From Psychrobium sp. MM17-31 (GTDB taxonomy: Bacteria > Pseudomonadota > Gammaproteobacteria > Enterobacterales > Psychrobiaceae), in contig NZ_JAKRGA010000003.1 in NCBI RefSeq assembly GCF_022347785.1, positions 372,001 to 436,000 of the forward strand: a stretch of 64,000 nucleotides of DNA. The letters are read 5' to 3'. The notes under the pieces are model-generated. The model ran no database searches and was not told where the DNA came from. It worked only from the letters and a program-made list of their open reading frames with translations. Both the position numbers and the translations under genes were made by a program. Shown one piece after another: positions 1 through 64,000 of the stretch (position 1 is the stretch's first letter; each line of letters opens with the position of its first letter).

Positions 1-2
1 TT

Positions 3-134
3 TGTACAAATGATTTTGGTAAAGGTGCAGGAAAAGCATCTGTTTTTTATCCTGAAAATTTAAATGTTTTGTCAAAAAAATATAATATGAGAGTTGTTAG
101 TGTGGGTGAACTTGCAAGTATAATAAGCACTTAG
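3..134 (+). CDS. C-terminal fragment of an unknown protein, probably in an integron cassette
   Basis: The reading frame is open from the left window edge to a TAG stop at 132-134 and gives 43 residues ending ELASIIST. The start lies outside the window. I do not recognise the family; the tail shows a beta-strand-like VVSVGEL segment and no catalytic motif. An attC-like sequence follows directly, so the fragment is best read as the 3' end of the preceding gene cassette. The coding call rests only on the open frame and this position. Confidence 0.45.
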   Translation, partial: CTNDFGKGAGKASVFYPENLNVLSKKYNMRVVSVGELASIIST

Positions 135-220
135 AACTGAATAAAAAAAACAGTCGGTTAGGTTACGCTTCGCTGCACATTTTAGCCAACCATTTTTGTC
201 CGATTAATTGGGCGTTATGT
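135..220 (+). other. attC-like recombination site (integron cassette junction)
   Basis: The stretch between the first stop codon and the next gene ends in GGGCGTTATGT, which resembles the R' core site (GTTRRRY type, here GTTATGT at 214-220) of integron attC sites. Imperfect inverted segments lie inside it: GTCGGTTAGG near 153-163 against GCCAACC near 185-191, around a GCTTCGC-containing loop. It shares the string ACAGTYGGTT and the GGCGTTA end with the second site at 977-1052. The fold is imperfect and no integrase is in view, so this is a structural inference. Confidence 0.55.
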
Positions 221-235
221 TTCTAAGGAGTAACA

Positions 236-982
236 TTGATAGATCAATCATTTCAATTTATCGCAGAAGAAGTTCAGCTTAAGTTTAATAAGATCTCTGC
301 TTACACTAATCATGGGCCAAGTATTGGTGCATATAGAGAAGCAATTATTGAAGAGCTCATAGAGAACTTTATATCTGATCGCTTCTCTATAAAGACTGGT
401 TTTATCTACGATCCGAATTCTGAATTTTCATCTAAGCAAATGGATATTCTAATCATTGATGAAAACTTTCCTGCGGCATACTTTTTAAAAACGTCAAACT
501 TTGTGGTTGCAAGCAAGGAAGCTGTTGTATGTGCAATAGAAATAAAATCAAATCTCACAAAGGCTAACTTAAAAGACATCTGTGAAAAATGTACATCGGT
601 TAAAAAAATATCTAAAGACATTGATTTTATTGGGTTTTGTTTCAAATCTTCAATTGGGAATGAAAGCTTGCCTAATGCCTATAGTGAACTCATGTTCTCA
701 GAAACGCACTATTCTGATCTCATCACAGTTTTAGGGAGAGGCTCTATTCTAAAGCTAGGTCAAGGTACCTTTTATGAAAAGGATGAAGATGAAGCTGTAC
801 ATCACAGGCTCACGTGGAGCCCCACACCTGATTTCTATACATCTGAATTAAAAATATTTTTGTCCTATATTATGAAATCATGCTTCTCTAGAGATGAAAA
901 AACTGAACATCCATTGGAAAGGTACAAACCGAGTCTTGGTTTGATTCACAATAAAAAGTTTGTATTCGGAACCGAAACATAA
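236..982 (+). CDS. DUF6602-like protein with nuclease-fold-like motif
   Basis: A 248-residue soluble protein starting at TTG, with AAGGAG at 225-230 placed six bases upstream. The N-terminal half has an acidic residue in MDILIIDE (about residues 63-70) followed by IEIKS (about residues 102-106). This spacing recalls the D...ExK core of PD-(D/E)XK-type proteins and the DUF6602 family. No signal peptide or membrane segment is visible. It lies alone between two attC-like sites in the cassette orientation and is AT-rich compared with the core genes to the right, which fits a mobile cassette. DUF6602 function is not established; a nuclease or defence role is conjecture. The family assignment is from memory of the pattern. 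Confidence 0.6.
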   Translation: MIDQSFQFIAEEVQLKFNKISAYTNHGPSIGAYREAIIEELIENFISDRFSIKTGFIYDPNSEFSSKQMDILIIDENFPAAYFLKTSNFVVASKEAVVCAIEIKSNLTKANLKDICEKCTSVKKISKDIDFIGFCFKSSIGNESLPNAYSELMFSETHYSDLITVLGRGSILKLGQGTFYEKDEDEAVHHRLTWSPTPDFYTSELKIFLSYIMKSCFSRDEKTEHPLERYKPSLGLIHNKKFVFGTET

Positions 983-1052
983 CAAGGCACTCAATAGAAC
1001 AAAAAACAGTTGGTTTCTGTTCTATTGAGTGCTTCTTAGCGAGGCGTTAATC
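977..1052 (+). other. attC-like recombination site at the end of the cassette
   Basis: An ACATAAC box (977-983, like RYYYAAC) overlaps the stop codon of the preceding gene. A perfect 15-bp inverted repeat follows, 987-1001 against 1018-1032 (GCACTCAATAGAACA and its complement), and then GAGGCGTTAATC with a GTTRRRY-like core at 1046-1052. The length of about 76 bp, the terminal boxes and the long imperfect-loop hairpin match the attC layout. The hairpin is not followed by a T-run, which argues against a plain terminator. Confidence 0.65.
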
Positions 1053-1110
1053 CCAAACAACCACTTCAAAACACCCAAAGTAAATTTCACAAACCCCAGA
1101 AAAGCAAAAA

Positions 1111-1140
1111 GCCGCCTAATTATAAAATTAGGCGGCTTTT
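1111..1140. terminator. Bidirectional rho-independent terminator
   Basis: An 11-bp perfect stem, GCCGCCTAATT at 1111-1121 and its complement at 1126-1136, has a 4-nt loop, TTTT on the right and an A-rich run on the left. On the minus strand it ends transcription of tRNA-Ser. Confidence 0.85.
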
Positions 1141-1147
1141 CTAAATA

Positions 1148-1238
1148 TGGCGGAGAGATAGGGATTTGAACCCTAGAGGGGCTATTAACCCCTGCCGGTT
1201 TTCAAGACCGGTGCATTCGACCACTCTGCCATCTCTCC
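1148..1238 (-). tRNA. tRNA-Ser(UGA)
   Basis: The minus strand folds as a class II tRNA of 91 nt with CCA encoded. The acceptor arm GGAGAGA pairs with TCTCTCC, the anticodon loop is CTTGAAA with anticodon TGA, a long variable arm (GCAGGGG...CCCCT) follows, and the T-loop is GGTTCAAATCC. The variable arm and anticodon identify serine. A strong hairpin terminator lies immediately downstream on the same strand. Confidence 0.97.
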
Positions 1239-1348
1239 AGCGGGGGTGTATAATATAGAAACCATTTTTCATTGCAAGCGAAATTCGTTAATAATTAAAA
1301 AATATAAACTATTTGATTATTTTACGGTCAACTACGTACAAAGTGGCT

Positions 1349-1365
1349 ATGTCATATTATGACAT
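1349..1365. promoter_or_regulatory. Palindrome upstream of yccA
   Basis: ATGTCATA-T-TATGACAT is a perfect 8-bp inverted repeat around one base, 65 bp before yccA. It overlaps the position expected for a -35 element if TATAGT at 1380-1385 is the -10. It looks like an operator but I cannot assign a regulator. Confidence 0.4.
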
Positions 1366-1429
1366 TTAAAAAGTTATGCTATAGTCATCCCAACTTTCAA
1401 ATTACAATTTGTAAAACACGGAGTCTTAT

Positions 1430-2089
1430 ATGGAACATCGTACTACTTATAGCGCGTCTCAAGAGTCAGCGCTGCAAACCAACAAGGTATTACGCAATAC
1501 CTACTCTCTTCTAGCTATGACGCTAGCTTTCAGTGCTGTTACTGCGTTCATCAGCACATTCTTAAACATGGGCACTATCGGTTACTTCGGTTTCTTTATT
1601 GCTGGCATGGTTAGCTTATTCATCGTTCATAAGAAAGCAGACAGCGCGCAAGGTCTGCTTTGGACATTCATCTTCACTGGCTGTATGGGTATGGCATTAG
1701 GACCAATCCTTAACACTTACCTAGCGATGAGCAACGGCGGTGAAACGATTATGCAGGCTCTTGGCGGCACAGCATTAATCTTCTTCGGTTTATCTGCTTA
1801 CGCGTTAACAACTAAGAAAGACTTCTCATTCATGGGCGGCTTCTTAACTGTTGGTTTAATCGTTGTTCTTGTTGCTTCAATCGCTAACATCTTCTTTGCA
1901 GTACCAGCGGTTTACTTAGCACTACGCGCAGCTATCGTATTATTAATGTCTGGTTTCATCCTGTTCGATACTTCACGCATCGTTAACGGCGGCGAAACTA
2001 ATTACATTCGTGCAACAGTTGCTCTATACCTAAACATCTACAATTTATTCGTTAGCCTATTGAGCCTTATCGGTGCAAGCGACGATTAA
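1430..2089 (+). CDS. yccA: BI-1/YccA family integral membrane protein
   Basis: A 219-residue protein, the same length as E. coli YccA, with about seven hydrophobic helices through most of the sequence and a soluble N-terminal stretch of about 20 residues. In E. coli, YccA is an inner-membrane substrate and modulator of the FtsH protease and belongs to the Bax-inhibitor-1 family. The start is ATG with GGAG about nine bases upstream. It sits just before a tus cluster; E. coli likewise has yccA next to tusE, which supports the symbol. A terminator at 2189-2210 separates it from tusD, so it is probably its own transcription unit. Confidence 0.9.
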   Translation: MEHRTTYSASQESALQTNKVLRNTYSLLAMTLAFSAVTAFISTFLNMGTIGYFGFFIAGMVSLFIVHKKADSAQGLLWTFIFTGCMGMALGPILNTYLAMSNGGETIMQALGGTALIFFGLSAYALTTKKDFSFMGGFLTVGLIVVLVASIANIFFAVPAVYLALRAAIVLLMSGFILFDTSRIVNGGETNYIRATVALYLNIYNLFVSLLSLIGASDD

Positions 2090-2188
2090 TTGGTTTGGCT
2101 ATATGACTGATAGCAGCATTATTGATTTATTATCAAAGTCGCTAACGTCAAAATAAATAGCCATAAAATTAAATTAGATTGTTATAAT

Positions 2189-2210
2189 GCCTCGCTCTGC
2201 GGGGCTTTTT
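2189..2210 (+). terminator. Rho-independent terminator after yccA
   Basis: GCCTCGC (2189-2195) pairs with GCGGGGC (2199-2205), including one G-T pair, around a TCT loop and is followed by five T. It lies 100 bp after yccA and 50 bp before tusD. Confidence 0.8.
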
Positions 2211-2259
2211 ATTGCCTACAGATTTTTGAAAATTCTCAACCACAGGGTTTTAGCACTCA

Positions 2260-2655
2260 ATGTCGACAGATTCTTTAAATTACGTGCTAGTTATTAATAG
2301 CGATATCACACAGCAAGGTAGTCACAGCGGCTATCGATTTGCGTGTGAGTTGTTAAAACAAGGTCAGCGCATTAGCCAAGTTTTTTTCTATCAAGGCATC
2401 AGTAATACCAACGGCCTCACCTCTATCGCATCTGGCGAAACTAATGTATTAGCGCTGTGGCAGTCACTGAATAAAGAGCATCAAGTGCCTTTAATTAGCT
2501 GTATTTCAGCGTCATTGCGCCGCGGCGTATGTGACGAGCAAGTTGCCGATGAACAAAAACTTAGCGCCCACAATCTAGCAGAAGGTTTCGAGCTAGGTGG
2601 TTTAGGCGAGTTTGTTACGGCATCTGCCAATGCCGATCGCTTGATTCAATTTTAA
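2260..2655 (+). CDS. tusD: Sulfurtransferase complex subunit TusD
   Basis: A 131-residue DsrE-family protein. TusD, with TusB and TusC, forms a cytoplasmic complex that relays sulfur from TusA to TusE for 2-thiolation of the tRNA wobble uridine (mnm5s2U) by MnmA. The conserved active-site cysteine is visible as Cys81 in LISCISASLRRGV. The N-terminal VLVINSDITQQGSHSGYRFA matches the family start. It is first in a tusD-C-B-E cluster whose genes are almost contiguous; the tusC start lies ten bases after the stop codon, behind an AAGGAG. Confidence 0.93.
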   Translation: MSTDSLNYVLVINSDITQQGSHSGYRFACELLKQGQRISQVFFYQGISNTNGLTSIASGETNVLALWQSLNKEHQVPLISCISASLRRGVCDEQVADEQKLSAHNLAEGFELGGLGEFVTASANADRLIQF

Positions 2656-2664
2656 GGAGTGATG

Positions 2665-3021
2665 ATGAAGAACCTAGCCATTATTAACCAAACAGCACCC
2701 TTTGGCGTCAATAATTACCGTGAATCGTTAGATATGCTGCTTGCAAATGCTAGTTATGATCGTCCTGTAGCCCTATTCTTCCAAGGCGATGGTGTATTTC
2801 AATTACTTGAAAATACCAAGGCCGATTTAACGGGTAATAAGGATTTGAGCAAAACCTACGGTTTACTTGACTTATATGACATTGAAGATGTTTTTGTATG
2901 CAGCGACTCGTTAACCGAGCGCGGATTGTCTATCGATAAATTAAATATCGATGTTATCGCCCTGCCATCACAAGATTGGATGGATAAACTGGCGACCTTT
3001 GATCAAACGCTGAGCTTTTAA
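2665..3021 (+). CDS. tusC: Sulfurtransferase complex subunit TusC
   Basis: A 118-residue DsrF-like protein, close to the 119 of E. coli TusC. It holds the TusBCD complex together and has no catalytic cysteine of its own in the family. A GTG at 2659 and two consecutive ATG codons (2662, 2665) are in frame; the start at 2665 is chosen because AAGGAG at 2654-2659 then has a normal spacing of five bases. The sequence AIINQTAPFGVNNYRESLDM near the N-terminus is typical of the family. It is second in the tus operon. Confidence 0.92.
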   Translation: MKNLAIINQTAPFGVNNYRESLDMLLANASYDRPVALFFQGDGVFQLLENTKADLTGNKDLSKTYGLLDLYDIEDVFVCSDSLTERGLSIDKLNIDVIALPSQDWMDKLATFDQTLSF

Positions 3022-3059
3022 CAAGCTGTGTTCATAAAGCGATAGGATAGAATGTAATT

Positions 3060-3329
3060 ATGTTAGTTATTGCCACTAAATCCCCCTTTACCAAAGCGCT
3101 GCCGCCAGCATCAGACAAGCTATCACTCGTATTAACCCAAGATGCCGTTATTGCCGCAACAGCAGCTACAACAAAAAGTGCGTTAAATGAGTATCGAGCA
3201 GTTTATGCATTAGAGAGCGATATTACAGCGCGAGGACTAAGCGATCACATATCAAGCTATATTCAAGTGATTGAACTGAGTGACTTTGTTAAACTCACCG
3301 CCAATCACCAACCACTAGTTAATTGGTAA
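3060..3329 (+). CDS. tusB: Sulfurtransferase complex subunit TusB
   Basis: An 89-residue protein in the position and size range of TusB (E. coli 95 residues), the third member of the sulfur-relay heterohexamer. The family is weakly conserved; the N-terminal hydrophobic strand followed by KSPF and the C-terminal VNW support it, along with location. The stop codon (3327-3329) lies eight bases before the tusE ATG, so translation is probably coupled. The ribosome site is weak (AGGA about 13 bases upstream). Confidence 0.85.
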
Positions 3330-3337
3330 CGAATTTT

Positions 3338-3676
3338 ATGAGTGAAGGCATTCATTTTAACGGCAAAGACTACGCCGTCGACAAGCACAACTACCTAACC
3401 AACCTCGACGATTGGAACGAAGAACTCGCTGAGCACATCGCAGGGTTAGAAAACATCACACTAACGAGCGAGCACTGGCAAGTAGTGAACTTCATCCGTC
3501 AATTCTACATAGAATTCGACACCAGCCCAGCCGTGCGCATGTTAGTAAAAGCCGTCGCCAAAGAATTCGGTCCCGAAAAAGGCAACAGCCGCTATCTCTA
3601 CAGCCTATTCCCAAAAGGCCCAGCCAAGCAAGCGACTAGAATTGCAGGTTTGCCGAAACCAGCGAAGTGTATTTAA
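3338..3676 (+). CDS. tusE: TusE/DsrC-family sulfur carrier protein
   Basis: A 112-residue DsrC-family protein that takes sulfur from TusBCD and presents it to the thiouridylase MnmA. The conserved motif [20 protein letters not shown] runs toward the C-terminus, and the essential cysteine is the penultimate residue (KCI end). The second cysteine that dissimilatory DsrC carries about eleven residues upstream is replaced here by Thr, so a tRNA-thiolation role (TusE) is preferred over sulfite reduction. Start at ATG 3338; an in-frame TTG at 3323 would overlap tusB and has no better signal. Confidence 0.93.
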
Positions 3677-3702
3677 CATGATTGCGAACACAAGGAAGTG
3701 AT

Positions 3703-4992
3703 ATGAAAATTCGTTATATAGTTCTAGTTTGTGCCGTTATCATTAGCGCTAGCCTCTATTACCTCTTTGCCGATGAAGATCTCAATCCAGAAATCATCGC
3801 TATCCAACAGCAATATGCAAAACCTATAAATCTCGATAACAATGTGTATATCGAAATGATGAGTTGGCAATATTTAGATAGTGACAACCCGTACCAATTA
3901 GCTGTTAATACGTATAAAAAGCAAGTTAAAGAACTTAGAGCAATTTCGGTACGAGAAATTTCTCCTATTCGATACCCACAAGTCGAATTCCCGAGTACAG
4001 AAGAAAGCATCCCTTACTGTGACCTGAATACTGAATCTTGTATCGCGACTATCATAGAGCAGAGCCAAGATTTAACTAAGTTAATTTCGGACAACCAAGT
4101 ATATTTAAATCGATTTTATAAATTGGCAGAGTTCGATAACTTTCAAGCCTTAAACCCTTTACTAGTCAAGACTAATTATGATTTTACAGTGCTCTATAGA
4201 TTAGCTGCGTTGGACATTCTATATAAACTCGAAAGCGAACAAATAGAAGAAGCAGAAAAATCAATTACTCGATTAATCACAATTGATCGTAAATTTATGG
4301 CGACGACTAACGAATTTATATTCAAGATCATTTCTATTTCAAATTTTAGCCAGATTCATCTGCCTTTGATAACACGACTTATTGTTAAGAAGAGTAACCC
4401 AAAAATCGATTTACTAAAGCCTTTAACGAGCGAAGAAATAACTTTCAATGAGGTTTGGCGCTCCGAGCTATATTACATGATTAGCCTTTTAACATCTGAA
4501 GACATTTTCTCGAAAACAAAAGACGTTCCAAACTCTCAGAATTTCATTATGAAAATGTTAATGTTCAAGAAACATATGACCTTTAATGAAATTGGCGAGT
4601 TTTACCTTACTCAAGTTATCTCAACTACTAGTACTAAAGCACAATATTTTCAAGATGTTAAATCAATGAAAGATATTATCGCGGAATTTCATGAGCAGCA
4701 CGAATTTTATCAAAGATGCTCATTCTGCAGTATTGCGACTAACTTAAATAACATCGTGGGTCATTTAATTACAATTACGACGATGCCCAAATATACAGAT
4801 TTGTATTCAAGAATCATTAATATTGATTTGGAGTTACAATTGCTACGCCTTAAAGTTTCAAACCCCAAAGGCGTTGAAGAAGTGATATTATCGAAAAAGC
4901 AGTGGCAAGAACCTTATCTGAACAGTAGTCCATTTATTAAAAGCGATAAACTTTGTTATGCAGTTGCAGATGAAGTTTGTATTAAACGATAG
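3703..4992 (+). CDS. Unknown protein with N-terminal membrane anchor
   Basis: A 429-residue protein that I do not recognise. The start is ATG with AAGGAAG eight to ten bases upstream. Residues about 3-23 form a hydrophobic helix after a basic start (MKIR), which suggests a membrane anchor or uncleaved signal, with the remaining 400 residues outside the cytoplasm. That region is rich in Ile, Leu, Lys and Glu, looks mostly helical, and has cysteine pairs near residues 105-111 and 339-342 that could form disulfides. It follows tusE by 26 bp but its content does not suggest sulfur relay. It is more AT-rich than the tus genes. Confidence 0.75.
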   Translation: MKIRYIVLVCAVIISASLYYLFADEDLNPEIIAIQQQYAKPINLDNNVYIEMMSWQYLDSDNPYQLAVNTYKKQVKELRAISVREISPIRYPQVEFPSTEESIPYCDLNTESCIATIIEQSQDLTKLISDNQVYLNRFYKLAEFDNFQALNPLLVKTNYDFTVLYRLAALDILYKLESEQIEEAEKSITRLITIDRKFMATTNEFIFKIISISNFSQIHLPLITRLIVKKSNPKIDLLKPLTSEEITFNEVWRSELYYMISLLTSEDIFSKTKDVPNSQNFIMKMLMFKKHMTFNEIGEFYLTQVISTTSTKAQYFQDVKSMKDIIAEFHEQHEFYQRCSFCSIATNLNNIVGHLITITTMPKYTDLYSRIINIDLELQLLRLKVSNPKGVEEVILSKKQWQEPYLNSSPFIKSDKLCYAVADEVCIKR

Positions 4993-5041
4993 TTTGTTCA
5001 ATTAGCTGCACCCATTGAGATTGAGTCCACTTATAGTATTC

Positions 5042-5078
5042 AAAAAAAACCGCCAACAACTCTCGTTATTGGCGGTTT
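5042..5078. terminator. Hairpin terminator, mainly for the minus strand
   Basis: AAACCGCCAACAA (5047-5059) pairs with 5066-5078 apart from one mismatch, around CTCTCG. The eight A at 5042-5049 become a U-run on the minus strand, ending the lipoprotein gene. It is nearly the same sequence as the hairpin at 5767-5800. Confidence 0.8.
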
Positions 5079-5117
5079 GCCCAGATTAATGATTAAGTTA
5101 GTCTGGCCTTATTTACT

Positions 5118-5585
5118 CTAATATCTACAAGTTTTATCTGTATCTTTTATTGCTGAAGTACTAACTAATTCCTCTCCTATCTTCTCATACCCTAAAGCAC
5201 GGTGTGGGGGAAAAACTTCGAATTTATAAAACTTTCCCTCTTCCGGAGTAATTAGTTTACTCACGTAATTCTGTCGTTGATCTGTGACGCCTCTGAAATC
5301 AGGCGTCCTAAAAGTAATTACATAAGACTTACCTGTTTCAAGTATTGATTGAAAAGATTTAGTTTCTTCTTTCGAGGCTTCGAGTAGCCCAAGGTGAAAA
5401 ACCTTGTCACATTTCGTTGAAGGAAATAAGAATACAGAAGTGTAAGTATTTCCCATTGTTTTAGAAATAACCACTTGCGACTCAAACTCTATAACTGCAG
5501 TTTTCGCATCTTTGGGAGGAGAATAAATAGGTGCTGCACAACCAGTAATAAATAAAACAATTGTGAATAAAATTTTATGTTTCAA
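5118..5585 (-). CDS. Small predicted lipoprotein
   Basis: A 155-residue protein with a lipoprotein signal: basic MKHK, a hydrophobic stretch, then the lipobox ITGC at residues 13-16 with mature N-terminus CAAPIYSPP. The start is TTG, with AGGGA about eight bases upstream. After processing it would be a lipid-anchored periplasmic or outer-membrane protein of about 140 residues. The mature part is predicted to be largely beta-rich, and two further Cys (near residues 59 and 153) could pair. No function is assigned. It stands between two near-identical terminators and so is its own unit. Confidence 0.75.
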   Translation of the reverse strand: MKHKILFTIVLFITGCAAPIYSPPKDAKTAVIEFESQVVISKTMGNTYTSVFLFPSTKCDKVFHLGLLEASKEETKSFQSILETGKSYVITFRTPDFRGVTDQRQNYVSKLITPEEGKFYKFEVFPPHRALGYEKIGEELVSTSAIKDTDKTCRY

Positions 5586-5766
5586 AATAATCCCTATTGA
5601 TTTTTTCGATATAATAACAATACCTTATTGTATCTTCAAGCATCAGGGAACTATCAAAGATCAGCGTATTAAACCAGTGCCTCAAATTAATTAACAGCAG
5701 TTAAATAGTTTACTCACTGAGACTTTTAATATTGCTGACATGACTTGAAAAATATGAACTAGATAA

Positions 5767-5800
5767 AAAACCGCCAATAACTCTCGTCATTGGCGGTTTT
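5767..5800. terminator. Hairpin terminator after purL
   Basis: AAAACCGCCAATAA (5767-5780) pairs with 5787-5800 except one position, around CTCTCG. A-runs on the left and T-runs on the right make it usable in both directions; on the minus strand it ends purL. Confidence 0.85.
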
Positions 5801-5826
5801 CTCAATTTAGCGAATTAGCTTATCGC

Positions 5827-8800
5827 TTACCCTACATTAACACGTGCGTTGCGGAACATACGCATCCATGGGCTGTCTTCGCGCCATGCTTTCGGGTGCC
5901 ATGAGTTAGCCACAGCGCGGAATACACGCTCTGGGTGTGGCATCATGATGGTTACACGGCCATCTGTCGTGGTTAAGCCAGTGATACCAGCTACCGAACC
6001 GTTTGGATTGGATGGGTAGTTTTCAGTAACTTGACCGTGGTTATCAACGTATTGCAGTGCCACTGTGCCGCTGTTTAATGCCGCTTGTGCTGCCGCAGCG
6101 TCTTTAAACTCGGCGTGACCTTCACCGTGTGATACAGCAATTGGCATTACAGAACCCGCCATACCGTTTAGGAACATTGATGGTGATTCTTGAACTTTCA
6201 CTAAGCTAAAGCGCGCTTCAAAACGCTCAGATTTATTTTGCACAAAGTGTGGCCATAAATCGCTGCCCGGGATTAGCTCTTTTAGGTTTGATAGCATCTG
6301 ACAGCCATTACACACACCTAAGCTGAAGGTGTTGTCGCGGCTGAAGAAGTTACCGAATTGGTCGCGTGCTAAATCGTTAAACAAGATTGATTTCGCCCAG
6401 CCTTCACCAGCGCCTAGTACGTCACCGTAAGAGAAACCGCCACAAGCAACCATGCCGTGGAATTCTTCTAGCGATACCTTGCCAGAAAGGATATCTGACA
6501 TGTGTACATCTTTCGCCGCGAAACCAGCGCGGTTAAACGCCGCCGCCATTTCTACGTGGGAGTTAACCCCCTGCTCGCGCAGGATAGCTACTTGTGGTTT
6601 AGCACCTGTTGCGATGTATGGCGCTGCCACGTCTTCATTGATATCAAATGATAAGTCAGCAAATAGACCTGGGTTGCTATCGTCAGTTTTTAGTGCGTAT
6701 TCTTGCTCGGCACACGCTGGGTTATCACGCAGCTTTTGCATTTCATAGCTGGTTTTCGACCACAGTTTGCGTAAATCTGAGCGTGTTGCGCTAAATTCAG
6801 CATTGCCATCAACAAACACGTTAACTGTGTTGTTATCGTTTAGTGTTGCTACTGTACTAGTTAAGCTTGTTAAACCATTAGCCGCTAACACCGCGTTTAC
6901 TGCGTCGATATCTTCATTCTTAACTTGGATTACCGCACCTAGCTCTTCGTTAAATAGCTGCGCTAATACATCGCCTTGTGGCAAGTTGATGTCTAAACCA
7001 GTGTTACCCGCGAACGCCATTTCTGTGAGCGTTGTGAATAAACCGCCATCTGAACGATCGTGGTAAGACAGTAATTTACCCTCAGCTAATAAGGTTTGAA
7101 TTGCGGTGAAGAAGCCTTTTAATAACTCAGGGTTGTCAACGTCTGGCGTTACATCACCAAGTTGCTTGTAAACCTGCGCTAATACAGAGCCGCCTAAACG
7201 CGCTTGACCGTTACCTAAGTCGATAAGTAATAGTTGCGTTTCACCTTCGTCAGTAATCAGTTGCGGCGTTAGCGTGTTGCGAATGTCTGCCACCGGCGCG
7301 AATGCTGTCATGATTAATGACATTGGCGCGGTAACAGATTTGTCTTCGCCATTTTCCTGCCATTTCGTTTTCATCGACATCGAGTCTTTACCAACTGGGA
7401 TAGTAATGCCTAATGCCGGACATAACTCTTCGCCTACCGCTTTAACAGCTTCGTATAAACCAGCGTCTTCACCTGGGTGACCAGCTGCCGACATCCAGTT
7501 CGCCGACATTTGAATTTGGCTAATGTCGCCGATGTGCGTTGATGCGATATTGGTAATGGCTTCAGCCACTGACATACGCGCCGATGCGCCAAAGTTAAGC
7601 AGTGCGATTGGGCTACGCTCGCCCATTGCCATGGCTTCACCGCCGTACGTATCGAAACTCGCTGCGGTAACAGCACAGTTTGCTACTGGTACTTGCCACG
7701 GGCCAACCATTTGGTCACGTGCTACTAAACCAGTTACGGTACGGTCACCGATGGTGATCAAGAAGCCTTTATCGGCAACGGTTGGCAAGCTAAGTACACG
7801 CATTACCGCGTCATCTAATGAAATATCGTCTGTTGCTAACGCTTCACCTTTAGCCGTTTGTGTTTTAACGTCGCGGCTCATTTTTGGTGGCTTACCAAGT
7901 AATACGTCAAGCGGCATATCGATTGGGGTATTATCGAAGTGGCTATCAGAAAGTGTTAGATGTTCTTCTTGTGTCGCTTCACCAACGATGGCGTATGGCG
8001 CGCGTTCACGTTGACAGATAGCGTCAAACTCGTCGATTTTGTCGCTTGGTACTGCGATTACGTAGCGCTCTTGTGATTCGTTACACCAGATTTCGTGTGG
8101 TGCCATACCCGGCTCATCGTTTGGTACGTTGCGTAGTTCAAACTTACCGCCACGACCACCGTCGTGTACTAATTCTGGGAATGCATTTGAAATACCCCCT
8201 GCGCCAACATCATGAATAAAGGCGATTGGGTTGTCTTCGCCTAGCTGCCAACAACGGTCAATAACTTCCTGACAACGACGCTCCATTTCTGGGTTCTCAC
8301 GTTGTACAGAAGCAAAGTCTAAGTCTTCCGCTGATTGACCTGATGCCATTGACGATGCCGCACCGCCGCCAAGGCCGATGTTCATCGCAGGGCCACCAAG
8401 GACGATTAGCTTCGCGCCTACTGGAATTTCACCTTTTTCAACGTGTTGCTCGCGAATGTTACCCAAGCCACCAGCAATCATAATTGGTTTGTGGTAACCG
8501 CGAACTTCTAGACCGTTGTGGGAGTTTACTTGCTCTTCATAAGTACGGAAGTAACCACATAACGCAGGACGACCGAATTCGTTGTTAAACGCCGCGCCGC
8601 CAAGTGGGCCTTCAATCATAATGTCTAATGCAGAAACAATGCGATCAGGCTTGCCGTAATTCGCTTCCCATGGCTGCTTTGCGCCCGGAATGTTTAAGTT
8701 AGATACGGTAAAACCTGTTAAGCCAGCCTTTGGCTTAGAGCCACGACCTGTTGCGCCTTCGTCGCGAATTTCACCACCAGAGCCCGTTGCCGCGCCTGGG

Positions 8801-9708
8801 TATGGCGAGATTGCTGTTGGGTGATTGTGGGTTTCAACCTTCATTAAGATATGGATATCTTCTTGGTTGTATTCGTATTCGCGAGTTTCTGGATTTGGGA
8901 AGAAACGCCCTGCTTTATTACCTACCATTACCGACGCGTTGTCTTTATAAGCAGACAGTACGTTTTCTGGATGCGTTTCGTAGGTGTTTTTGATCATTTT
9001 AAATAATGATTTTTGTTGTTTTTCACCGTCGATTGTCCAATCGGCGTTGAAGATCTTATGACGACAATGCTCTGAGTTCGCTTGTGCGAACATCATTAGT
9101 TCGATGTCGTTTGGATTGCGGTTTAGACCGGTAAAGGCGTTAACTAGGTAGTCGATTTCATCGTCTGCTAGTGCCAGACCCATTTCAACGTTAGCTTTAA
9201 CTAATGCGTCTTTACCACCGCCAATCACGTCAACACTTTGCATTTGCCCCGGCTCAGCCTTAACAAATAATTGCTGCGCACTTTCCATTGAGTTAGTAGC
9301 GATTTCCATCATGCGATCGTGTAACAAGTTCACCACTTGCTGATGTTGCTCGTCGCTCACTTCACCTTCGATGTAGTAAGCAATACCACGTTCTAGACGG
9401 TTAATTTGGGTTAAACCACAGTTGTGGGCGATGTCTGTCGCTTTAGATGACCACGGCGAGATAGTGCCCGGACGCGGCGTGACTAAAATCAGTTCACCTT
9501 GAGGTTGGTGCTCAGCAATCGTTGGACCGTAAGTTAATAACTTTTCAAGCTTAGTCAGTTCATCGCTTGATAATTCGCCACTGAGATCTGCAAAGTGCAT
9601 AAACTCGGCATAAATGCCCGTAACAGGCACATTGATGTCGGCAAAACTAGCTAGCAATTTTTTTGTACGAAAGTCAGAAAGCGCAGGGGCTCCGCGAAGG
9701 ATTTCCAT
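5827..9708 (-). CDS. purL: Phosphoribosylformylglycinamidine synthase PurL
   Basis: A 1293-residue single-chain PurL of the gammaproteobacterial type (E. coli 1295). It makes FGAM from FGAR, glutamine and ATP, the fourth step of de novo purine synthesis, in the cytosol. Visible parts are the N-terminal PurS-like region, the synthase core with [20 protein letters not shown] and the second AIR-synthase-like repeat, and the C-terminal glutaminase with [10 protein letters not shown] (nucleophilic Cys) and SHGEGHAEF (His). The start is placed at ATG 9708 ([13 protein letters not shown]), matching the E. coli N-terminus; GTG 9720 and TTG 9723 are in frame upstream. It is divergent from mltF, the arrangement also found in E. 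coli. Confidence 0.97.
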
Positions 9709-9753
9709 AGGAATATTCACCAATTAACTGTGGATGGGAAAAAATTTGGCGCT

Positions 9754-9805
9754 ATTATAAGTGAAACAGATCACAAAATTAACCATTAATGTGATATTTC
9801 TCACA
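9754..9805. promoter_or_regulatory. purL/mltF divergent control region with two CRP-like sites
   Basis: TGTGA-TATTTC-TCACA at 9790-9805 is a perfect match to the CRP consensus TGTGA-N6-TCACA. AGTGA-AACAGA-TCACA at 9760-9775 differs by one base. On the minus strand a TATAAT -10 element lies at 9759-9754, directly beside the second site, so CRP there would overlap the purL promoter. Which gene is controlled is not decided by sequence. Confidence 0.65.
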
Positions 9806-9876
9806 TCGCTATTTTTGGCAGCATCTGCTATAACTATCCAGCAGACGTAAAACTTGTATTTTATTGGGCTAACACT

Positions 9877-11349
9877 TTGATATCTAAACGTTCTAAATTG
9901 ACATTCGGCCAACAAATAAGCATCGCTTTAAGTTGTTTATTTGTGCTTTCGTGCACCCAGCCTACCGATGAAACTCATTTAGACGAAATTAAAGACGATA
10001 AAGTTTTGGTGATTGGTACCTTATATAGCCCAACTAGTTATTTCGAAGGCGAAAAAAGCGCCGTTGGCATGGACAGCGAATTAGCACAGCAGTTTGCCGC
10101 CTATCTCGGTGTTGAGCTGCAAATTGTATCTAATGCCGATTTGAGCGAACTATTCGCGCAAATGAATGAAGGGAAGATCGACATTATCGCCAGTGGCCTT
10201 ACAGTAACTCAGGCACGATTGCAGAAGATGCGTTTTGGCCCGCCGTTTTATCAAGTGTCACAACAGATCGTATTTAAGCAGGGAAAGAAACGTCCGCGCA
10301 AACTCAAAGATCTTACGGGCACCTTGATGGTTGCTAAAGCCAGTAGCCATGTTGATACCTTGTCACAACTTAAATTAGATAATCCCGATCTCAATTGGCA
10401 AACAACCAATGAGCACAACCCTGACGAATTATTAAAGTTAGTCATTGATGAGCAGATTGATTACACCCTAGCCGATTCCAATGTGTTGGCACGTAATCGT
10501 CGTATTTATCCGGATTTAAGTTTGGCATTTACGGTGACACGTGACGATTCTTTAGCATGGGCGCTAGCGGATAATGACGATGACTCCTTATATAGCCAAG
10601 TTATTGCTTTTTTTGGCGAGCAGCAATCAAGCGGGGCAATGGCGCAACTCGAAGAGAAGTACTTTGGCCATGTTCAACGCTTTGATTATGTCGATACACG
10701 CGCCTTTATTAAGGCTATTGATAAGAAGCTTCCTAAATATCAAATATTATTTGAGCTAAACGCCGATGGCATTAAATGGGAGCAACTCGCTGCCCTATCT
10801 TATCAAGAATCCCATTGGAACCCCCGCGCCAAATCACCAACCGGTGTGCGCGGTATGATGATGCTGACATTGCCAACTGCGAAACAGATGGGCGTTAAGA
10901 GTCGTCTTAATGCCGAGCAAAGTATCGAAGGTGGTGCGAAATATCTCAAACGGTTATTGGCGCGCCTACCCGAATCTATTCCCGAGTCGCAGCGCTTTTG
11001 GTTTGCACTAGCGTCATATAACGTTGGCTATGGCCACTTAATGGATGCGCGTAAATTAGCACAGCAATCAGGCAAGAACCCCAATAGTTGGAGTCATGTA
11101 AAACAGATGCTGCCGCTGCTAGAGAAAAAGAAATATTACCGCAAAACTAAGCACGGTTATGCTAGAGGCCGCGAAGCTGTGCACTATGTTGATAGTATCC
11201 GTCGCTATTACGATACGTTAATCGCAATGGATCTCGATAGTAAGCTTGCACCGATAGACCTTGAGCTTGCAGCACGCATCGATTCACTGCCAATCCCACC
11301 GCAGATAAAACTTGTCCCGCAAGAACAAGAGACGGTATTAAAAAATTAA
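9877..11349 (+). CDS. mltF: Membrane-bound lytic transglycosylase F
   Basis: A 490-residue protein in two parts, as in MltF. After the leader comes a periplasmic amino-acid-binding-like (SBP family 3) domain, about residues 40-265, with SGLTVTQARLQKMRFGPPFY. Then follows a lysozyme-like SLT domain, about 285-445, with catalytic Glu311 in YQESHWNPRAKS, then GVRGMMMLT and the ALASYNVGYGH motif. It cleaves peptidoglycan to 1,6-anhydromuropeptides at the outer membrane. The leader ends in VLSC (Cys26), a weak lipobox. The start is TTG without an obvious Shine-Dalgarno, so the exact start is less sure. Confidence 0.93.
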   Translation: MISKRSKLTFGQQISIALSCLFVLSCTQPTDETHLDEIKDDKVLVIGTLYSPTSYFEGEKSAVGMDSELAQQFAAYLGVELQIVSNADLSELFAQMNEGKIDIIASGLTVTQARLQKMRFGPPFYQVSQQIVFKQGKKRPRKLKDLTGTLMVAKASSHVDTLSQLKLDNPDLNWQTTNEHNPDELLKLVIDEQIDYTLADSNVLARNRRIYPDLSLAFTVTRDDSLAWALADNDDDSLYSQVIAFFGEQQSSGAMAQLEEKYFGHVQRFDYVDTRAFIKAIDKKLPKYQILFELNADGIKWEQLAALSYQESHWNPRAKSPTGVRGMMMLTLPTAKQMGVKSRLNAEQSIEGGAKYLKRLLARLPESIPESQRFWFALASYNVGYGHLMDARKLAQQSGKNPNSWSHVKQMLPLLEKKKYYRKTKHGYARGREAVHYVDSIRRYYDTLIAMDLDSKLAPIDLELAARIDSLPIPPQIKLVPQEQETVLKN

Positions 11350-11491
11350 CTAATACCATTGCATTACGATAAAAAAATACGCTAGATTATAATTACTTGT
11401 ATATTATGTGTTCGCTGTTAGTTTTTATCGTATCGCGATAACTACGTCCACGAGGAAGGATAGCGATTGTAGTTCGCGTAAATGGAATATT

Positions 11492-14400
11492 ATGAATCAA
11501 CACTCATCTACTAAAAATACCACCACACTCTCTGTTATTTTCACTGTAGTCATTACGGTCATTTTAACGACACTTTCAATATTCATAACTAGTAAACTTT
11601 ATCAGAAAGCCAATTATTTGGATGATAAATGGACAGACTATCGCAATGTGTTGGTCAAAAAACAGCAAGTAAATGAGACCCTTTCAAATGCCTTTAGCGA
11701 GCAAGGATTATTAGGTGACATTCGTCGCTATGCTTTTGCCCCCAACAAGATCACCGAGAACCACATAAAATCAGAGCTCGAACGCTATAAAGAAACGCTC
11801 GTTGAATACCGTAATCTACCAGGTCTAAATGTTGTAGAAACTCGTTTGTTGATGACGGCAGGCGAAGAAATTACCAAACTTAAAAACTCGTTTTACTTAA
11901 TCGTTAATTTCGCTGCAAAAGGACAGACGGAAAAATACAATGCCATTGGCGATTCTCTCTATGCAAGCCAAGGACAAGAAGCCGTCGATAAGCTGACTAC
12001 GCTATCAACAGATCAATATCACGATGAAGCACAATATATTAGTGGCGTGATTAAAGAAGTGTCGCTACTCGTACTTTCTAGCTTGATCATTATTCCGCTC
12101 ATAATGTTTTTGATCATCAATCACTGGCGAACAAGACATAATGTGAGCCGCGATATATTAGCGAAGCATAACCGCGAAGAACTCGATAAGATGTATCGCC
12201 ACTCTTCAGTGCCAACACTGATTGTCAATCGCTCTGGCGATATTGTTAGTGCCAATGCCAAAGCATGCGAAATGACTGGCTACAGTATGAGTCATTTATT
12301 ATCTAAACACTTAGAACAACTTGTAGTGAAAGCACCCGCGGCACTCTTAAATCAGATTATGTCACTACAGAGTAATCAAACCGCTAAAAACAGTTCCACC
12401 AAATTAATCACCAATAAAGGCGATGAATTTAGAGTTGAAATTGATATCACCCAAGTGATGGATGGGACAAACTTACTGTCGATAGTTTCGTTTACTGATG
12501 TTGAACAACAAGAAGTATTAAGAGAACATCAATCACGGATCTCCGCGATGTATGACTTTTCGCAAAATGTAAATGGCATTGGCAGCTGGCATTGGGAATT
12601 TGGCACAGACAACTTATTGTGGTCGCCAAAAACTTATGAAATATACGGCATTAAAGATACGGCGTCTGAGATTACGCAAGAAAAGCTACTTGCCGCGATT
12701 CCCAAAGACGAACGAGAAGATGTGAGCAATGCCATTAACGAGGCGGTGATTTTTGGTAATGATCTCAACATTAGCCATCACATTGAACTTCCAGACGGTG
12801 AGCGCCTGTTTGTTCACCAGCACGGTCACGTAACTTGTGATGACAATGGTAAAGCACTATTCATGCTAGGCACTATTGAAATTGCAGAAAAAGATTCAGA
12901 AAAAGCGATGATGCGCGACATGTCAGATCGTGTGTTTAATTCCTCCCTCGATGCGATGGCGATTACAAATCAACGCAATACAATTTTGAAAGTGAACCAA
13001 GCCTTCGTCGATATGACTGGGTTTAGTGAAGAAGAATCGGTTGGCCAACAATTATCTTCGATTAACCGAGCAACTTTCTTTGATCAATGTATTTACGACA
13101 AGATAAACAAACAAGTTAAAGAGAGTCATAGCTGGGATGGCGAATTGTGGAACGTTAAAAAAGATGGCGAGGTTTATCCGACCAATCAACACATCTGCGC
13201 CCTTTCATTTGAAAACGAAGAAATAAGCCGTTACTTGTGTACTTTCCGTGATATTAGCGACCACAAGGCGCTAGAAGAACGCATTATCAATAGCCGCGCT
13301 GTTGATCGCGTGACTATGCTCCCTTCTCGCTCTGTGCTGCAAGATCGTTTGAATCAGTCAATCAAACGCCATGAGCGTGATGGCCACAAGAGCGCTATCA
13401 TCGTTATCTCTATCAAGCCGTTTTTAAAAGATATTAGCGAAGCAAACCACATAGCGGCAATTAAAGTCATGGCGCAGCGCATTACTCAAATCACCCGTGA
13501 TCACGATACTATTGCTCGTTTCGGACGCCATGAGTTTGCAGTGTTGCTTGAAGGGCTAAATCTGGCGGAAGATGCTTATGTCGTTGCGGATAAGATTAAG
13601 ATGAAAATCAATCAGTCCCTAACAATTAACGGCGCGACTATAGAGCCAGAATGTGCAATTGGTATTAGCTTACACCCATTACATGCCACAAGTGACGAAG
13701 CGCTGATTCAGTACGCTGATGCCGCGATGCAACAAGCTAAACTAGAACAAAACAGCGACATTCAAACCTTTAATCAACATATTTTGGGAATTTACAATAG
13801 CGAACAGCACCTCAATGCACAGCTTAAGCGTGCAATTGACCTTAAGGAGCTCGCGGTCAATTACCAACCTGTCATCGACTTTTCCAATCAACAAGTAGCA
13901 CGTTGTATCGCTCATGTGCGCTGGCATCATCGCGCATATAATACGCAAGATACGAAGAAATTTATTGCTTCTGCAAAGCATGGCAGTTTAAGCAAACCAT
14001 TGCATGATTGGTTATTAGAAAATTCCATTAAGTATGCGACACAATGGAGCAACTCAGGATTAGACAATTTAGAGCTGCAAGTAAAACTAGTCAATGATCA
14101 ACTGGCAGAGCCTGGTTTGGCGCAACATATTAAAGATCTGTTAAATACCTATCAGTACTCACCTGCCCAGCTTGTATTAGAGGTAACTTACGATACTGTT
14201 CAATCAAATGAAATCGCCTTGGAAGAATTTAGATTGTTAACAGAAGCTGGAGTCAAGATTCTGGTGGTTAATATTCCAGATGATCCGCAAGCATTTGCAT
14301 TGCTAAAATCTCATCATATTGCGCAAGCACATACCCATCGCATGCCGTTATCTGATCCTGAGCTATCATCTGATACAGCAGGCGACTGTGATCGAATTTT

Positions 14401-14578
14401 AGGTCAAATTAAAGAGATGGAAATTTATCCGAGTAATTTTAATTGGTCGCAACACACCTTCGTTAGCCAATTTAAAGATGCATCTACGCGGAAGCAACAC
14501 AGTATGCTTGTGTGTGGCTCTATCGATACTCAAAATCTGATCGTACTTGGTAACAAGTTACTCAATACCACGACTTAA
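11492..14578 (+). CDS. Membrane PAS sensor with degenerate GGDEF and EAL domains
   Basis: A 1028-residue signalling protein. It has TM helix 1 (about 12-36), a periplasmic helical region, TM helix 2 (about 186-210), three PAS domains (about 233-340, 350-470, 477-593), a GGDEF domain (600-757) and an EAL domain (770-1020). The GGDEF motif reads GRHEF (678-682) and the EAL position reads IAH (806-808 before VRW). The DDFG-type metal motif is also absent. Both catalytic sites therefore look lost, which points to a c-di-GMP receptor or protein-interaction role, not an enzyme. Start ATG 11492 gives a clean TM topology; an in-frame start at 11408 would add 28 residues. It lies alone between mltF and moaC. 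Confidence 0.85.
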   Translation: MNQHSSTKNTTTLSVIFTVVITVILTTLSIFITSKLYQKANYLDDKWTDYRNVLVKKQQVNETLSNAFSEQGLLGDIRRYAFAPNKITENHIKSELERYKETLVEYRNLPGLNVVETRLLMTAGEEITKLKNSFYLIVNFAAKGQTEKYNAIGDSLYASQGQEAVDKLTTLSTDQYHDEAQYISGVIKEVSLLVLSSLIIIPLIMFLIINHWRTRHNVSRDILAKHNREELDKMYRHSSVPTLIVNRSGDIVSANAKACEMTGYSMSHLLSKHLEQLVVKAPAALLNQIMSLQSNQTAKNSSTKLITNKGDEFRVEIDITQVMDGTNLLSIVSFTDVEQQEVLREHQSRISAMYDFSQNVNGIGSWHWEFGTDNLLWSPKTYEIYGIKDTASEITQEKLLAAIPKDEREDVSNAINEAVIFGNDLNISHHIELPDGERLFVHQHGHVTCDDNGKALFMLGTIEIAEKDSEKAMMRDMSDRVFNSSLDAMAITNQRNTILKVNQAFVDMTGFSEEESVGQQLSSINRATFFDQCIYDKINKQVKESHSWDGELWNVKKDGEVYPTNQHICALSFENEEISRYLCTFRDISDHKALEERIINSRAVDRVTMLPSRSVLQDRLNQSIKRHERDGHKSAIIVISIKPFLKDISEANHIAAIKVMAQRITQITRDHDTIARFGRHEFAVLLEGLNLAEDAYVVADKIKMKINQSLTINGATIEPECAIGISLHPLHATSDEALIQYADAAMQQAKLEQNSDIQTFNQHILGIYNSEQHLNAQLKRAIDLKELAVNYQPVIDFSNQQVARCIAHVRWHHRAYNTQDTKKFIASAKHGSLSKPLHDWLLENSIKYATQWSNSGLDNLELQVKLVNDQLAEPGLAQHIKDLLNTYQYSPAQLVLEVTYDTVQSNEIALEEFRLLTEAGVKILVVNIPDDPQAFALLKSHHIAQAHTHRMPLSDPELSSDTAGDCDRILGQIKEMEIYPSNFNWSQHTFVSQFKDASTRKQHSMLVCGSIDTQNLIVLGNKLLNTTT

Positions 14579-14590
14579 TTACCTGCCGTG

Positions 14591-14618
14591 CGCACCTCTT
14601 AAAACACTAAGAGGTGCG
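14591..14618. other. Hairpin between the sensor gene and moaC
   Basis: CGCACCTCTTA (14591-14601) and its exact complement (14608-14618) form an 11-bp stem with a 6-nt loop. No T-run follows in either direction, so it may be a weak terminator or an mRNA 3'-end or leader structure. It lies 82 bp before moaC. Confidence 0.5.
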
Positions 14619-14700
14619 ACATTTATCCACTCTCCCCTTGAATTTCTACAGGTTGTAGGCAAACTACGGTCTAATTTGTACAGCAGCTCTGGAGCACACA

Positions 14701-15177
14701 ATGAGTCAATTAACTCACCTGAATCATCAAGGCGAAGCCAATATGGTTGACGTTAGTAGTAAAGATAACAGCGTTCGAGTGGCGCGGGCTCAGGCATTAA
14801 TTACCATGACACCAGAAACTTTAGCGTTAATAACGGACGGAAAGCACACAAAGGGCGACGTATTTGGTGTCGCGCGTATCGCTGGTATTCAAGCAGCCAA
14901 AAGGTGCAGTGACTTAATTCCCCTTTGTCATCCTTTAATGCTGACTAAGGTCGCTGTCGACTTCGAAATACTTGCCGATTCCAACAGTGTACGTGTAGAG
15001 AGTTTGTGTAAATTGACAGGTAAAACAGGTGTCGAAATGGAAGCCTTGACTGCTGCGTCCGTCGCGGCACTAACGCTATTTGATATGTGTAAAGCAAGTG
15101 ACCCTATGATGGTGATTTCTGAGGTTAAAGTGTTAGAAAAACAAGGTGGTAAAAGCGGCCACTGGCACGCTAATTAA
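14701..15177 (+). CDS. moaC: Cyclic pyranopterin monophosphate synthase MoaC
   Basis: A 158-residue protein. MoaC converts the GTP-derived 3',8-cyclo intermediate made by MoaA into cyclic pyranopterin monophosphate in molybdenum cofactor synthesis. Signature parts are [17 protein letters not shown], the conserved [27 protein letters not shown], and [10 protein letters not shown] carrying the catalytic Asp. Start ATG 14701 has GGAG seven bases upstream. No other moa gene is adjacent; the gene stands alone, which is less usual than a moaABCDE operon. Confidence 0.96.
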
Positions 15178-15182
15178 CGCAT

Positions 15183-15212
15183 AAAAAAGGCGGATATATT
15201 GCTATATCCGCC
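15183..15212. terminator. Terminator between moaC and the giant adhesin gene
   Basis: GGCGGATATA (15189-15198) pairs perfectly with TATATCCGCC (15203-15212) around TTGC. The six A at 15183-15188 give a U-run on the minus strand, so it mainly ends the 14-kb adhesin transcript; moaC converges on it from the left. Confidence 0.88.
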
Positions 15213-15234
15213 CTTGAACTATTCAATTTATTGT

Positions 15235-18200
15235 TTAATAAATAGTGTCCTGATCTAAGTCGTCCAATGACGTTGGTGGAGTTTCGCTACTTGTCGATTC
15301 TTGCGAGATTAATAACGCACCAGATGCGTCCTCACCCATTAATCCATTTAAAATAGTACTCGTATCAACAGTGCCATATACCTCTGATAAATCAACACCA
15401 TCCAACACTATTGTTGAAGTCACTTCCTCACCACCATCGGCACTAATCAAGATGGTAGTGCCTTGTTCGTCGAAGTTAAAATCTAAATATTGACCTAAAT
15501 TCTCAACTGATTCGTCAATTAATAACTCTGATAGGTCGAGCTTATCGAGATCAACATTGAAGTCCTTAATGGTGTCCAACAAGCCAGTGGCTTCAGTAAA
15601 TACATAGACGTCTGATTCCCCTGTCTCATTGTGGTGCTCTGCGTTCACTTCTACTTCCTGATAAGCAAACCACACATCAGCCATTTGTTGCTCATTACCG
15701 TCGCTATCTGTATAAGTACCAGTTTCACCAATGATATTACCTTTATCATCAATGCTGGTTGACTCAGATTGCAGTGCAATTTCATTAACACCGGCTTGCG
15801 CTAACGTCAGCATTTCATCTTGTTGTGAAATACCATCAGAATTGCGGTCCTGCCATACTTGCATTTGCGACCACGCGTCATCTTGTGCGTTAAATACGCC
15901 ATCGTTATTTGTATCCAGATCGCGCAGCGCGTCATAGCCATCTACCGCGCGTTGACCATTTGATTTAACAGTGTCTTGACCAATAAGCTCAGAAGCATTG
16001 TTAATGATACCGTCATTATTCACATCGCGAACCAGTAAACCATCGTCTTTGCCAACCCAACCAGTGGTTTCTTGCGTGCCATCATTGTCAATATCAAATG
16101 ACACACCGTGCTCTAAGCCGAGAGTTTCAACGCCATCGCCATCTAAATCAAGGATAATAGGACAACGCGTCATACCAACAGTGAAGGTTACTGTGGTAAT
16201 GCTACTGATAGCACCACCATTTGATTCACGTGTACTTAATGACAGCGTCATTTGATGTTCACTGGTTTCATTGGCATTAGCTTGAATTGTAAGGGTTGAT
16301 AAGTTCCAGTCTGAAATATCGACTGAATTATTACCACTACTTGCCGTAAAGACATGGCTTGCATCGCTAGTATCTCGCAACACAAATCCATCTTTAATAC
16401 CGCTCATCACTGCAATGAGTGACTCTGAACCGTCATCGTCAACTAGTTCAATCGTCGGCATTGTCACTGCGACTTGAACATTAGCAGCACCAGAAACATT
16501 AAGGGCATTCTCATCTACGATAACTCCCTCAGCAGTCTTGTCTTCTTGATATTTGACGGTTACTACAGCCGTATCAGTACTATTACCGTCTGATACCGTG
16601 TATTCGAACGTCGCAGTTCCTTTGAATTTATTGCCGGGCGTAAAAGTAATGGTTCCATCGTTATTAAGAACTACGTCCCCTTTAGTCAGCGAGTTAACTG
16701 CCACTACCTGTAATGGATCACCATCCTGATCAACGTCATTGGCTAATAAACGTCTTTGGTCGAAAGTAAATACGTGGTTAAAATCGATACCTGGCCCGCC
16801 AGTATCCGTAGCAATTAAATCATTTTCAGCAATCACAGGATCATTTGCATCTGCGATTTCTACTCTAAAGATTTCATTAGACTTACCGCCACCATCGACT
16901 TTACGTTGCACGATAACGTCCATGAACTGCTGATTTTCAAAGTCGATTTGCGTCGCGTCACGTACAGTGACTAAACCTGTGTTAGGATCTATTTCGAACG
17001 GTCCGTTAGTCAATTTCTTGCCATTTTTATCGACAATACTGTAAGTAATATCGCCTTCAAGATCGTTAAGATCAGCTTGAATACCCACTTCAGCGCCGTT
17101 GGCAACATCTTCTGCTAACGCGTTAGTAATAATAGTAATATCGTTAAAGGCAAGTTGTTCAAAGTTAGTGTATTGATCGCGTACTGACTGCGATGCAGCT
17201 TCCCATTGCGCTAAGGTTTGATTTAGTCGAACCGCGTCATGACCATCACCACCGTCTGCTGTACCAGTAAGCCCCGCTTCTAATTTAAGATAATCACGGC
17301 CACTTCCCAGATCAAAATTGGCGTAAGATGCTTTCGCAACTGTGACAAAATCATCGCCAGCTCCTACTTCAACATCAGTTAAATAACTACTGCTTGGGCC
17401 CACTTGCTGCAAGCTAAAGGTATCATCACCACTACCAGAGGTAATATTTAATCCCATAGCATTGCCAGTAATGGTCAACGTATTATCACCGTTACCTAAA
17501 TCAAGCTGATCATCTCTGCTATTTGTATGTAGGGTTGACTCGAGTGTAACCACATCATCGCCATCCCCCATGCTGACATAGCGTGTATAACCGCCGACAT
17601 CGAGCGTATTATCACCATCACCTAAATGGACACTTGTTGCATAGCCTGTGATATCAATAACATCATCGCCGTCGCCTGCGTTAACAACAGTACTCACGCT
17701 TGAACCTGCACTAAAGTGATTGTTGCCATCACCAAGGTCGACACTCGTAGCCGTTGTACCGATAGTCACGGTATCGTTATCTTTACCAAAGGTCATTTGG
17801 CCAGCGACACCAGCAGTCGTTGTAAACTCGTTAGCGCCATCCCCCAAGCTGATACTACCGGTAACACTGCCAACAGTTACAACATCTTTGCTATCACCAG
17901 CATTAATATTGCCATTAACGCTATTGGTTACATTTAATGTATTTCGACCATCGCCTAGATCCACACTCGCCGCATAGTTAGCGACAGAGACATCATCATT
18001 ACCAGCCCCTGTATTAATTGCAGCGGCAAATCCGTTGTCAATTTCGATGGTATCGTGACCAGCACCTGTGTCGATAGTACCGTGAACATTTGAGGTGGTT
18101 ACTTTCAGAGTGTCATCACCCTCACCTAAATCAAAGTTAGCGTAAGCAACACCTGTAACCGTCACCGTATCTCGTCCCGCACCAGTAGTGACATCAGACA

Positions 18201-21200
18201 TATAACTCGTCGATGGGCCAATCTGTGCGAAGTTAAGTACATCGGTGCCAGAGCCAGTATTGACATTAAGCCCCATCGCACTGCCAGTAATAGTTAATGT
18301 ATTGTCGCCATCGCCAAGATCAAGCTGATCATCACGGCTGTTCGTGTGAAGCGTTGAGCCCAAAGTCACCACATCATCACCACTACCTGTACTCAGGTAA
18401 CGCGTATAATCATCAACCGTTAATTCGTTGTCACCATCGCCTAAGTGGACTGTTGTTAGATGGCCTCCAACATCAACAATATCTCGATCTTCTCCTGCAT
18501 TGACTGATGTAACATTAGCGCCTGCGGTAAAGCGATTAATGCCATCGCCTAATGTTACATCAGTTGCACCTGCTCCTATGGTGATGGTGTCATCACCATC
18601 TCCTACATCAAGGCGACCATTAACATGTGCATCGACAATTAACTCATTGTTGCCGTCACCTAAATCAATTGATGAAGATGCTGAGCCTATCTCAATAATA
18701 TCTTTGCCACTTCCCGCTGATAACGCACCATTTACAGCGCCTTCCACGTCTAAGGTATTATTACCATCACCAAGAGAAATTGTGGCGGCGTATTGGCCGA
18801 TAGTGACTTCGTCATTACCATCGCCAGTGCTAACATTTGCGGCAAAGCCATGTGTAATTTCTACAACATCGTTACCGGAGCCACTATCGATGGCACCATA
18901 AACATTCTTATTAGTCACTCGTAAAGTGTCATTGCCTTCGCCAAGATCGAAATTAGCATAGGCTTCATCGCGCACTGTAATAGTGTCTTTACTAGCTCCA
19001 GTAGTGACATCTGTCATATAAGACATTGATGGGCCGACGCGGAATAAGTCCAAGGTATCAGTGCCATCACCAGTATTAATATTTAGGCCCATTGCGCTAC
19101 CAGTAATGGTTAAAAAGTTATTACCATCGCCTAAATCAAGTTGATCATCTCGGCTATTGGTATGCAGTGTAGAATCAAGCGTGACTCTGTCGTGACCATC
19201 GCCAGTTGATAGGTATCGGGTATAACCGCCCACATCTAATACATTGTCACCATCTCCAAGATGGACTGTGGTTGCATGCCCTCCGATGGTGACATCGTCT
19301 TTGCCTGAACCGCTGATAATAGAAGCGACTACGCCACCAGCACTAAAGGCATTTTCACCATCACCTAAGTCAACATTATTTATAGCAGCGCCTATAACCG
19401 CCGTATCGTTGCCATCACCGAGCGTTAAATTGCCACTAATGCCTGCATCAACAGTTAACTCATTTACACCATCGCCTAAGTCAATCGATGAACTTGACGA
19501 GCCTATATTAACCACATCATTGCCATCAGCTGCCGTTAACCTGCCATTGATAGCATTTGTCACTGTTAAGGTATTATTGCCAGCGCCAAGATCGACGGTC
19601 GCTGCGTAGTTACCAACCGTGACTTTATCATCGCCACTGCCAGCATTAATATCGGCGCTATAGCCTTGGGTAACTTTGATAACATCGTCACCAGCACCAG
19701 CATCGATAGTCCCAGTTACGTTACCTGTTGTAACGTTAAGTTTATCGTCGCCGTCGCCTAAGTCGAAGTTGGCGTATGCAAGACCCGTTACCTTAATTTG
19801 GTCATCACCAGCGCCAACACTTACATCTGACATGTAGGAAGTTGATGGACCAATTTGCGCAAAATTAAGAATATCTTGACCACTTCCAGAATTAACATTT
19901 AACCCCATAGCCGCGCCAGTAACAGTTAATCTGTTATTGCCATCGCCTAAATCGAGCTGATCGTCTCTGCTGTTGGTATGTAATGTGCTACCTAGCGTAA
20001 TAACATCATCGCCGTCGCCAACACTCAGATAACGCGAGTAACCACCGATAGATAATCTATTGTCACCATCTCCTAAGTGAATGTTACTCATCGCGCCGCC
20101 GATAGTTACAGTATCATCACCATCACCCGCGTGAACTGAAGTAGCAGTATTTTCTAGCTCAAGCTCATTATCGCCATGCCCTAAATTGATAGCTTGCGCA
20201 CTAGCGCCAATATCAACTGTATCGTCGTTATCGCCAAGGGTGAGATTTCCTGATAATCCACCGCTGACTGTAAGCTCATTATCACCAGCGCCTAAATCCA
20301 CAGTGCCCGCGGAAGCAACAGTAATAATATCTTTACCATCTAACGCTGTAATACTGCCGTTAACTGCGCCTTCGACAGTCAGTGTATTATCACCACTGCC
20401 TAGATCTACCTGCTGCGTATATTGCTTAACTGTCACAGTATCTGAACCAGCGCCTGTGTCGATAGTACCAGTAACATAGCTATTGGTGATATCTAGCGTA
20501 TCGTCACCATCACCAAGGTCAAAATTCGCGTAAGCAATGCCTGACACGGTCACAATGTCTTGACCCGAGCCAGTCTCAACATCCGTCATGTAAGATGTGG
20601 ATGGGCCTAACTGCGCAAAAGAGAATACATCATTACCACTGCCTGAGGTAACGTTAAGTCCCATCGCCGCACCAGTAATAGTTAATTGATTATTACCATC
20701 GCCTAAATCGAGTTGGTCATCGCGGCTGTTGGTATGAAGGGTTGAGCCTAAGGTGACAACATCATCTCCTTCTCCCATGCTTACATAACGGGTGTAACCA
20801 CCGACGGTAAATACATTATCGCCATCACCAAGGTGAGCTGTCGTCACATGACCAGCTACATTAATACTGTCGTCACCAGCGCCAGAACTAATGCTTTCAA
20901 CTTGAGCCGTGGCATTAAGTTCATTCCTGCCATCACCAAGGTTCACTTGCGCAGCTGCACTGCCAATATTTACCTCATCATCACCGTCACCGACCTTGAT
21001 ATTGCCAGCAACACCTCCCGATACGGTTAGCTCATTGTCACCATGACCTAAATTAATCGTACTGCCAGCCGAGCCGATATTCACAATATCCTGCCCATCA
21101 CCAGCACTAAGAGCACCATTGACTGCGTTGGTTACATCAAGATTATTATTACCGCTACCTAGCGCTACTGCGCCTGTATAATTACCAACAGTTACGCGAT

Positions 21201-24200
21201 CATTACCACTTCCTGTGTCAATATCGCTAGTAAAGCCATTGCGAATATCGACAATGTCATTACCTGCACCAGTGTTAATAGTGCCATGAACATTACCTTG
21301 TGTCAGTGTTAATACGTCATCACCAGAACCAAGTAAAATATTTGCGTAAGCTTGGCCAGTAATAATCACTTCGTCATTGCCAGCGCCAGTTTCAACATCA
21401 CTCTTATAAGACGTTGAAGGTCCGATTTGCGCAAAGTTAAGCTCGTCGTTACCACTGCCCGTGGTAACATTTAGGCCCATTGCGGATCCCGTAATAGTTA
21501 AGGTGTTATTACCATCCCCTAAGTCCAGTTGGTCATCGCGGCTATTGGTATGTAACGTGCTACCAAGGGTAACGATGTCATCACCATCACCCGCTTTCAG
21601 ATAACGGGTATAACCGCTTACAGTTAATTCGTTATTACCATCACCTAAGTTAGCGCTAGTTAGATTGGTCGATACCGTGACTATATCGTCATACGCCGCT
21701 AGCATTAGCGCCATATCGGTACTTAAGTTATGGAACTTACGATTGCTAGAGCTAACTACACTAGCGCCTGATTTGAAGTTAATTCGTTCGAAATTAGAAA
21801 CGTAATTCTGAATATTTTGATAATTATTATTCCACTGATTACGAGTAATATTGAGGTCGAGCACATCATCGCCATCGCCGCCGTCGATATCTGCGGTGAT
21901 CTTGCCTTTAATGGTAACAATATCATCACCGCTGCCAGCATCAATCTCACCGGTAACACCGTTGCCAATGACAATCTCATCATCCCCCTGCCCAGCATCG
22001 ATAGTACCGATATTCTTGGCAAGCGTTAGCTCATCATCGCCTTCGCCTAAATTAATATGCTGATAGCTGTTGTTACTAATGGTAACGATATCGTTTTCTT
22101 TACCCGCGTTAATATCTGCTTGCGAGTGACCTTCAATGACTAACGTATCGTCCTCAGTACCGAGGTTTACTGCGTGAGTTTGATTACCAGTAATCGTAAT
22201 ATGATCGTTGCCCTCGCGGGTAGATAAGCCACCCTGTTCTACTTCTGATAATACAAGCGTATCATCGCCGTTTGAAAGCTGTGCGGCGTCGACAATAGGA
22301 AGCTCTAGCTCGTTACCATCGTTAAACTTAATTAGACTAAAATTAGTAACGGCTTGTTGGATGCCTTGATAATTTGCCTGCCATTGAGCGAGTGAAATAT
22401 TCAGGGTTAGCGTATTGTGTCCCGCACCGCCATCAATTTCACCTAATACATCACCATCAATAGTAACAACATCATTACCATCACCTGCGCTAATCTTGCC
22501 AGCAACATTGCCGCCGATGCTCAGACTGTCATCACCAGCCCCCGCATTAATATTATTAGCGTTACCCGTGATATTAACGATATCGCGATTAGCGCCTACG
22601 TTAATATCACTATTGGCATTGCCGGTAATAGTAATTGTATCGCGCTCACCACCAGCACTGATCTTGGCACTACTGTCACCACTGATATCTAGGGTGTTAT
22701 TGCCAGCGCCTAAAGTAACCTTGTGCTGTTGATCGCCTATGATATTAACTTTATCATTACCACCAAGCGTATTAAGTGCAGCGTTAGTATCGCCGTCAAT
22801 AATGACATCATCATCACCAGCGCTTAATACCGGCATAGAAGGCGTTACTTCGAAGTTTTCTATTTTGGTGCCGTCGTTGAAAATTAACGTTTCAAAGTTT
22901 TGAATAAATGATTGAATATCATCTAAATTCGCATCCCAATCGGCACGAGATAGAGCAAGTGTAATGCTGTCATCACCGCTTCCACCATCAACAATAGCGC
23001 TCACACTACCAGCAATGATAATGCTGTCATTACCTGAGCCGAGTGACACCTCGCCAGTACTGTCGCTTTCTATATCGACAGTATCGTTACCAGCGCCCAT
23101 ATCAATGGCATCGCTATTGCCCTTGATTGTCAGCAAATCATTACCACCATTGAGACGAATTACCGCTACCGCATTCCCTTCAATAGTCACTGTGTCGTTA
23201 TCATCTATTGCAGTTATAGTTGCATTGCTATCACCATCAATAGTTAATCTATTGTTACCTGAGCCAAGATTAATCGCACCGCTGTTATCATTTTTGATCT
23301 CAACATCATCATTACCGCCACCGCTATTTACCGTCTTCGAATTAGCGGTGTTTAACGTGATTTCATCGTTACCATCAGCTGTATTAATCCCCGTTAGTTT
23401 AGAGGCGACATGTGCTTGATTAAGATTTAACGACTCGCCATCGCTAAAATGAAGCTGCTCAAAATTTAGGACTAGATTTTGAATGTTGCCAACGTTGTTC
23501 AGCCATGCTTCTTTAGACATATTTAGAGTAATGGTGTCATTGCCTAAGCCGCCATCAATTTTATTGGTCACAGTACCTGTCATGACGACTTCATCGTCGG
23601 TGTCAGACAACAACATTCCTGCTGCGGCGATGCCTTCAATGCCCAACTCTGCCGAAGGTCCAGCGATTACATTCACGGTAAAGGTTTCTTTCGAGGTTGA
23701 GTTATCTGTACTTGTGGCAATAACGGTAACCGACAACGTTGGATCGACTCTGCCGTCTAACAGCGAGCTATCCTTAATCGAAATAACACCTGAGTTTTCA
23801 TCAATTTCAAAAATGCCAGCATCTTGATCTTTTTTACTCAACGAGTAAGTGACTTGGTCATTAGGATCAGCATCGAATGCTAATGCGGTAATTCCAACAG
23901 CCGAGCCGTTAGCCGCATGCTCTAATACCGCATTAGTTAGTGGACTAGCATCGAATACCTTGCCGACGTTATCACCAACGTTTTCAACGGTTAAGTTAAA
24001 TTGGCCGCTGCGACTGGCACCTTCATTGTCTACGGCAAGAATCGTAATGATATCTTGGCCAAAGTAATTGGTATCAGGCGTGTAAACAATATCGCCATTA
24101 CTCAGAATTTCGACTTGACCGTGAGTCGCACTAACATTTGATTTATTGATATCGATAGCGCCATCTATATCTGACAGGTTACCAACAACCGTCTGTATTG

Positions 24201-27200
24201 AGTCCTCAAGGACATTAGTTTCAATTTGGGTAATAACCGGTTTATCGTTAACACCTGTTAGATTGAAAGAGACATTGGCTTTATCAGAATCTTCACCGTC
24301 TGACACCGTATAGTTAAATTGGTAAGACTCTTTATCACCATTTACAAGAATGCCGTAAGCTTCAAACTTAATTTCTCCACCTTCAACCCAAGCTTCGCCG
24401 ACATTAACACCATTCTGTTTAATCACAATTGGCGTATTTCCGTTTATCTCATGATCATTGATATGCGTGATAGTTAATGGGTCGTTGTCTAAATCAATAT
24501 CATTGGCTAAGACATCGATGGTCAGAGTTTTATTTTCTTTAGTACCAGTGTCTGGCAGATGATCATCTTGAGCATCGGGAGCGTTATTTATATTGTTGAT
24601 AGTCAATTCTATCGTTTTAGGTACTTCTGCCCCTGCTTCATCGCGCGCAATAATGGTAACGGTATCTTGACCGTCATAATTGGCATTTGGCGTGTAAACA
24701 ATATCGCCATCGCTCTCGATAAACACCGTGCCATGAAGCGCCGAAATCTCACTATTAGCGATATCTAAATCACCGTCTATGTCATCAATATGGCCAATGA
24801 TAATTTCTTGTGAATTTTCATCTAGCTCAGTTGTGAGCACTTCGATAACAGGAAGGTCATTAGTACCAATCACGTAAAACGTGACTGTTGCACTATCTTG
24901 TGCTGGATTATTGTCATCGTCTAAGAAGCCATCAGTGATGGTGTAATCAAAGGTAAGCTTGAGACGCTCTCCCTCTTTAAGGCTATCCAAGGTTGAGTTA
25001 GGCTCAAACTTGATTTCACCATTGACTACCCTGAGTAGCCCAACGATATCGCCATCGGCGTTGCGAATAGGAACTCGTTTATCGCTATCGACGACATTTA
25101 CATCATTGATGTGGCTAATACGAAGTGTGTCACTCGCATCAGGATCGCTATCATTCGCTAATACATCAATAGTCAGTGCGTTGTCTTCATTGGTGGTAAT
25201 AACATCTTGAAAATCGTGGCCGCCAACCACGGTAAAGTTATCGATAAACGCTTTTTCGTTCTTGGCATTAGTCGCTGCTTTAAAAGATGCCGTTAGCTTG
25301 CCTTCAGAATCTAGTTTAACTGCAATGCCATTCGTATTTTTCCAAACGCCATTAGTGTGTTTATTATTAACTGTGACGTCATTAAAGTTCCCTATTATAC
25401 GATCACCATTGGCATCCCATTTATTTGTGCCGCGAGCCTTATAGGAGATAATAACCGTTTGTCCAGCGTGTTCTTCCCCAAAATCAAACACTTTAGTCGC
25501 TGTTTTTTGCTTGGCTATCTGCAAAGAATTATATAGCCTTCTTCCGCCTTTCCAGCCTTCCAAATTAGATTGAAAAGTATCTATATCGAGTCGCTGTCCT
25601 GAATTGCTAATACCGGGATCATTAACTGCAATAGGTGCGCTATTGGCATAACGTTGATGTGTTGTCTCTTGCTCACTGACAATTTGATTACCTGAGACGT
25701 CAATGCCAGTTGCTTGTACTTTAAATTGCGTATCGAGGATTAAATCATCGGTAGAAACATCTTCGATGGTCCACGTTAAGCCATCGCTATTTACACTTCC
25801 TTGATATTGCTGACCATTAATGGTTGCTGTTACTTGATCACCTGCTTCAAACTCACCTGTAACGCCACCTGTAATATCAGTTAACTGATTAACTTCCGTT
25901 TTATCGATAATATTGTTTGCCGTGATATTATCGATACTAACTGAACCAACTCCGTGACGGTCAATGGTTAAAGACATTGATGATTGCTCAATGTTATTAC
26001 CGTCATCGGCTTTGACGAAAACTTCGTGTGTTCCGTCGGCAATAGGGCCAATAAGAATATTGTACTGGCCATTACCAGCAATTTTTCCTTGGCCGACAAT
26101 GTTGCCATCGATAATGATTTCAATGTCAGCTCCCGGCTCACCTGTACCAGTGATTACCGGACGATTTTGAGAAGTAATATGATCAGAATTTGATTCACCA
26201 CTATCGCTATTGGGATGTAAATCGATAGTTGGGTCAACCATTTCATCTAAAACGACGGTCGCGCTATCAATCACAGGAGCCAGCGCACTGCCATCAGAAG
26301 CGCTAACTTCTAAATTTAGCGTTGTGATATCACCTTGGTTGTCATTAAGCGCGTCAAACCCAGCTTGAGTCAGGGTTACAACGCCGGTGCTAGAATTTAT
26401 CTCGACATACCCTTGCTCATTGCCAGAAACAATGGCGTAAGTAATATCATCACCTTCAGGATCTTGCGCCGTGAACCGTGCAACCACATCACCAACACTG
26501 GCAGTCATCTCGATTGCTAAACCGCCCTGAGATGATGTAAAAATTGGCGCCTCATTTACATCTTCTACATTCACTCTGAAGGTATGAGTAGATGTAGAAC
26601 GATCAAAAGACTCAGCGATAACGCCTATGTCAAAGAATGCATTGCTTTCATAATCGATATCTCCGACTACCGTAATGACACCGCTAGTAGCATCAATGGC
26701 GAAGATACCAGCGCTTTGTGCTTCATTATCAAGACGGTAGGTAACAGTATCACCATCTTGATCTGTTGCGCTTACTTGAATACCTACTTGAGTATCAACA
26801 GGGCTATTCTCTGCGACGCGATTAAGTGCTGGGTTAATATCGGTTATCGCACTAACATCGTTATCGGTATCACCGCGAGTTCCCAATCCCCCGGCACCGT
26901 TTTCATTATCACCGACGTTAATGGTGAAAGTATTGGTTGCCGAGCTGCCATCGGATGATGTTGCTATAACGGTTACATCATGTGATTGTGCTGTCTCATA
27001 GTTAAGATCACCTATTAATGTGATAACTCCGCTAGTCGCGTCGATTGCAAATAAGCCAGCAGCTAGGTCTGTAGCGCTCAAAGAGTAAGACACTGTATCC
27101 TCTGCATCCTCTTCGGCAAACGCTTGAATACCAACAGCAGTTCCAGCTAGCGCATTTTCCGACACTAAATTTTGGCGAGCAAATTCCGTAGAATCATCAA

Positions 27201-29544
27201 TGTCGATCGGTGTGGCTACAGCATTTCCGACAACATTAATCTCAAAGGTTGCACTGCTCGATGAGCCGTCAGTACTAGTCGCTATAACCTGCGCTTGATA
27301 AACATCACCTTTCGAGCCTAATTGAGCCACGTTATCTAAAAAGATTTCCCCTGTATCTGAATCAATTTTTAAAAGGCCATTTAACGTATCAACTAGGCGA
27401 TAAGTAACGTCATCACCATCTTGATCCATAGCATTCGCCGTAACTCCGGTGTAGCTGTTCGTTTGAGCATTTTGGGCCACTTGATTTACGCTAGTATCAA
27501 CGTCTTGAACAGGCTCGATAGTATGCTCGGTTGGATGCTTGATGATGGTATCTGACACACTCCCTAGGTTACGCGCCTGATCTCGTACTTCCATGACGAC
27601 GGTTAGTTCGCCGTCGTTCAAACTAGAGACATCGATATTATTAGCTTCTAACGCACCAGCAACTAGAGAAAAGTCAGTACTTGGGATAATTATTTCATTG
27701 GTGCCATCAGTGATACGGATAGACACAATGGTGCCATTAGTCTCAACACTGCCCACTAATGAAATACTGTCAGCTTCGCCGTCGTTAATGTATTCATCGT
27801 CTTGAACAAAGCGAATTGCATTGCCCTGTGGATCTGGCGAGCCATTTTCACCGCCTGTTGCGCCAGGGGCAGTAGTATCGATATTAACGACAAACGGCTC
27901 ACTACGCTCACCTCTATTGCCAGCTTTATCGGTTTGAATAGTTGTAAACTGATGAGCACCTTCGGCTAAAGGTGTGGTGATTTGATACTGCCATTTACCG
28001 TCATCGTCTGCTGTCACTGTCGTAATAAGGTTATTGTCACCGTCATATAACTCAACTGTTGCCCCAGCTTCGGCATCAACACCATTAATTAGCGGTAATG
28101 TGTCATTAGAATAATCGCCATCTTCTACGATGACATCACTTGGGCTGGCATCATCGATAATATTGAAACGCGCCGCTAACGGCGCGGTAATATCATAAGT
28201 AAAAACGATGTCGCCGCTGGCAACGCTTTGATTGCCCACATTATCCACCACAGTTGCGCGCAAACTGTATTGACCGTCAGCTGTCGAAGCAGTTAATAAA
28301 GAGTCAAACAAATCAACGCGCATGATGCCATCGTCAATATCATGCTGGGTTATTTGATACTGGGCGAAAATTGGAATGCCATTAGCCCCTTCAATGTATA
28401 CGCGGAGTTTATCTCCAGCAACGCTACCTAGTGGGATCGTTGCGGTGAAAGGAATAGCATCTCCTTCGTCAATACTTAGCATATCGGCGCGGTTAATATA
28501 GGTATCGCCACTCGCTGGCGCTATTTCGATTAAATCAATTGATGGTGCTAAATCTTCGCCATTAGCTCCCTTTCCTTCCCCTGGCGCTTCTAAATCGACA
28601 TAGAATGTAAAAACATCACTTGGCGGACTTACTGTGCCAGTAGTATTAACTACCCTCGCAGAAATTGTATACGTTTGCTCATGTAATAAATCTTCACTTG
28701 GAACTTTAACCTCAACAGTATCTCCCGGTACTTCACCTGGTTGTACTTTATACTCAGCACTCTCGACGAGGTTGCCATCTTGATCTCTAAGGCTGATGTA
28801 AACGGTGCCGCCGACGGCAGTGATTTGAGGTAGCACAACCTGAATATCTAAACCATTTGACCATTCCGTTTTGTTGACGCCGCCGTCATCGGCTTCTGGT
28901 ACTAAAATAATTGGGAGTTCAGGAATAGCAGAAGACGGAGTCAGCGAAATAACATTTGAAGGTGATGAAGTATCTTCAGCGAGCGCTGCACTAATCGTTA
29001 CTTGAGAAGTTATGTCTACGAGCGTACTAGGAACTACAACTTGCAGTTGATTATCAGCAATTGCAGCTGAATTCGCAGGTATCAATAGCTCGCTTGTCTG
29101 AGCATCGTTAGTTAATCGCAAAGAAATCACATCGTCAACGGATAGCGGCTCGCTGCTTGCTAACGTTAACAAAACATCTTGGCTTTCTAACTGCGCGTCG
29201 ATAATTGATAAAGATTGCTCCTGAGCAGATCCTTCGCTTGCTTGCTCACGAAAACGCTCCAGATACTCAGCGATCTCGTTATTTGTTGGCTCAATGTCAC
29301 CGATGGCAGATATCGACATAGTCTTACTATCAAGTTCAAGAACAGATAATACTGCATTGTCGATTTGAGAGACCTTGCGAACACTACCATCAGACATTAA
29401 CAAGGTGACAGATCCCTGCTCTGCAAGTTGTATATGTTCATCTTGCGCGATCTCAGTACCAATGGCTAAGGAAGTTAAGTTGTTCTGGGCTGGATTTTCA
29501 ATATCAATAACGAGGGCAGCAAGCGAGGTTTGATAGCTGTTCAT
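15235..29544 (-). CDS. Giant RTX/cadherin-type secreted adhesin (LapA-like, type I secretion)
   Basis: One uninterrupted frame of 4769 residues. The N-terminus (about 1-60) has SLAIGTEIAQDEHI...GSVTLLMSDGS, like retention modules of LapA-type adhesins. About 200-670 are Ig-like repeats; about 670-1100 are cadherin-like repeats with the recurring AIDATSGVIT signature; 1317-1447 is a jelly-roll-like insert; and 1450-1960 holds VLAND-type tandem-95/VCBS repeats. About 1975-4145 is an acidic Asp/Gly/Asn RTX-like beta-roll. Then come a cadherin repeat, a VLAND repeat, an EF-hand-rich domain (4459-4592, LDLDGDGVETLGL and DVNNDGIINNASELIG) and a C-terminal type I secretion domain (4642-4745, DTIKDFNVDLDKLDLSELL). 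It should be exported by a TolC-type system and bind calcium. No exporter or LapG/LapD gene is adjacent. Confidence 0.9.
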   Translation of the reverse strand: MNSYQTSLAALVIDIENPAQNNLTSLAIGTEIAQDEHIQLAEQGSVTLLMSDGSVRKVSQIDNAVLSVLELDSKTMSISAIGDIEPTNNEIAEYLERFREQASEGSAQEQSLSIIDAQLESQDVLLTLASSEPLSVDDVISLRLTNDAQTSELLIPANSAAIADNQLQVVVPSTLVDITSQVTISAALAEDTSSPSNVISLTPSSAIPELPIILVPEADDGGVNKTEWSNGLDIQVVLPQITAVGGTVYISLRDQDGNLVESAEYKVQPGEVPGDTVEVKVPSEDLLHEQTYTISARVVNTTGTVSPPSDVFTFYVDLEAPGEGKGANGEDLAPSIDLIEIAPASGDTYINRADMLSIDEGDAIPFTATIPLGSVAGDKLRVYIEGANGIPIFAQYQITQHDIDDGIMRVDLFDSLLTASTADGQYSLRATVVDNVGNQSVASGDIVFTYDITAPLAARFNIIDDASPSDVIVEDGDYSNDTLPLINGVDAEAGATVELYDGDNNLITTVTADDDGKWQYQITTPLAEGAHQFTTIQTDKAGNRGERSEPFVVNIDTTAPGATGGENGSPDPQGNAIRFVQDDEYINDGEADSISLVGSVETNGTIVSIRITDGTNEIIIPSTDFSLVAGALEANNIDVSSLNDGELTVVMEVRDQARNLGSVSDTIIKHPTEHTIEPVQDVDTSVNQVAQNAQTNSYTGVTANAMDQDGDDVTYRLVDTLNGLLKIDSDTGEIFLDNVAQLGSKGDVYQAQVIATSTDGSSSSATFEINVVGNAVATPIDIDDSTEFARQNLVSENALAGTAVGIQAFAEEDAEDTVSYSLSATDLAAGLFAIDATSGVITLIGDLNYETAQSHDVTVIATSSDGSSATNTFTINVGDNENGAGGLGTRGDTDNDVSAITDINPALNRVAENSPVDTQVGIQVSATDQDGDTVTYRLDNEAQSAGIFAIDATSGVITVVGDIDYESNAFFDIGVIAESFDRSTSTHTFRVNVEDVNEAPIFTSSQGGLAIEMTASVGDVVARFTAQDPEGDDITYAIVSGNEQGYVEINSSTGVVTLTQAGFDALNDNQGDITTLNLEVSASDGSALAPVIDSATVVLDEMVDPTIDLHPNSDSGESNSDHITSQNRPVITGTGEPGADIEIIIDGNIVGQGKIAGNGQYNILIGPIADGTHEVFVKADDGNNIEQSSMSLTIDRHGVGSVSIDNITANNIIDKTEVNQLTDITGGVTGEFEAGDQVTATINGQQYQGSVNSDGLTWTIEDVSTDDLILDTQFKVQATGIDVSGNQIVSEQETTHQRYANSAPIAVNDPGISNSGQRLDIDTFQSNLEGWKGGRRLYNSLQIAKQKTATKVFDFGEEHAGQTVIISYKARGTNKWDANGDRIIGNFNDVTVNNKHTNGVWKNTNGIAVKLDSEGKLTASFKAATNAKNEKAFIDNFTVVGGHDFQDVITTNEDNALTIDVLANDSDPDASDTLRISHINDVNVVDSDKRVPIRNADGDIVGLLRVVNGEIKFEPNSTLDSLKEGERLKLTFDYTITDGFLDDDNNPAQDSATVTFYVIGTNDLPVIEVLTTELDENSQEIIIGHIDDIDGDLDIANSEISALHGTVFIESDGDIVYTPNANYDGQDTVTIIARDEAGAEVPKTIELTINNINNAPDAQDDHLPDTGTKENKTLTIDVLANDIDLDNDPLTITHINDHEINGNTPIVIKQNGVNVGEAWVEGGEIKFEAYGILVNGDKESYQFNYTVSDGEDSDKANVSFNLTGVNDKPVITQIETNVLEDSIQTVVGNLSDIDGAIDINKSNVSATHGQVEILSNGDIVYTPDTNYFGQDIITILAVDNEGASRSGQFNLTVENVGDNVGKVFDASPLTNAVLEHAANGSAVGITALAFDADPNDQVTYSLSKKDQDAGIFEIDENSGVISIKDSSLLDGRVDPTLSVTVIATSTDNSTSKETFTVNVIAGPSAELGIEGIAAAGMLLSDTDDEVVMTGTVTNKIDGGLGNDTITLNMSKEAWLNNVGNIQNLVLNFEQLHFSDGESLNLNQAHVASKLTGINTADGNDEITLNTANSKTVNSGGGNDDVEIKNDNSGAINLGSGNNRLTIDGDSNATITAIDDNDTVTIEGNAVAVIRLNGGNDLLTIKGNSDAIDMGAGNDTVDIESDSTGEVSLGSGNDSIIIAGSVSAIVDGGSGDDSITLALSRADWDANLDDIQSFIQNFETLIFNDGTKIENFEVTPSMPVLSAGDDDVIIDGDTNAALNTLGGNDKVNIIGDQQHKVTLGAGNNTLDISGDSSAKISAGGERDTITITGNANSDINVGANRDIVNITGNANNINAGAGDDSLSIGGNVAGKISAGDGNDVVTIDGDVLGEIDGGAGHNTLTLNISLAQWQANYQGIQQAVTNFSLIKFNDGNELELPIVDAAQLSNGDDTLVLSEVEQGGLSTREGNDHITITGNQTHAVNLGTEDDTLVIEGHSQADINAGKENDIVTISNNSYQHINLGEGDDELTLAKNIGTIDAGQGDDEIVIGNGVTGEIDAGSGDDIVTIKGKITADIDGGDGDDVLDLNITRNQWNNNYQNIQNYVSNFERINFKSGASVVSSSNRKFHNLSTDMALMLAAYDDIVTVSTNLTSANLGDGNNELTVSGYTRYLKAGDGDDIVTLGSTLHTNSRDDQLDLGDGNNTLTITGSAMGLNVTTGSGNDELNFAQIGPSTSYKSDVETGAGNDEVIITGQAYANILLGSGDDVLTLTQGNVHGTINTGAGNDIVDIRNGFTSDIDTGSGNDRVTVGNYTGAVALGSGNNNLDVTNAVNGALSAGDGQDIVNIGSAGSTINLGHGDNELTVSGGVAGNIKVGDGDDEVNIGSAAAQVNLGDGRNELNATAQVESISSGAGDDSINVAGHVTTAHLGDGDNVFTVGGYTRYVSMGEGDDVVTLGSTLHTNSRDDQLDLGDGNNQLTITGAAMGLNVTSGSGNDVFSFAQLGPSTSYMTDVETGSGQDIVTVSGIAYANFDLGDGDDTLDITNSYVTGTIDTGAGSDTVTVKQYTQQVDLGSGDNTLTVEGAVNGSITALDGKDIITVASAGTVDLGAGDNELTVSGGLSGNLTLGDNDDTVDIGASAQAINLGHGDNELELENTATSVHAGDGDDTVTIGGAMSNIHLGDGDNRLSIGGYSRYLSVGDGDDVITLGSTLHTNSRDDQLDLGDGNNRLTVTGAAMGLNVNSGSGQDILNFAQIGPSTSYMSDVSVGAGDDQIKVTGLAYANFDLGDGDDKLNVTTGNVTGTIDAGAGDDVIKVTQGYSADINAGSGDDKVTVGNYAATVDLGAGNNTLTVTNAINGRLTAADGNDVVNIGSSSSSIDLGDGVNELTVDAGISGNLTLGDGNDTAVIGAAINNVDLGDGENAFSAGGVVASIISGSGKDDVTIGGHATTVHLGDGDNVLDVGGYTRYLSTGDGHDRVTLDSTLHTNSRDDQLDLGDGNNFLTITGSAMGLNINTGDGTDTLDLFRVGPSMSYMTDVTTGASKDTITVRDEAYANFDLGEGNDTLRVTNKNVYGAIDSGSGNDVVEITHGFAANVSTGDGNDEVTIGQYAATISLGDGNNTLDVEGAVNGALSAGSGKDIIEIGSASSSIDLGDGNNELIVDAHVNGRLDVGDGDDTITIGAGATDVTLGDGINRFTAGANVTSVNAGEDRDIVDVGGHLTTVHLGDGDNELTVDDYTRYLSTGSGDDVVTLGSTLHTNSRDDQLDLGDGDNTLTITGSAMGLNVNTGSGTDVLNFAQIGPSTSYMSDVTTGAGRDTVTVTGVAYANFDLGEGDDTLKVTTSNVHGTIDTGAGHDTIEIDNGFAAAINTGAGNDDVSVANYAASVDLGDGRNTLNVTNSVNGNINAGDSKDVVTVGSVTGSISLGDGANEFTTTAGVAGQMTFGKDNDTVTIGTTATSVDLGDGNNHFSAGSSVSTVVNAGDGDDVIDITGYATSVHLGDGDNTLDVGGYTRYVSMGDGDDVVTLESTLHTNSRDDQLDLGNGDNTLTITGNAMGLNITSGSGDDTFSLQQVGPSSSYLTDVEVGAGDDFVTVAKASYANFDLGSGRDYLKLEAGLTGTADGGDGHDAVRLNQTLAQWEAASQSVRDQYTNFEQLAFNDITIITNALAEDVANGAEVGIQADLNDLEGDITYSIVDKNGKKLTNGPFEIDPNTGLVTVRDATQIDFENQQFMDVIVQRKVDGGGKSNEIFRVEIADANDPVIAENDLIATDTGGPGIDFNHVFTFDQRRLLANDVDQDGDPLQVVAVNSLTKGDVVLNNDGTITFTPGNKFKGTATFEYTVSDGNSTDTAVVTVKYQEDKTAEGVIVDENALNVSGAANVQVAVTMPTIELVDDDGSESLIAVMSGIKDGFVLRDTSDASHVFTASSGNNSVDISDWNLSTLTIQANANETSEHQMTLSLSTRESNGGAISSITTVTFTVGMTRCPIILDLDGDGVETLGLEHGVSFDIDNDGTQETTGWVGKDDGLLVRDVNNDGIINNASELIGQDTVKSNGQRAVDGYDALRDLDTNNDGVFNAQDDAWSQMQVWQDRNSDGISQQDEMLTLAQAGVNEIALQSESTSIDDKGNIIGETGTYTDSDGNEQQMADVWFAYQEVEVNAEHHNETGESDVYVFTEATGLLDTIKDFNVDLDKLDLSELLIDESVENLGQYLDFNFDEQGTTILISADGGEEVTSTIVLDGVDLSEVYGTVDTSTILNGLMGEDASGALLISQESTSSETPPTSLDDLDQDTIY
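17230..21690 (-). repeat. Six long-period repeats (about 272 codons each) inside the adhesin
   Basis: The peptide HTNSRDDQLDLG recurs six times, with anchors at 21531, 20715, 19959, 19143, 18327 and 17508. Intervals are 816, 756, 816, 816 and 819 bp, that is 272 codons with one unit 20 codons shorter. Each unit also carries one GPSxSY motif, an AYANFDLG motif and about a dozen turns of roughly 20 residues of the form LGxGxNxLxVxGxxxGxIxxGxGxD. The 20-codon deficit equals one such turn. The DNA copies differ at many third codon positions while the anchor peptide is unchanged. Confidence 0.9.
21765..23620 (-). repeat. RTX blocks of about 185 codons, each with a W...NFE module
   Basis: A non-RTX motif of the form LxxxxWxxNxxxIQxxVxNFExxxFxDG recurs with its Trp codon at 23513, 22936, 22381 and 21832 (intervals 577, 555 and 549 bp). 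A fifth copy lies at 17213, after the six 272-codon repeats. Between copies lie stacks of NDxVxIxGxxxxxIxxGxGND turns. The module seems to cap or link beta-roll blocks. Confidence 0.8.
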
Positions 29545-29851
29545 GGTACGGGTCCTTTACTCTATACATATCTGTTGACCCTCCCCAATACACTGAACGA
29601 CCACCTTGAAGAAAGAACAGAATTCTTAAATCCTCCGATCATTTTTAACAATAAAACTAAGTAGTTAGATTGATTCAAGATCTGGACGTCAGGATTTATC
29701 TTAAATTAACAGTGGCTTAACTTTACAAGCTAAGCCAATCTGGAGCAATAAAATGGCTATAAAACCAGCACTTATAACTAGTCAAAAATCCGAATCTAAT
29801 ACCAAATCTAATACTATTACTTACAATTAATCACATTTAGCTCAGACATAA
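29545..29851. other. Upstream region of the adhesin gene
   Basis: About 300 bp without a confident gene. It holds a 7-bp inverted repeat TGGCTTA/TAAGCCA (29713-29719 and 29731-29737) and a possible 25-codon ORF described separately. I see no clear sigma-70 promoter, and no riboswitch I can name. The region is AT-rich. Confidence 0.5.
29753..29830 (+). CDS. Possible 25-residue ORF
   Basis: ATG at 29753 is preceded by GGAG with seven bases between, and the frame runs 25 codons to TAA at 29828-29830. The product is polar (Ser, Thr, Asn and Lys rich) with no signal or TM segment. It lies between the divergent adhesin gene and the fdx terminator. The ribosome site is good but the peptide has low complexity, so this may be chance. 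Confidence 0.25.
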   Translation: MAIKPALITSQKSESNTKSNTITYN

Positions 29852-29880
29852 AAAAAGCAACGAGCTAGTCGTTGCTTTTT
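29852..29880. terminator. Terminator of the isc operon
   Basis: AAAAAGCAACGA (29852-29863) pairs perfectly with TCGTTGCTTTTT (29869-29880) around GCTAG. It sits 24 bp after the fdx stop codon on the minus strand and is bidirectional in form. No iscX gene intervenes. Confidence 0.9.
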
Positions 29881-29903
29881 CATAAAAATTTAGCTGTTAA
29901 AAA

Positions 29904-30242
29904 TTAGTGATTTTCAGAGGCTAAATTAATGGTGTATTTTGGAATTTCTACCACAAGATCTTCATCGCTAATAACTGCCTGACAACCAAGACGAGATTCT
30001 TGCTCTAAACCCCAAGCTTTATCTAACATATCGTCTTCAAGCTCATCTGACTCTTCTAACGAATCGAAGCCTTCACGAACGATCATATGACAAGTCACAC
30101 AGGCACAAGATTTCTCACACGCATGCTCTACGCCAATACCGTTTTCTAATGCGATATCTAATAATGTTTCACCTTCACGCGCTTCAACCACAGCGCCTTC
30201 TGGGCACAGCTCTTCATGAGGTAAAAATATAACTTTAGGCAT
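29904..30242 (-). CDS. fdx: ISC-system [2Fe-2S] ferredoxin Fdx
   Basis: A 112-residue adrenodoxin-type ferredoxin. In Fe-S cluster assembly it supplies electrons to the IscU/IscS machinery. Cluster ligands are Cys42, Cys48 and Cys51 in ACEKSCACVTC and Cys87 in SRLGCQ, the same numbers as in E. coli; Cys46 is the extra conserved thiol. The C-terminal IPKYTIN is typical. It is the last gene of the operon, 47 bp after hscA, and is followed by a strong terminator. Confidence 0.97.
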   Translation of the reverse strand: MPKVIFLPHEELCPEGAVVEAREGETLLDIALENGIGVEHACEKSCACVTCHMIVREGFDSLEESDELEDDMLDKAWGLEQESRLGCQAVISDEDLVVEIPKYTINLASENH

Positions 30243-30289
30243 TGTTCACTCCTAACAATGACGTACCTTTACGCCATCTCAATTCAAAT

Positions 30290-32155
30290 TTAAATATCGT
30301 CTACTGACTGACCAGATAACGCGTCGCGAATCGATTGATCCATACGCTTAGCAGCAAAATCACTACTTGCCGTATCACAATCGCTAATCGCTTGTTTAAT
30401 CGCTTTAATATCACCAGCTTCAACTGCCTGCTCTAGCGTTGACATCGCATGACGAATAGTTGCTAATTCTTGCTCATCAAGTAACTGACCGTCGGCGTTA
30501 ATTGCGCTAACTAAGCCCTCAAGTACCCGTGAAGCTTCAACTTTTTCTTCGGCTAACATACGAGCATCCATATCGCCTTTCGCATGAGTCATCGAATCTT
30601 TGATCATCTTAGCCACTTCATTATCGCTAAGACCAAATGATGGTTTCACTTCGATTGACGCTTGTACACCACTGCTCTTTTCCATCGCGCTAACGCTTAA
30701 TAGGCCATCAGCATCGACTTGGAAAGTCACGCGAATATGCGCCGCGCCCGCCATCATCGGCGGAATGCCGCGTAGCTCGAAACGCGCTAGTGAACGACAG
30801 TCTTCAACCAGTTCACGTTCACCTTGCAAAATGTGCAGCGCCATCGCCGTTTGACCATCTTTAAAGGTGGTGAACTCTTGCGCTTTAGCCACTGGAATGG
30901 TGCTATTACGGTGAATCACTTTTTCCGTCAAACCGCCCATGGTCTCTAAACCAAGGGATAACGGTAATACGTCTAGCAGTAACATATCTGACTCTGGTTT
31001 ATTACCTGCCAAAATGTCTGCTTGAATTGCCGCGCCAATGGCCACAACTTTATCTGGATCGATGCTGGTTAATAGCTCGCGATCAAAATAGCTACTTACT
31101 TGCTCGCGTACTAATGGCACACGGGTAGAGCCGCCAACCATTACCACTTGCCCGACTTCCTCAACGGATAAGTCAGCGTCGCGCATGGTGCGGCGACACG
31201 CCATAATAGTGCGTTTAACTAACGGCGCGATTAACTCGTTAAATTGCTCACGCGATAATTCACCTTGCCAACTAGTGCCACATGGTAAATCAAGGGATAA
31301 TTTAGCAACTTTTAAGAAACTTAATTGCTCTTTAGCGTCACAGGCAACGCGGGTAATTTCACGTTGCAGTGCAGGCGAATGCTCACCAGTATAACCAGAT
31401 TGCTCGATAATCCATTGGCTAACACAGGCATCAAAATCATCACCGCCTAATGCCGAATCACCACCAGTCGCTAATACTTCAAATACTCCTTTATTAAGGC
31501 GTAAAATTGAAATATCGAAAGTACCACCGCCTAAGTCGTAAACGGCGATTACGCCCTCTTCGTGGCTGTCTAAGCCATAAGCAATAGCAGCAGCGGTTGG
31601 CTCGTTAAGTAAACGTAATACTTTAAGGCCGAGTAACTGAGCCGCATCTTTGGTGCCTTGACGCTGTGCATCATCAAAATAAGCAGGCACAGTGATAACC
31701 GCACCAACCAAATCACCACCAAGCGATTCTTCAGCAAGCGCTACTAGAGGGCGCAAAATCTCGCTTGAAACTTGAATTGGGTTAACTAAGCCTTGGCGCG
31801 TGTCGATATTAATTAAGCCGTTTTCTGTTGGCTTTAAAATATATGGCAATTCATCATGCTGCGCTTTAATGTCGTTGAGAGTACGTCCCATAAAACGCTT
31901 AACCGAAACCACCGTATTAATGGCATCGCTAATCGCGTGAAGCTTGGCGTCATGATGCGCTTCAATGCCATTTTCGCCGTAATGCACAATCGATGGGAAA
32001 GAATCGCGACCTTGATGATCGGCTAACGTAACCGCTTCACCACTGCGTACTGTGGCAACAAGAGAATTGGTAGTACCTAAATCGATACCAACCGCTAAGC
32101 GGTGTTCATGAGGAGCCGTGCTTTGGCCCGGCTCTGAAATTTGCAATAAGGCCAT
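30290..32155 (-). CDS. hscA: Fe-S assembly chaperone HscA (Hsp70 family)
   Basis: A 621-residue Hsp70 homologue (E. coli HscA 616). With ATP and the co-chaperone HscB it helps transfer the nascent cluster from IscU to acceptor proteins. The ATPase domain shows [12 protein letters not shown] near residue 24, [12 protein letters not shown] and [12 protein letters not shown]. The substrate-binding half begins near [14 protein letters not shown]. The N-terminal extension before GIDLGTTNS is typical of HscA compared with DnaK. It lies between hscB and fdx, transcribed together. Confidence 0.96.
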
Positions 32156-32217
32156 AATTAAGTCTTTATCAAATGAATTGCCAATATTTTAACTCGAACT
32201 CTACAGTGGATTCGAGC

Positions 32218-32745
32218 TTAAAAATCAAATAGCTTGTCTTCTAATGCGATAGCTTCTTGCGACAACTTAAGCATAAATTTAAGCTTGCGTACTTCATCAC
32301 CTGCTTTCTCGAATGATGCTTGATCGCCGGTGGCAAATAATTGTGAAAATGAACGATTAATCGCCTTGATATAGCCGTTAACTTCGTCTTGAAAGTCCAT
32401 TAATGCGCTTTCAGGATCGCCAGCGCTTGGAATGTCTTCTAAGGCTTCACGCAGCTCCATTTGCTGCATTAAAAACATAGGATCTTTTAGCGTTTGCGTT
32501 TCGTGGGCTAATTCAACGCCATTAAGCGATAGAATGTGCTGGGCGCGAGAGTCAGTATTTTTTAATACGTCAAAGCCATCGTTGATTTGAGCGGCTTTTT
32601 GCACAGCCATCAAGCGTTCACGCTCGGTAGCATTGGCAAAATTGTCAGGGTGAACATGACGTTGCAGTTCAAGGTATTTTGCTTTTAACTCGCCAACATC
32701 AAGATCGAATGACGTTGGCAGCGCAAATAATTCAAAATAATTCAT
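32218..32745 (-). CDS. hscB: Fe-S assembly co-chaperone HscB
   Basis: A 175-residue J-domain protein. HscB brings IscU to HscA and stimulates its ATPase. The N-terminal J domain (about residues 1-75) carries HPD in RHVHPDNFAN. The C-terminal helical domain (about 90-175) is the IscU-binding part. It begins MNYFELFALPTSFDLD, the family form. It follows iscA by 13 bp and precedes hscA by 62 bp in the operon. Confidence 0.96.
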   Translation of the reverse strand: MNYFELFALPTSFDLDVGELKAKYLELQRHVHPDNFANATERERLMAVQKAAQINDGFDVLKNTDSRAQHILSLNGVELAHETQTLKDPMFLMQQMELREALEDIPSAGDPESALMDFQDEVNGYIKAINRSFSQLFATGDQASFEKAGDEVRKLKFMLKLSQEAIALEDKLFDF

Positions 32746-32758
32746 TGAGGATTAGCAA

Positions 32759-33082
32759 TTACACTGAGAAGCTTTCGCCACAACCACATTCACCGTCGAC
32801 GTTAGGGTTTCTAAATTCAAACCCTTCGTTGAGGCCTTCTTTTACAAAATCAAGCTCAGTACCATCTAAGTACACCAAGCTCTTTGCATCAACGATGATT
32901 TTTACGCCGTGTTGTTCAAACACTTCATCGCCATCGTTTAGCTCATCAACGAACTCTAAAACATAAGCGAGGCCCGAACAGCCAGAGGTCTTAACACCTA
33001 AGCGCAAACCAATACCTTTACCGCGATTATCGAGAAAACTACTCACGCGTTGCGCGGCTGTTTCAGAAACAGTAACTGCCAT
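32759..33082 (-). CDS. iscA: A-type Fe-S carrier IscA
   Basis: A 107-residue protein, the usual IscA length. It binds iron or clusters and passes them to [4Fe-4S] targets. The three ligand cysteines are Cys35 (TSGCSG), Cys99 and Cys101 (GECGCGESF). Start ATG 33082 ([13 protein letters not shown]) matches the family; an upstream in-frame start at 33124 would add 14 unrelated residues overlapping the gap to iscU. Fourth in the isc operon. Confidence 0.96.
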
Positions 33083-33129
33083 AATAGAAACCCTAAAACT
33101 TAGGCGCAGCATGCACTGCGCCAATCAAA

Positions 33130-33504
33130 CTATTTTGCTTTGTAATCTTCAATTGCTGCTTTGATAGCGTCTTCCGCTAAGATAGAGCAGTGAATTTTTA
33201 CTGGTGGTAATGCTAACTCTTCAGAAATATCACGGTTGCTAATGGCGCCCGCTTCTTCTAATGATTTACCTTTCACCCACTCTGTTACTAGTGAACTTGA
33301 TGCAATCGCGCTACCACAACCGTAGGTTTTAAACTTAGCGTCTTCGATAATGCCATCGTCGCTAATTTTAAGTTGTAGTTTCATCACGTCACCACAAGCT
33401 GGTGCGCCTACCATTCCCGTCGCTACTGATGGATCGTTCTTGTCAAATGAACCTACGTTACGTGGGTTTTCGTAATGGTCTAATAATTTTTCGCTGTATG
33501 CCAT
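33130..33504 (-). CDS. iscU: Fe-S cluster scaffold IscU
   Basis: A 124-residue scaffold on which IscS-derived sulfur and iron are built into a cluster. Conserved cysteines are Cys37 (GAPACGD), Cys63 (YGCGSAIASSS) and Cys106 (KIHCSILAEDA). The HscA recognition motif LPPVKIHC is present. Start ATG 33504 has AGGAGA about nine bases upstream. A longer frame to 33549 would overlap the iscS end and adds nothing like the family. Confidence 0.97.
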   Translation of the reverse strand: MAYSEKLLDHYENPRNVGSFDKNDPSVATGMVGAPACGDVMKLQLKISDDGIIEDAKFKTYGCGSAIASSSLVTEWVKGKSLEEAGAISNRDISEELALPPVKIHCSILAEDAIKAAIEDYKAK

Positions 33505-33533
33505 TGTACTATCTCCTGCTCTTGCTCGGTCGC

Positions 33534-34748
33534 CTAGTGGGCAACCCACTCAACACTGTCTAAATCAATACCGTCTTTGAACATTTCCCAAAGCGGTGAC
33601 ATCTCACGTAATTTGTCGATTGAATTGGTCATTTGCTCGATGGCGTAATCAACTTCTTCTTCGGTGGTAAAACGGCCAACACTGAAACGAATTGAGCTGT
33701 GAGCCATCTCATCGTTTAAACCTAATGCACGTAGCACGTATGAAGGCTCAAGACTCGCTGATGTACAAGCACTGCCTGATGAAACGGCTAAATCTTTTAA
33801 TGCCATCATTAACGACTCACCTTCAACGTAGTTAAAGCTGATGTTTACAATGCCTTTGTAACCCAGCTCGCGATCGCCGTTGAGGTAAGTCTCTTCAATT
33901 TTCATTAAACCGTTGATTAAACGCTGGCTTAAACGCTCAATGTGCTCTTTATCTTTTGCTGCATCTAATGCCGCAACACGACAAGCTTCACCGAAACCAA
34001 CGATTTGGTGTGTCGCTAGTGTACCACTGCGCATACCACGCTCATGACCACCACCGTGCATTTGCGCTTCTAGGCGAATACGTGGCTTACGACGAACGTA
34101 AAGTGCACCAATGCCTTTAGGGCCGTAGATTTTGTGGCCTGAGAATGACATTAAATCAACTTTAAGTTCGCTTAAATCGATGTTTAATTTACCAAGGCTT
34201 TGCGCGCCATCAACATGGAAAATTACTTTGCGAGCACGTAGCATTTCACCAATTGCAGCGATATCTTGGATGATACCGATTTCGTTGTTCACGTGCATGA
34301 TAGACACTAATACCGTATCTTCGCGCAATGCTGATTCAACTTGTTCAACGGTGATGATGCCGTTAGCTTGTGGCTCTAGGTAAGTTACTTCAAAACCTTC
34401 ACGCTCTAGTTGACGCGTCGTATCTAATACGGCTTTGTGCTCAGTTTTAGAAGTAATGATGTGTTTGCCTTTTTTCGAGTAAAAGTGCGCAGCACCTTTA
34501 ATCGCAAGGTTATTTGATTCAGTAGCACCTGAAGTGAAAACAATTTCGCGAGCATCAGCGTTGATTAGCTCTGCTACTTGGTTACGCGCAATATCAACTG
34601 CTTCTTCTGCTTGCCAACCGAAACGATGAGAACGAGAGGCTGGGTTACCGAAGTTACCTTCCATCGTTAAACAATCAATCATTTTTTGCGCAACGCGCGG
34701 ATCAGCTGGCGTGGTTGCCGCGTAATCGAAGTAAATTGGTAATTTCAT
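33534..34748 (-). CDS. iscS: Cysteine desulfurase IscS
   Basis: A 404-residue class V aminotransferase-fold enzyme, the same length as E. coli IscS. It removes sulfur from cysteine as an enzyme persulfide for Fe-S clusters, tRNA thiolation (via TusA) and other thio-cofactors. The PLP lysine is in [14 protein letters not shown] (about residue 206). The persulfide cysteine is in [13 protein letters not shown] (about 328) on the mobile loop. GGAG precedes the ATG. This enzyme probably also feeds the tusBCDE relay encoded at 2260-3676. Confidence 0.97.
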
Positions 34749-34939
34749 TTATTGCTCCACCTAGTTACTACTGAGTAACTAGCCTATTTAATGCTAATTT
34801 TAAAAACTGCTAATTATTACAACTGCTAATTTAACGTTACTATAATTATTATTCGTTTCTTTAATCCAAGTGCCCTTGCACAATAGTTTATGCGTTTGCA
34901 CTGGCATTCGGCGCTCTTACGCCTACACCATAGTTAGGA
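34749..34939 (-). other. iscR-iscS intergenic leader with hairpin
   Basis: A 190-bp gap holds a perfect 9-bp inverted repeat CTAGTTACT (34761-34769) and AGTAACTAG (34774-34782) just upstream of the iscS ribosome site. A second inverted repeat, AGTTAGG/CCTAACT, overlaps the iscR stop (34932-34950). Such structures could separate iscR and iscS expression, as reported for E. coli iscRSUA mRNA, but no sRNA site is identified. Confidence 0.5.
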
Positions 34940-35434
34940 TTAACCTAACTGATTGGTATGAAAAATTTCATTTTGCTGGTCACTGCCAGCCATTTCCTGT
35001 GCCATATTTTGCTTATTCGCTATGGCTATCACCTCGGAGTTATCCATTAATTCCCCCAAGGAAACACTGTCTAAAAAATCCTGCATCTTAACGCTAAAGT
35101 CATTCCACAATGAATGCGTTAAACAGCGTCCGCTCGGTGAACAAGGCTTATCGCCTTTACACTGCGTCGCTACCACAGAATCGTTAACGGCTCCGATAAC
35201 TGCACCAATAGAGATTTCAACGGCTTCTTTGGCCAATTGATAACCGCCACCCGGGCCGCGAATGCTCTCTACTAATTTGGCTTTGCGCAATTTCGAGAAC
35301 AACTGCTCTAAATACGACAATGAAATTCGCTGCCTTTCGGAGATATCTGCTAGACAAACAGGTCCTTGTGTTTGATGTAATGCAACATCTAACATCGCCG
35401 TTACCGCGTAACGTCCTTTCGAAGTTAATTTCAT
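34940..35434 (-). CDS. iscR: Fe-S cluster-responsive regulator IscR
   Basis: A 164-residue Rrf2-family repressor. With a [2Fe-2S] cluster it represses the isc operon; without it, it binds a second class of sites. The N-terminal winged helix (about 1-75) starts [18 protein letters not shown]. Ligands Cys92, Cys98, Cys104 and His107 in [17 protein letters not shown] are at the E. coli positions. Start ATG 35434 is the family start; an in-frame upstream start at 35467 is ignored. First gene of the operon, behind two IscR sites. Confidence 0.97.
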
Positions 35435-35466
35435 TACATTGCCTCGCAATAGTGATAATGGCGGCA

Positions 35467-35524
35467 ATTACATCAAACCCGAGTATTTTAGTCAAGTATA
35501 TACCCGAGTAATTTAGTCGGATTA
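35467..35524 (-). promoter_or_regulatory. isc promoter with two abutting IscR type 1 sites
   Basis: On the minus strand -35 TTGACT (35495-35490) and -10 TGTAAT (35472-35467) are 17 bp apart. Two 25-bp sites, 35475-35499 and 35500-35524, follow the type 1 IscR pattern (ATASYYGACTRWWWYAGTCRRSTAT) closely; both contain GACTAAAWTACTCGGGT. They lie back to back and cover the promoter, which fits autorepression by holo-IscR. Confidence 0.85.
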
Positions 35525-35545
35525 GTGATTATTTATACTAATTGA

Positions 35546-36313
35546 CTATTTGCTCTCATTATCGCTGTCGATTCTGCCCCGTTGGGTGGCAGTTAAAATG
35601 CCGCGCAAGATATTAAGTTCAATGGCCTCTGGACGCGCTCTGTTATATAAACGGCGTAGTTTTGTCATCACCTGTCCCGGATGCGCCTTAATAATGAAGC
35701 CAATCTGACTCAAAGTTTCTTCCAAGTGCTGATAAAAGCCTTCCATATTATCAGACAACGGATACTCTTCTTCGGTTTCCTTAACGCCTGCAAGTGCCGC
35801 CATGCGGATTTCGTAACACAGCGTTTGTACCGCCATCGCTAAATTAAGTGAACTGTACTCAGGATTGGCTGGAATACACACGTGATACTGACACAGTTGC
35901 AACTCTTCATTAGTCAAACCACTGTTTTCACGCCCAAAAACAACAGCCACAGGATATTTACTCGCTTCGCTAATCAGTTTAATCCCACTTTCACGCGGAT
36001 CTAACATCGGCCATGGTAAGGTACGTGAACGAGCGCTGGTACCAATTACTAAACCGCAATCTTTTACCGCCTCTTCTAACGTACTTTCAATAGTGACTGT
36101 TTCTAATAAGTCTTTAGCGCCTGCTGCTAAGGCTTGAGATTTCTCATCGATCTCTGTTTGTGGATCAACCAAGACTAAATCTGACAAGCCCATTGTCTTC
36201 ATGGCACGGGCGACACTGCCGATATTGCCCGGATGGGTGGTGCCAACAAGAATCACCTTTACCTGAGGTAGTAGCGATAATGAATCATTGATTTGAGTTG
36301 GTTGCGTGCTCAC
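35546..36313 (-). CDS. trmJ: tRNA (cytidine/uridine-2'-O-)-methyltransferase TrmJ
   Basis: A 255-residue SPOUT methyltransferase that methylates the 2'-O of tRNA position 32. Motifs are [20 protein letters not shown] at the start of the domain, [18 protein letters not shown], the SAM-binding knot [15 protein letters not shown], and [17 protein letters not shown]. Start GTG 36313 is chosen because the longer frame to 36394 adds 27 residues not found in TrmJ; AGG lies eight bases upstream. Its position next to iscR matches E. coli. Confidence 0.93.
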
Positions 36314-36519
36314 AAAACGACCTATATTCTTTATTAAATTGGTAGGCAGCCTAAGCATTAAGCACTTAACCGCCAAAAATAATCGGCGCATCATAGCAAA
36401 ACATTTGGCTATTTTCTTTAAAAACTTGAAGGCGTTTAGTATTAATTGCCACTTTGATCTAACAGCAGTTTTTTTGACAATAAAAGCGTGAGCAAGTACG
36501 TGATTTTTATCAGCAACGC

Positions 36520-36598
36520 TTGTCTAGCGCATATATTCTGATATGATGTGCGCCGATTAAATCTTGCTGGCAAACAGCAAGCAACCGTTCTTTAAAAT
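36520..36598 (+). promoter_or_regulatory. suhB promoter and leader with stem-loop and boxA-like element
   Basis: TTGTCT (36520-36525) and TATGAT (36542-36547) are 16 bp apart and look like a sigma-70 promoter. The transcript would then carry a hairpin CTTGCTG/CAGCAAG (36563-36581) followed by CGTTCTTTAAAA (36586-36597). The latter matches the rRNA boxA consensus TGCTCTTTAACA at 9 of 12 bases. Order and spacing resemble boxB-boxA of antitermination leaders. Confidence 0.6.
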
Positions 36599-36614
36599 TC
36601 AAAGGTATACACGT

Positions 36615-37418
36615 ATGCATCCGATGCTAAATATTGCAATTCGGGCAGCTCGTAGCGCAGGCAAGATTATTATGCAAGCGACTGAGCAGCTAGATAAAGT
36701 TGAAACAAATCAAAAAGGTTCAAATGACTTAGTAACGTCAGTTGATACTGCAGCTGAACAAGCAATCATGGCAGTGATTAGTAAATCATACCCAGATCAC
36801 GGCTTCATCTGTGAAGAAAGCGGTGAACAAGGCAATGCAAAAAGTGAATACCAATGGATTATCGATCCTTTAGATGGCACAACTAACTTCATCAAAGGCA
36901 TTCCACATTTCGCGGTTTCTATCGCACTACAAGTTAATGGTAAAACAGAGCAAGCTGTTGTTTTCGATCCAGTTCGCGACGAGCTATTTACAGCTACTCG
37001 CGGTCAAGGCGCACAATACAACAGCTACCGCACACGTGTATCTAAAGCAAAAGACTTAAAAGGCACAGTGATCGGAACAGGCTTCCCATTCAAAGTCAAG
37101 CACTACAAAGATACGTACCTATCGATCTTCTCTGACATGTACGACGATGTTGCAGACATGCGCCGCGCAGGTTCAGCAGCGTTAGATCTTGCTTACGTTG
37201 CCGCAGGCCGTTTAGACGGTTTCTTCGAGATCGGTCTAAAACCATGGGATACAGCAGCTGGTGAATTACTAGTAAAAGAAGCTGGCGGTATCGTGACAGA
37301 CTTTACTGGCGGCCACGGTTATGTTTCTTCAGGTAACATCGTTGTAGGTAACCCAAAGGTTGTTAAGGCTATCTTATCTAAGATGCGCCCTCACCTAACG
37401 CCTGCTTTATCTCGTTAA
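36615..37418 (+). CDS. suhB: Inositol-1-monophosphatase family protein / Nus factor SuhB
   Basis: A 267-residue protein, the same length as E. coli SuhB. It has inositol monophosphatase motifs: EESG near residue 67, DPLDGTTNFIKG, and WDTAAGELLVKEAGG, which bind Mg2+ and phosphate. In E. coli it also acts as a component of the rRNA antitermination complex with NusA, B, E and G. Start ATG 36615 (MHPMLNIAIRAARSAGK) matches the family; an upstream frame start at 36564 falls inside the leader hairpin. Divergent from trmJ, as in E. coli. Confidence 0.96.
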   Translation: MHPMLNIAIRAARSAGKIIMQATEQLDKVETNQKGSNDLVTSVDTAAEQAIMAVISKSYPDHGFICEESGEQGNAKSEYQWIIDPLDGTTNFIKGIPHFAVSIALQVNGKTEQAVVFDPVRDELFTATRGQGAQYNSYRTRVSKAKDLKGTVIGTGFPFKVKHYKDTYLSIFSDMYDDVADMRRAGSAALDLAYVAAGRLDGFFEIGLKPWDTAAGELLVKEAGGIVTDFTGGHGYVSSGNIVVGNPKVVKAILSKMRPHLTPALSR

Positions 37419-37442
37419 TATAACGCTGAGATAACACCAATG

Positions 37443-37469
37443 AAAAAGGCGCTGATTAGCGCCTTTTTT
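37443..37469. terminator. Bidirectional terminator between suhB and yafJ
   Basis: AAAAAGGCGCT (37443-37453) and AGCGCCTTTTTT (37458-37469) form an 11-bp stem around GATT, with A- and T-runs on both sides. It serves the converging suhB and yafJ genes. Confidence 0.92.
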
Positions 37470-37484
37470 GATCTTGTATCAAAA

Positions 37485-38285
37485 CTATTTAGCAGTTACT
37501 TCCTGCGGAATATGCTGATGCATCACTTCACCTAATTTAAACATGACACACTCGCCTTCTTTCATAATGTGCCAATCTTCGTTATTGGTCAGCGGCCTTG
37601 TAGCAATCACAGTGACGATATCATTGGGCGTAGTTTCCTTATGAAAATCAATCACAACATCGGTATCAATTAAGGTCGCTTTACCAAAAGGGGCACGACG
37701 AGTAATCCAGCTTAAATTATTACTGCAATAAGCAATTAAATAATCACCGTTGGTCAGCAGCATATTAAACACGCCAAACGATCTCAGTTTGTCTGCATGC
37801 TTGCGAATAAACTCGAATATCAACGAGGTATCTTGAGGCATTTCGTCAAACTCTTGCGCCAGTAAATCCAATAACCAACAAAAGGCTAATTCACTATCGG
37901 TTTGGCCAATAGGTTTGAATCTTGATGTAGCGAGGGCTTCTTCATAGTCAGACAGTTGTCCATTATGGGCATAACACCAATTAGTGCCCCATAACTCGCG
38001 AGTAAATGGATGGGTATTTTCAAGATTAACCTCACCGCGATTCGCTTGACGAATATGACTTATCACCACTTCACTCTTGATGGGATAAGATTTGATTAAA
38101 TTAGCGACCTGAGATTCACAACTTGGCAATGGATCTTTAAAACTGCGACAGCCTTTACCGTCATAGAAAGTAATGCCCCAACCGTCTTTATGCGGCCCAG
38201 TGACACCACCGCGCTCTACTAATCCGGTAAAACTAAATACAATATCCGTTGGCACGTTGGCACTCATGCCCAATAATTCACACAA
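37485..38285 (-). CDS. yafJ: Class II glutamine amidotransferase YafJ
   Basis: A 266-residue Ntn-type glutaminase domain protein. The mature N-terminal nucleophile is Cys2 in MCELLGMSANVPTD. Further family motifs are RGGVTGPHKDGWGI, HIRQANRGEV, HPFTRELWG and YAHNGQL. The acceptor reaction is not known; no synthase domain is attached. The start is TTG with AAGGA eight bases upstream; the match of MCELLG to the family fixes it. It is divergent from fadE; yafJ and fadE are also near each other in E. coli. Confidence 0.9.
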   Translation of the reverse strand: MCELLGMSANVPTDIVFSFTGLVERGGVTGPHKDGWGITFYDGKGCRSFKDPLPSCESQVANLIKSYPIKSEVVISHIRQANRGEVNLENTHPFTRELWGTNWCYAHNGQLSDYEEALATSRFKPIGQTDSELAFCWLLDLLAQEFDEMPQDTSLIFEFIRKHADKLRSFGVFNMLLTNGDYLIAYCSNNLSWITRRAPFGKATLIDTDVVIDFHKETTPNDIVTVIATRPLTNNEDWHIMKEGECVMFKLGEVMHQHIPQEVTAK

Positions 38286-38491
38286 TTGTCATTTCCTTCC
38301 ATTAACATCTCGTTCGCGAGGCAGATAAACAGCCCTAGGTTGAGAGAGTCTAATGGCGGATAGCAAGAAACTCAAACCCTTTCCTAGTCTTTTGTTAAGA
38401 CCTGTTTGTTAAAGGCATTTAAGCGTCAAATAGCAAAAATATTCAAACAATTGTTCTAATAATGCTGGCACTTTCTAAATTAGTTAGGTTA

Positions 38492-38508
38492 AACTGGTAG
38501 GACGAGTT
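38492..38508 (+). promoter_or_regulatory. FadR-like operator upstream of fadE
   Basis: AACTGGTAGGACGAGTT fits the FadR-type consensus (AACTGGTCNGACNNGTT) at nearly all defined positions. It lies 30 bp before the fadE start, where binding would block transcription. FadR repression of fadE, relieved by long-chain acyl-CoA, is established in E. coli; here it is inferred. Confidence 0.65.
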
Positions 38509-38538
38509 ATAAAGTGTAACGATTAAAGGAGAACTTAC

Positions 38539-40959
38539 GTGTTTACTTTACTCTTCATAGTCGCAGTACTTGCTTGCTTGGGAACCCTTGCATATAAGCG
38601 CGCGTCTTTAATTACCTTCACCGGTGCAATTGGTATTGCACTTCTTATCCTCTCTATGGCGACACATGTTTCAACACTTGTGTGGTTATTGTTTATCGTT
38701 ATCGCTGTACCGTTAAACGTAACATCGTTTAGACAACAATATATCAGTGTGCATCTGCTTAAGCTTTACCGCTCAATCATGCCTGAGATGTCTCGTACCG
38801 AAAAAGAAGCTATCGATGCAGGTACAACTTGGTGGGAAGCCGACTTATTTAAAGGCGCACCAGATTGGAAAAAAATGCACAACTACCCTGCACCGCGATT
38901 AAGCGCGCAAGAACAAGCATTCTTAGACGGCCCAGTAGAAGTAGCCTGTGCTATGGCAAACGAGCACGAGATTTGTCATGAAAAAGCAGACTTGCCACAG
39001 GAATTATGGCAATACCTAAAAGACAACGGTTTCTTTGCGATGATTATCAAAAAGAAATATGGCGGTCTTGAATTTTCTGCTTACGCGCAATCACGTGTTT
39101 TACAAAAATTATCAGGTGTAAGTTCGGTATTAGCGTCAACTGTTGGTGTTCCTAACTCGTTAGGTCCTGGAGAGTTATTGCAGCATTATGGTACGCAAGA
39201 GCAAAAAGATCACTACTTACCGCGTTTAGCGTCAGGTGATGAGATCCCATGTTTTGCATTAACTAGCCCAGAAGCTGGTTCGGATGCTGGTGCGATCCCA
39301 GATCGCGGTTACGTATGTAAAGGCGAATGGAATGGCGAAGAAGTACTGGGTATGCGAATTACTTGGAACAAGCGCTACATTACGCTAGCACCAGTAGCTA
39401 CAGTGCTTGGTCTTGCTTTTAAACTAGAAGATCCAGAGGGGTTACTTGGTGATGAGAAAGATTTAGGCATCACTTGTGCCCTTATTCCGACAGATATTGA
39501 AGGCGTAGAAACAGGCCGTCGTCACTTCCCATTAAACGTGATGTTCCAAAATGGTCCGACGCGCGGTAACGACGTATTCTTCCCACTTGATTTCATTATC
39601 GGCGGCCCGAAAATGGCTGGTCGTGGCTGGCAGATGCTGGTTGAGTGTCTATCGGTTGGTCGTGGTATTACCCTGCCGTCAAACAGTGCCGGTGGCGTTA
39701 AAACCCTAGCACTTGCTACAGGTGCATACTCACGCATTCGTCGTCAGTTTAAGGTTCCAATCGGTAAGATGGAAGGAATTGAAGAGCCATTAGCACGTAT
39801 CGGTGGTAACGCTTACCTAATGGACGCCGTAACAACAATGACGACAGGTGCTATCGATTTAGGTGAAAAACCGTCAGTGATTTCAGCTATCGTGAAATAT
39901 CACCTAACCGACCGCATGCAACGCTGTGTAATTGACTCTATGGATATCCACGGTGGTAGTGGTATCTGTTTGGGTCCTAACAACTACGTTGGTCGTGGTT
40001 ACCAAGGCGCACCAATTGCTATCACTGTAGAAGGCGCAAACATTCTTACCCGTTCATTGATCGTATACGGTCAAGGTGCTATTCGCTGTCATCCATACGT
40101 ATTAGCTGAGTTAGATGCGGCAAATCAATCTGATGAGCGCGTTGCATTAGAAGATTTTGATAAAGCGGTTTTTGGTCATATTGGTTTTGCTATCAGTAAC
40201 TTCTGTCGCAGCTTATGGTTAGGTTTAACCAACAGCCGCTTTTCAGCATCGCCATTTAATGACGAAACCAAGCGCTACTATCAGCACATGAACCGCTTCT
40301 CTGCAAACTTAGCGTTCTTATCTGATATTGCTATGGCTTGTTTAGGCGGCGATCTTAAACGTAAAGAGCGTATTTCAGCACGTTTAGGTGATATTTTAAG
40401 TCAGTTGTACTTAACAAGCGCTACGTTAAAACGTTTTGATGATGAAGGTCGTCAGCAAGCCGATTTAGCATTTGTTCACTGGGCAGCACGTGATTCACTA
40501 TTTAAGGCACAAACCTCGTTAGATGAATTACTACGCAACTTCCCTATCAAATGGGTTGGCAAAATCTTACGCTACGTAATGTACCCTACTGGTATTACGC
40601 TAGTTGCACCATACGATGAGTTAGATCACGAGATTTCTAAGATCTTACAAACGCCAAATATGACGCGTGATCGCATTGGTCAAGGCCAATACTGGAAACC
40701 AACAGAGCACAACGTGGTTGGTATTCAAGAGCAAACATTACGTGATGTGATTGATGCAGAGGGCATTATCGCTAAAATCAGTAAGGCAACAGGCACCAAA
40801 GAGCAGCTTATTTTCTTAGATAAGTTAGCGGAGAAAGCCTTAGCCGATGGTCACATTAGTGAAGATGAAGCTGAGCACTTACGCAAGACAGAAATCGGCC
40901 GCTTAAAATCAATTAACGTTGATGATTTTGACCCACAAGATTTAGTAGTTAAGTCGTAA
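38539..40959 (+). CDS. fadE: Acyl-CoA dehydrogenase FadE
   Basis: An 806-residue FadE-type enzyme (E. coli 814) that carries out the first step of fatty acid beta-oxidation with FAD. The N-terminal 60-65 residues have two hydrophobic helices, suggesting membrane association. The dehydrogenase core spans about residues 100-550, with [20 protein letters not shown] and [18 protein letters not shown]. The C-terminal 200-250 residues match the DUF1974 extension of FadE. GTG start with AAAGGAG about seven bases upstream. A FadR-like box precedes it and a strong terminator follows. Confidence 0.95.
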
Positions 40960-40977
40960 GACACACTAAACGCTATT

Positions 40978-41005
40978 AAGGCCAGTCAATTGACTGGCCT
41001 TTTTT
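40978..41005 (+). terminator. Terminator after fadE
   Basis: AAGGCCAGTCAA and its exact complement form a 24-bp palindrome (40978-41001) followed by four T. It lies 18 bp after the fadE stop. Confidence 0.92.
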
Positions 41006-41451
41006 ATGCCTGCATGTTTGACCCGAAAAATCACAACACGAATTAACAGCACTCTCGACTCAACGAAACATAAAACCTTTTCCGCCAACCAAATACTATG
41101 TTAAACATGCGTTACTGTGCCAGAAAAGCCAAATAGACGGGCTAACAGCAATATCTCCCTCAAACTAAATACTTGTAACAAAGATGCGCTTATTTTTATT
41201 GTCATACTCTAACTAGTGAAAATTTTGCTAGTAATAAGCTTCTTTACTGCAAATTAAGTCTATCTGTAATCATAGCTCCTTCTAATGTACCCAGTTGAAC
41301 TATCAGGAGTCATAAACTCTGTAAGAGCAACTAAGGCAATATGCCCCCTAAACAAAGGTGACACACAGAAGGACCTACGCTTATGCTAATGAAAAAGCAC
41401 AACATAATTTGATTGGAGATAGTCAAAGCATAAAGGAAGAATTTCAGGCAT
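41006..41451. other. Gene-free stretch between fadE and the tRNA-Asp array
   Basis: About 445 bp with no ORF carrying a convincing ribosome site and no RNA gene I can recognise. A 9-codon ATG frame near 41383 is too short to credit. Two weakly similar strings, GCAATATCTCCCTCAAAC near 41149 and GCAATATGCCCCCTAAAC near 41337, are the only repetition noticed. Confidence 0.5.
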
Positions 41452-41475
41452 AAAAAAAACCAGCACTAAGGCTGG
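41452..41475 (-). terminator. Terminator of the tRNA-Asp operon
   Basis: GCTGG/CCAGC (41471-41475 and 41460-41464) form a short 5-bp stem on the minus strand, followed by a run of eight U from the A-run at 41452-41459. It sits 30 bp after the last tRNA. Confidence 0.75.
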
Positions 41476-41505
41476 CATTTTTTATAACATCGAATTGTAT
41501 GGTGT

Positions 41506-41582
41506 TGGCGGAGTGGACGGGACTCGAACCCGCGACCCCCGGCGTGACAGGCCGGTATTCTAACCAACTGAACTACCACTCC
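41506..41582 (-). tRNA. tRNA-Asp(GUC), sixth in transcription order
   Basis: A 77-nt minus-strand tRNA with encoded CCA. Acceptor GGAGTGG/CCACTCC, D-loop AGTTGGTTAGAA, anticodon loop CTGTCAC (GTC) and T-loop GGTTCGAGTCC. It is identical in the mature region to the other five copies. Confidence 0.97.
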
Positions 41583-41618
41583 ACATACGTGAACCATAGT
41601 TCGATATTTTTACATGAT

Positions 41619-41695
41619 TGGCGGAGTGGACGGGACTCGAACCCGCGACCCCCGGCGTGACAGGCCGGTATTCTAACCAACTGAACTACCACTCC
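41619..41695 (-). tRNA. tRNA-Asp(GUC), fifth in transcription order
   Basis: The mature region and CCA end are the same as the neighbouring copies. A 36-bp spacer separates it from the next gene downstream. Confidence 0.97.
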
Positions 41696-41736
41696 ACACA
41701 TCGTGTAAGCAAGTTTTTGTAAACACTGATATAGAT

Positions 41737-41813
41737 TGGCGGAGTGGACGGGACTCGAACCCGCGACCCCCGGCGTGACAGGCCGGTATTCTAACCAACT
41801 GAACTACCACTCC
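41737..41813 (-). tRNA. tRNA-Asp(GUC), fourth in transcription order
   Basis: The 77-nt mature sequence is the same, with anticodon GTC. The spacer to the next copy downstream is 41 bp and differs in sequence from the other spacers. Confidence 0.97.
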
Positions 41814-41881
41814 GCATATCGCATAGCGTTTATAACTACTTTTAAAACCATTGAGAATTACAACAAAAACTGAGAAGAAAT

Positions 41882-41958
41882 TGGCGGAGTGGACGGGACT
41901 CGAACCCGCGACCCCCGGCGTGACAGGCCGGTATTCTAACCAACTGAACTACCACTCC
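41882..41958 (-). tRNA. tRNA-Asp(GUC), third in transcription order
   Basis: The 77-nt mature sequence is the same, with anticodon GTC. The 68-bp spacer to the next copy downstream is the longest in the array; no second promoter is evident in it. Confidence 0.97.
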
Positions 41959-42004
41959 GCGAGATGAAACATCTGCTTCGATTACTTCTTATTTTTCATT
42001 GTAT

Positions 42005-42081
42005 TGGCGGAGTGGACGGGACTCGAACCCGCGACCCCCGGCGTGACAGGCCGGTATTCTAACCAACTGAACTACCACTCC
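42005..42081 (-). tRNA. tRNA-Asp(GUC), second in transcription order
   Basis: The 77-nt mature sequence is the same, with anticodon GTC; the spacer downstream is 46 bp. Confidence 0.97.
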
Positions 42082-42109
42082 ACGAAACAATGGGACACTA
42101 CTTTTAAAT

Positions 42110-42186
42110 TGGCGGAGTGGACGGGACTCGAACCCGCGACCCCCGGCGTGACAGGCCGGTATTCTAACCAACTGAACTACCACTCC
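42110..42186 (-). tRNA. tRNA-Asp(GUC), first in transcription order
   Basis: The 77-nt mature sequence is the same, with anticodon GTC; the spacer downstream is 28 bp. It is the promoter-proximal copy of the array. Confidence 0.97.
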
Positions 42187-42229
42187 GCAATCTAGTGAAA
42201 ACAAACTTTGTTAGCTCGTCTCCTTGAGT

Positions 42230-42267
42230 GCGGGGTGGATAATACGTATCCCCCCGAAATGAGTCAA
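42230..42267 (-). promoter_or_regulatory. Strong tRNA promoter with GC-rich discriminator
   Basis: On the minus strand -35 TTGACT (42267-42262) and -10 TATTAT (42244-42239) are exactly 17 bp apart. The bases after the -10 read CCACCCCGC, a GC-rich discriminator of the kind linked to ppGpp/DksA stringent control of stable RNA genes. One promoter seems to serve all six tRNAs. Confidence 0.85.
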
Positions 42268-42341
42268 CCAGTTTTTTAAATAACTTCGATTTTTTCGTTT
42301 AACCGCCGAAAATTACATCAACAAAAGCAAATATTGAGCAA

Positions 42342-43658
42342 CTATTTCTTTTTCTTACTATCTTTGTCTTTTTTATCACCTTTTTCGTCTTTCTTATCGG
42401 CGTCCTTTTTATCTGCTTTTGGCTTTTTAGGCTTCTTCTTACGCAAAAATAGCCACATCAATAAGCCGCCTAATAACAAGATAAGTACATTGACCATAAC
42501 GATGATAATAATCAGTGCTTTTTCTTCTTCCGCTTTTTGCTTTGCCGCCTTGCGGCGCTTTTCCAATTGCTCTCGTTTAAACTGTGCTTTACGGGCTTTG
42601 TCGGCTTCAACTTTCTGTGCTTTTACCTCTTTGGCTGCTGGCACCTCAATCTTCACCTTCATTTGCTCGATGTTATACCTAAACTCGCGCCCGTCGTTGG
42701 TGGTACCAAATACTTCGATATCAATCTTATAGCGACCAGGCTTTTGTACATTCTCAAGACGTAACAAATGAGTTGGCGCCAAATTACTAATACTCAAGTG
42801 CTCTTGCGTATCATCGGGATGGTGAACTATCACCTGAATCGCCATTTGCGACATATCTACTGCTTGCTCATTAGTAATAAAGCGCAGCGCATACTGACCA
42901 TCAATCGCCGCTGACATTAAATCAACTTTCACTGGTTGCGGTCGCAAATAAAGTGGTTGCGAATATTCACGCTCAAAGACTTTATTGCCAGCCCGTACTA
43001 ATAAGGTATAGGGGCCATTGGGCTTGTCGAGATCTAAACGGCCAGTAAAGACACCATCACCGCGGCGTTCATCTAAACCTTGGCCGTCATCGATGTATTG
43101 ACCAATGGTGAAAGTCCCAGCACCAAAATTAGGTGCGGATGTATCACTCGTGCTGCGCAAGAAAACATCGAGCTTAATAAGATCATCTACTCGGCCTAAT
43201 GCCAAGAGTTTATTGTTAAACTCGATACGAGCAGTTAGCTTTACGACTTCGCCAACAAACAGCTCATTTGGAAATTCATTAATTTTTAAGGCTAAAGAAG
43301 TGGCTAATCGGATCTCACTACTCGGCAAGATATCGCCAATAATCTGCCACGGGCCTATCATCGGCTGCTTGATCTCAATCATATCGCCCGCGTTGCCATC
43401 CACCCAATTGACGCCATCAACCTGACGCGTTGCATAAAGCTTACTACCGTCTGGACGTACTAAGATAATTGGCGCAGAGCCCGGTTTACGCTCAATAATA
43501 AACACCAAGGCTTCGACAGCTTGGTCAACGCGAAATCGATTAGACAACAGCTTTATCTTCTGCTGACTCGCATTATCATTGGGATTATAGTTGTTGGCAC
43601 TGGCAGGAAGTGCCAATGACAAGGCGATTACGCCGATTAGAAATAACTGTCGAAACAC
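42342..43658 (-). CDS. Exported single-pass membrane protein with lysine-rich tail (TIGR03503-like)
   Basis: A 438-residue protein. A signal peptide ends near ALPASA (residues 16-21). A periplasmic region of about 320 residues with Ig/VWA-associated-like beta segments follows, then a Lys/Glu/Gln-rich coiled stretch (about 345-380) and one TM helix (about 382-409). The cytoplasmic tail ends in repeated KKxDKK with more than 20 Lys. The layout recalls the gammaproteobacterial TIGR03503 family, of unknown function. GTG start with AAGGA about ten bases upstream. It follows dnaQ with a 30-bp gap and may share its transcript. Confidence 0.75.
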   Translation of the reverse strand: MFRQLFLIGVIALSLALPASANNYNPNDNASQQKIKLLSNRFRVDQAVEALVFIIERKPGSAPIILVRPDGSKLYATRQVDGVNWVDGNAGDMIEIKQPMIGPWQIIGDILPSSEIRLATSLALKINEFPNELFVGEVVKLTARIEFNNKLLALGRVDDLIKLDVFLRSTSDTSAPNFGAGTFTIGQYIDDGQGLDERRGDGVFTGRLDLDKPNGPYTLLVRAGNKVFEREYSQPLYLRPQPVKVDLMSAAIDGQYALRFITNEQAVDMSQMAIQVIVHHPDDTQEHLSISNLAPTHLLRLENVQKPGRYKIDIEVFGTTNDGREFRYNIEQMKVKIEVPAAKEVKAQKVEADKARKAQFKREQLEKRRKAAKQKAEEEKALIIIIVMVNVLILLLGGLLMWLFLRKKKPKKPKADKKDADKKDEKGDKKDKDSKKKK

Positions 43659-43688
43659 CCTAGTATCCTTAATGTAATTATACTTTTA

Positions 43689-44423
43689 CTATTCACCACG
43701 CCATTTACAGCTGCCGCCTTTGTCGACAACAACGTCTAATCGTTCTTGGTGTGCTTGTAGTTCTGCGTCACTTGCTTTAAGCACATTTAATACCAAACCT
43801 GGATCTAAGCGAATAATACCGCCAGCACCCTGCTCTTCACTCTCACCAACATTGGTTAAATTGAGTTTGGTTTGGCCGCCGGTCATCGCCAAATAAACGT
43901 CGGCTAAAATCTCGGCATCGAGTAATGCGCCGTGAAGCGTACGCGATGAGTTATCAATGCCATAACGCTTACACAATGCATCTAGACTGTTACGCTGACC
44001 AGGATGCATATCCTTAGCCATCACTAGCGTATCTAAAATACCGCTCATTTGGTCGGTTTTTGGGATACCGCGATTGAGTAGATCAAACTCATAATCCATA
44101 AAGCTAACGTCGAACGGCGCGTTGTGAATTACGAGCTCGGCATCTTTGATAAAGTCAATGAACTCATCGGCAACCTGATCAAAGGTCGGTTTATCACGTA
44201 GAAAATCATCACTAATTCCGTGAACTTCAAACGCTTCTGGATCAACGAGGCGATTTGGCTGGATGTAAACGTGATAATGGCGTCCTGTTAAACGGCGATT
44301 AATCACTTCAACACAACCAATCTCGATAATTTTATGGTTTAAATAAATGGGGCCACCGGCCTGATTCATACCTGTGGTTTCTGTATCTAGCACCACTTGG
44401 CGGGTGTAACTTGGTGTGCTCAT
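43689..44423 (-). CDS. dnaQ: DNA polymerase III epsilon subunit (proofreading exonuclease)
   Basis: A 244-residue 3'-5' exonuclease of the DEDDh type, part of the Pol III core with alpha and theta. ExoI is VVLDTETTG (catalytic Asp and Glu), ExoII is VIHNAPFDVSFMDYE, and ExoIII is HGALLDAEILADVYL. The C-terminal segment that binds alpha is present. In E. coli dnaQ is divergent from rnhA; here no rnhA lies in the 57-bp gap, and a YafS-like gene comes directly upstream on the same strand. Confidence 0.96.
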   Translation of the reverse strand: MSTPSYTRQVVLDTETTGMNQAGGPIYLNHKIIEIGCVEVINRRLTGRHYHVYIQPNRLVDPEAFEVHGISDDFLRDKPTFDQVADEFIDFIKDAELVIHNAPFDVSFMDYEFDLLNRGIPKTDQMSGILDTLVMAKDMHPGQRNSLDALCKRYGIDNSSRTLHGALLDAEILADVYLAMTGGQTKLNLTNVGESEEQGAGGIIRLDPGLVLNVLKASDAELQAHQERLDVVVDKGGSCKWRGE

Positions 44424-44480
44424 TAATTAACACTTCCTAATTTAAAACGTTATGGCGCTAGTCTATCAAGACGATACGAT

Positions 44481-45239
44481 CTAATCATCTAGTTTCCGCC
44501 CACTGCGGTTACTCGACCCTTGCATAGTTGTCACCGGATTTAAAACTGGCGAGCTTGTAACCCCCCAACGCGGCTTAACAGGCGTTAGCGGCCTGACGAG
44601 TTTTTTGGCCATGATGCAATAAAAGCTGCCAAGTCCCGGAATGTTATGGGATAAAAACGACTGTGCATATTTGGTGTAATGGGGCTTGGTTAACAAGCTC
44701 GAATAAATAAGCTTTTGTGATGCCACCACTTTAAAACCAAGCACGGCTAGCCAATCTTGTACTCGCGCTTGAGAGTATAGGCGTGCGTTGTATGGGTATT
44801 TGTGGCTAAGCTGCGGATTAATACTCATTAGCCCTAACGGGCTAAATGGATTGATACCAATAATTAGCACATGGCCACCAGCGACAGTAACCCGATTAAT
44901 TTCACGTAATAATTGATGGGGGTTATGATGAAAATTAAGGCTAAGCGCTAAAATAGAGGCATCAACACTCGATTCAAGAAATGGTAAACGAGATAAGTCT
45001 GCCACTACGCTCGCGCCGCGCTCTGGTGCAATACCCACTTGATGTTTAATGAGGCAGTTTTCGGTATTGAGCTGATGACTAAGGGCACCAACTTTAAGCA
45101 AATGGTAGCCAAAAATATGAGACAACCACGGGGAAATGGCCTGCTCGATGTTGTCTTTCACCCATTCACCTTGCGCTAACTCTTGCCAATGACTTGGTGC
45201 TAGTACGCGATTGTTACTAAATGCAGGCTTGAAAAACAC
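44481..45239 (-). CDS. SAM-dependent methyltransferase, YafS-like
   Basis: A 252-residue class I methyltransferase of the Methyltransf_11 type. The visible parts are a strand II acidic residue in GASVVADLSRLPF and the post-I/IV region with DASILALSLNFHHNPHQLLREINRVTVAGGHVLIIGINPF. The usual glycine-rich motif I is degenerate (HLLKVGALSHQL), so SAM binding is not certain. The neighbourhood (dnaQ) and size suggest the YafS family, whose substrate is unknown. GTG start, weak ribosome site. Confidence 0.8.
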   Translation of the reverse strand: MFFKPAFSNNRVLAPSHWQELAQGEWVKDNIEQAISPWLSHIFGYHLLKVGALSHQLNTENCLIKHQVGIAPERGASVVADLSRLPFLESSVDASILALSLNFHHNPHQLLREINRVTVAGGHVLIIGINPFSPLGLMSINPQLSHKYPYNARLYSQARVQDWLAVLGFKVVASQKLIYSSLLTKPHYTKYAQSFLSHNIPGLGSFYCIMAKKLVRPLTPVKPRWGVTSSPVLNPVTTMQGSSNRSGRKLDD

Positions 45240-45300
45240 AGGCTAAGTGACTCTTTTTAAAACACAATAGCCTTACAATACGCTAATTTTTAAACAAGTG

Positions 45301-45720
45301 CTACTCACCGTTAAGGGTGAGTACTAGGGTGCGACTGCCGCCACTATCACGATGTTCGCACAGATATATGCCCTGCCATGTACCAAGGTTTAACCTACCT
45401 TTTGATACCGGAATTGACTGACTCGCGCCAATCAGCGTCGATTTGATATGAGCAGGCATATCATCACTGCCTTCATAGGTATGCTCGTAATAAGGTGCGT
45501 TTTCTGGTGCTAGCACGTTGAAATGCTTTTCCATGTCAGTACGCACCGTGTAATCGGCATTTTCATTGAGGGTTAATGACGCCGATGTGTGCTTAATAAA
45601 TACATTGAGCATCCCCACACTTAATTGTCTTAGCTCTGGCAGCACTCGTTCTATTTCATCGGTAATTAAATGAAAACCTCGGCGATGAGGAGCTAGTTTT
45701 ATTTCTCGTTGGATCCACAT
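45301..45720 (-). CDS. yjbQ: YjbQ/UPF0047 family protein
   Basis: A 139-residue protein. The family has weak thiamine-phosphate synthase activity in E. coli, but its true role is unsettled. Signatures are FIKHTSASLTLNENAD, YEHTYEGSDDMPAHIKSTLIG and LGTWQGIYLCEHRDSGGSR with conserved His, Asp and Glu. Start ATG 45720 (MWIQREI) fits homologues such as MWYQKTL; the longer frame to 45759 is ignored. It stands alone. Confidence 0.9.
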   Translation of the reverse strand: MWIQREIKLAPHRRGFHLITDEIERVLPELRQLSVGMLNVFIKHTSASLTLNENADYTVRTDMEKHFNVLAPENAPYYEHTYEGSDDMPAHIKSTLIGASQSIPVSKGRLNLGTWQGIYLCEHRDSGGSRTLVLTLNGE

Positions 45721-45802
45721 AACGTTTATTTGACCATTAGTTTGCGTTGAGTAGAACACATTCGTTCAACATCGTCTATGGGATGAATAATAACTAAAGT
45801 AA

Positions 45803-45834
45803 TAAAAAAGCCCCAACACCAAAGTGTTAGGGCT
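45803..45834 (-). terminator. Terminator of the bkd operon
   Basis: AGCCCCAACAC (45809-45819) and GTGTTAGGGCT (45824-45834) pair with one mismatch around CAAA. The A-run at 45803-45809 becomes a U-run on the minus strand, 25 bp after the bkdB stop. Confidence 0.88.
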
Positions 45835-45860
45835 CTTTCTATGCAGTATTAATCAAACGA

Positions 45861-47429
45861 CTAAGACATCGCCATCATCATTGAACTTGGGTTTTCTAAA
45901 TATGACTTCCATAGATTACAGAAGCGGGCAATAGTACCGCCGTCAATAACGCGGTGATCGCCAGACCAGCTTACGTTCATGATTTGACGGGCAACCACAT
46001 TACCATTGTCATCAAAGCGCGGCAGTTTTTGTACTTTACCTAATGCCACAATAGCCACTTCAGGCTTGTTAATAATTGGCGTTGCAGTAGTGCCACCTAA
46101 GGCGCCAATGTTAGAAATGGTAATGGTGCCGTGTTTCATGTCTTCTTGCGCTAAACGACCTGCACGTGCCGCATCAGTTAAACGAGTTACCTCGTTAGCC
46201 ACATCAACAATCGACAGGTTTTGTACCGATTTTACGTTAGGCACTAATAAGCCAACCTTACTATCTACCGCCATACCAATGTTGTGCTGGCTCATATAGT
46301 GAAGCTCTTCACCGTCAGCTGTTAGCTGACTGTTCAGCACTGGATATTCTTTGATAGCAAGCGATAACGCCTTAATAAAGAACGGCATCATAGTAAGTTT
46401 GATGCCCTGCTCTTTATAAGCGTCTTTCATGCCGCCACGCAGTGCAATAAGCTCAGTCATGTCCACTTCTTCGCTGTAAGTGAAGTGTGGAATAGTGGTT
46501 ACTGAATCAACCATCTGACGTGCCATCGCCGCTTTAATGCCGCGCATTGGCTCAACATTAGATACATGATTGGCAGCAACATCACCCGCAATCGCTGTAG
46601 TGACAGGCGCGCTGGCTTGAGCTGAAACAGATGCCGTTTCTTGTTTGGCAACTGGCGCAGCAGCTTGCGGCGCCAATAAGTCACTCTTTAATACGCGGCC
46701 GTTCTTGCCAGAGCCTTGTACCTGTGTTAAATCGATATTCATTTCACGCGCAACACGGCGCACTGCAGGGCTGGCAATCGCTTTTTTGTTGTTAGTAGTC
46801 TTGTCAACAAGCGTATCAACTGGCGCTGCTGCAACAGCTGGTGCTTGTGTCGCTGCCTGAGGCGCAGTGTTCGCATTATCACTATCAGCTTCACCAGCTA
46901 CGCGATAGCTAAATAATGGCGCGTGTACTTTGGCAATATTACCTTTTTCGCAAAATAGCTCGCTAACCACACCGTTTTCAATCGCGGGGATCTGCACTAA
47001 TGCTTTGTCGGTCATTACGTCACAGATTGGCTGATCTTCAACAATCTCATCGCCTGCCGCTACTAGCCACTCAACCACTTCACATTCAACGATACCTTCA
47101 CCGATATCCGGCAGTAAAAACTCTTTAACAGCCCCACCAGCTAGGTTTTCAGTTGTTGCTACAGGCGCAACTTCTGTTTCCTGTACTTCGCCTTCAGGTT
47201 CAATTTCATATAACGGCGCATGCACTTTAGCGATATCACCTTTAGCGTGATACAAACGAGTAATCACACCATTGTGCATCGACGGAATTTGAACTAATGC
47301 TTTATCTGTCATTACATCGGCTACCGCTTGGTCTTCTTCTACGCGATCGCCTTCTTTTACCAGCCATTCAACGAGTTCACACTCGACAATACCTTCGCCA
47401 ATGTCTGGTAATAAAAAATCTTGTGCCAT
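45861..47429 (-). CDS. bkdB: Branched-chain alpha-keto acid dehydrogenase E2 (dihydrolipoyl acyltransferase)
   Basis: A 522-residue E2 with two lipoyl domains (about 3-78 and 103-177), each with DVMTDKALVQIP carrying the lipoylated Lys43 or Lys142. Then come a flexible Ala/Pro/Gln linker, the E1/E3-binding domain (about 218-252, ASPAVRRVAREMNID), and a catalytic domain ending with SGDHRVIDGGTIARF, which holds the active-site His and Asp. It forms the core of the complex that oxidises 2-keto acids from Val, Leu and Ile to acyl-CoA. Two lipoyl domains are more than many bacterial BkdB proteins have. It follows bkdA2 by 46 bp. Confidence 0.93.
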   Translation of the reverse strand: MAQDFLLPDIGEGIVECELVEWLVKEGDRVEEDQAVADVMTDKALVQIPSMHNGVITRLYHAKGDIAKVHAPLYEIEPEGEVQETEVAPVATTENLAGGAVKEFLLPDIGEGIVECEVVEWLVAAGDEIVEDQPICDVMTDKALVQIPAIENGVVSELFCEKGNIAKVHAPLFSYRVAGEADSDNANTAPQAATQAPAVAAAPVDTLVDKTTNNKKAIASPAVRRVAREMNIDLTQVQGSGKNGRVLKSDLLAPQAAAPVAKQETASVSAQASAPVTTAIAGDVAANHVSNVEPMRGIKAAMARQMVDSVTTIPHFTYSEEVDMTELIALRGGMKDAYKEQGIKLTMMPFFIKALSLAIKEYPVLNSQLTADGEELHYMSQHNIGMAVDSKVGLLVPNVKSVQNLSIVDVANEVTRLTDAARAGRLAQEDMKHGTITISNIGALGGTTATPIINKPEVAIVALGKVQKLPRFDDNGNVVARQIMNVSWSGDHRVIDGGTIARFCNLWKSYLENPSSMMMAMS

Positions 47430-47475
47430 GATAAATCCTCAAATCAGTGGGGGCTTTCAACGACCCCACTACACA

Positions 47476-48453
47476 TTAAAAGTTAACCGATGCCTTGATC
47501 GCTTCGAAAATCTTAAGTTTGTCTGCAACGTACTCTTTCTCCTGCATTAGCGGATAAGGCGTATCTAGGCCACAAACACGGGCAATTGGTGATTCAAGAT
47601 GTAAGAAACAAACATCACTAATAGTTGCTGAAATCTCACCGGCAAAACCGCCAGTAATTGGCGCTTCATGGCTAATAATCAGACGACCTGTTTTGGTCAC
47701 AGATTTTGCAACAGTATCAACATCCCAAGGTGCTAGGGTGCGCAGATCAATCACTTCACAAGAAATACCTTGCTCGCCTGCCATTTGCGCTGCCTGCTCG
47801 ATAATTTCCATTTGCGCGCCCCAACCTAATAAAGTCACGTCCTTACCCTCTGTGACGACCTCAGCTTTACCTAACTCAATTTCATAGCTCTCTTCTGGTA
47901 CTTCACCAACAGATGCACGATAAAGACGTTTTGGCTCGAAGAAAATCACGGGATCTTTGTCGTTAATACACGCGGTTAATAATCCTTTTGCTTGATACGG
48001 ATTACGCGGCACAACCACTTTAATCCCAGGTGTACCTGTAAAATATGCTTCCGGCGACTGCGAGTGGTACAAACCACCAGCAATACCACCACCATAAGGC
48101 GTGCGGATAACTAATGAGCCAACGTTAAACTCATTACCAGAGCGGTAACGGAATTTCGCCGTTTCATTCACAATTTGATCAAAGGCCGGAAAAATGTAAT
48201 CGGCAAATTGGATTTCACAGATAGGTACACTGCCTTGGGCTGCTAGGCCATTGGCAAACCCTAAAATACCTTGCTCAACTAATGGCGTATTAAAACAACG
48301 TGCCTTGCCGTATTTCTCTTGCAAACCACTAGTAGCGCGAAATACGCCGCCAAAATGGCCGACATCTTCACCGAAGCACATCACGCGCTCGTCTTTTTCC
48401 ATCGCATGATCAAGCGCACTGTTAATTGCGTGTAATAAATTCATTTGCGCCAT
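47476..48453 (-). CDS. bkdA2: Branched-chain alpha-keto acid dehydrogenase E1 beta
   Basis: A 325-residue E1 beta subunit of the thiamine-diphosphate-dependent decarboxylase. It shows the transketolase pyrimidine-binding domain with [14 protein letters not shown] and [15 protein letters not shown], and the C-terminal transketolase domain with [12 protein letters not shown]. It pairs with BkdA1 to form the alpha2beta2 E1. The ATG overlaps the bkdA1 stop as TAATG, so the two are translationally coupled. Confidence 0.94.
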
Positions 48454-49637
48454 TAGTGAGACTCCCCTTTCGCGCTTGGATAAGCGTCTGGATATTTAGC
48501 AATGTGAGATTTTAATTCGGTTAGCTGATCTTGCAGGTGCTTTGGCACGTCGTGATAAACGTCAGTCACTAATTCTTCTAATGCTGGCGCGCCGATTTTT
48601 TCTGAAATCTTAAGCTCGCTTAATACTTCGGTGCGATACTTTTCATAGAGCGCAGCGTCTTTGTCCTCATCCCACCAACCTTGGTTAATCATCCAAGTTT
48701 TGAAACGCAAAACGCCGTCAATTTGTGCCCACAACTCTTCTTCTTCTTTTGAGCGATAGCCACTTGGATCATCAGAGGTAGAATGGGCACCTAGGCGATA
48801 ACTCATTGCTTCAATAAGCACTGGCTTATTGTGCTCAAGCGCATAAGCACGGGCTGTTTGCGTCGCGAGTAAGACAGCAAGTAAATCATTGCCATCAACG
48901 CGAATCGTCTCAATGCCGTAGCCAACACCACGCGGCGCAATACCATCGCCAGCATATTGCTCGTCAGTACCTGTTGAAATGGCGTAGCCATTGTTACGAC
49001 AGAAGAAAACGGTTGGACATTTAAGCACAGCTGCCATATTTAAACCGGCGTGAAAATCACCTTCTGAGGCTGCACCTTCACCAAAATAACAAATGGTAAG
49101 CGCGTCTTTACCTGCCATTTTCTGGCCGTAAGCATAACCAGCAGCTTGTGGAATTTGGGTGGCTAACGGCGATGAAATCGTCATGTAGTTAAGTTCGTTA
49201 GAGCCATAGTGAATTGGCATTTGACGACCTTTACCTAAATCTTTCGCATTTGAAAACAACTGGTTCATAAAGTTAGGCGTTGAGAAACCGCGAAAACGCA
49301 ATGCTGCTTGCTCGCGGTATTGCGCCATAATCATGTCATCATCTGATAGTGCAGCAGCGCTGCCAGTGATTGCGGCTTCTTCGCCTTTACAGGTCATGTA
49401 AAACGAAATACGGCCTTGGCGCTGTGATGCTACCATACGCTCGTCAAATACGCGGATAAATGCAAGGGTGTCGTAAATTTTATGCGCGAGCGCTTCGTCG
49501 ATATCAGGCATTTGCGCGCCGTCAATAACATCGCCTTGGGCATCTAACACTTGCAGCGTTGGTATCTCCAAAGCATCGCCTCTAATAAACGATGCTTGAT
49601 GAATTGCATTCACCACTTTGCTATCAGGTCTATTCAT
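48453..49637 (-). CDS. bkdA1: Branched-chain alpha-keto acid dehydrogenase E1 alpha
   Basis: A 394-residue E1 alpha. It contains [50 protein letters not shown] and the thiamine-diphosphate motif [18 protein letters not shown]...NN. The regions ISFYMT and GRQMP.HYG are closer to BCKDH E1 alpha, including the mitochondrial one, than to pyruvate dehydrogenase; this makes bkd the better name. First gene of bkdA1-A2-B. No E3 (lpd) gene follows, so a shared Lpd is presumably used. ATG start. Confidence 0.93.
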
Positions 49638-49731
49638 GATGTTCCTTTATTGTTGCCGATTACTGACTGCTCCAAAGTGCTCTCAATAACGACTTTCTTA
49701 GTGTTTCACGGTAGGCACAACTGCTTCTAGT

Positions 49732-49762
49732 AGTATTTGAGTTAACTAGACGTTAACGTCAA
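49732..49762 (-). promoter_or_regulatory. bkd promoter with LiuR/MerR-like palindrome
   Basis: A perfect 12-bp palindrome GACGTTAACGTC lies at 49749-49760, with ACGTTAACGT as its core, resembling LiuR sites of branched-chain degradation genes. On the minus strand a -35 TTGACG (49762-49757) and a -10 AATACT (49737-49732) are 19 bp apart, the stretched spacing typical of promoters controlled by MerR-family activators. The start is about 95 bp before the bkdA1 ATG. Confidence 0.55.
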
Positions 49763-49875
49763 AGTTCATCGAAAAAGATGATGCCAATGAATAAATTTTA
49801 TGTGGCATTTACTTTACCTATGCGTCAACTCGCTGACAATACAAGGTGGTCAAATATGAATCAGATTTTATTCTT

Positions 49876-49915
49876 CAAAAAAAAAGGAACTGTAAATCTA
49901 TCATTACAGCCCCTT
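49876..49915 (-). terminator. Terminator after astE
   Basis: CTGTAA/TTACAG and outer AAGG/CCTT (about 49884-49914) form a stem with a small internal mismatch. The A-run at 49876-49884 provides the U-run on the minus strand, 30 bp after the astE stop. Confidence 0.75.
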
Positions 49916-49944
49916 TCAAATATTCTAAAAATCAGTGAGATATT

Positions 49945-50964
49945 TTATGGTAATGTTGTAGGCACCACCATTAATACCGCGCGATTACCGTTGGCAACCT
50001 TGGCATTTGGAAAGACAATGGCTTCCCCTTCTGCTTCAATCTTATAATCGATGTCACCTTCTGACGCCAATTTAAAACCCAGTGGAAAACTGGTGAAGTT
50101 AACAACATCATTGGCAAAGTAAAATTGGAAACTATCATCGTGTTTATCGATAGCACGATTAACCTTAAACAAATTAAGATCGGCTTCATTATATGGCGCT
50201 AGTGCCATATCATTCCCCGTAATCATCGCTTTAAGAGTTTCACGCACACCAATAAAGCGAGTCATATCGTTTTCGCCAAATGGGCGAACTTTACCAAGCT
50301 CAACAGTAAAGGCATGTGCGCCGTATTGATTGGATGAAAAATAGCTAAAGGTGGTTGTAGGCCCATTTGATAACAGAATAGTATTCACATCACACGCAAG
50401 CATAATTTGTAGTTGCTCTTTGCTGTACTCTTTACCATGTAGGAACGGATAAACCGCAAATTTTTCGTTTTTAGAGCCGCGAATAGCGGTGTGCAGATCG
50501 TAATGAATGCGCTCTTTATCGTCATTTACGCGATAAAAATCATCAACGTATTGCTCTAATTTTTTAGCGCGAATACGCTCGCGATTGATAAGTCCAGGTT
50601 CTTTAGAATGGGCGCCGCTAAACAAGCGATTCATGTTTTCTTCCACAAAACGCTCGCCAATGTTCATCGACGCTGGGTTACCAAATAAGAACATCACGCG
50701 ATGCGCCACACTAATCTCTTCATCTAAAATGGCCTGTACATAGTCCCTACAAATCTCAATTGGACCGGTTTCATTGCCGTGAACACCACTCGATAAGATG
50801 ATATCTTTGTCACCTGCGTTTTGTGGCTCAAAAACGATTACGCCACTGTCCCATACTTGTACTCTAGTACCATTGCCTAATGTGAAATCTTGAGTCTGAT
50901 CACTGCCCCATTCGTTGGCGCGAGTAAAAGATAAAAAGTCTTGTTGTTGGTAGGGATGTGACAC
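49945..50964 (-). CDS. astE: Succinylglutamate desuccinylase AstE
   Basis: A 339-residue zinc carboxypeptidase-type enzyme of the aspartoacylase/AstE family. It removes succinate from N2-succinylglutamate, the last step of arginine succinyltransferase catabolism. Zinc ligands are His62 and Glu65 in SSGVHGNETG and the His of YDLHTAIRGS; the catalytic Glu lies in FTVELGKVRPFG. The start is GTG with GGAG eight bases upstream. The other ast genes are not nearby, so AstE is encoded apart from the usual operon. AspA-type activity is a less likely alternative. Confidence 0.9.
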   Translation of the reverse strand: MSHPYQQQDFLSFTRANEWGSDQTQDFTLGNGTRVQVWDSGVIVFEPQNAGDKDIILSSGVHGNETGPIEICRDYVQAILDEEISVAHRVMFLFGNPASMNIGERFVEENMNRLFSGAHSKEPGLINRERIRAKKLEQYVDDFYRVNDDKERIHYDLHTAIRGSKNEKFAVYPFLHGKEYSKEQLQIMLACDVNTILLSNGPTTTFSYFSSNQYGAHAFTVELGKVRPFGENDMTRFIGVRETLKAMITGNDMALAPYNEADLNLFKVNRAIDKHDDSFQFYFANDVVNFTSFPLGFKLASEGDIDYKIEAEGEAIVFPNAKVANGNRAVLMVVPTTLP

Positions 50965-51036
50965 AGAAACTCCAAAAATATAGATGAAAACTGCGTCATT
51001 ATATCGAAATTAGTCTGGTAAACCCATGGCAAGATT

Positions 51037-51075
51037 AATAAAAAAGCGACATCTGCTATATACAAATGTCGCTTT
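51037..51075 (-). terminator. Terminator after the small membrane ORF
   Basis: AAAGCGACAT (51043-51052) and ATGTCGCTTT (51066-51075) form a perfect 10-bp stem. A-rich sequence at 51037-51045 gives the U-run on the minus strand. It ends 22 bp after the stop of the 51097-51267 ORF. Confidence 0.8.
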
Positions 51076-51096
51076 AATAAAGAGAATCTACTTTGA

Positions 51097-51267
51097 TTAA
51101 CAATCGTGAAGTTGATTGTGAAGAAATCGACCTATCTCATAGCCTGTATTTCCGTCACCATAAACCCACACCAAAGTGAGAATTAATACGCAACAGCTCA
51201 CAATATTAATTATTAACTTTTTAAATGAAAGTAATAAATTTTTAAATGAAAATTTGGTTAAATCCAT
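51097..51267 (-). CDS. 56-residue small membrane protein
   Basis: ATG at 51267 is preceded by GAGG with normal spacing, and the frame runs 56 codons to TAA at 51097-51099. The product starts MDLTKFSFKN with Lys-rich segments. One hydrophobic helix follows (about residues 18-35, LIINIVSCCVLILTLVWV), then a polar C-terminus GDGNTGYEIGRFLHNQL. A strong terminator follows at once, and a separate terminator at 51382-51413 isolates it from ccdA. No family is recognised. The ribosome site, TM pattern and own terminator make it a credible gene. Confidence 0.6.
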   Translation of the reverse strand: MDLTKFSFKNLLLSFKKLIINIVSCCVLILTLVWVYGDGNTGYEIGRFLHNQLHDC

Positions 51268-51381
51268 ATCTACCTCAATGCAATATCATCATTTCAAACA
51301 CTAAGCGTAGGGAATCACAACAAATTTATCAAGCGTTCAGGTATGAAGTTGTCGGAGAGAAAATTAATGATGTCGGATAAT

Positions 51382-51413
51382 AAAAAACGACACCCGCCAA
51401 AGGCAAATGTCGC
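51382..51413 (-). terminator. Terminator after the CcdA-like gene
   Basis: CGACA (51388-51392) pairs with TGTCG (51408-51412), with an inner GCC/GGC pair around AAA. The A-run at 51382-51387 gives the U-run on the minus strand. Its right half, CAAATGTCGCTTT, is the same as in the hairpin at 51043-51075. Confidence 0.7.
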
Positions 51414-51436
51414 TTTGTAATTTGCGTCGCTACTAG

Positions 51437-52153
51437 TTAGATAGACGTCGTTAGATCAGTAAGCCAGTCTGGCATCAACTCCACTAAGAAGGTCTCGAGC
51501 TGACGGTCATAGCCAAATAAAATCGTTAAAGCGATTAACACCAAGAAAGCACCAAGTAATTTCTTAGTAACATTCACATGCTTATTGAGCTTATCGCGAT
51601 TTATCACTTTGCCTGACACCGCGCCCAGCGCGAGTAAAGGGACACCCGCACCAGCGCCAAAAATCAGCATCACGGCAAATACCATTGGCAGGCTATCGCC
51701 TTGAATAGCTAGTGAGATAGCTGCGCCTAATGTCGGGCCAACGCAAGGTGTCCATACAAAGCCCAGCAATGCACCAAGTATAAACTGACCACTAACGCCG
51801 CTTGCTTCATAGGTCGCTACTTTGTTATTGCCTCGACTCATCAGTTGCGATGCAACTTGGCTAAACTTTTGATTAAGCGGATCAATCAATATAATCAAGC
51901 CAAATGTCAGCAGCAATGAAGCGCTAATAGTTTTGATAATCGTAATATCAAAATCCCACGCAATAGCTGCCGCGCTAATTAGGCTACCAGTTACGGCAAA
52001 TGATAAAGAAATCCCTAAGATAAGCGCCAATAGACCATTTTTACTTTGCTGCAGCGCACTAGAAATAATAATTGGCAAAATAGGTAATACGCAGGGTGAT
52101 AACGTACTTAGCACACCTGCAATAAAACTAAAGAAAAACGCTGATAATTCCAT
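51437..52153 (-). CDS. CcdA/DsbD-type transmembrane thiol-disulfide carrier
   Basis: A 238-residue protein with about six TM helices. The two reactive cysteines of the family are Cys21 in LSPCVLPILP and Cys137 in WTPCVGPTLG, each at a helix start next to Pro. Such proteins pass electrons from cytoplasmic thioredoxin across the inner membrane to periplasmic thiol proteins. It lies 15 bp after the gene for an exported thioredoxin-like protein, which is its likely partner. No cytochrome c maturation genes are near, so the targets are open. Confidence 0.88.
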   Translation of the reverse strand: MELSAFFFSFIAGVLSTLSPCVLPILPIIISSALQQSKNGLLALILGISLSFAVTGSLISAAAIAWDFDITIIKTISASLLLTFGLIILIDPLNQKFSQVASQLMSRGNNKVATYEASGVSGQFILGALLGFVWTPCVGPTLGAAISLAIQGDSLPMVFAVMLIFGAGAGVPLLALGAVSGKVINRDKLNKHVNVTKKLLGAFLVLIALTILFGYDRQLETFLVELMPDWLTDLTTSI

Positions 52154-52168
52154 CGATATCGTCTCTAA

Positions 52169-52561
52169 CTATTTACTTGTCGTCGACGGTGCTTTCATTG
52201 AAAATAAATTAAATAGTTTACGCTCATTAGTTTCGGCGATAGAACGGCCAATTTCTTTTTCACCTTGGTAGCGAATTAGCGTGCTTTGACGAAAGGCTTT
52301 GAAGTACTTCACCCACTCTTTCTGCTTGTCGTAATCAACTTTTAAAACTGTTAACTCACTGTCTGGGTTTTGCTTAAAATATTCTTTAATTACCTTGCCT
52401 TGCTTGCGACAGGTTGGGCACCAAGTAGCGTATACATCAACGAGGATTGCGGCATTTTCTTGTTGGAGTTGTTTAAAGCCGTCTTCGGTGAATTGCATCA
52501 CGCCACCAGCAAATGCTGATGTAGATAAGAATAAAGAGCAGATTAGTAATAATTTTTTCAT
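52169..52561 (-). CDS. Periplasmic thioredoxin-like protein
   Basis: A 130-residue protein with a signal peptide (MKKLLLICSLFLSTSAFA, likely cut after Ala18). The thioredoxin fold follows, with the active site TWCPTC (Cys48 and Cys51). The redox motif CPTC and the region VLKVDYDKQKEW are typical of thioredoxin domains of DsbD-gamma or TlpA type. The downstream gene encodes a CcdA-like carrier; together they resemble a DsbD split into two proteins. ATG start. A short GGTGG/CCACC inverted repeat lies just upstream. Confidence 0.9.
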   Translation of the reverse strand: MKKLLLICSLFLSTSAFAGGVMQFTEDGFKQLQQENAAILVDVYATWCPTCRKQGKVIKEYFKQNPDSELTVLKVDYDKQKEWVKYFKAFRQSTLIRYQGEKEIGRSIAETNERKLFNLFSMKAPSTTSK

Positions 52562-52652
52562 GGTGGATCCTAATATTAATATTGCACCACCACAGACCTG
52601 AGGTCTTAAACTAAAATTTCAGTTTTTTTAAATTATTTTTATCTCTTTGACA

Positions 52653-53057
52653 TTATGTCGTCTGAAGCTGCAAGGACTCATCTAGCTCGAGCGGCATGAT
52701 TCGCTCAATAAGCGCCTGAAATTCCTCGACGGTATTTTCGTGATTCTCTATCTGAGCTAAATCATCAACATGAATGAGATTAAGATATCCCATACTCCAA
52801 TTGTGGAACCTGCGATGTGTTAGTGGATGCTCATAGATCTTAGTTACATCGTGATGGCGTTCGTCCATGACGATCCTGTGATATAGACTATCGATATAAT
52901 CTTCTGGGCCTTCTATGTATTGATAAAAGCCATCAATAACAGTTACTAAGATCCCAGTAATTTGGTGTTGGCTATTGTGAATTCTTGCTTTTCGCAGTAA
53001 TTCGTTTAAATCAATATCCGACAGTAATGCCTTACTTTTGTAAATTATCGCCTTCAC
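52653..53057 (-). CDS. Stand-alone BLUF-domain blue-light sensor
   Basis: A 134-residue protein consisting of a BLUF flavin domain (about 1-95) and a short helical tail. The flavin-site residues line up with AppA spacing: Tyr6 (IIYKS), Asn28 (ARIHN), Gln46 (FYQYIEG), Trp87 and Met89 (NWSMG); the family RH in DERHH is also present. Start GTG 53057 has GGAG eight bases upstream and begins directly at the first beta strand. It overlaps the end of the upstream GGDEF gene by 26 bp, so the two are translated together. It has no output domain, so it probably signals by protein contact. Confidence 0.88.
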   Translation of the reverse strand: MKAIIYKSKALLSDIDLNELLRKARIHNSQHQITGILVTVIDGFYQYIEGPEDYIDSLYHRIVMDERHHDVTKIYEHPLTHRRFHNWSMGYLNLIHVDDLAQIENHENTVEEFQALIERIMPLELDESLQLQTT

Positions 53058-53802
53058 TTTGTGCACTCCTTTGCTCAAACTTATCAATATACATATGTTG
53101 ATCTGCTTCTTTAATTGCTTTGAAAAGATTACGATGAGTATTTTTCGCCCAACCAACACTAAAAGTGATTTGAGTATCAGTTAAGTGATTGCTAATACGC
53201 TCAATAATCGTCGTTAGATCAGTTTCATATCGAAATACAATAACAATAAATTCATCGCCGCCATAACGACAAACAATATCATTTAATCGAACGCTATCGG
53301 TTAACGCTTTGGCAAATGTCTTAATATACAAGTTTCCGTATTCATGGCCTTTTTGATCGTTAACTTTCTTTAAGCCGTTAAGATCAAAGAAATAAACCAC
53401 AAAATCCTCTTTCGACAACTGCCGTTCGATGCGCTTTAAATGGTTAAAATTATAGGTATCGGTAAGCAAATCACGATAGCTCTCGTATTCAATAGCGGCT
53501 TTGTTTTTATAAATAAGGTTGGTCCCACGCTCTATTAACAAGCGCAAGAAATTGACGTTAGATTCAATGCGTGAAATGAACTTCATGGTTGCAACAATAA
53601 TATCTAACTTACGAGTCGCATTACTCGGCGTAATATGATCGTCGATAGTCTGAATATTACTTGCACAGTTACTTTCTGAAGTCATATAAGAAATGATTTC
53701 ATAGGTATACACCAATTCATTGAGACTAATAAAAGATAATCTGCTCCTTAATTCTTTTATCAGCTCATCATAAGCAATTGAATTTGCATTGAATGACGTC
53801 AT
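53032..53802 (-). CDS. Diguanylate cyclase (GGDEF) coupled to the BLUF gene
   Basis: A 256-residue soluble protein. The N-terminal 100 residues are helical and of unknown family. The GGDEF domain (about 105-250) has an intact RYGGDEF (181-185) and FDLNGLKKVND for metal binding, so it should make c-di-GMP. No TM segment is seen. Start ATG 53802 (MTSFNAN) is preferred; an in-frame TTG at 53823 would add seven residues and lies on a GAGGGG. Its 3' end overlaps the BLUF gene, which argues that the light sensor regulates this cyclase. Confidence 0.88.
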   Translation of the reverse strand: MTSFNANSIAYDELIKELRSRLSFISLNELVYTYEIISYMTSESNCASNIQTIDDHITPSNATRKLDIIVATMKFISRIESNVNFLRLLIERGTNLIYKNKAAIEYESYRDLLTDTYNFNHLKRIERQLSKEDFVVYFFDLNGLKKVNDQKGHEYGNLYIKTFAKALTDSVRLNDIVCRYGGDEFIVIVFRYETDLTTIIERISNHLTDTQITFSVGWAKNTHRNLFKAIKEADQHMYIDKFEQRSAQSEGDNLQK

Positions 53803-53968
53803 GTCGTTGAGATTACCCCTCAAAGAAAAATAGATGGCGCGTTCCTAATTGTTTGATACTACCAGCGAAAAATATACAAGTAAAAAGCATTAGTTAAATC
53901 ACGCACACTAAATAAGGCAAACCGTTGTTAAATCAATTTATACCTTAGATAGCTTATAAAGTAGCGGT

Positions 53969-54646
53969 TTATGGATGGCCAAATAATCGAAAATTCCAAT
54001 TCTCTAATTCATTGCTAGCCAATCTTTTTTCAATACTGCTGCGCCACGAATTTGATAACGGGATATCGAGTAATTGAGTTAACGCGTTTTTGTTTAGAGG
54101 GTCGCCAAAATAAATATCACATACTTGTGCGACAGTCATTGAACACGAAGTCTGGCTAATACGCACAATTCCACTATCACTTGTTACTACGCCAGGTGTA
54201 ATAACGCGATACAGCCAGCCACATTTATTAGTCTGTTGCATATGAAGTGAAAACTTTTCGATGTCCCAACGTTTGTTAAGCTTAAAACACGGTGAACGCG
54301 GCTGACTGACTTCTAATATCACCTCGCCCCATTGAAACCTATCACCGATACAAACGTTATTCTCGTCTAAGCCTAAGGTAGAGATATTTTCTCCCATGCT
54401 CGATGGACACCAATCACGTTCAATACCGAGTGCTTGATAATGGGATTGCCAAAAGTCGTAATGCTCGCGTGGATAATGATGCAGTGCTCGTTCGAGCCCA
54501 CCGTGATGTTTAGGATCCGCTGATTCATCGCCGGCAATGCCATACTCATTGATGATTATGTCGTCAGTAATAAGCTGCTTATCAATGGCAGTTGTTAGTC
54601 CATAAGCGTGAGATATTTTTCCAGAGAACGCCTTAACCTGAGTCAT
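53969..54646 (-). CDS. yiiM: MOSC-domain protein, YiiM-like
   Basis: A 225-residue MOSC (molybdenum cofactor sulfurase C-terminal) protein. Motifs are GIAGDESADPKHHGGLERALHHYP, SSMGENISTLGL, and the conserved cysteine in SQPRSPCFKL; the C-terminal YiiM/3-alpha helical segment is present. E. coli YiiM reduces N-hydroxylated base analogues with a molybdenum cofactor; the same is inferred here. The cofactor would depend on the moa pathway, of which moaC is in this window. It is divergent from msrA with a palindrome between them. Confidence 0.88.
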   Translation of the reverse strand: MTQVKAFSGKISHAYGLTTAIDKQLITDDIIINEYGIAGDESADPKHHGGLERALHHYPREHYDFWQSHYQALGIERDWCPSSMGENISTLGLDENNVCIGDRFQWGEVILEVSQPRSPCFKLNKRWDIEKFSLHMQQTNKCGWLYRVITPGVVTSDSGIVRISQTSCSMTVAQVCDIYFGDPLNKNALTQLLDIPLSNSWRSSIEKRLASNELENWNFRLFGHP

Positions 54647-54723
54647 ATAAAATCCAATCTAGTCGCAAGTGCGCGCTATTATAACCGTGCATGAAATATT
54701 TCTCCTGCAATTCCTGTCTTGTG

Positions 54724-54743
54724 AGTGAAAATAAATTTTCACT
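54724..54743. promoter_or_regulatory. Perfect palindrome between yiiM and msrA
   Basis: AGTGAAAATAAATTTTCACT is a perfect inverted repeat with 9-bp arms and a 2-bp centre. It lies 70 bp before msrA and 78 bp before yiiM, a typical operator position for a divergent pair. No regulator can be named. Confidence 0.45.
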
Positions 54744-54812
54744 TTACGGCGAAGATTTTTAACTATAGACTTCTAGCCATCTAAACGTAGAAACAAATTT
54801 GAGAGTAATACT

Positions 54813-55283
54813 ATGCAAACTGCAACTTTTGGCGGCGGCTGTTTTTGGGGCGTTGAAGCATTATTTCGTGAGCAAGACGGCGTGATTGAAGCATTTTCTG
54901 GCTATGAAGGTGGTGATAAAGAAAACCCGACTTACAAAGAAGTGTGCACAGGAACTACAGGTCATGCGGAAGTTGTTGAGGTGACCTTTGACGAGAGTAA
55001 AATCAGTTACCAACAGCTGCTGAACATCTTTTTTGAAAACCACAACCCAACAGAATTAAACCGCCAAGGTGTTGACGTGGGTACACAATATCGCAGCGCC
55101 GTGTTCTATCACGATGCAACGCAGCAGCAATTAGCTAATGAAACCATTGCGCGATTAACTGAAGAAAAACGTTTCGGCGATAAAAAGATTGTTACTGAAG
55201 TGACACCAGCATCAACATTCTTTAAGGCTGAAGAATACCACCAGCAATACTTTGCTAAAAACGGTGGTAGCTGCTCAATCTAA
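54813..55283 (+). CDS. msrA: Peptide methionine sulfoxide reductase MsrA
   Basis: A 156-residue MsrA that reduces methionine-S-sulfoxide in proteins, using thioredoxin. The catalytic cysteine is Cys10 in FGGGCFWGVEA. EGGDKENPTYKEVCTGTTGHAEVVEV, FFENHNPTELNRQGVDVGTQYRS and FKAEEYHQQYF are typical. A resolving Cys near the C-terminus (GGSCSI) is present. ATG with GAGAG upstream. It is divergent from yiiM, with a palindrome between. Confidence 0.96.
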   Translation: MQTATFGGGCFWGVEALFREQDGVIEAFSGYEGGDKENPTYKEVCTGTTGHAEVVEVTFDESKISYQQLLNIFFENHNPTELNRQGVDVGTQYRSAVFYHDATQQQLANETIARLTEEKRFGDKKIVTEVTPASTFFKAEEYHQQYFAKNGGSCSI

Positions 55284-55309
55284 AGATTGTTTTAATTTGT
55301 GAGAACTGG

Positions 55310-56023
55310 ATGACTCAAATACCGCTATATTTTCTGCCTGGCACACAATGTAATGATCGTTTGTGGCAGCAGGTATTTGAGTTACTGCCCGCTTATTTCT
55401 CACCAATTGCATTAACAATTCCTGATGCAAATTCTCCCCTAGCGATTGTAAAAGCGCTGCATCAACAACTGCCGACACAGCCAATAAACCTAATTGGCTT
55501 TTCACTCGGTGGCTACCTCAGCGCGCTATACGCAACGCAATATCCAGAGAGTATTTCGCGCTTGATGGTTATTGCTAACCATCCGCATCCGCTACCTAAC
55601 AAGGAATTAGCGACTCGGCAATTTACCTTAGACTTCATTCGTAAAAACGGCTATCGGGGTTTGCCATTATCGCGAATTCATGGGCTATTGGCACCTAGTA
55701 ATCATCACAAACAAAACATCATCGATACGATTAACTTGATGGATAAGGAATGCGGCGAGAAAACCTTAGTGAATCAAATGCAATACACCTCTCATCGAGA
55801 GAACCTGATGCCTGCAATTAATCAAGCACCCTTTTCAACCCACTTTGTGATTGGTGAAAATGACGCGTTAGTAGCCATCGATAAGCTCAGCGTGGCGATT
55901 AAACAACCCAATGTCTCACTTGAGATTATCGAGCAATGCGGTCATATGTCACCACTAGAAGATCCAGCGGCGATTGCACAAAGTATTATTAGGCATTTTA
56001 GAATGGCGCTGGATAACGCTTAA
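55310..56023 (+). CDS. Alpha/beta-fold hydrolase
   Basis: A 237-residue hydrolase with a nucleophile elbow GFSLGG (Ser65), an acid in the FVIGENDALV region (about Asp187) and a His in EQCGHMSPLEDP. It begins IPLYFLPGTQCNDRLWQ, a normal oxyanion-hole region. The substrate cannot be told; MenH/BioH-like and lactonase-like members share these parts. It starts 26 bp after msrA and converges with the Tas-like gene, overlapping its end by 26 bp. Confidence 0.85.
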   Translation: MTQIPLYFLPGTQCNDRLWQQVFELLPAYFSPIALTIPDANSPLAIVKALHQQLPTQPINLIGFSLGGYLSALYATQYPESISRLMVIANHPHPLPNKELATRQFTLDFIRKNGYRGLPLSRIHGLLAPSNHHKQNIIDTINLMDKECGEKTLVNQMQYTSHRENLMPAINQAPFSTHFVIGENDALVAIDKLSVAIKQPNVSLEIIEQCGHMSPLEDPAAIAQSIIRHFRMALDNA

Positions 56024-57050
56024 AGACCTCGCTAATATCTGACAATACTTCAGCCGGTAAAGGCTCAGCAAAGGCATCGATATCTTCTCGCAACTGCGCC
56101 ATTGACGTGGCACCAATAATACTGGATGTTACGCCATCAACCTGATCACACCATCCAAGCGCCAGTTTAACAGGTGAAATGCCATGACTTTCCGCCACAT
56201 CAACATAGGCAGCGACGGCTTGTTGGCTTTGCGGCGTATCTCTAAATAGGCCATTACGCTGAATCAACGTCCAGCGACTGCCCTGCGGTCTTGCACCGTT
56301 AAGGTATTTTCCAGCAAGTGCGCCAGTCGCTAACGGCGACCAAGGCAAATAGGCAATATTCTCATTTGCGCACTGCTCAATAAGATAAGGCCAATCTTTA
56401 GCATGCAGTAAACTAAATTCGTTTTGAATCGACACCATTTTCGGCAGATTATGTTGCTCACTAAGACGCAAATATTGGCTAATGCCCCAAGGTGTATCGT
56501 CAGATAATCCGCAATGACGAATTTTACCAGCAGCAACACATTTAGCTAACCCTTCAAGAATATCTAATTTATTTTCAATGTGTTGCTTTGACGCTTCCCT
56601 CAGTTGCGACATGCCGTTTGGCCAATGATTACCAAAATGCGGTGTCGAACGATTTGGCCAGTGAAGCTGATACAAATCGATGTAATCGGTTTGCAATCGC
56701 TGAAGTGAACCATCTACTGCTTTAATCACGTTATCACCAGTGATAGGTGCATTATCGCGAATATAAGAAAAGCCCGGCCCAGCAATTTTAGTTGCCAGCA
56801 CTATGTCTTCACGTTTGTCCTTATTACGCGATAGCCAGTCACCAATAATGGCTTCTGTTTTACCATAGGTATCAGCCGATGGTGGTACGGCATACATTTC
56901 AGCCGTATCAATAAAGTTAACGCCCTTGGACAATGCATAGTCAATCTGCTGATCGGCATCTGATTGGTTGTTTTGCAGCCCCCATGTCATGCTACCTAAA
57001 CAAACACGAGACACCGATAACCCGCTGTCACCTAACGGAGAGTATTTCAT
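55998..57050 (-). CDS. tas: Aldo/keto reductase, Tas-like
   Basis: A 350-residue NADP(H)-dependent reductase near E. coli Tas (346). Motifs are GSMTWGLQN, FIDTAEMYAVPP (catalytic Asp and Tyr), VLATKIAG (Lys), YQLHWPNRS (His), IQNEFSLL and IIGATSMAQLRED for cofactor binding. Tas complements tyrosine auxotrophs in E. coli in some conditions, but the real substrate is unknown. ATG start with AAGGATTAC upstream. Confidence 0.85.
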   Translation of the reverse strand: MKYSPLGDSGLSVSRVCLGSMTWGLQNNQSDADQQIDYALSKGVNFIDTAEMYAVPPSADTYGKTEAIIGDWLSRNKDKREDIVLATKIAGPGFSYIRDNAPITGDNVIKAVDGSLQRLQTDYIDLYQLHWPNRSTPHFGNHWPNGMSQLREASKQHIENKLDILEGLAKCVAAGKIRHCGLSDDTPWGISQYLRLSEQHNLPKMVSIQNEFSLLHAKDWPYLIEQCANENIAYLPWSPLATGALAGKYLNGARPQGSRWTLIQRNGLFRDTPQSQQAVAAYVDVAESHGISPVKLALGWCDQVDGVTSSIIGATSMAQLREDIDAFAEPLPAEVLSDISEVFKRYPAPF

Positions 57051-57131
57051 AGTAATCCTTGCATAAAAAAAACGATTTTTTGCTAGCCTAATGCATTGTC
57101 AATAGGTGTCAATACAACGTGTACATCATTA

Positions 57132-58985
57132 TTATTGATCGGCTTCCATCGTCAATTGCAGCGGTTGGTCAATCACAACATCGCCAATACTCAGTCTTAG
57201 ATTCAAGAAATCAATATGATCGAATTCAATCGTATTGGTAAGTAAAGACAATTGAATCAAGTTAGCAGCACTCTTAATCTCGATTGGCGAAAACGTATTA
57301 ACAGTAAATGGCTGAGTTACTTCCACCGAATCGATTAATCCAAATTGGTCAACAACGACCATGCGCATAAAATAAGGCATGTCATTTTTAATTATCGGTT
57401 GCTGTGGTGGCAGATTAATCTGAATTGCGGCTCGGACAGCGGCGTCATTCAAAATCGACAAATTAGCGGTTTTGATTACAGTCGAGTCGTCTTGCAGTAT
57501 TGCTGTATAGGCGACTGATGTAATACTACTCGCTTCGATGTCGTCAATAGTAAGGTTTAAGGCTGATTTATCTGTACCTGCGTGGTCTACATCGGCGCCA
57601 TTAACCTTCCATGTTGCAGATTTTATCTGCGCCATGTCGTCACTTTCTATCGAAAAACGCACTTCTTGACCACGTGCAGCAACAAGTCTGCTTTGCTTTA
57701 GTACTATCGGTGACTGATTAATACTGTTTTTAACTGACACAACAACCTGAGCAGTCTCTACAAGCCCTTTCATATGCACAGTAATTTGTAAGCGCGCCTG
57801 TTCATCGCGATTAACTTGTGGCGTACTGATCGTAGGCTGCGCGATAGCGTCGTCATTAAGCGTCATCTCGGTATCATCGAGCCATTGCCAAACAATCTTC
57901 TCAATGGGATGGGAATTATCGATTTGCGTCTCAACAGTTTTACTCGCAAGCTCATCAATTGAGATTGATTCATCTAGTGTTATTTTTAACGATGGTGCTA
58001 TTACTGGCGAGACTAAAACAATGGTGTCACTAGTGCTTTGCTGCTCACTTTCTGTAGTTACTTGAATTGATAGCGGGAGTTTCGAAAATTGACTAACATC
58101 TGGCAGGCTCAAAGACAGTTTCACGCTATATTGATTGTTGCCAATTTCCTCAAATTGCGCAATAGCATAATCTTGCTCATCAAAGGTCCACTTACCCGAA
58201 ATTAATGTTTCAGTCGTAATAATTTTAGCTTCAACGTCGATAACGTCCCCGACACTTCCTGCTGCACTGTCAGTAATTGTGATGGCCGGTAAAGCTGGTA
58301 ACTCTCTTACTGATTTAGGTGATAATTCGATTGCCACATCGGCGTTAGTTTCGTTTCCTTTGCTATCGACTACCGATAAATATAAAGTAATTTCTTTAAC
58401 ACTATCGGTTTCTGGGAATGAGATAGTAGGTGATAATATATTTTCATCAGAAAATGTCACGTCAGCGTCAGACGAAGTCCAATGATAGCTTTCAATGTCG
58501 CCATCCAAATCACTGACCTGAGGTTTGAGAATAATGGTTTGTTTGCTCTCAACTGTCTGCTTAGGAATGTCACCAATGACAGGCGACGATGAAACTATTA
58601 CATTTGCTCTAACATTAACTGCTACCTGTTTTTCAACAACACCACCTTTTGTGTCATCAACCTTCAACGTAAGCATATAACTTTCTTCAGTTTCGCGAAT
58701 AGGAAAAGTAAATACCGGAGATTTGGTGGATGAGTCATCAACAGTGATCCCGTCATTATTGGCTAACCAAGCGAAGGTAACACTATCGCCATCAGGGTCA
58801 CTTACTACAGGGCTAGGTTGATATGTAGCACCACTGGCAATAGTTATATCTGTGATAACTTCAACCACAGGTGGACGATTTTCAACTTTTATCGGAGTAT
58901 CAGGTTGCTCAGTTTTAGAGCTCCCACCGCCACAACCAATCAATAACAAACATCCAGCTAACACGACAAGCGCTTTCATTTTCAT
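57132..58985 (-). CDS. Lipoprotein with PKD/Ig-like repeats
   Basis: A 617-residue protein. The signal MKMKALVVLAGCLLLIGC has a lipobox LIGC, so Cys18 would be lipid-modified, followed by a Gly-rich spacer GGGSS. Tandem beta domains of 80-95 residues follow; the first two show PVVSDPDGDSVTFAWLAND-like and QVSDLDGDIESYHWTSS-like PKD signatures. The rest are more divergent. It is probably outer-membrane attached and surface or periplasmic, with adhesive or structural use. No partner gene is adjacent. In base use it resembles its neighbours. Confidence 0.78.
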   Translation of the reverse strand: MKMKALVVLAGCLLLIGCGGGSSKTEQPDTPIKVENRPPVVEVITDITIASGATYQPSPVVSDPDGDSVTFAWLANNDGITVDDSSTKSPVFTFPIRETEESYMLTLKVDDTKGGVVEKQVAVNVRANVIVSSSPVIGDIPKQTVESKQTIILKPQVSDLDGDIESYHWTSSDADVTFSDENILSPTISFPETDSVKEITLYLSVVDSKGNETNADVAIELSPKSVRELPALPAITITDSAAGSVGDVIDVEAKIITTETLISGKWTFDEQDYAIAQFEEIGNNQYSVKLSLSLPDVSQFSKLPLSIQVTTESEQQSTSDTIVLVSPVIAPSLKITLDESISIDELASKTVETQIDNSHPIEKIVWQWLDDTEMTLNDDAIAQPTISTPQVNRDEQARLQITVHMKGLVETAQVVVSVKNSINQSPIVLKQSRLVAARGQEVRFSIESDDMAQIKSATWKVNGADVDHAGTDKSALNLTIDDIEASSITSVAYTAILQDDSTVIKTANLSILNDAAVRAAIQINLPPQQPIIKNDMPYFMRMVVVDQFGLIDSVEVTQPFTVNTFSPIEIKSAANLIQLSLLTNTIEFDHIDFLNLRLSIGDVVIDQPLQLTMEADQ

Positions 58986-59327
58986 TCCTTAAATATCGTT
59001 AACACGTTGACTAGGTTCCGTGTCTTTAAAAGCTAATGATTATAAGGAGTTAACACCATTATTTAATTGATAAATTGTAACTGAATATACTAAGGTCTAA
59101 ATTTCGTTGCCGAATTGTTTACGCTATTGGTCTAATCGACTAATGTCCCATTGAATTAGTCTTTGCGTATGAGGGCGTAGGTTACAAAAAATAGACAGTT
59201 GTAAAAATAAAGTAACATAATGATAAGTATATAAATTATTTATAATCATGGGATTGTTCACGCAAATTTTGAGGAGTATACTGCGCGCGTTTTTAGATAC
59301 TCACTAAACGCTATTTTTAAGGTAGAT
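58986..59327. other. Intergenic region between the lipoprotein gene and nhaD
   Basis: About 340 bp. No ORF with a good ribosome site and no RNA gene was found. AT-rich strings such as TATAAATTATTTATAATC (59229-59246) may contain promoter elements for nhaD. No known sodium-sensing RNA could be recognised by eye. Confidence 0.45.
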
Positions 59328-59333
59328 TTGCCC

Positions 59334-60590
59334 ATGGTTTCCGGTGTTATTCTCGCACTTATCGCCCTCGCCTTTGTCCTCATCGTTATCGAAGACATTA
59401 TTCATGTCAATAAAGCTAAAACAACGCTGTTTTTTGGAACGCTGTGTTGGATAATTATTTTTGTTACGCCCCTTGGCGGATATTCAAGTGAAGCCTTACA
59501 GCACAAACTCGATCACAACATTTTAGAGATTGCCACTTTGTGGTTATTCTTAATGGCCGCCATGACGTTTGTTGCCTACTTAAACTCTAAAGGCTTTATT
59601 CAGAACCTTGTTCACCGGATTATGCCAACGCAAATTAGCGAACGTAAACTGATGTTTCTAGTGGGAATCTTCGCATTTATCTTCTCATCGATTTCCGACA
59701 ATATCACTGCGACCTTAATTTCGCTTGCCGTCATTATGTCTCTCAAACTCGATGCTAAAAAACGCATAAAATACGCGACCCTTATCGTCTTTGCAGTAAA
59801 CTCTGGCGGCGTATCCTTAATCACTGGCGATGTGACGACTTTAATGATCTTCCTCGCTGGCAAGGTGTCTATCGCCAACCTTTTACTATTAATCATTCCT
59901 GCAGCGGTAAGTGTGATGGTACTTGCCTCAATGCTCTCTATTGGTATGAACGGCACGCTGACCTTTGAGAAAGTTGCCAATAAAGCCATTGAGAAGACGG
60001 ACATTACCATCGCCACCATTTTCCTAAGCACCATTATCGGTACCTTGCTATTGAGCGCTCTCTATCGCGTACCGCCGGTGCTTACCTTTTTATTCGGCCT
60101 GTCACTGATGTTCTTAGTGGCGCAATTTTTGATGCGTAAGAAAGACGTTAATCGCAAAATTATCGATTACATTCGCGAAATTGAATATGACACCTTGTTG
60201 TTCTTTGTCGGTGTATTGCTGCTGGTTGGCGCGTTAAAAGAGATTGGTGTGTTAGCGAAATTCACCGACTTATATCAATACCTCGCCCCAACGTACGCAA
60301 ACTACATAATGGGCATCATGTCGGCGCTAATTGACAATGTGCCATTAACCGCAGCCTTACTCAAAGCCGACATTGCTATGAATGCGCGTCAATGGCTAGC
60401 ATTTACTTATGCAACGGGCGTTGGCGGCTCAATGCTAATCATCGGCTCAGCAGCAGGTATTATCGCCATGAGTAAGGTGAAGGAGCTCACCTTTATGAGC
60501 TACCTACGCATGAGTTTATACCTATTGATAGCTTATACAGTCGGATACTATGGCGCTTATTTGGCGGGCAACTTCATTGCTTTAGCCTAA
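59334..60590 (+). CDS. nhaD: Na+/H+ antiporter NhaD
   Basis: A 418-residue membrane protein of the NhaD (ion transporter) family with about 12 hydrophobic helices. Family features are ISDNITATLISLAVIMSL near residue 123 and SALIDNVPLTAALLKAD near residue 335, symmetric re-entrant-type motifs. It should expel sodium in exchange for protons in alkaline or saline conditions, in keeping with a marine host. ATG 59334 is chosen; in-frame TTG 59328 is closer to AAGG (59319-59322) and cannot be excluded. Confidence 0.88.
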   Translation: MVSGVILALIALAFVLIVIEDIIHVNKAKTTLFFGTLCWIIIFVTPLGGYSSEALQHKLDHNILEIATLWLFLMAAMTFVAYLNSKGFIQNLVHRIMPTQISERKLMFLVGIFAFIFSSISDNITATLISLAVIMSLKLDAKKRIKYATLIVFAVNSGGVSLITGDVTTLMIFLAGKVSIANLLLLIIPAAVSVMVLASMLSIGMNGTLTFEKVANKAIEKTDITIATIFLSTIIGTLLLSALYRVPPVLTFLFGLSLMFLVAQFLMRKKDVNRKIIDYIREIEYDTLLFFVGVLLLVGALKEIGVLAKFTDLYQYLAPTYANYIMGIMSALIDNVPLTAALLKADIAMNARQWLAFTYATGVGGSMLIIGSAAGIIAMSKVKELTFMSYLRMSLYLLIAYTVGYYGAYLAGNFIALA

Positions 60591-60641
60591 ATAAATTGGT
60601 TGATGGCGCCTCTGAGAATTTTTGACTGGCAGCAATTGTTA

Positions 60642-61766
60642 TTACTCTAGCGTAAATATCGTGTTGTTGAGTTGGCCGACTTTGTCCTGATAGGCCTGAC
60701 TTTGCATTTGAGTGAGCCGACTTACGGTTCGCTCAAATGCCTTGGTCACGCGTCCGCCGCGATAAAGCGCACCAATTGCGCAAGGCGCGTCAATAACCAA
60801 TAATTTATTGCGATCATAAAACTCATCAACTAACGCAATAAAACGCCGTGCACAGTCATCTAGATAACCAATTTGCACCGCCGCAGCAGGCGTTAGTTTA
60901 TAATTGGTATCGCCATCTTCAATGCCCTTGGCAACAGTCACTTCCTCAATCACGCCGCCCATTTGCAATACATCACTAAGCACAATTACGTCATAGCTAT
61001 CGGCCAATTTCATATAATCGTTCTGGCTACGCGGCCCATCACAAAGCGCCATAAAATCAAACCAAATGGTCTTAGCGCTCTCACCAATCACTGACAAATC
61101 GCGACCGTAAATATTTACGCTATGGTTAGTTTTTTCCAACTCTAAGCTGTAGCAATACGCGCTAAAGCCATGGCTGTCGTTTTCAAAATAGACCGAATTA
61201 GTTGCAGTTTGTTGGGTGCGATAATCTAGCTCACCATCGAGGGAAAAAATTTCTAAATGTTGTTTGATAAGCGCAATCGCAGGCAAAAATCTATCTCGCG
61301 CCAAACCGCCTTCATACAACTTATCAGGCACAGTATTAGAGGTAGCAATAATCATAATATTGCGTTGGTGTAAGGCAGAAAACACACCACCGAGTAACAT
61401 CGCGTCGGCAATATCAGCGACGAAAAACTCGTCGAAACATATCACATCAAACTGCGCTGCTAAATCATCAGCAACTTGCTCAAGCGGATTGACTTGACCT
61501 TGCAGTTGATTGAGTTTGTGGTGCAGCTGCGCCATGAAATGATGAAAATGTAAGCGCAGTTTGCGCTTTGATGGCAAGGTGTCGAAAAACATATCCATCA
61601 CCATGGTTTTACCGCGACCGACTCGACCGTATAAATAAAGCCCGTTAATGGGATCTCTACAAGCGAGTGATTTTTGTCGTTCATCCAACGCCGTTATGGC
61701 AGCAAGTTGAATTGCATCGAATGTGAGTTGCTCTGCTTTAACAGCAGCTTGATAACGAGTTAGCAC
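60642..61766 (-). CDS. zapE: Cell division ATPase ZapE (AFG1 family)
   Basis: A 374-residue AAA-type protein near E. coli ZapE. Walker A is GRVGRGKTM (near residue 50), followed by LRLHFHHFMAQLHHKL; Walker B is DVICFDEFFVADIADAMLLG; and sensor I lies in IMIIATSNTVPDKLYEGGL. It is reported to interact with FtsZ at constriction in E. coli. GTG start. It converges with nhaD and is divergent from rbgA. Confidence 0.93.
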   Translation of the reverse strand: MLTRYQAAVKAEQLTFDAIQLAAITALDERQKSLACRDPINGLYLYGRVGRGKTMVMDMFFDTLPSKRKLRLHFHHFMAQLHHKLNQLQGQVNPLEQVADDLAAQFDVICFDEFFVADIADAMLLGGVFSALHQRNIMIIATSNTVPDKLYEGGLARDRFLPAIALIKQHLEIFSLDGELDYRTQQTATNSVYFENDSHGFSAYCYSLELEKTNHSVNIYGRDLSVIGESAKTIWFDFMALCDGPRSQNDYMKLADSYDVIVLSDVLQMGGVIEEVTVAKGIEDGDTNYKLTPAAAVQIGYLDDCARRFIALVDEFYDRNKLLVIDAPCAIGALYRGGRVTKAFERTVSRLTQMQSQAYQDKVGQLNNTIFTLE

Positions 61767-61927
61767 TAAAAACCATCACAACAAGTTTAAAAGCGCCATA
61801 TTACGTCTCTCATACGATTTTAACAAATATAGCTATCGGCGAAATTTTGTTTATTTGTATAGTCAGTCACTTATCAAAAGTCTATCTTCGAGCTACAATT
61901 GCTTTTTTTTATGCACAGAGTCTTAAT

Positions 61928-62854
61928 ATGTCAATTCAATGGTTCCCCGGCCACATGCACAAAGCCCGTAAAGAAATGATGGAAGTCATGGGGCAAATCG
62001 ATATTATCATCGAGGTAGTGGACGCGCGCATTCCTTATTCAAGCGAAAATCCATTTGCCAATGAATTGCGCGGTGATAAGCCATTAATTAAAGTACTCAA
62101 CAAATGTGATTTGGCCAATGATGAAGTAGTTAACCAATGGCAAGAACATCTCAATAGCCAACAAGGTGTTTCCTCGCTGGCGATTACCGCTAATGAACCA
62201 ACGCAAGTGACTAAAATTTTAGATTTGTGTCGTAAACTAGTACCACAGCGCGATGAAATGGGCAAAGACATTCGCGCGATGATTATGGGCATTCCTAACG
62301 TTGGTAAGTCGACCATAATCAATATTCTTGCTGGTCGTGTTATTGCTAAGACGGGTAATGAACCTGCAGTAACTAAACGTCAACAGCGTATTAATCTTAA
62401 AAATGGTATTGTGCTATGTGATACGCCTGGGATCTTATGGCCGAAAGTGCACAACGAGCACAGTGGCTATCGTTTAGCTATTACTGGTGCAATTAAAGAC
62501 ACTGCGTTTGAATATGAAGACATTGCATCGTATGCAGCGGAGTATTTTCTTAAAGACTATCCAGAGATGATCAAAGAGCGTTATAAGCTTGGTGATTTAC
62601 CGCATACCGATTGGGAGCTCATCGAAGATATCGGCCATGCCCGCGGTTTTAAGCGTGCTGGAGGCAGAGTCGATATGCATAAAACCTGTGAGATTTTATT
62701 ACATGAATTCCGCTCAGGTACCATCGGCAAGATTTGTTTAGAAACGCCAGACATGGCAATAGCAGAGCAAATAATCGTCGATGAAAAATTAGCGCAAGAG
62801 GCGCTTGAAGGGAAAACGAAAAAGAAGAAACCTAAGAAAAAACGCCGTAGATAA
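61928..62854 (+). CDS. rbgA: Ribosome biogenesis GTPase YlqF/RbgA
   Basis: A 308-residue circularly permuted GTPase. The order of motifs is G4 (LNKCDLAND) first, then G1 (MGIPNVGKST) and G3 (DTPGILWP), as in RbgA/YlqF, which aids a late step of 50S assembly. The start MSIQWFPGHMHKARKEM is the canonical N-terminus, so ATG 61928 is chosen over an in-frame start at 61847. The C-terminal tail is Lys/Arg-rich (KTKKKKPKKKRRR), probably RNA-binding. The last codons overlap a terminator hairpin. Confidence 0.93.
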   Translation: MSIQWFPGHMHKARKEMMEVMGQIDIIIEVVDARIPYSSENPFANELRGDKPLIKVLNKCDLANDEVVNQWQEHLNSQQGVSSLAITANEPTQVTKILDLCRKLVPQRDEMGKDIRAMIMGIPNVGKSTIINILAGRVIAKTGNEPAVTKRQQRINLKNGIVLCDTPGILWPKVHNEHSGYRLAITGAIKDTAFEYEDIASYAAEYFLKDYPEMIKERYKLGDLPHTDWELIEDIGHARGFKRAGGRVDMHKTCEILLHEFRSGTIGKICLETPDMAIAEQIIVDEKLAQEALEGKTKKKKPKKKRRR

Positions 62855-62862
62855 CGGCGTTT
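62838..62862. terminator. Terminator overlapping the rbgA stop codon
   Basis: AAACGCCGT (62840-62848) and ACGGCGTTT (62854-62862) form a 9-bp stem around AGATA. The A-rich Lys codons to the left act as a U-run for the minus-strand GGDEF-EAL gene, so rbgA coding bases double as a terminator. Confidence 0.75.
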
Positions 62863-62888
62863 ACAAAACTGAAATTAAACAGAAAGTG

Positions 62889-64000
62889 TTAAGCCAATTC
62901 CACTGTGCTATGAATTATTTCATCGATAGGAACTGGCTTTCCTAAGCCATAACCTTGGCCGTAGTTAATTCCCATTTCCTCTAATCGCTTGCGAATATCG
63001 TCATTTTCAACAAACTCGGCAATAGTTTCCATACCCATTACTTGGCCAACGTCGTTAATCGATTTTACCATCGCTTCGTCAATAGGATCTTCGAGCATGT
63101 CTTTAATAAACATGCCATCAATCTTTAACATATCGACTTTTAGGTTTTTCAAATAAGCAAAAGACGACAAGCCACTACCAAAATCATCGAGTGCGAATTT
63201 ACAACCGTAAGCGTTTAACGCGCTAATAAAGAGCTTTGCGTGCGTCAAATTGGCAATGGCGGCGGTTTCGGTGATTTCAAATGATAACTTTGACGCTTCC
63301 ACCTTATTGGCTTTTATAGCGCTAATGATGTGTTGCAATAACATTTCGTTACTAAGTGACAAGCCAGAAAGGTTAATGGAAATATGGTCAATGTGATTAA
63401 TGTCATCGTGATGCTGACATAGCCATGCAAGGGTATTGTCAATAACCCATTTATCAATGCGGTGCGATAAATCAAAACGCTCTGCGGCGGGTAAAAATAA
63501 GCCCGGCGGTATCAAGTTGCCAGACTCATCGATCATTCGCACTAGAATTTCATAGCTAATTTTATCATGAGTTTGCAATGGCACTATTGGCTGGGCGAAC
63601 AATGCTAAGCGATCATTTTCTAAAGCACCGTTAATCTTAGTAGCCCAATAAGTATCGTCCTTGCGCTGTGCTAGTACCTTATCGTCTTCTTGATAGACAT
63701 GATAGCGATTGCGCCCAGCTTCTTTTGCCGCATAACATGCGCTATCTACCTGTTTTAGTGCTTCAACATAATTGTTGTGATGTCGTGTGATTTCCGTGAC
63801 ACCAATACTAATACCGAGTTTAAAAACGTGTTCATTCCAGCGAAAACGAAAGTCCTCTACCAATTTAATGAGCATTTCACAAATTAGCTTTGCTTGAGAG
63901 ACATCTGTGGCGATAAGTAACAATGCGAACTCATCTCCGCCAATACGAGCTAAAGTATCGCTTGATGCACAATGTCGATTAAAAAGTACTGAGATTTGTC
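62889..64000 (-). CDS. GGDEF-EAL dual-domain protein, 5' end outside the window
   Basis: The frame is open through the right edge of the window, giving about 370 C-terminal residues. The upstream part contains LARIGGDEFALLL at 63957-63912, an intact GGDEF motif. The EAL domain follows with SYEILVRM, SINLSGLSLS, FEITETAAI and FALDDFGSGLSSFAYL; the catalytic Glu and Asp pairs are present, so phosphodiesterase activity is likely. The in-frame TTG at 63923 is internal to the GGDEF domain and is not the start. The sensory part lies beyond 64000. It is convergent with rbgA. Confidence 0.88.
   Translation of the reverse strand, partial: QISVLFNRHCASSDTLARIGGDEFALLLIATDVSQAKLICEMLIKLVEDFRFRWNEHVFKLGISIGVTEITRHHNNYVEALKQVDSACYAAKEAGRNRYHVYQEDDKVLAQRKDDTYWATKINGALENDRLALFAQPIVPLQTHDKISYEILVRMIDESGNLIPPGLFLPAAERFDLSHRIDKWVIDNTLAWLCQHHDDINHIDHISINLSGLSLSNEMLLQHIISAIKANKVEASKLSFEITETAAIANLTHAKLFISALNAYGCKFALDDFGSGLSSFAYLKNLKVDMLKIDGMFIKDMLEDPIDEAMVKSINDVGQVMGMETIAEFVENDDIRKRLEEMGINYGQGYGLGKPVPIDEIIHSTVELA

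Follow-up and report, generated by a model that had tools for sequence, protein, structure and literature searches.

In the 64,000-nucleotide stretch of Psychrobium sp. MM17-31 DNA analyzed here (the window), a gene for a short blue-light photoreceptor of the BLUF type overlaps a gene for a GGDEF-domain cyclase, raising two linked questions: does the photoreceptor control the cyclase, and what does the cyclase make? Our analysis indicates that the two genes probably constitute a mobile two-gene unit, in which the short BLUF protein binds its own cyclase and blue light changes the rate of that enzyme. The identity of the product is less straightforward, as both positions that set nucleobase selectivity depart from the canonical residues in every cyclase paired in this way.

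The coordinates of the two open reading frames agree with the 26-bp overlap reported in the first-pass annotation, and the GGDEF motif that it described as intact reads RYGGDEF in the cyclase (Table 1). An alternative TTG start for the GGDEF reading frame is possible upstream, at 53823. Promoter and terminator scans gave fewer matches than in shuffled sequence, and no riboswitch was found, either in the window or near five of the ten Vibrio pairs described below. A 13-base near-palindrome, AGACCTGAGGTCT, lies at 52594-52606 between the BLUF and thioredoxin-like genes and is partly kept in congeners. At some distance from the pair, the window also holds six tRNA-Asp genes in tandem (41506-42186; anticodon GTC).

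Table 1. Coordinates of the GGDEF-BLUF gene pair and its parts in the window.
Feature	Position	Strand	Remarks
Cyclase gene	53032..53802	minus	256 aa, ATG start; GGDEF domain at aa 111-245, after a ~110-aa N-terminal region
Short BLUF photoreceptor gene	52653..53057	minus	134 aa, GTG start; short C-terminal extension beyond the BLUF core
Gene overlap, 26 bp	53032..53057	minus	BLUF gene begins within the cyclase gene
AAAGGAG, Shine-Dalgarno-like, for the BLUF gene	53066..53072	minus	Within the cyclase gene, 8 nt 5' of the GTG
Interval holding the pair, between thioredoxin-like and MOSC-like genes	52562..53968	n/a	From comparison with congeners

The BLUF protein matches the Pfam BLUF family (PF04940) over residues 2-90 of 134 (E 5e-26; 91.1 bits against a cut-off of 25) and contains no second Pfam domain, which makes it a BLUF protein of the short type. 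Few short BLUF proteins have known partners, and they are the majority class, accounting for 64% of BLUF proteins in a published survey (PMC4844311). Tyr6, Ser8, Asn28, Gln46, Trp87, and Met89 are all present in the window protein; the photochemical Tyr6 and Gln46, the flavin-contacting Asn28, and Trp87 and Met89 of the last strand are invariant across all 11 paired BLUF proteins. The gene is the sole BLUF gene of its genome, which also has about 50 GGDEF and 29 EAL domains.

In the cyclase, the GGDEF domain (E 3e-22) is the only Pfam match above its cut-off, and the partner protein likewise shows GGDEF matches only, with no EAL domain, in all 11 pairs. D140, K145, N148, and G181-F185, which include the motif and the catalytic metal residues, are invariant in the 11 paired cyclases. 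All 11 also carry an I-site, in the window an RLND sequence five residues ahead of the motif (RLND-IVCRY-GGDEF). The N-terminal region of the cyclase has no match to any Pfam family or solved structure. It is predicted to be all-helical, with a long last helix that enters the GGDEF domain, in a structure model of low confidence in this region (pLDDT ~40) that was built on a two-sequence alignment and is poor overall (mean pLDDT 52.9).

The first-pass annotation proposed a search for the same gene pair in other genomes. We screened 395 genomes of the order for BLUF and, on inspecting the fetched neighborhoods, identified an overlapping GGDEF-BLUF pair in two further genomes, both Vibrio (G178 and G307). 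Within 228 Vibrio genomes, a BLUF profile search returned ten strong matches (E <= 2.6e-29), followed by a gap to E values of at least 2.5e-22. In all ten strong matches, and in none of the next 20 loci, the BLUF gene is preceded and overlapped by a same-strand GGDEF gene; the overlap spans 4-35 bp, being 4 bp in seven of the Vibrio relatives and 7, 11, and 35 bp in the remaining three. With the N-terminal region of the cyclase as query, without its GGDEF domain, we recovered the same ten of the 228 Vibrio genomes, one copy in each. An overlapping pair in every one of the ten Vibrio genomes with this BLUF subgroup is more than chance would give. Beyond the pair, searches with the N-terminal region produced nothing convincing, yielding known members and two weak partial matches in the order (395 genomes) and the window alone in the class (229 genomes); in the genomes searched, this region is confined to the pair. 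Our profiles were built from pair members themselves and could miss more distant pairs, yet they cover N-terminal regions whose identity to that of the window falls to 14%, so the profile model is not narrow. Among 84,980 genomes, the window BLUF protein alone found no match, and the BLUF alignment found only the uncultured Vibrio contig of G307, three Methylococcaceae, and one Pelagimonas BLUF.

At loci L041, L069 (G164, 3371-3754), and L092, BLUF genes that come close to the paired subgroup have no adjoining cyclase gene; these three may be remnants of the pair or its ancestors, and they show that such a BLUF can exist without the cyclase. The closest unpaired cyclases, at L003 and L004, carry a hydrophobic, membrane-type N-terminus and lie among unrelated genes. 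Other arrangements of the two gene types also occurred in our set. In G031, a short BLUF gene is preceded, 126 bp away on its own strand, by a PAS-GGDEF gene with canonical GGDEF residues (L107, 2873-4480); the two are possibly an independent BLUF-cyclase pair. In Vibrio G052, stops or a frameshift interrupt a BLUF gene that stands beside a divergent GGDEF gene (L040/L043), and the divergent BLUF/GGDEF arrangement is intact at L159, L160, and L168.

We compared the histories of the two genes in phylogenetic trees. In a tree of 47 GGDEF domains, all 11 partner cyclases fall into a single clade (support 95), and in the BLUF tree the paired proteins cluster together with three unpaired BLUF proteins (support 86; 3 changes versus 10.7 when shuffled). 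The same subgroups recur in both trees, and the two distance matrices correlate closely (r = 0.93, p = 0.0001). This congruence does not prove contact, because genes that are linked have a common history even if their products never meet. The pair occupies at least six distinct chromosomal contexts, at least five of them other than that of the window. In several Vibrio genomes it lies beside the aspartyl-tRNA synthetase gene, and it lies elsewhere in G876/G760, G885, G892, and G307. In the window it is flanked by thioredoxin-like and MOSC-like genes, and in congeners G007 and G008 the corresponding interval matches the window on both sides, measures about 120 bp, and lacks the pair. The varied contexts and this empty interval indicate that the pair moves as a unit. 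We found no plasmid or phage carrying it, the best plasmid BLUF matches being less than 40% identical.

Nine congeners have no BLUF gene of any kind, and a gain of the pair by this lineage is more probable than its repeated loss. The absence of the pair from these nine congeners, its low G+C content (36%, versus 43% around it), and the empty site in G007 and G008 would also fit a passing acquisition without function, in which the insertion reached one species of the genus and is perhaps neutral. We regard this as very improbable, because the catalytic, I-site, and flavin-site residues are all intact even though identity to the nearest relatives found is only 36-46%, and because dN/dS values of 0.06-0.15 among close relatives place both genes under purifying selection. 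A harder alternative to dismiss is that the genes are co-transcribed and serve ends that are related but distinct, with the BLUF protein acting on another partner and the cyclase answering another signal or running constitutively. BlsA and YcgF, which act on transcription factors, provide a model for such an arrangement. It would also agree with the three near BLUF relatives that have no cyclase gene, and with the binding of regulators by short BLUF proteins of other bacteria (PMC8508746). We consider it unlikely, since the one-to-one association of a BLUF subgroup with a cyclase clade and a special N-terminal region, seen across varied contexts in 10 of the 228 Vibrio genomes, would be hard to maintain without a shared task.

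Because the two genes form a conserved, overlapping, and co-inherited unit, control of the cyclase by the BLUF protein is the best reading of the locus. In this model, the upstream gene would supply a soluble cyclase consisting of a dedicated N-terminal region and a GGDEF domain, and the downstream gene, starting within the first, the short BLUF photoreceptor. The BLUF protein would bind the cyclase encoded with it. The N-terminal region is the most likely place, being the obvious candidate both for this contact and for keeping the dimer of the enzyme together; since the region matches no Pfam family or structure and its AlphaFold model is poor, the docking site is a guess. Blue light would switch the hydrogen bonds between flavin, Tyr, and Gln and shift the C-terminal part of the BLUF protein. 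GGDEF enzymes act as dimers (PMC6456294), and we propose that the BLUF movement alters the placing of the two GGDEF domains in the dimer and thereby the rate. Light may turn the cyclase on or off, and the sequence favors neither; the effect opposite in sign to that of BLUF-EAL proteins such as BlrP1, as the first-pass annotation proposed, is one of the two possible outcomes.

What the paired cyclases make may hinge on two positions in the GGDEF domain. The base-selectivity residue is Asp344 in PleD and Ser in cGAMP-making Hypr enzymes (PMC9140294, PMC6456294). All 11 paired cyclases read GHxxGN, where the final Asn (Asn157 in the window) falls at this position; when the GGDEF domains available to us were aligned with an HMM, Asn occupied it in 11/11 paired cyclases and Asp in all 93 other domains that have a residue aligned to it, of which 46 come from the genome of the window. 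At the second, cross-dimer position, 94% of predicted diguanylate cyclases carry Arg and Geobacter GacA carries Tyr (PMC6456294). Ten paired cyclases, including that of the window (Phe119), align with Phe at this position and one with Tyr, versus Arg in 85 of 94 other GGDEF domains in the HMM alignment, which is local and gives two paired rows no residue here. Asn157 and Phe119 align, respectively, with Ser348 and Tyr304 in the structure of a Geobacter Hypr enzyme (6d9m). Moreover, the motif is GGDEF, never GGEEF, in all 11 paired cyclases, and Hypr enzymes likewise carry GGDEF (PMC6456294). The paired cyclases thus have the GGDEF and metal residues and the I-site of a canonical diguanylate cyclase and lack its selectivity Asp and cross-dimer Arg; they share with Hypr enzymes a non-Arg cross-dimer residue and the GGDEF form of the motif, and lack the Ser or Thr found at the Hypr selectivity position (PMC9140294, PMC6456294). 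Judged by these residues, they are neither Hypr enzymes by definition nor canonical diguanylate cyclases.

With both selectivity positions non-canonical in every paired cyclase, c-di-GMP as the product is uncertain, and the product may not be c-di-GMP, or not c-di-GMP alone. Of the initial proposal that light is coupled to c-di-GMP production, light control through the BLUF protein therefore stands as the best reading of the conserved pair, while the c-di-GMP part is in doubt. A variant of our model would keep binding and light control and have the enzyme also use ATP, which would put 3',3'-cGAMP, or several cyclic dinucleotides together, under the control of light. We rate this as a serious possibility, if not the expected outcome. 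It accords with the replacement of the GTP-selecting Asp and the cross-dimer Arg, with the location of both changes opposite the Hypr residues, and with the GGDEF motif; in addition, Asn offers a single hydrogen-bond donor alongside a single acceptor, with which it could recognize either purine. Against it, the Hypr selectivity residue is Ser or Thr and not Asn, the guanine-reading Asn on the sugar face is retained (N148), and Asn, almost isosteric with Asp, may still bind GTP. Our searches of the literature found no product assay of an Asn-variant GGDEF enzyme. More tentatively still, the pair could be a light-gated system of two proteins in which a separate BLUF receptor governs a GGDEF synthase whose base preference has changed and whose output is cGAMP or mixed cyclic dinucleotides instead of c-di-GMP alone; Asn plus Phe or Tyr would then mark a new GGDEF class. 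Whichever product is made, an invariant change at the base-selectivity position marks a GGDEF subgroup whose product should not be assumed, where domain annotation would say diguanylate cyclase.

Short BLUF genes also adjoin or overlap genes for GGDEF-EAL enzymes, at L083, L086, L087, L105, and L141, in other families of the order. As in the pair studied here, the gene for a c-di-GMP enzyme lies directly against that for a short BLUF protein; unlike here, the partner has an intact EAL domain and a mostly degenerate GGDEF domain. The BLUF proteins of L083, L086, L087, and L105 branch apart from the paired subgroup in the BLUF tree, from which a further GGDEF-EAL-linked BLUF, at L200 in Vibrio G885, was left out. 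At L200, the two kinds of pair stand back to back with 312 bp between them (4195-7448 overall): a GGDEF-BLUF pair on the plus strand (6314-7448), and, divergent from it on the minus strand (6001-4195), a GGDEF-EAL gene with an intact EAL motif that overlaps a short BLUF gene of its own. Genes for a SpoIIE-type response regulator and a chemoreceptor-like protein lie beyond the GGDEF-EAL/BLUF pair. BLUF-plus-enzyme gene pairs therefore exist with both kinds of enzyme, and the gene content of L200 suggests light control of both the making and the breaking of the messenger.

The first-pass annotation held that known BLUF proteins acting on c-di-GMP are fused to EAL domains, a statement that overlooks PapB-PapA of Rhodopseudomonas palustris, in which a short BLUF protein forms a complex with a separate EAL phosphodiesterase and the signal exits through the BLUF C-terminal helices (PMC8846402). 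Its suggestion that the two-gene arrangement is little described holds up better: we found no description of a BLUF protein paired with a stand-alone GGDEF protein in the open-access literature, and an earlier one is possible in subscription papers. A review of the field covers BLUF-linked phosphodiesterases and PapB-PapA, with short photoreceptor proteins acting on EAL proteins, and no BLUF-linked cyclase (PMC8846402). BLUF, GGDEF, and EAL domains in one chain are on record (PMC4844311, PMC8508746), and none of nine long BLUF frames that we inspected by motif fuses BLUF to GGDEF alone. In YcgF/BluF, the EAL domain has no phosphodiesterase activity (PMC3509220).

Several known systems resemble the pair in part. 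BlrP1 of Klebsiella pneumoniae and BldP share with it BLUF control of c-di-GMP turnover, predicted in our case, but fuse BLUF and EAL, with or without GGDEF, in c-di-GMP-degrading proteins, whereas the present pair comprises two proteins and a predicted synthase. Phytochrome-linked diguanylate cyclases such as PadC, and LOV-GGDEF proteins, also join a light sensor to a GGDEF cyclase, with a sensor that is fused and of another type. The Hypr enzymes GacA (GSU1658) and Bd0367, which make 3',3'-cGAMP, resemble the paired cyclases in their GGDEF fold, non-Asp selectivity residue, aromatic non-Arg cross-dimer residue, and GGDEF motif, and differ in having Ser or Thr in place of Asn, a receiver domain, and no BLUF partner. 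The closest counterpart is PapB-PapA, which likewise combines a stand-alone short BLUF protein with a separate cyclic-dinucleotide enzyme; its partner is an EAL phosphodiesterase rather than a GGDEF cyclase with intact motif and I-site, and the overlap of the genes sets apart the present pair. A short BLUF protein with a separate cyclic-dinucleotide enzyme would be of a known kind; the GGDEF-only partner appears to be new, and the residues of its active site are unexpected. If the BLUF protein controls its partner, the pair would constitute a two-part light-controlled cyclase made of two small soluble proteins, the counterpart of PapB-PapA.
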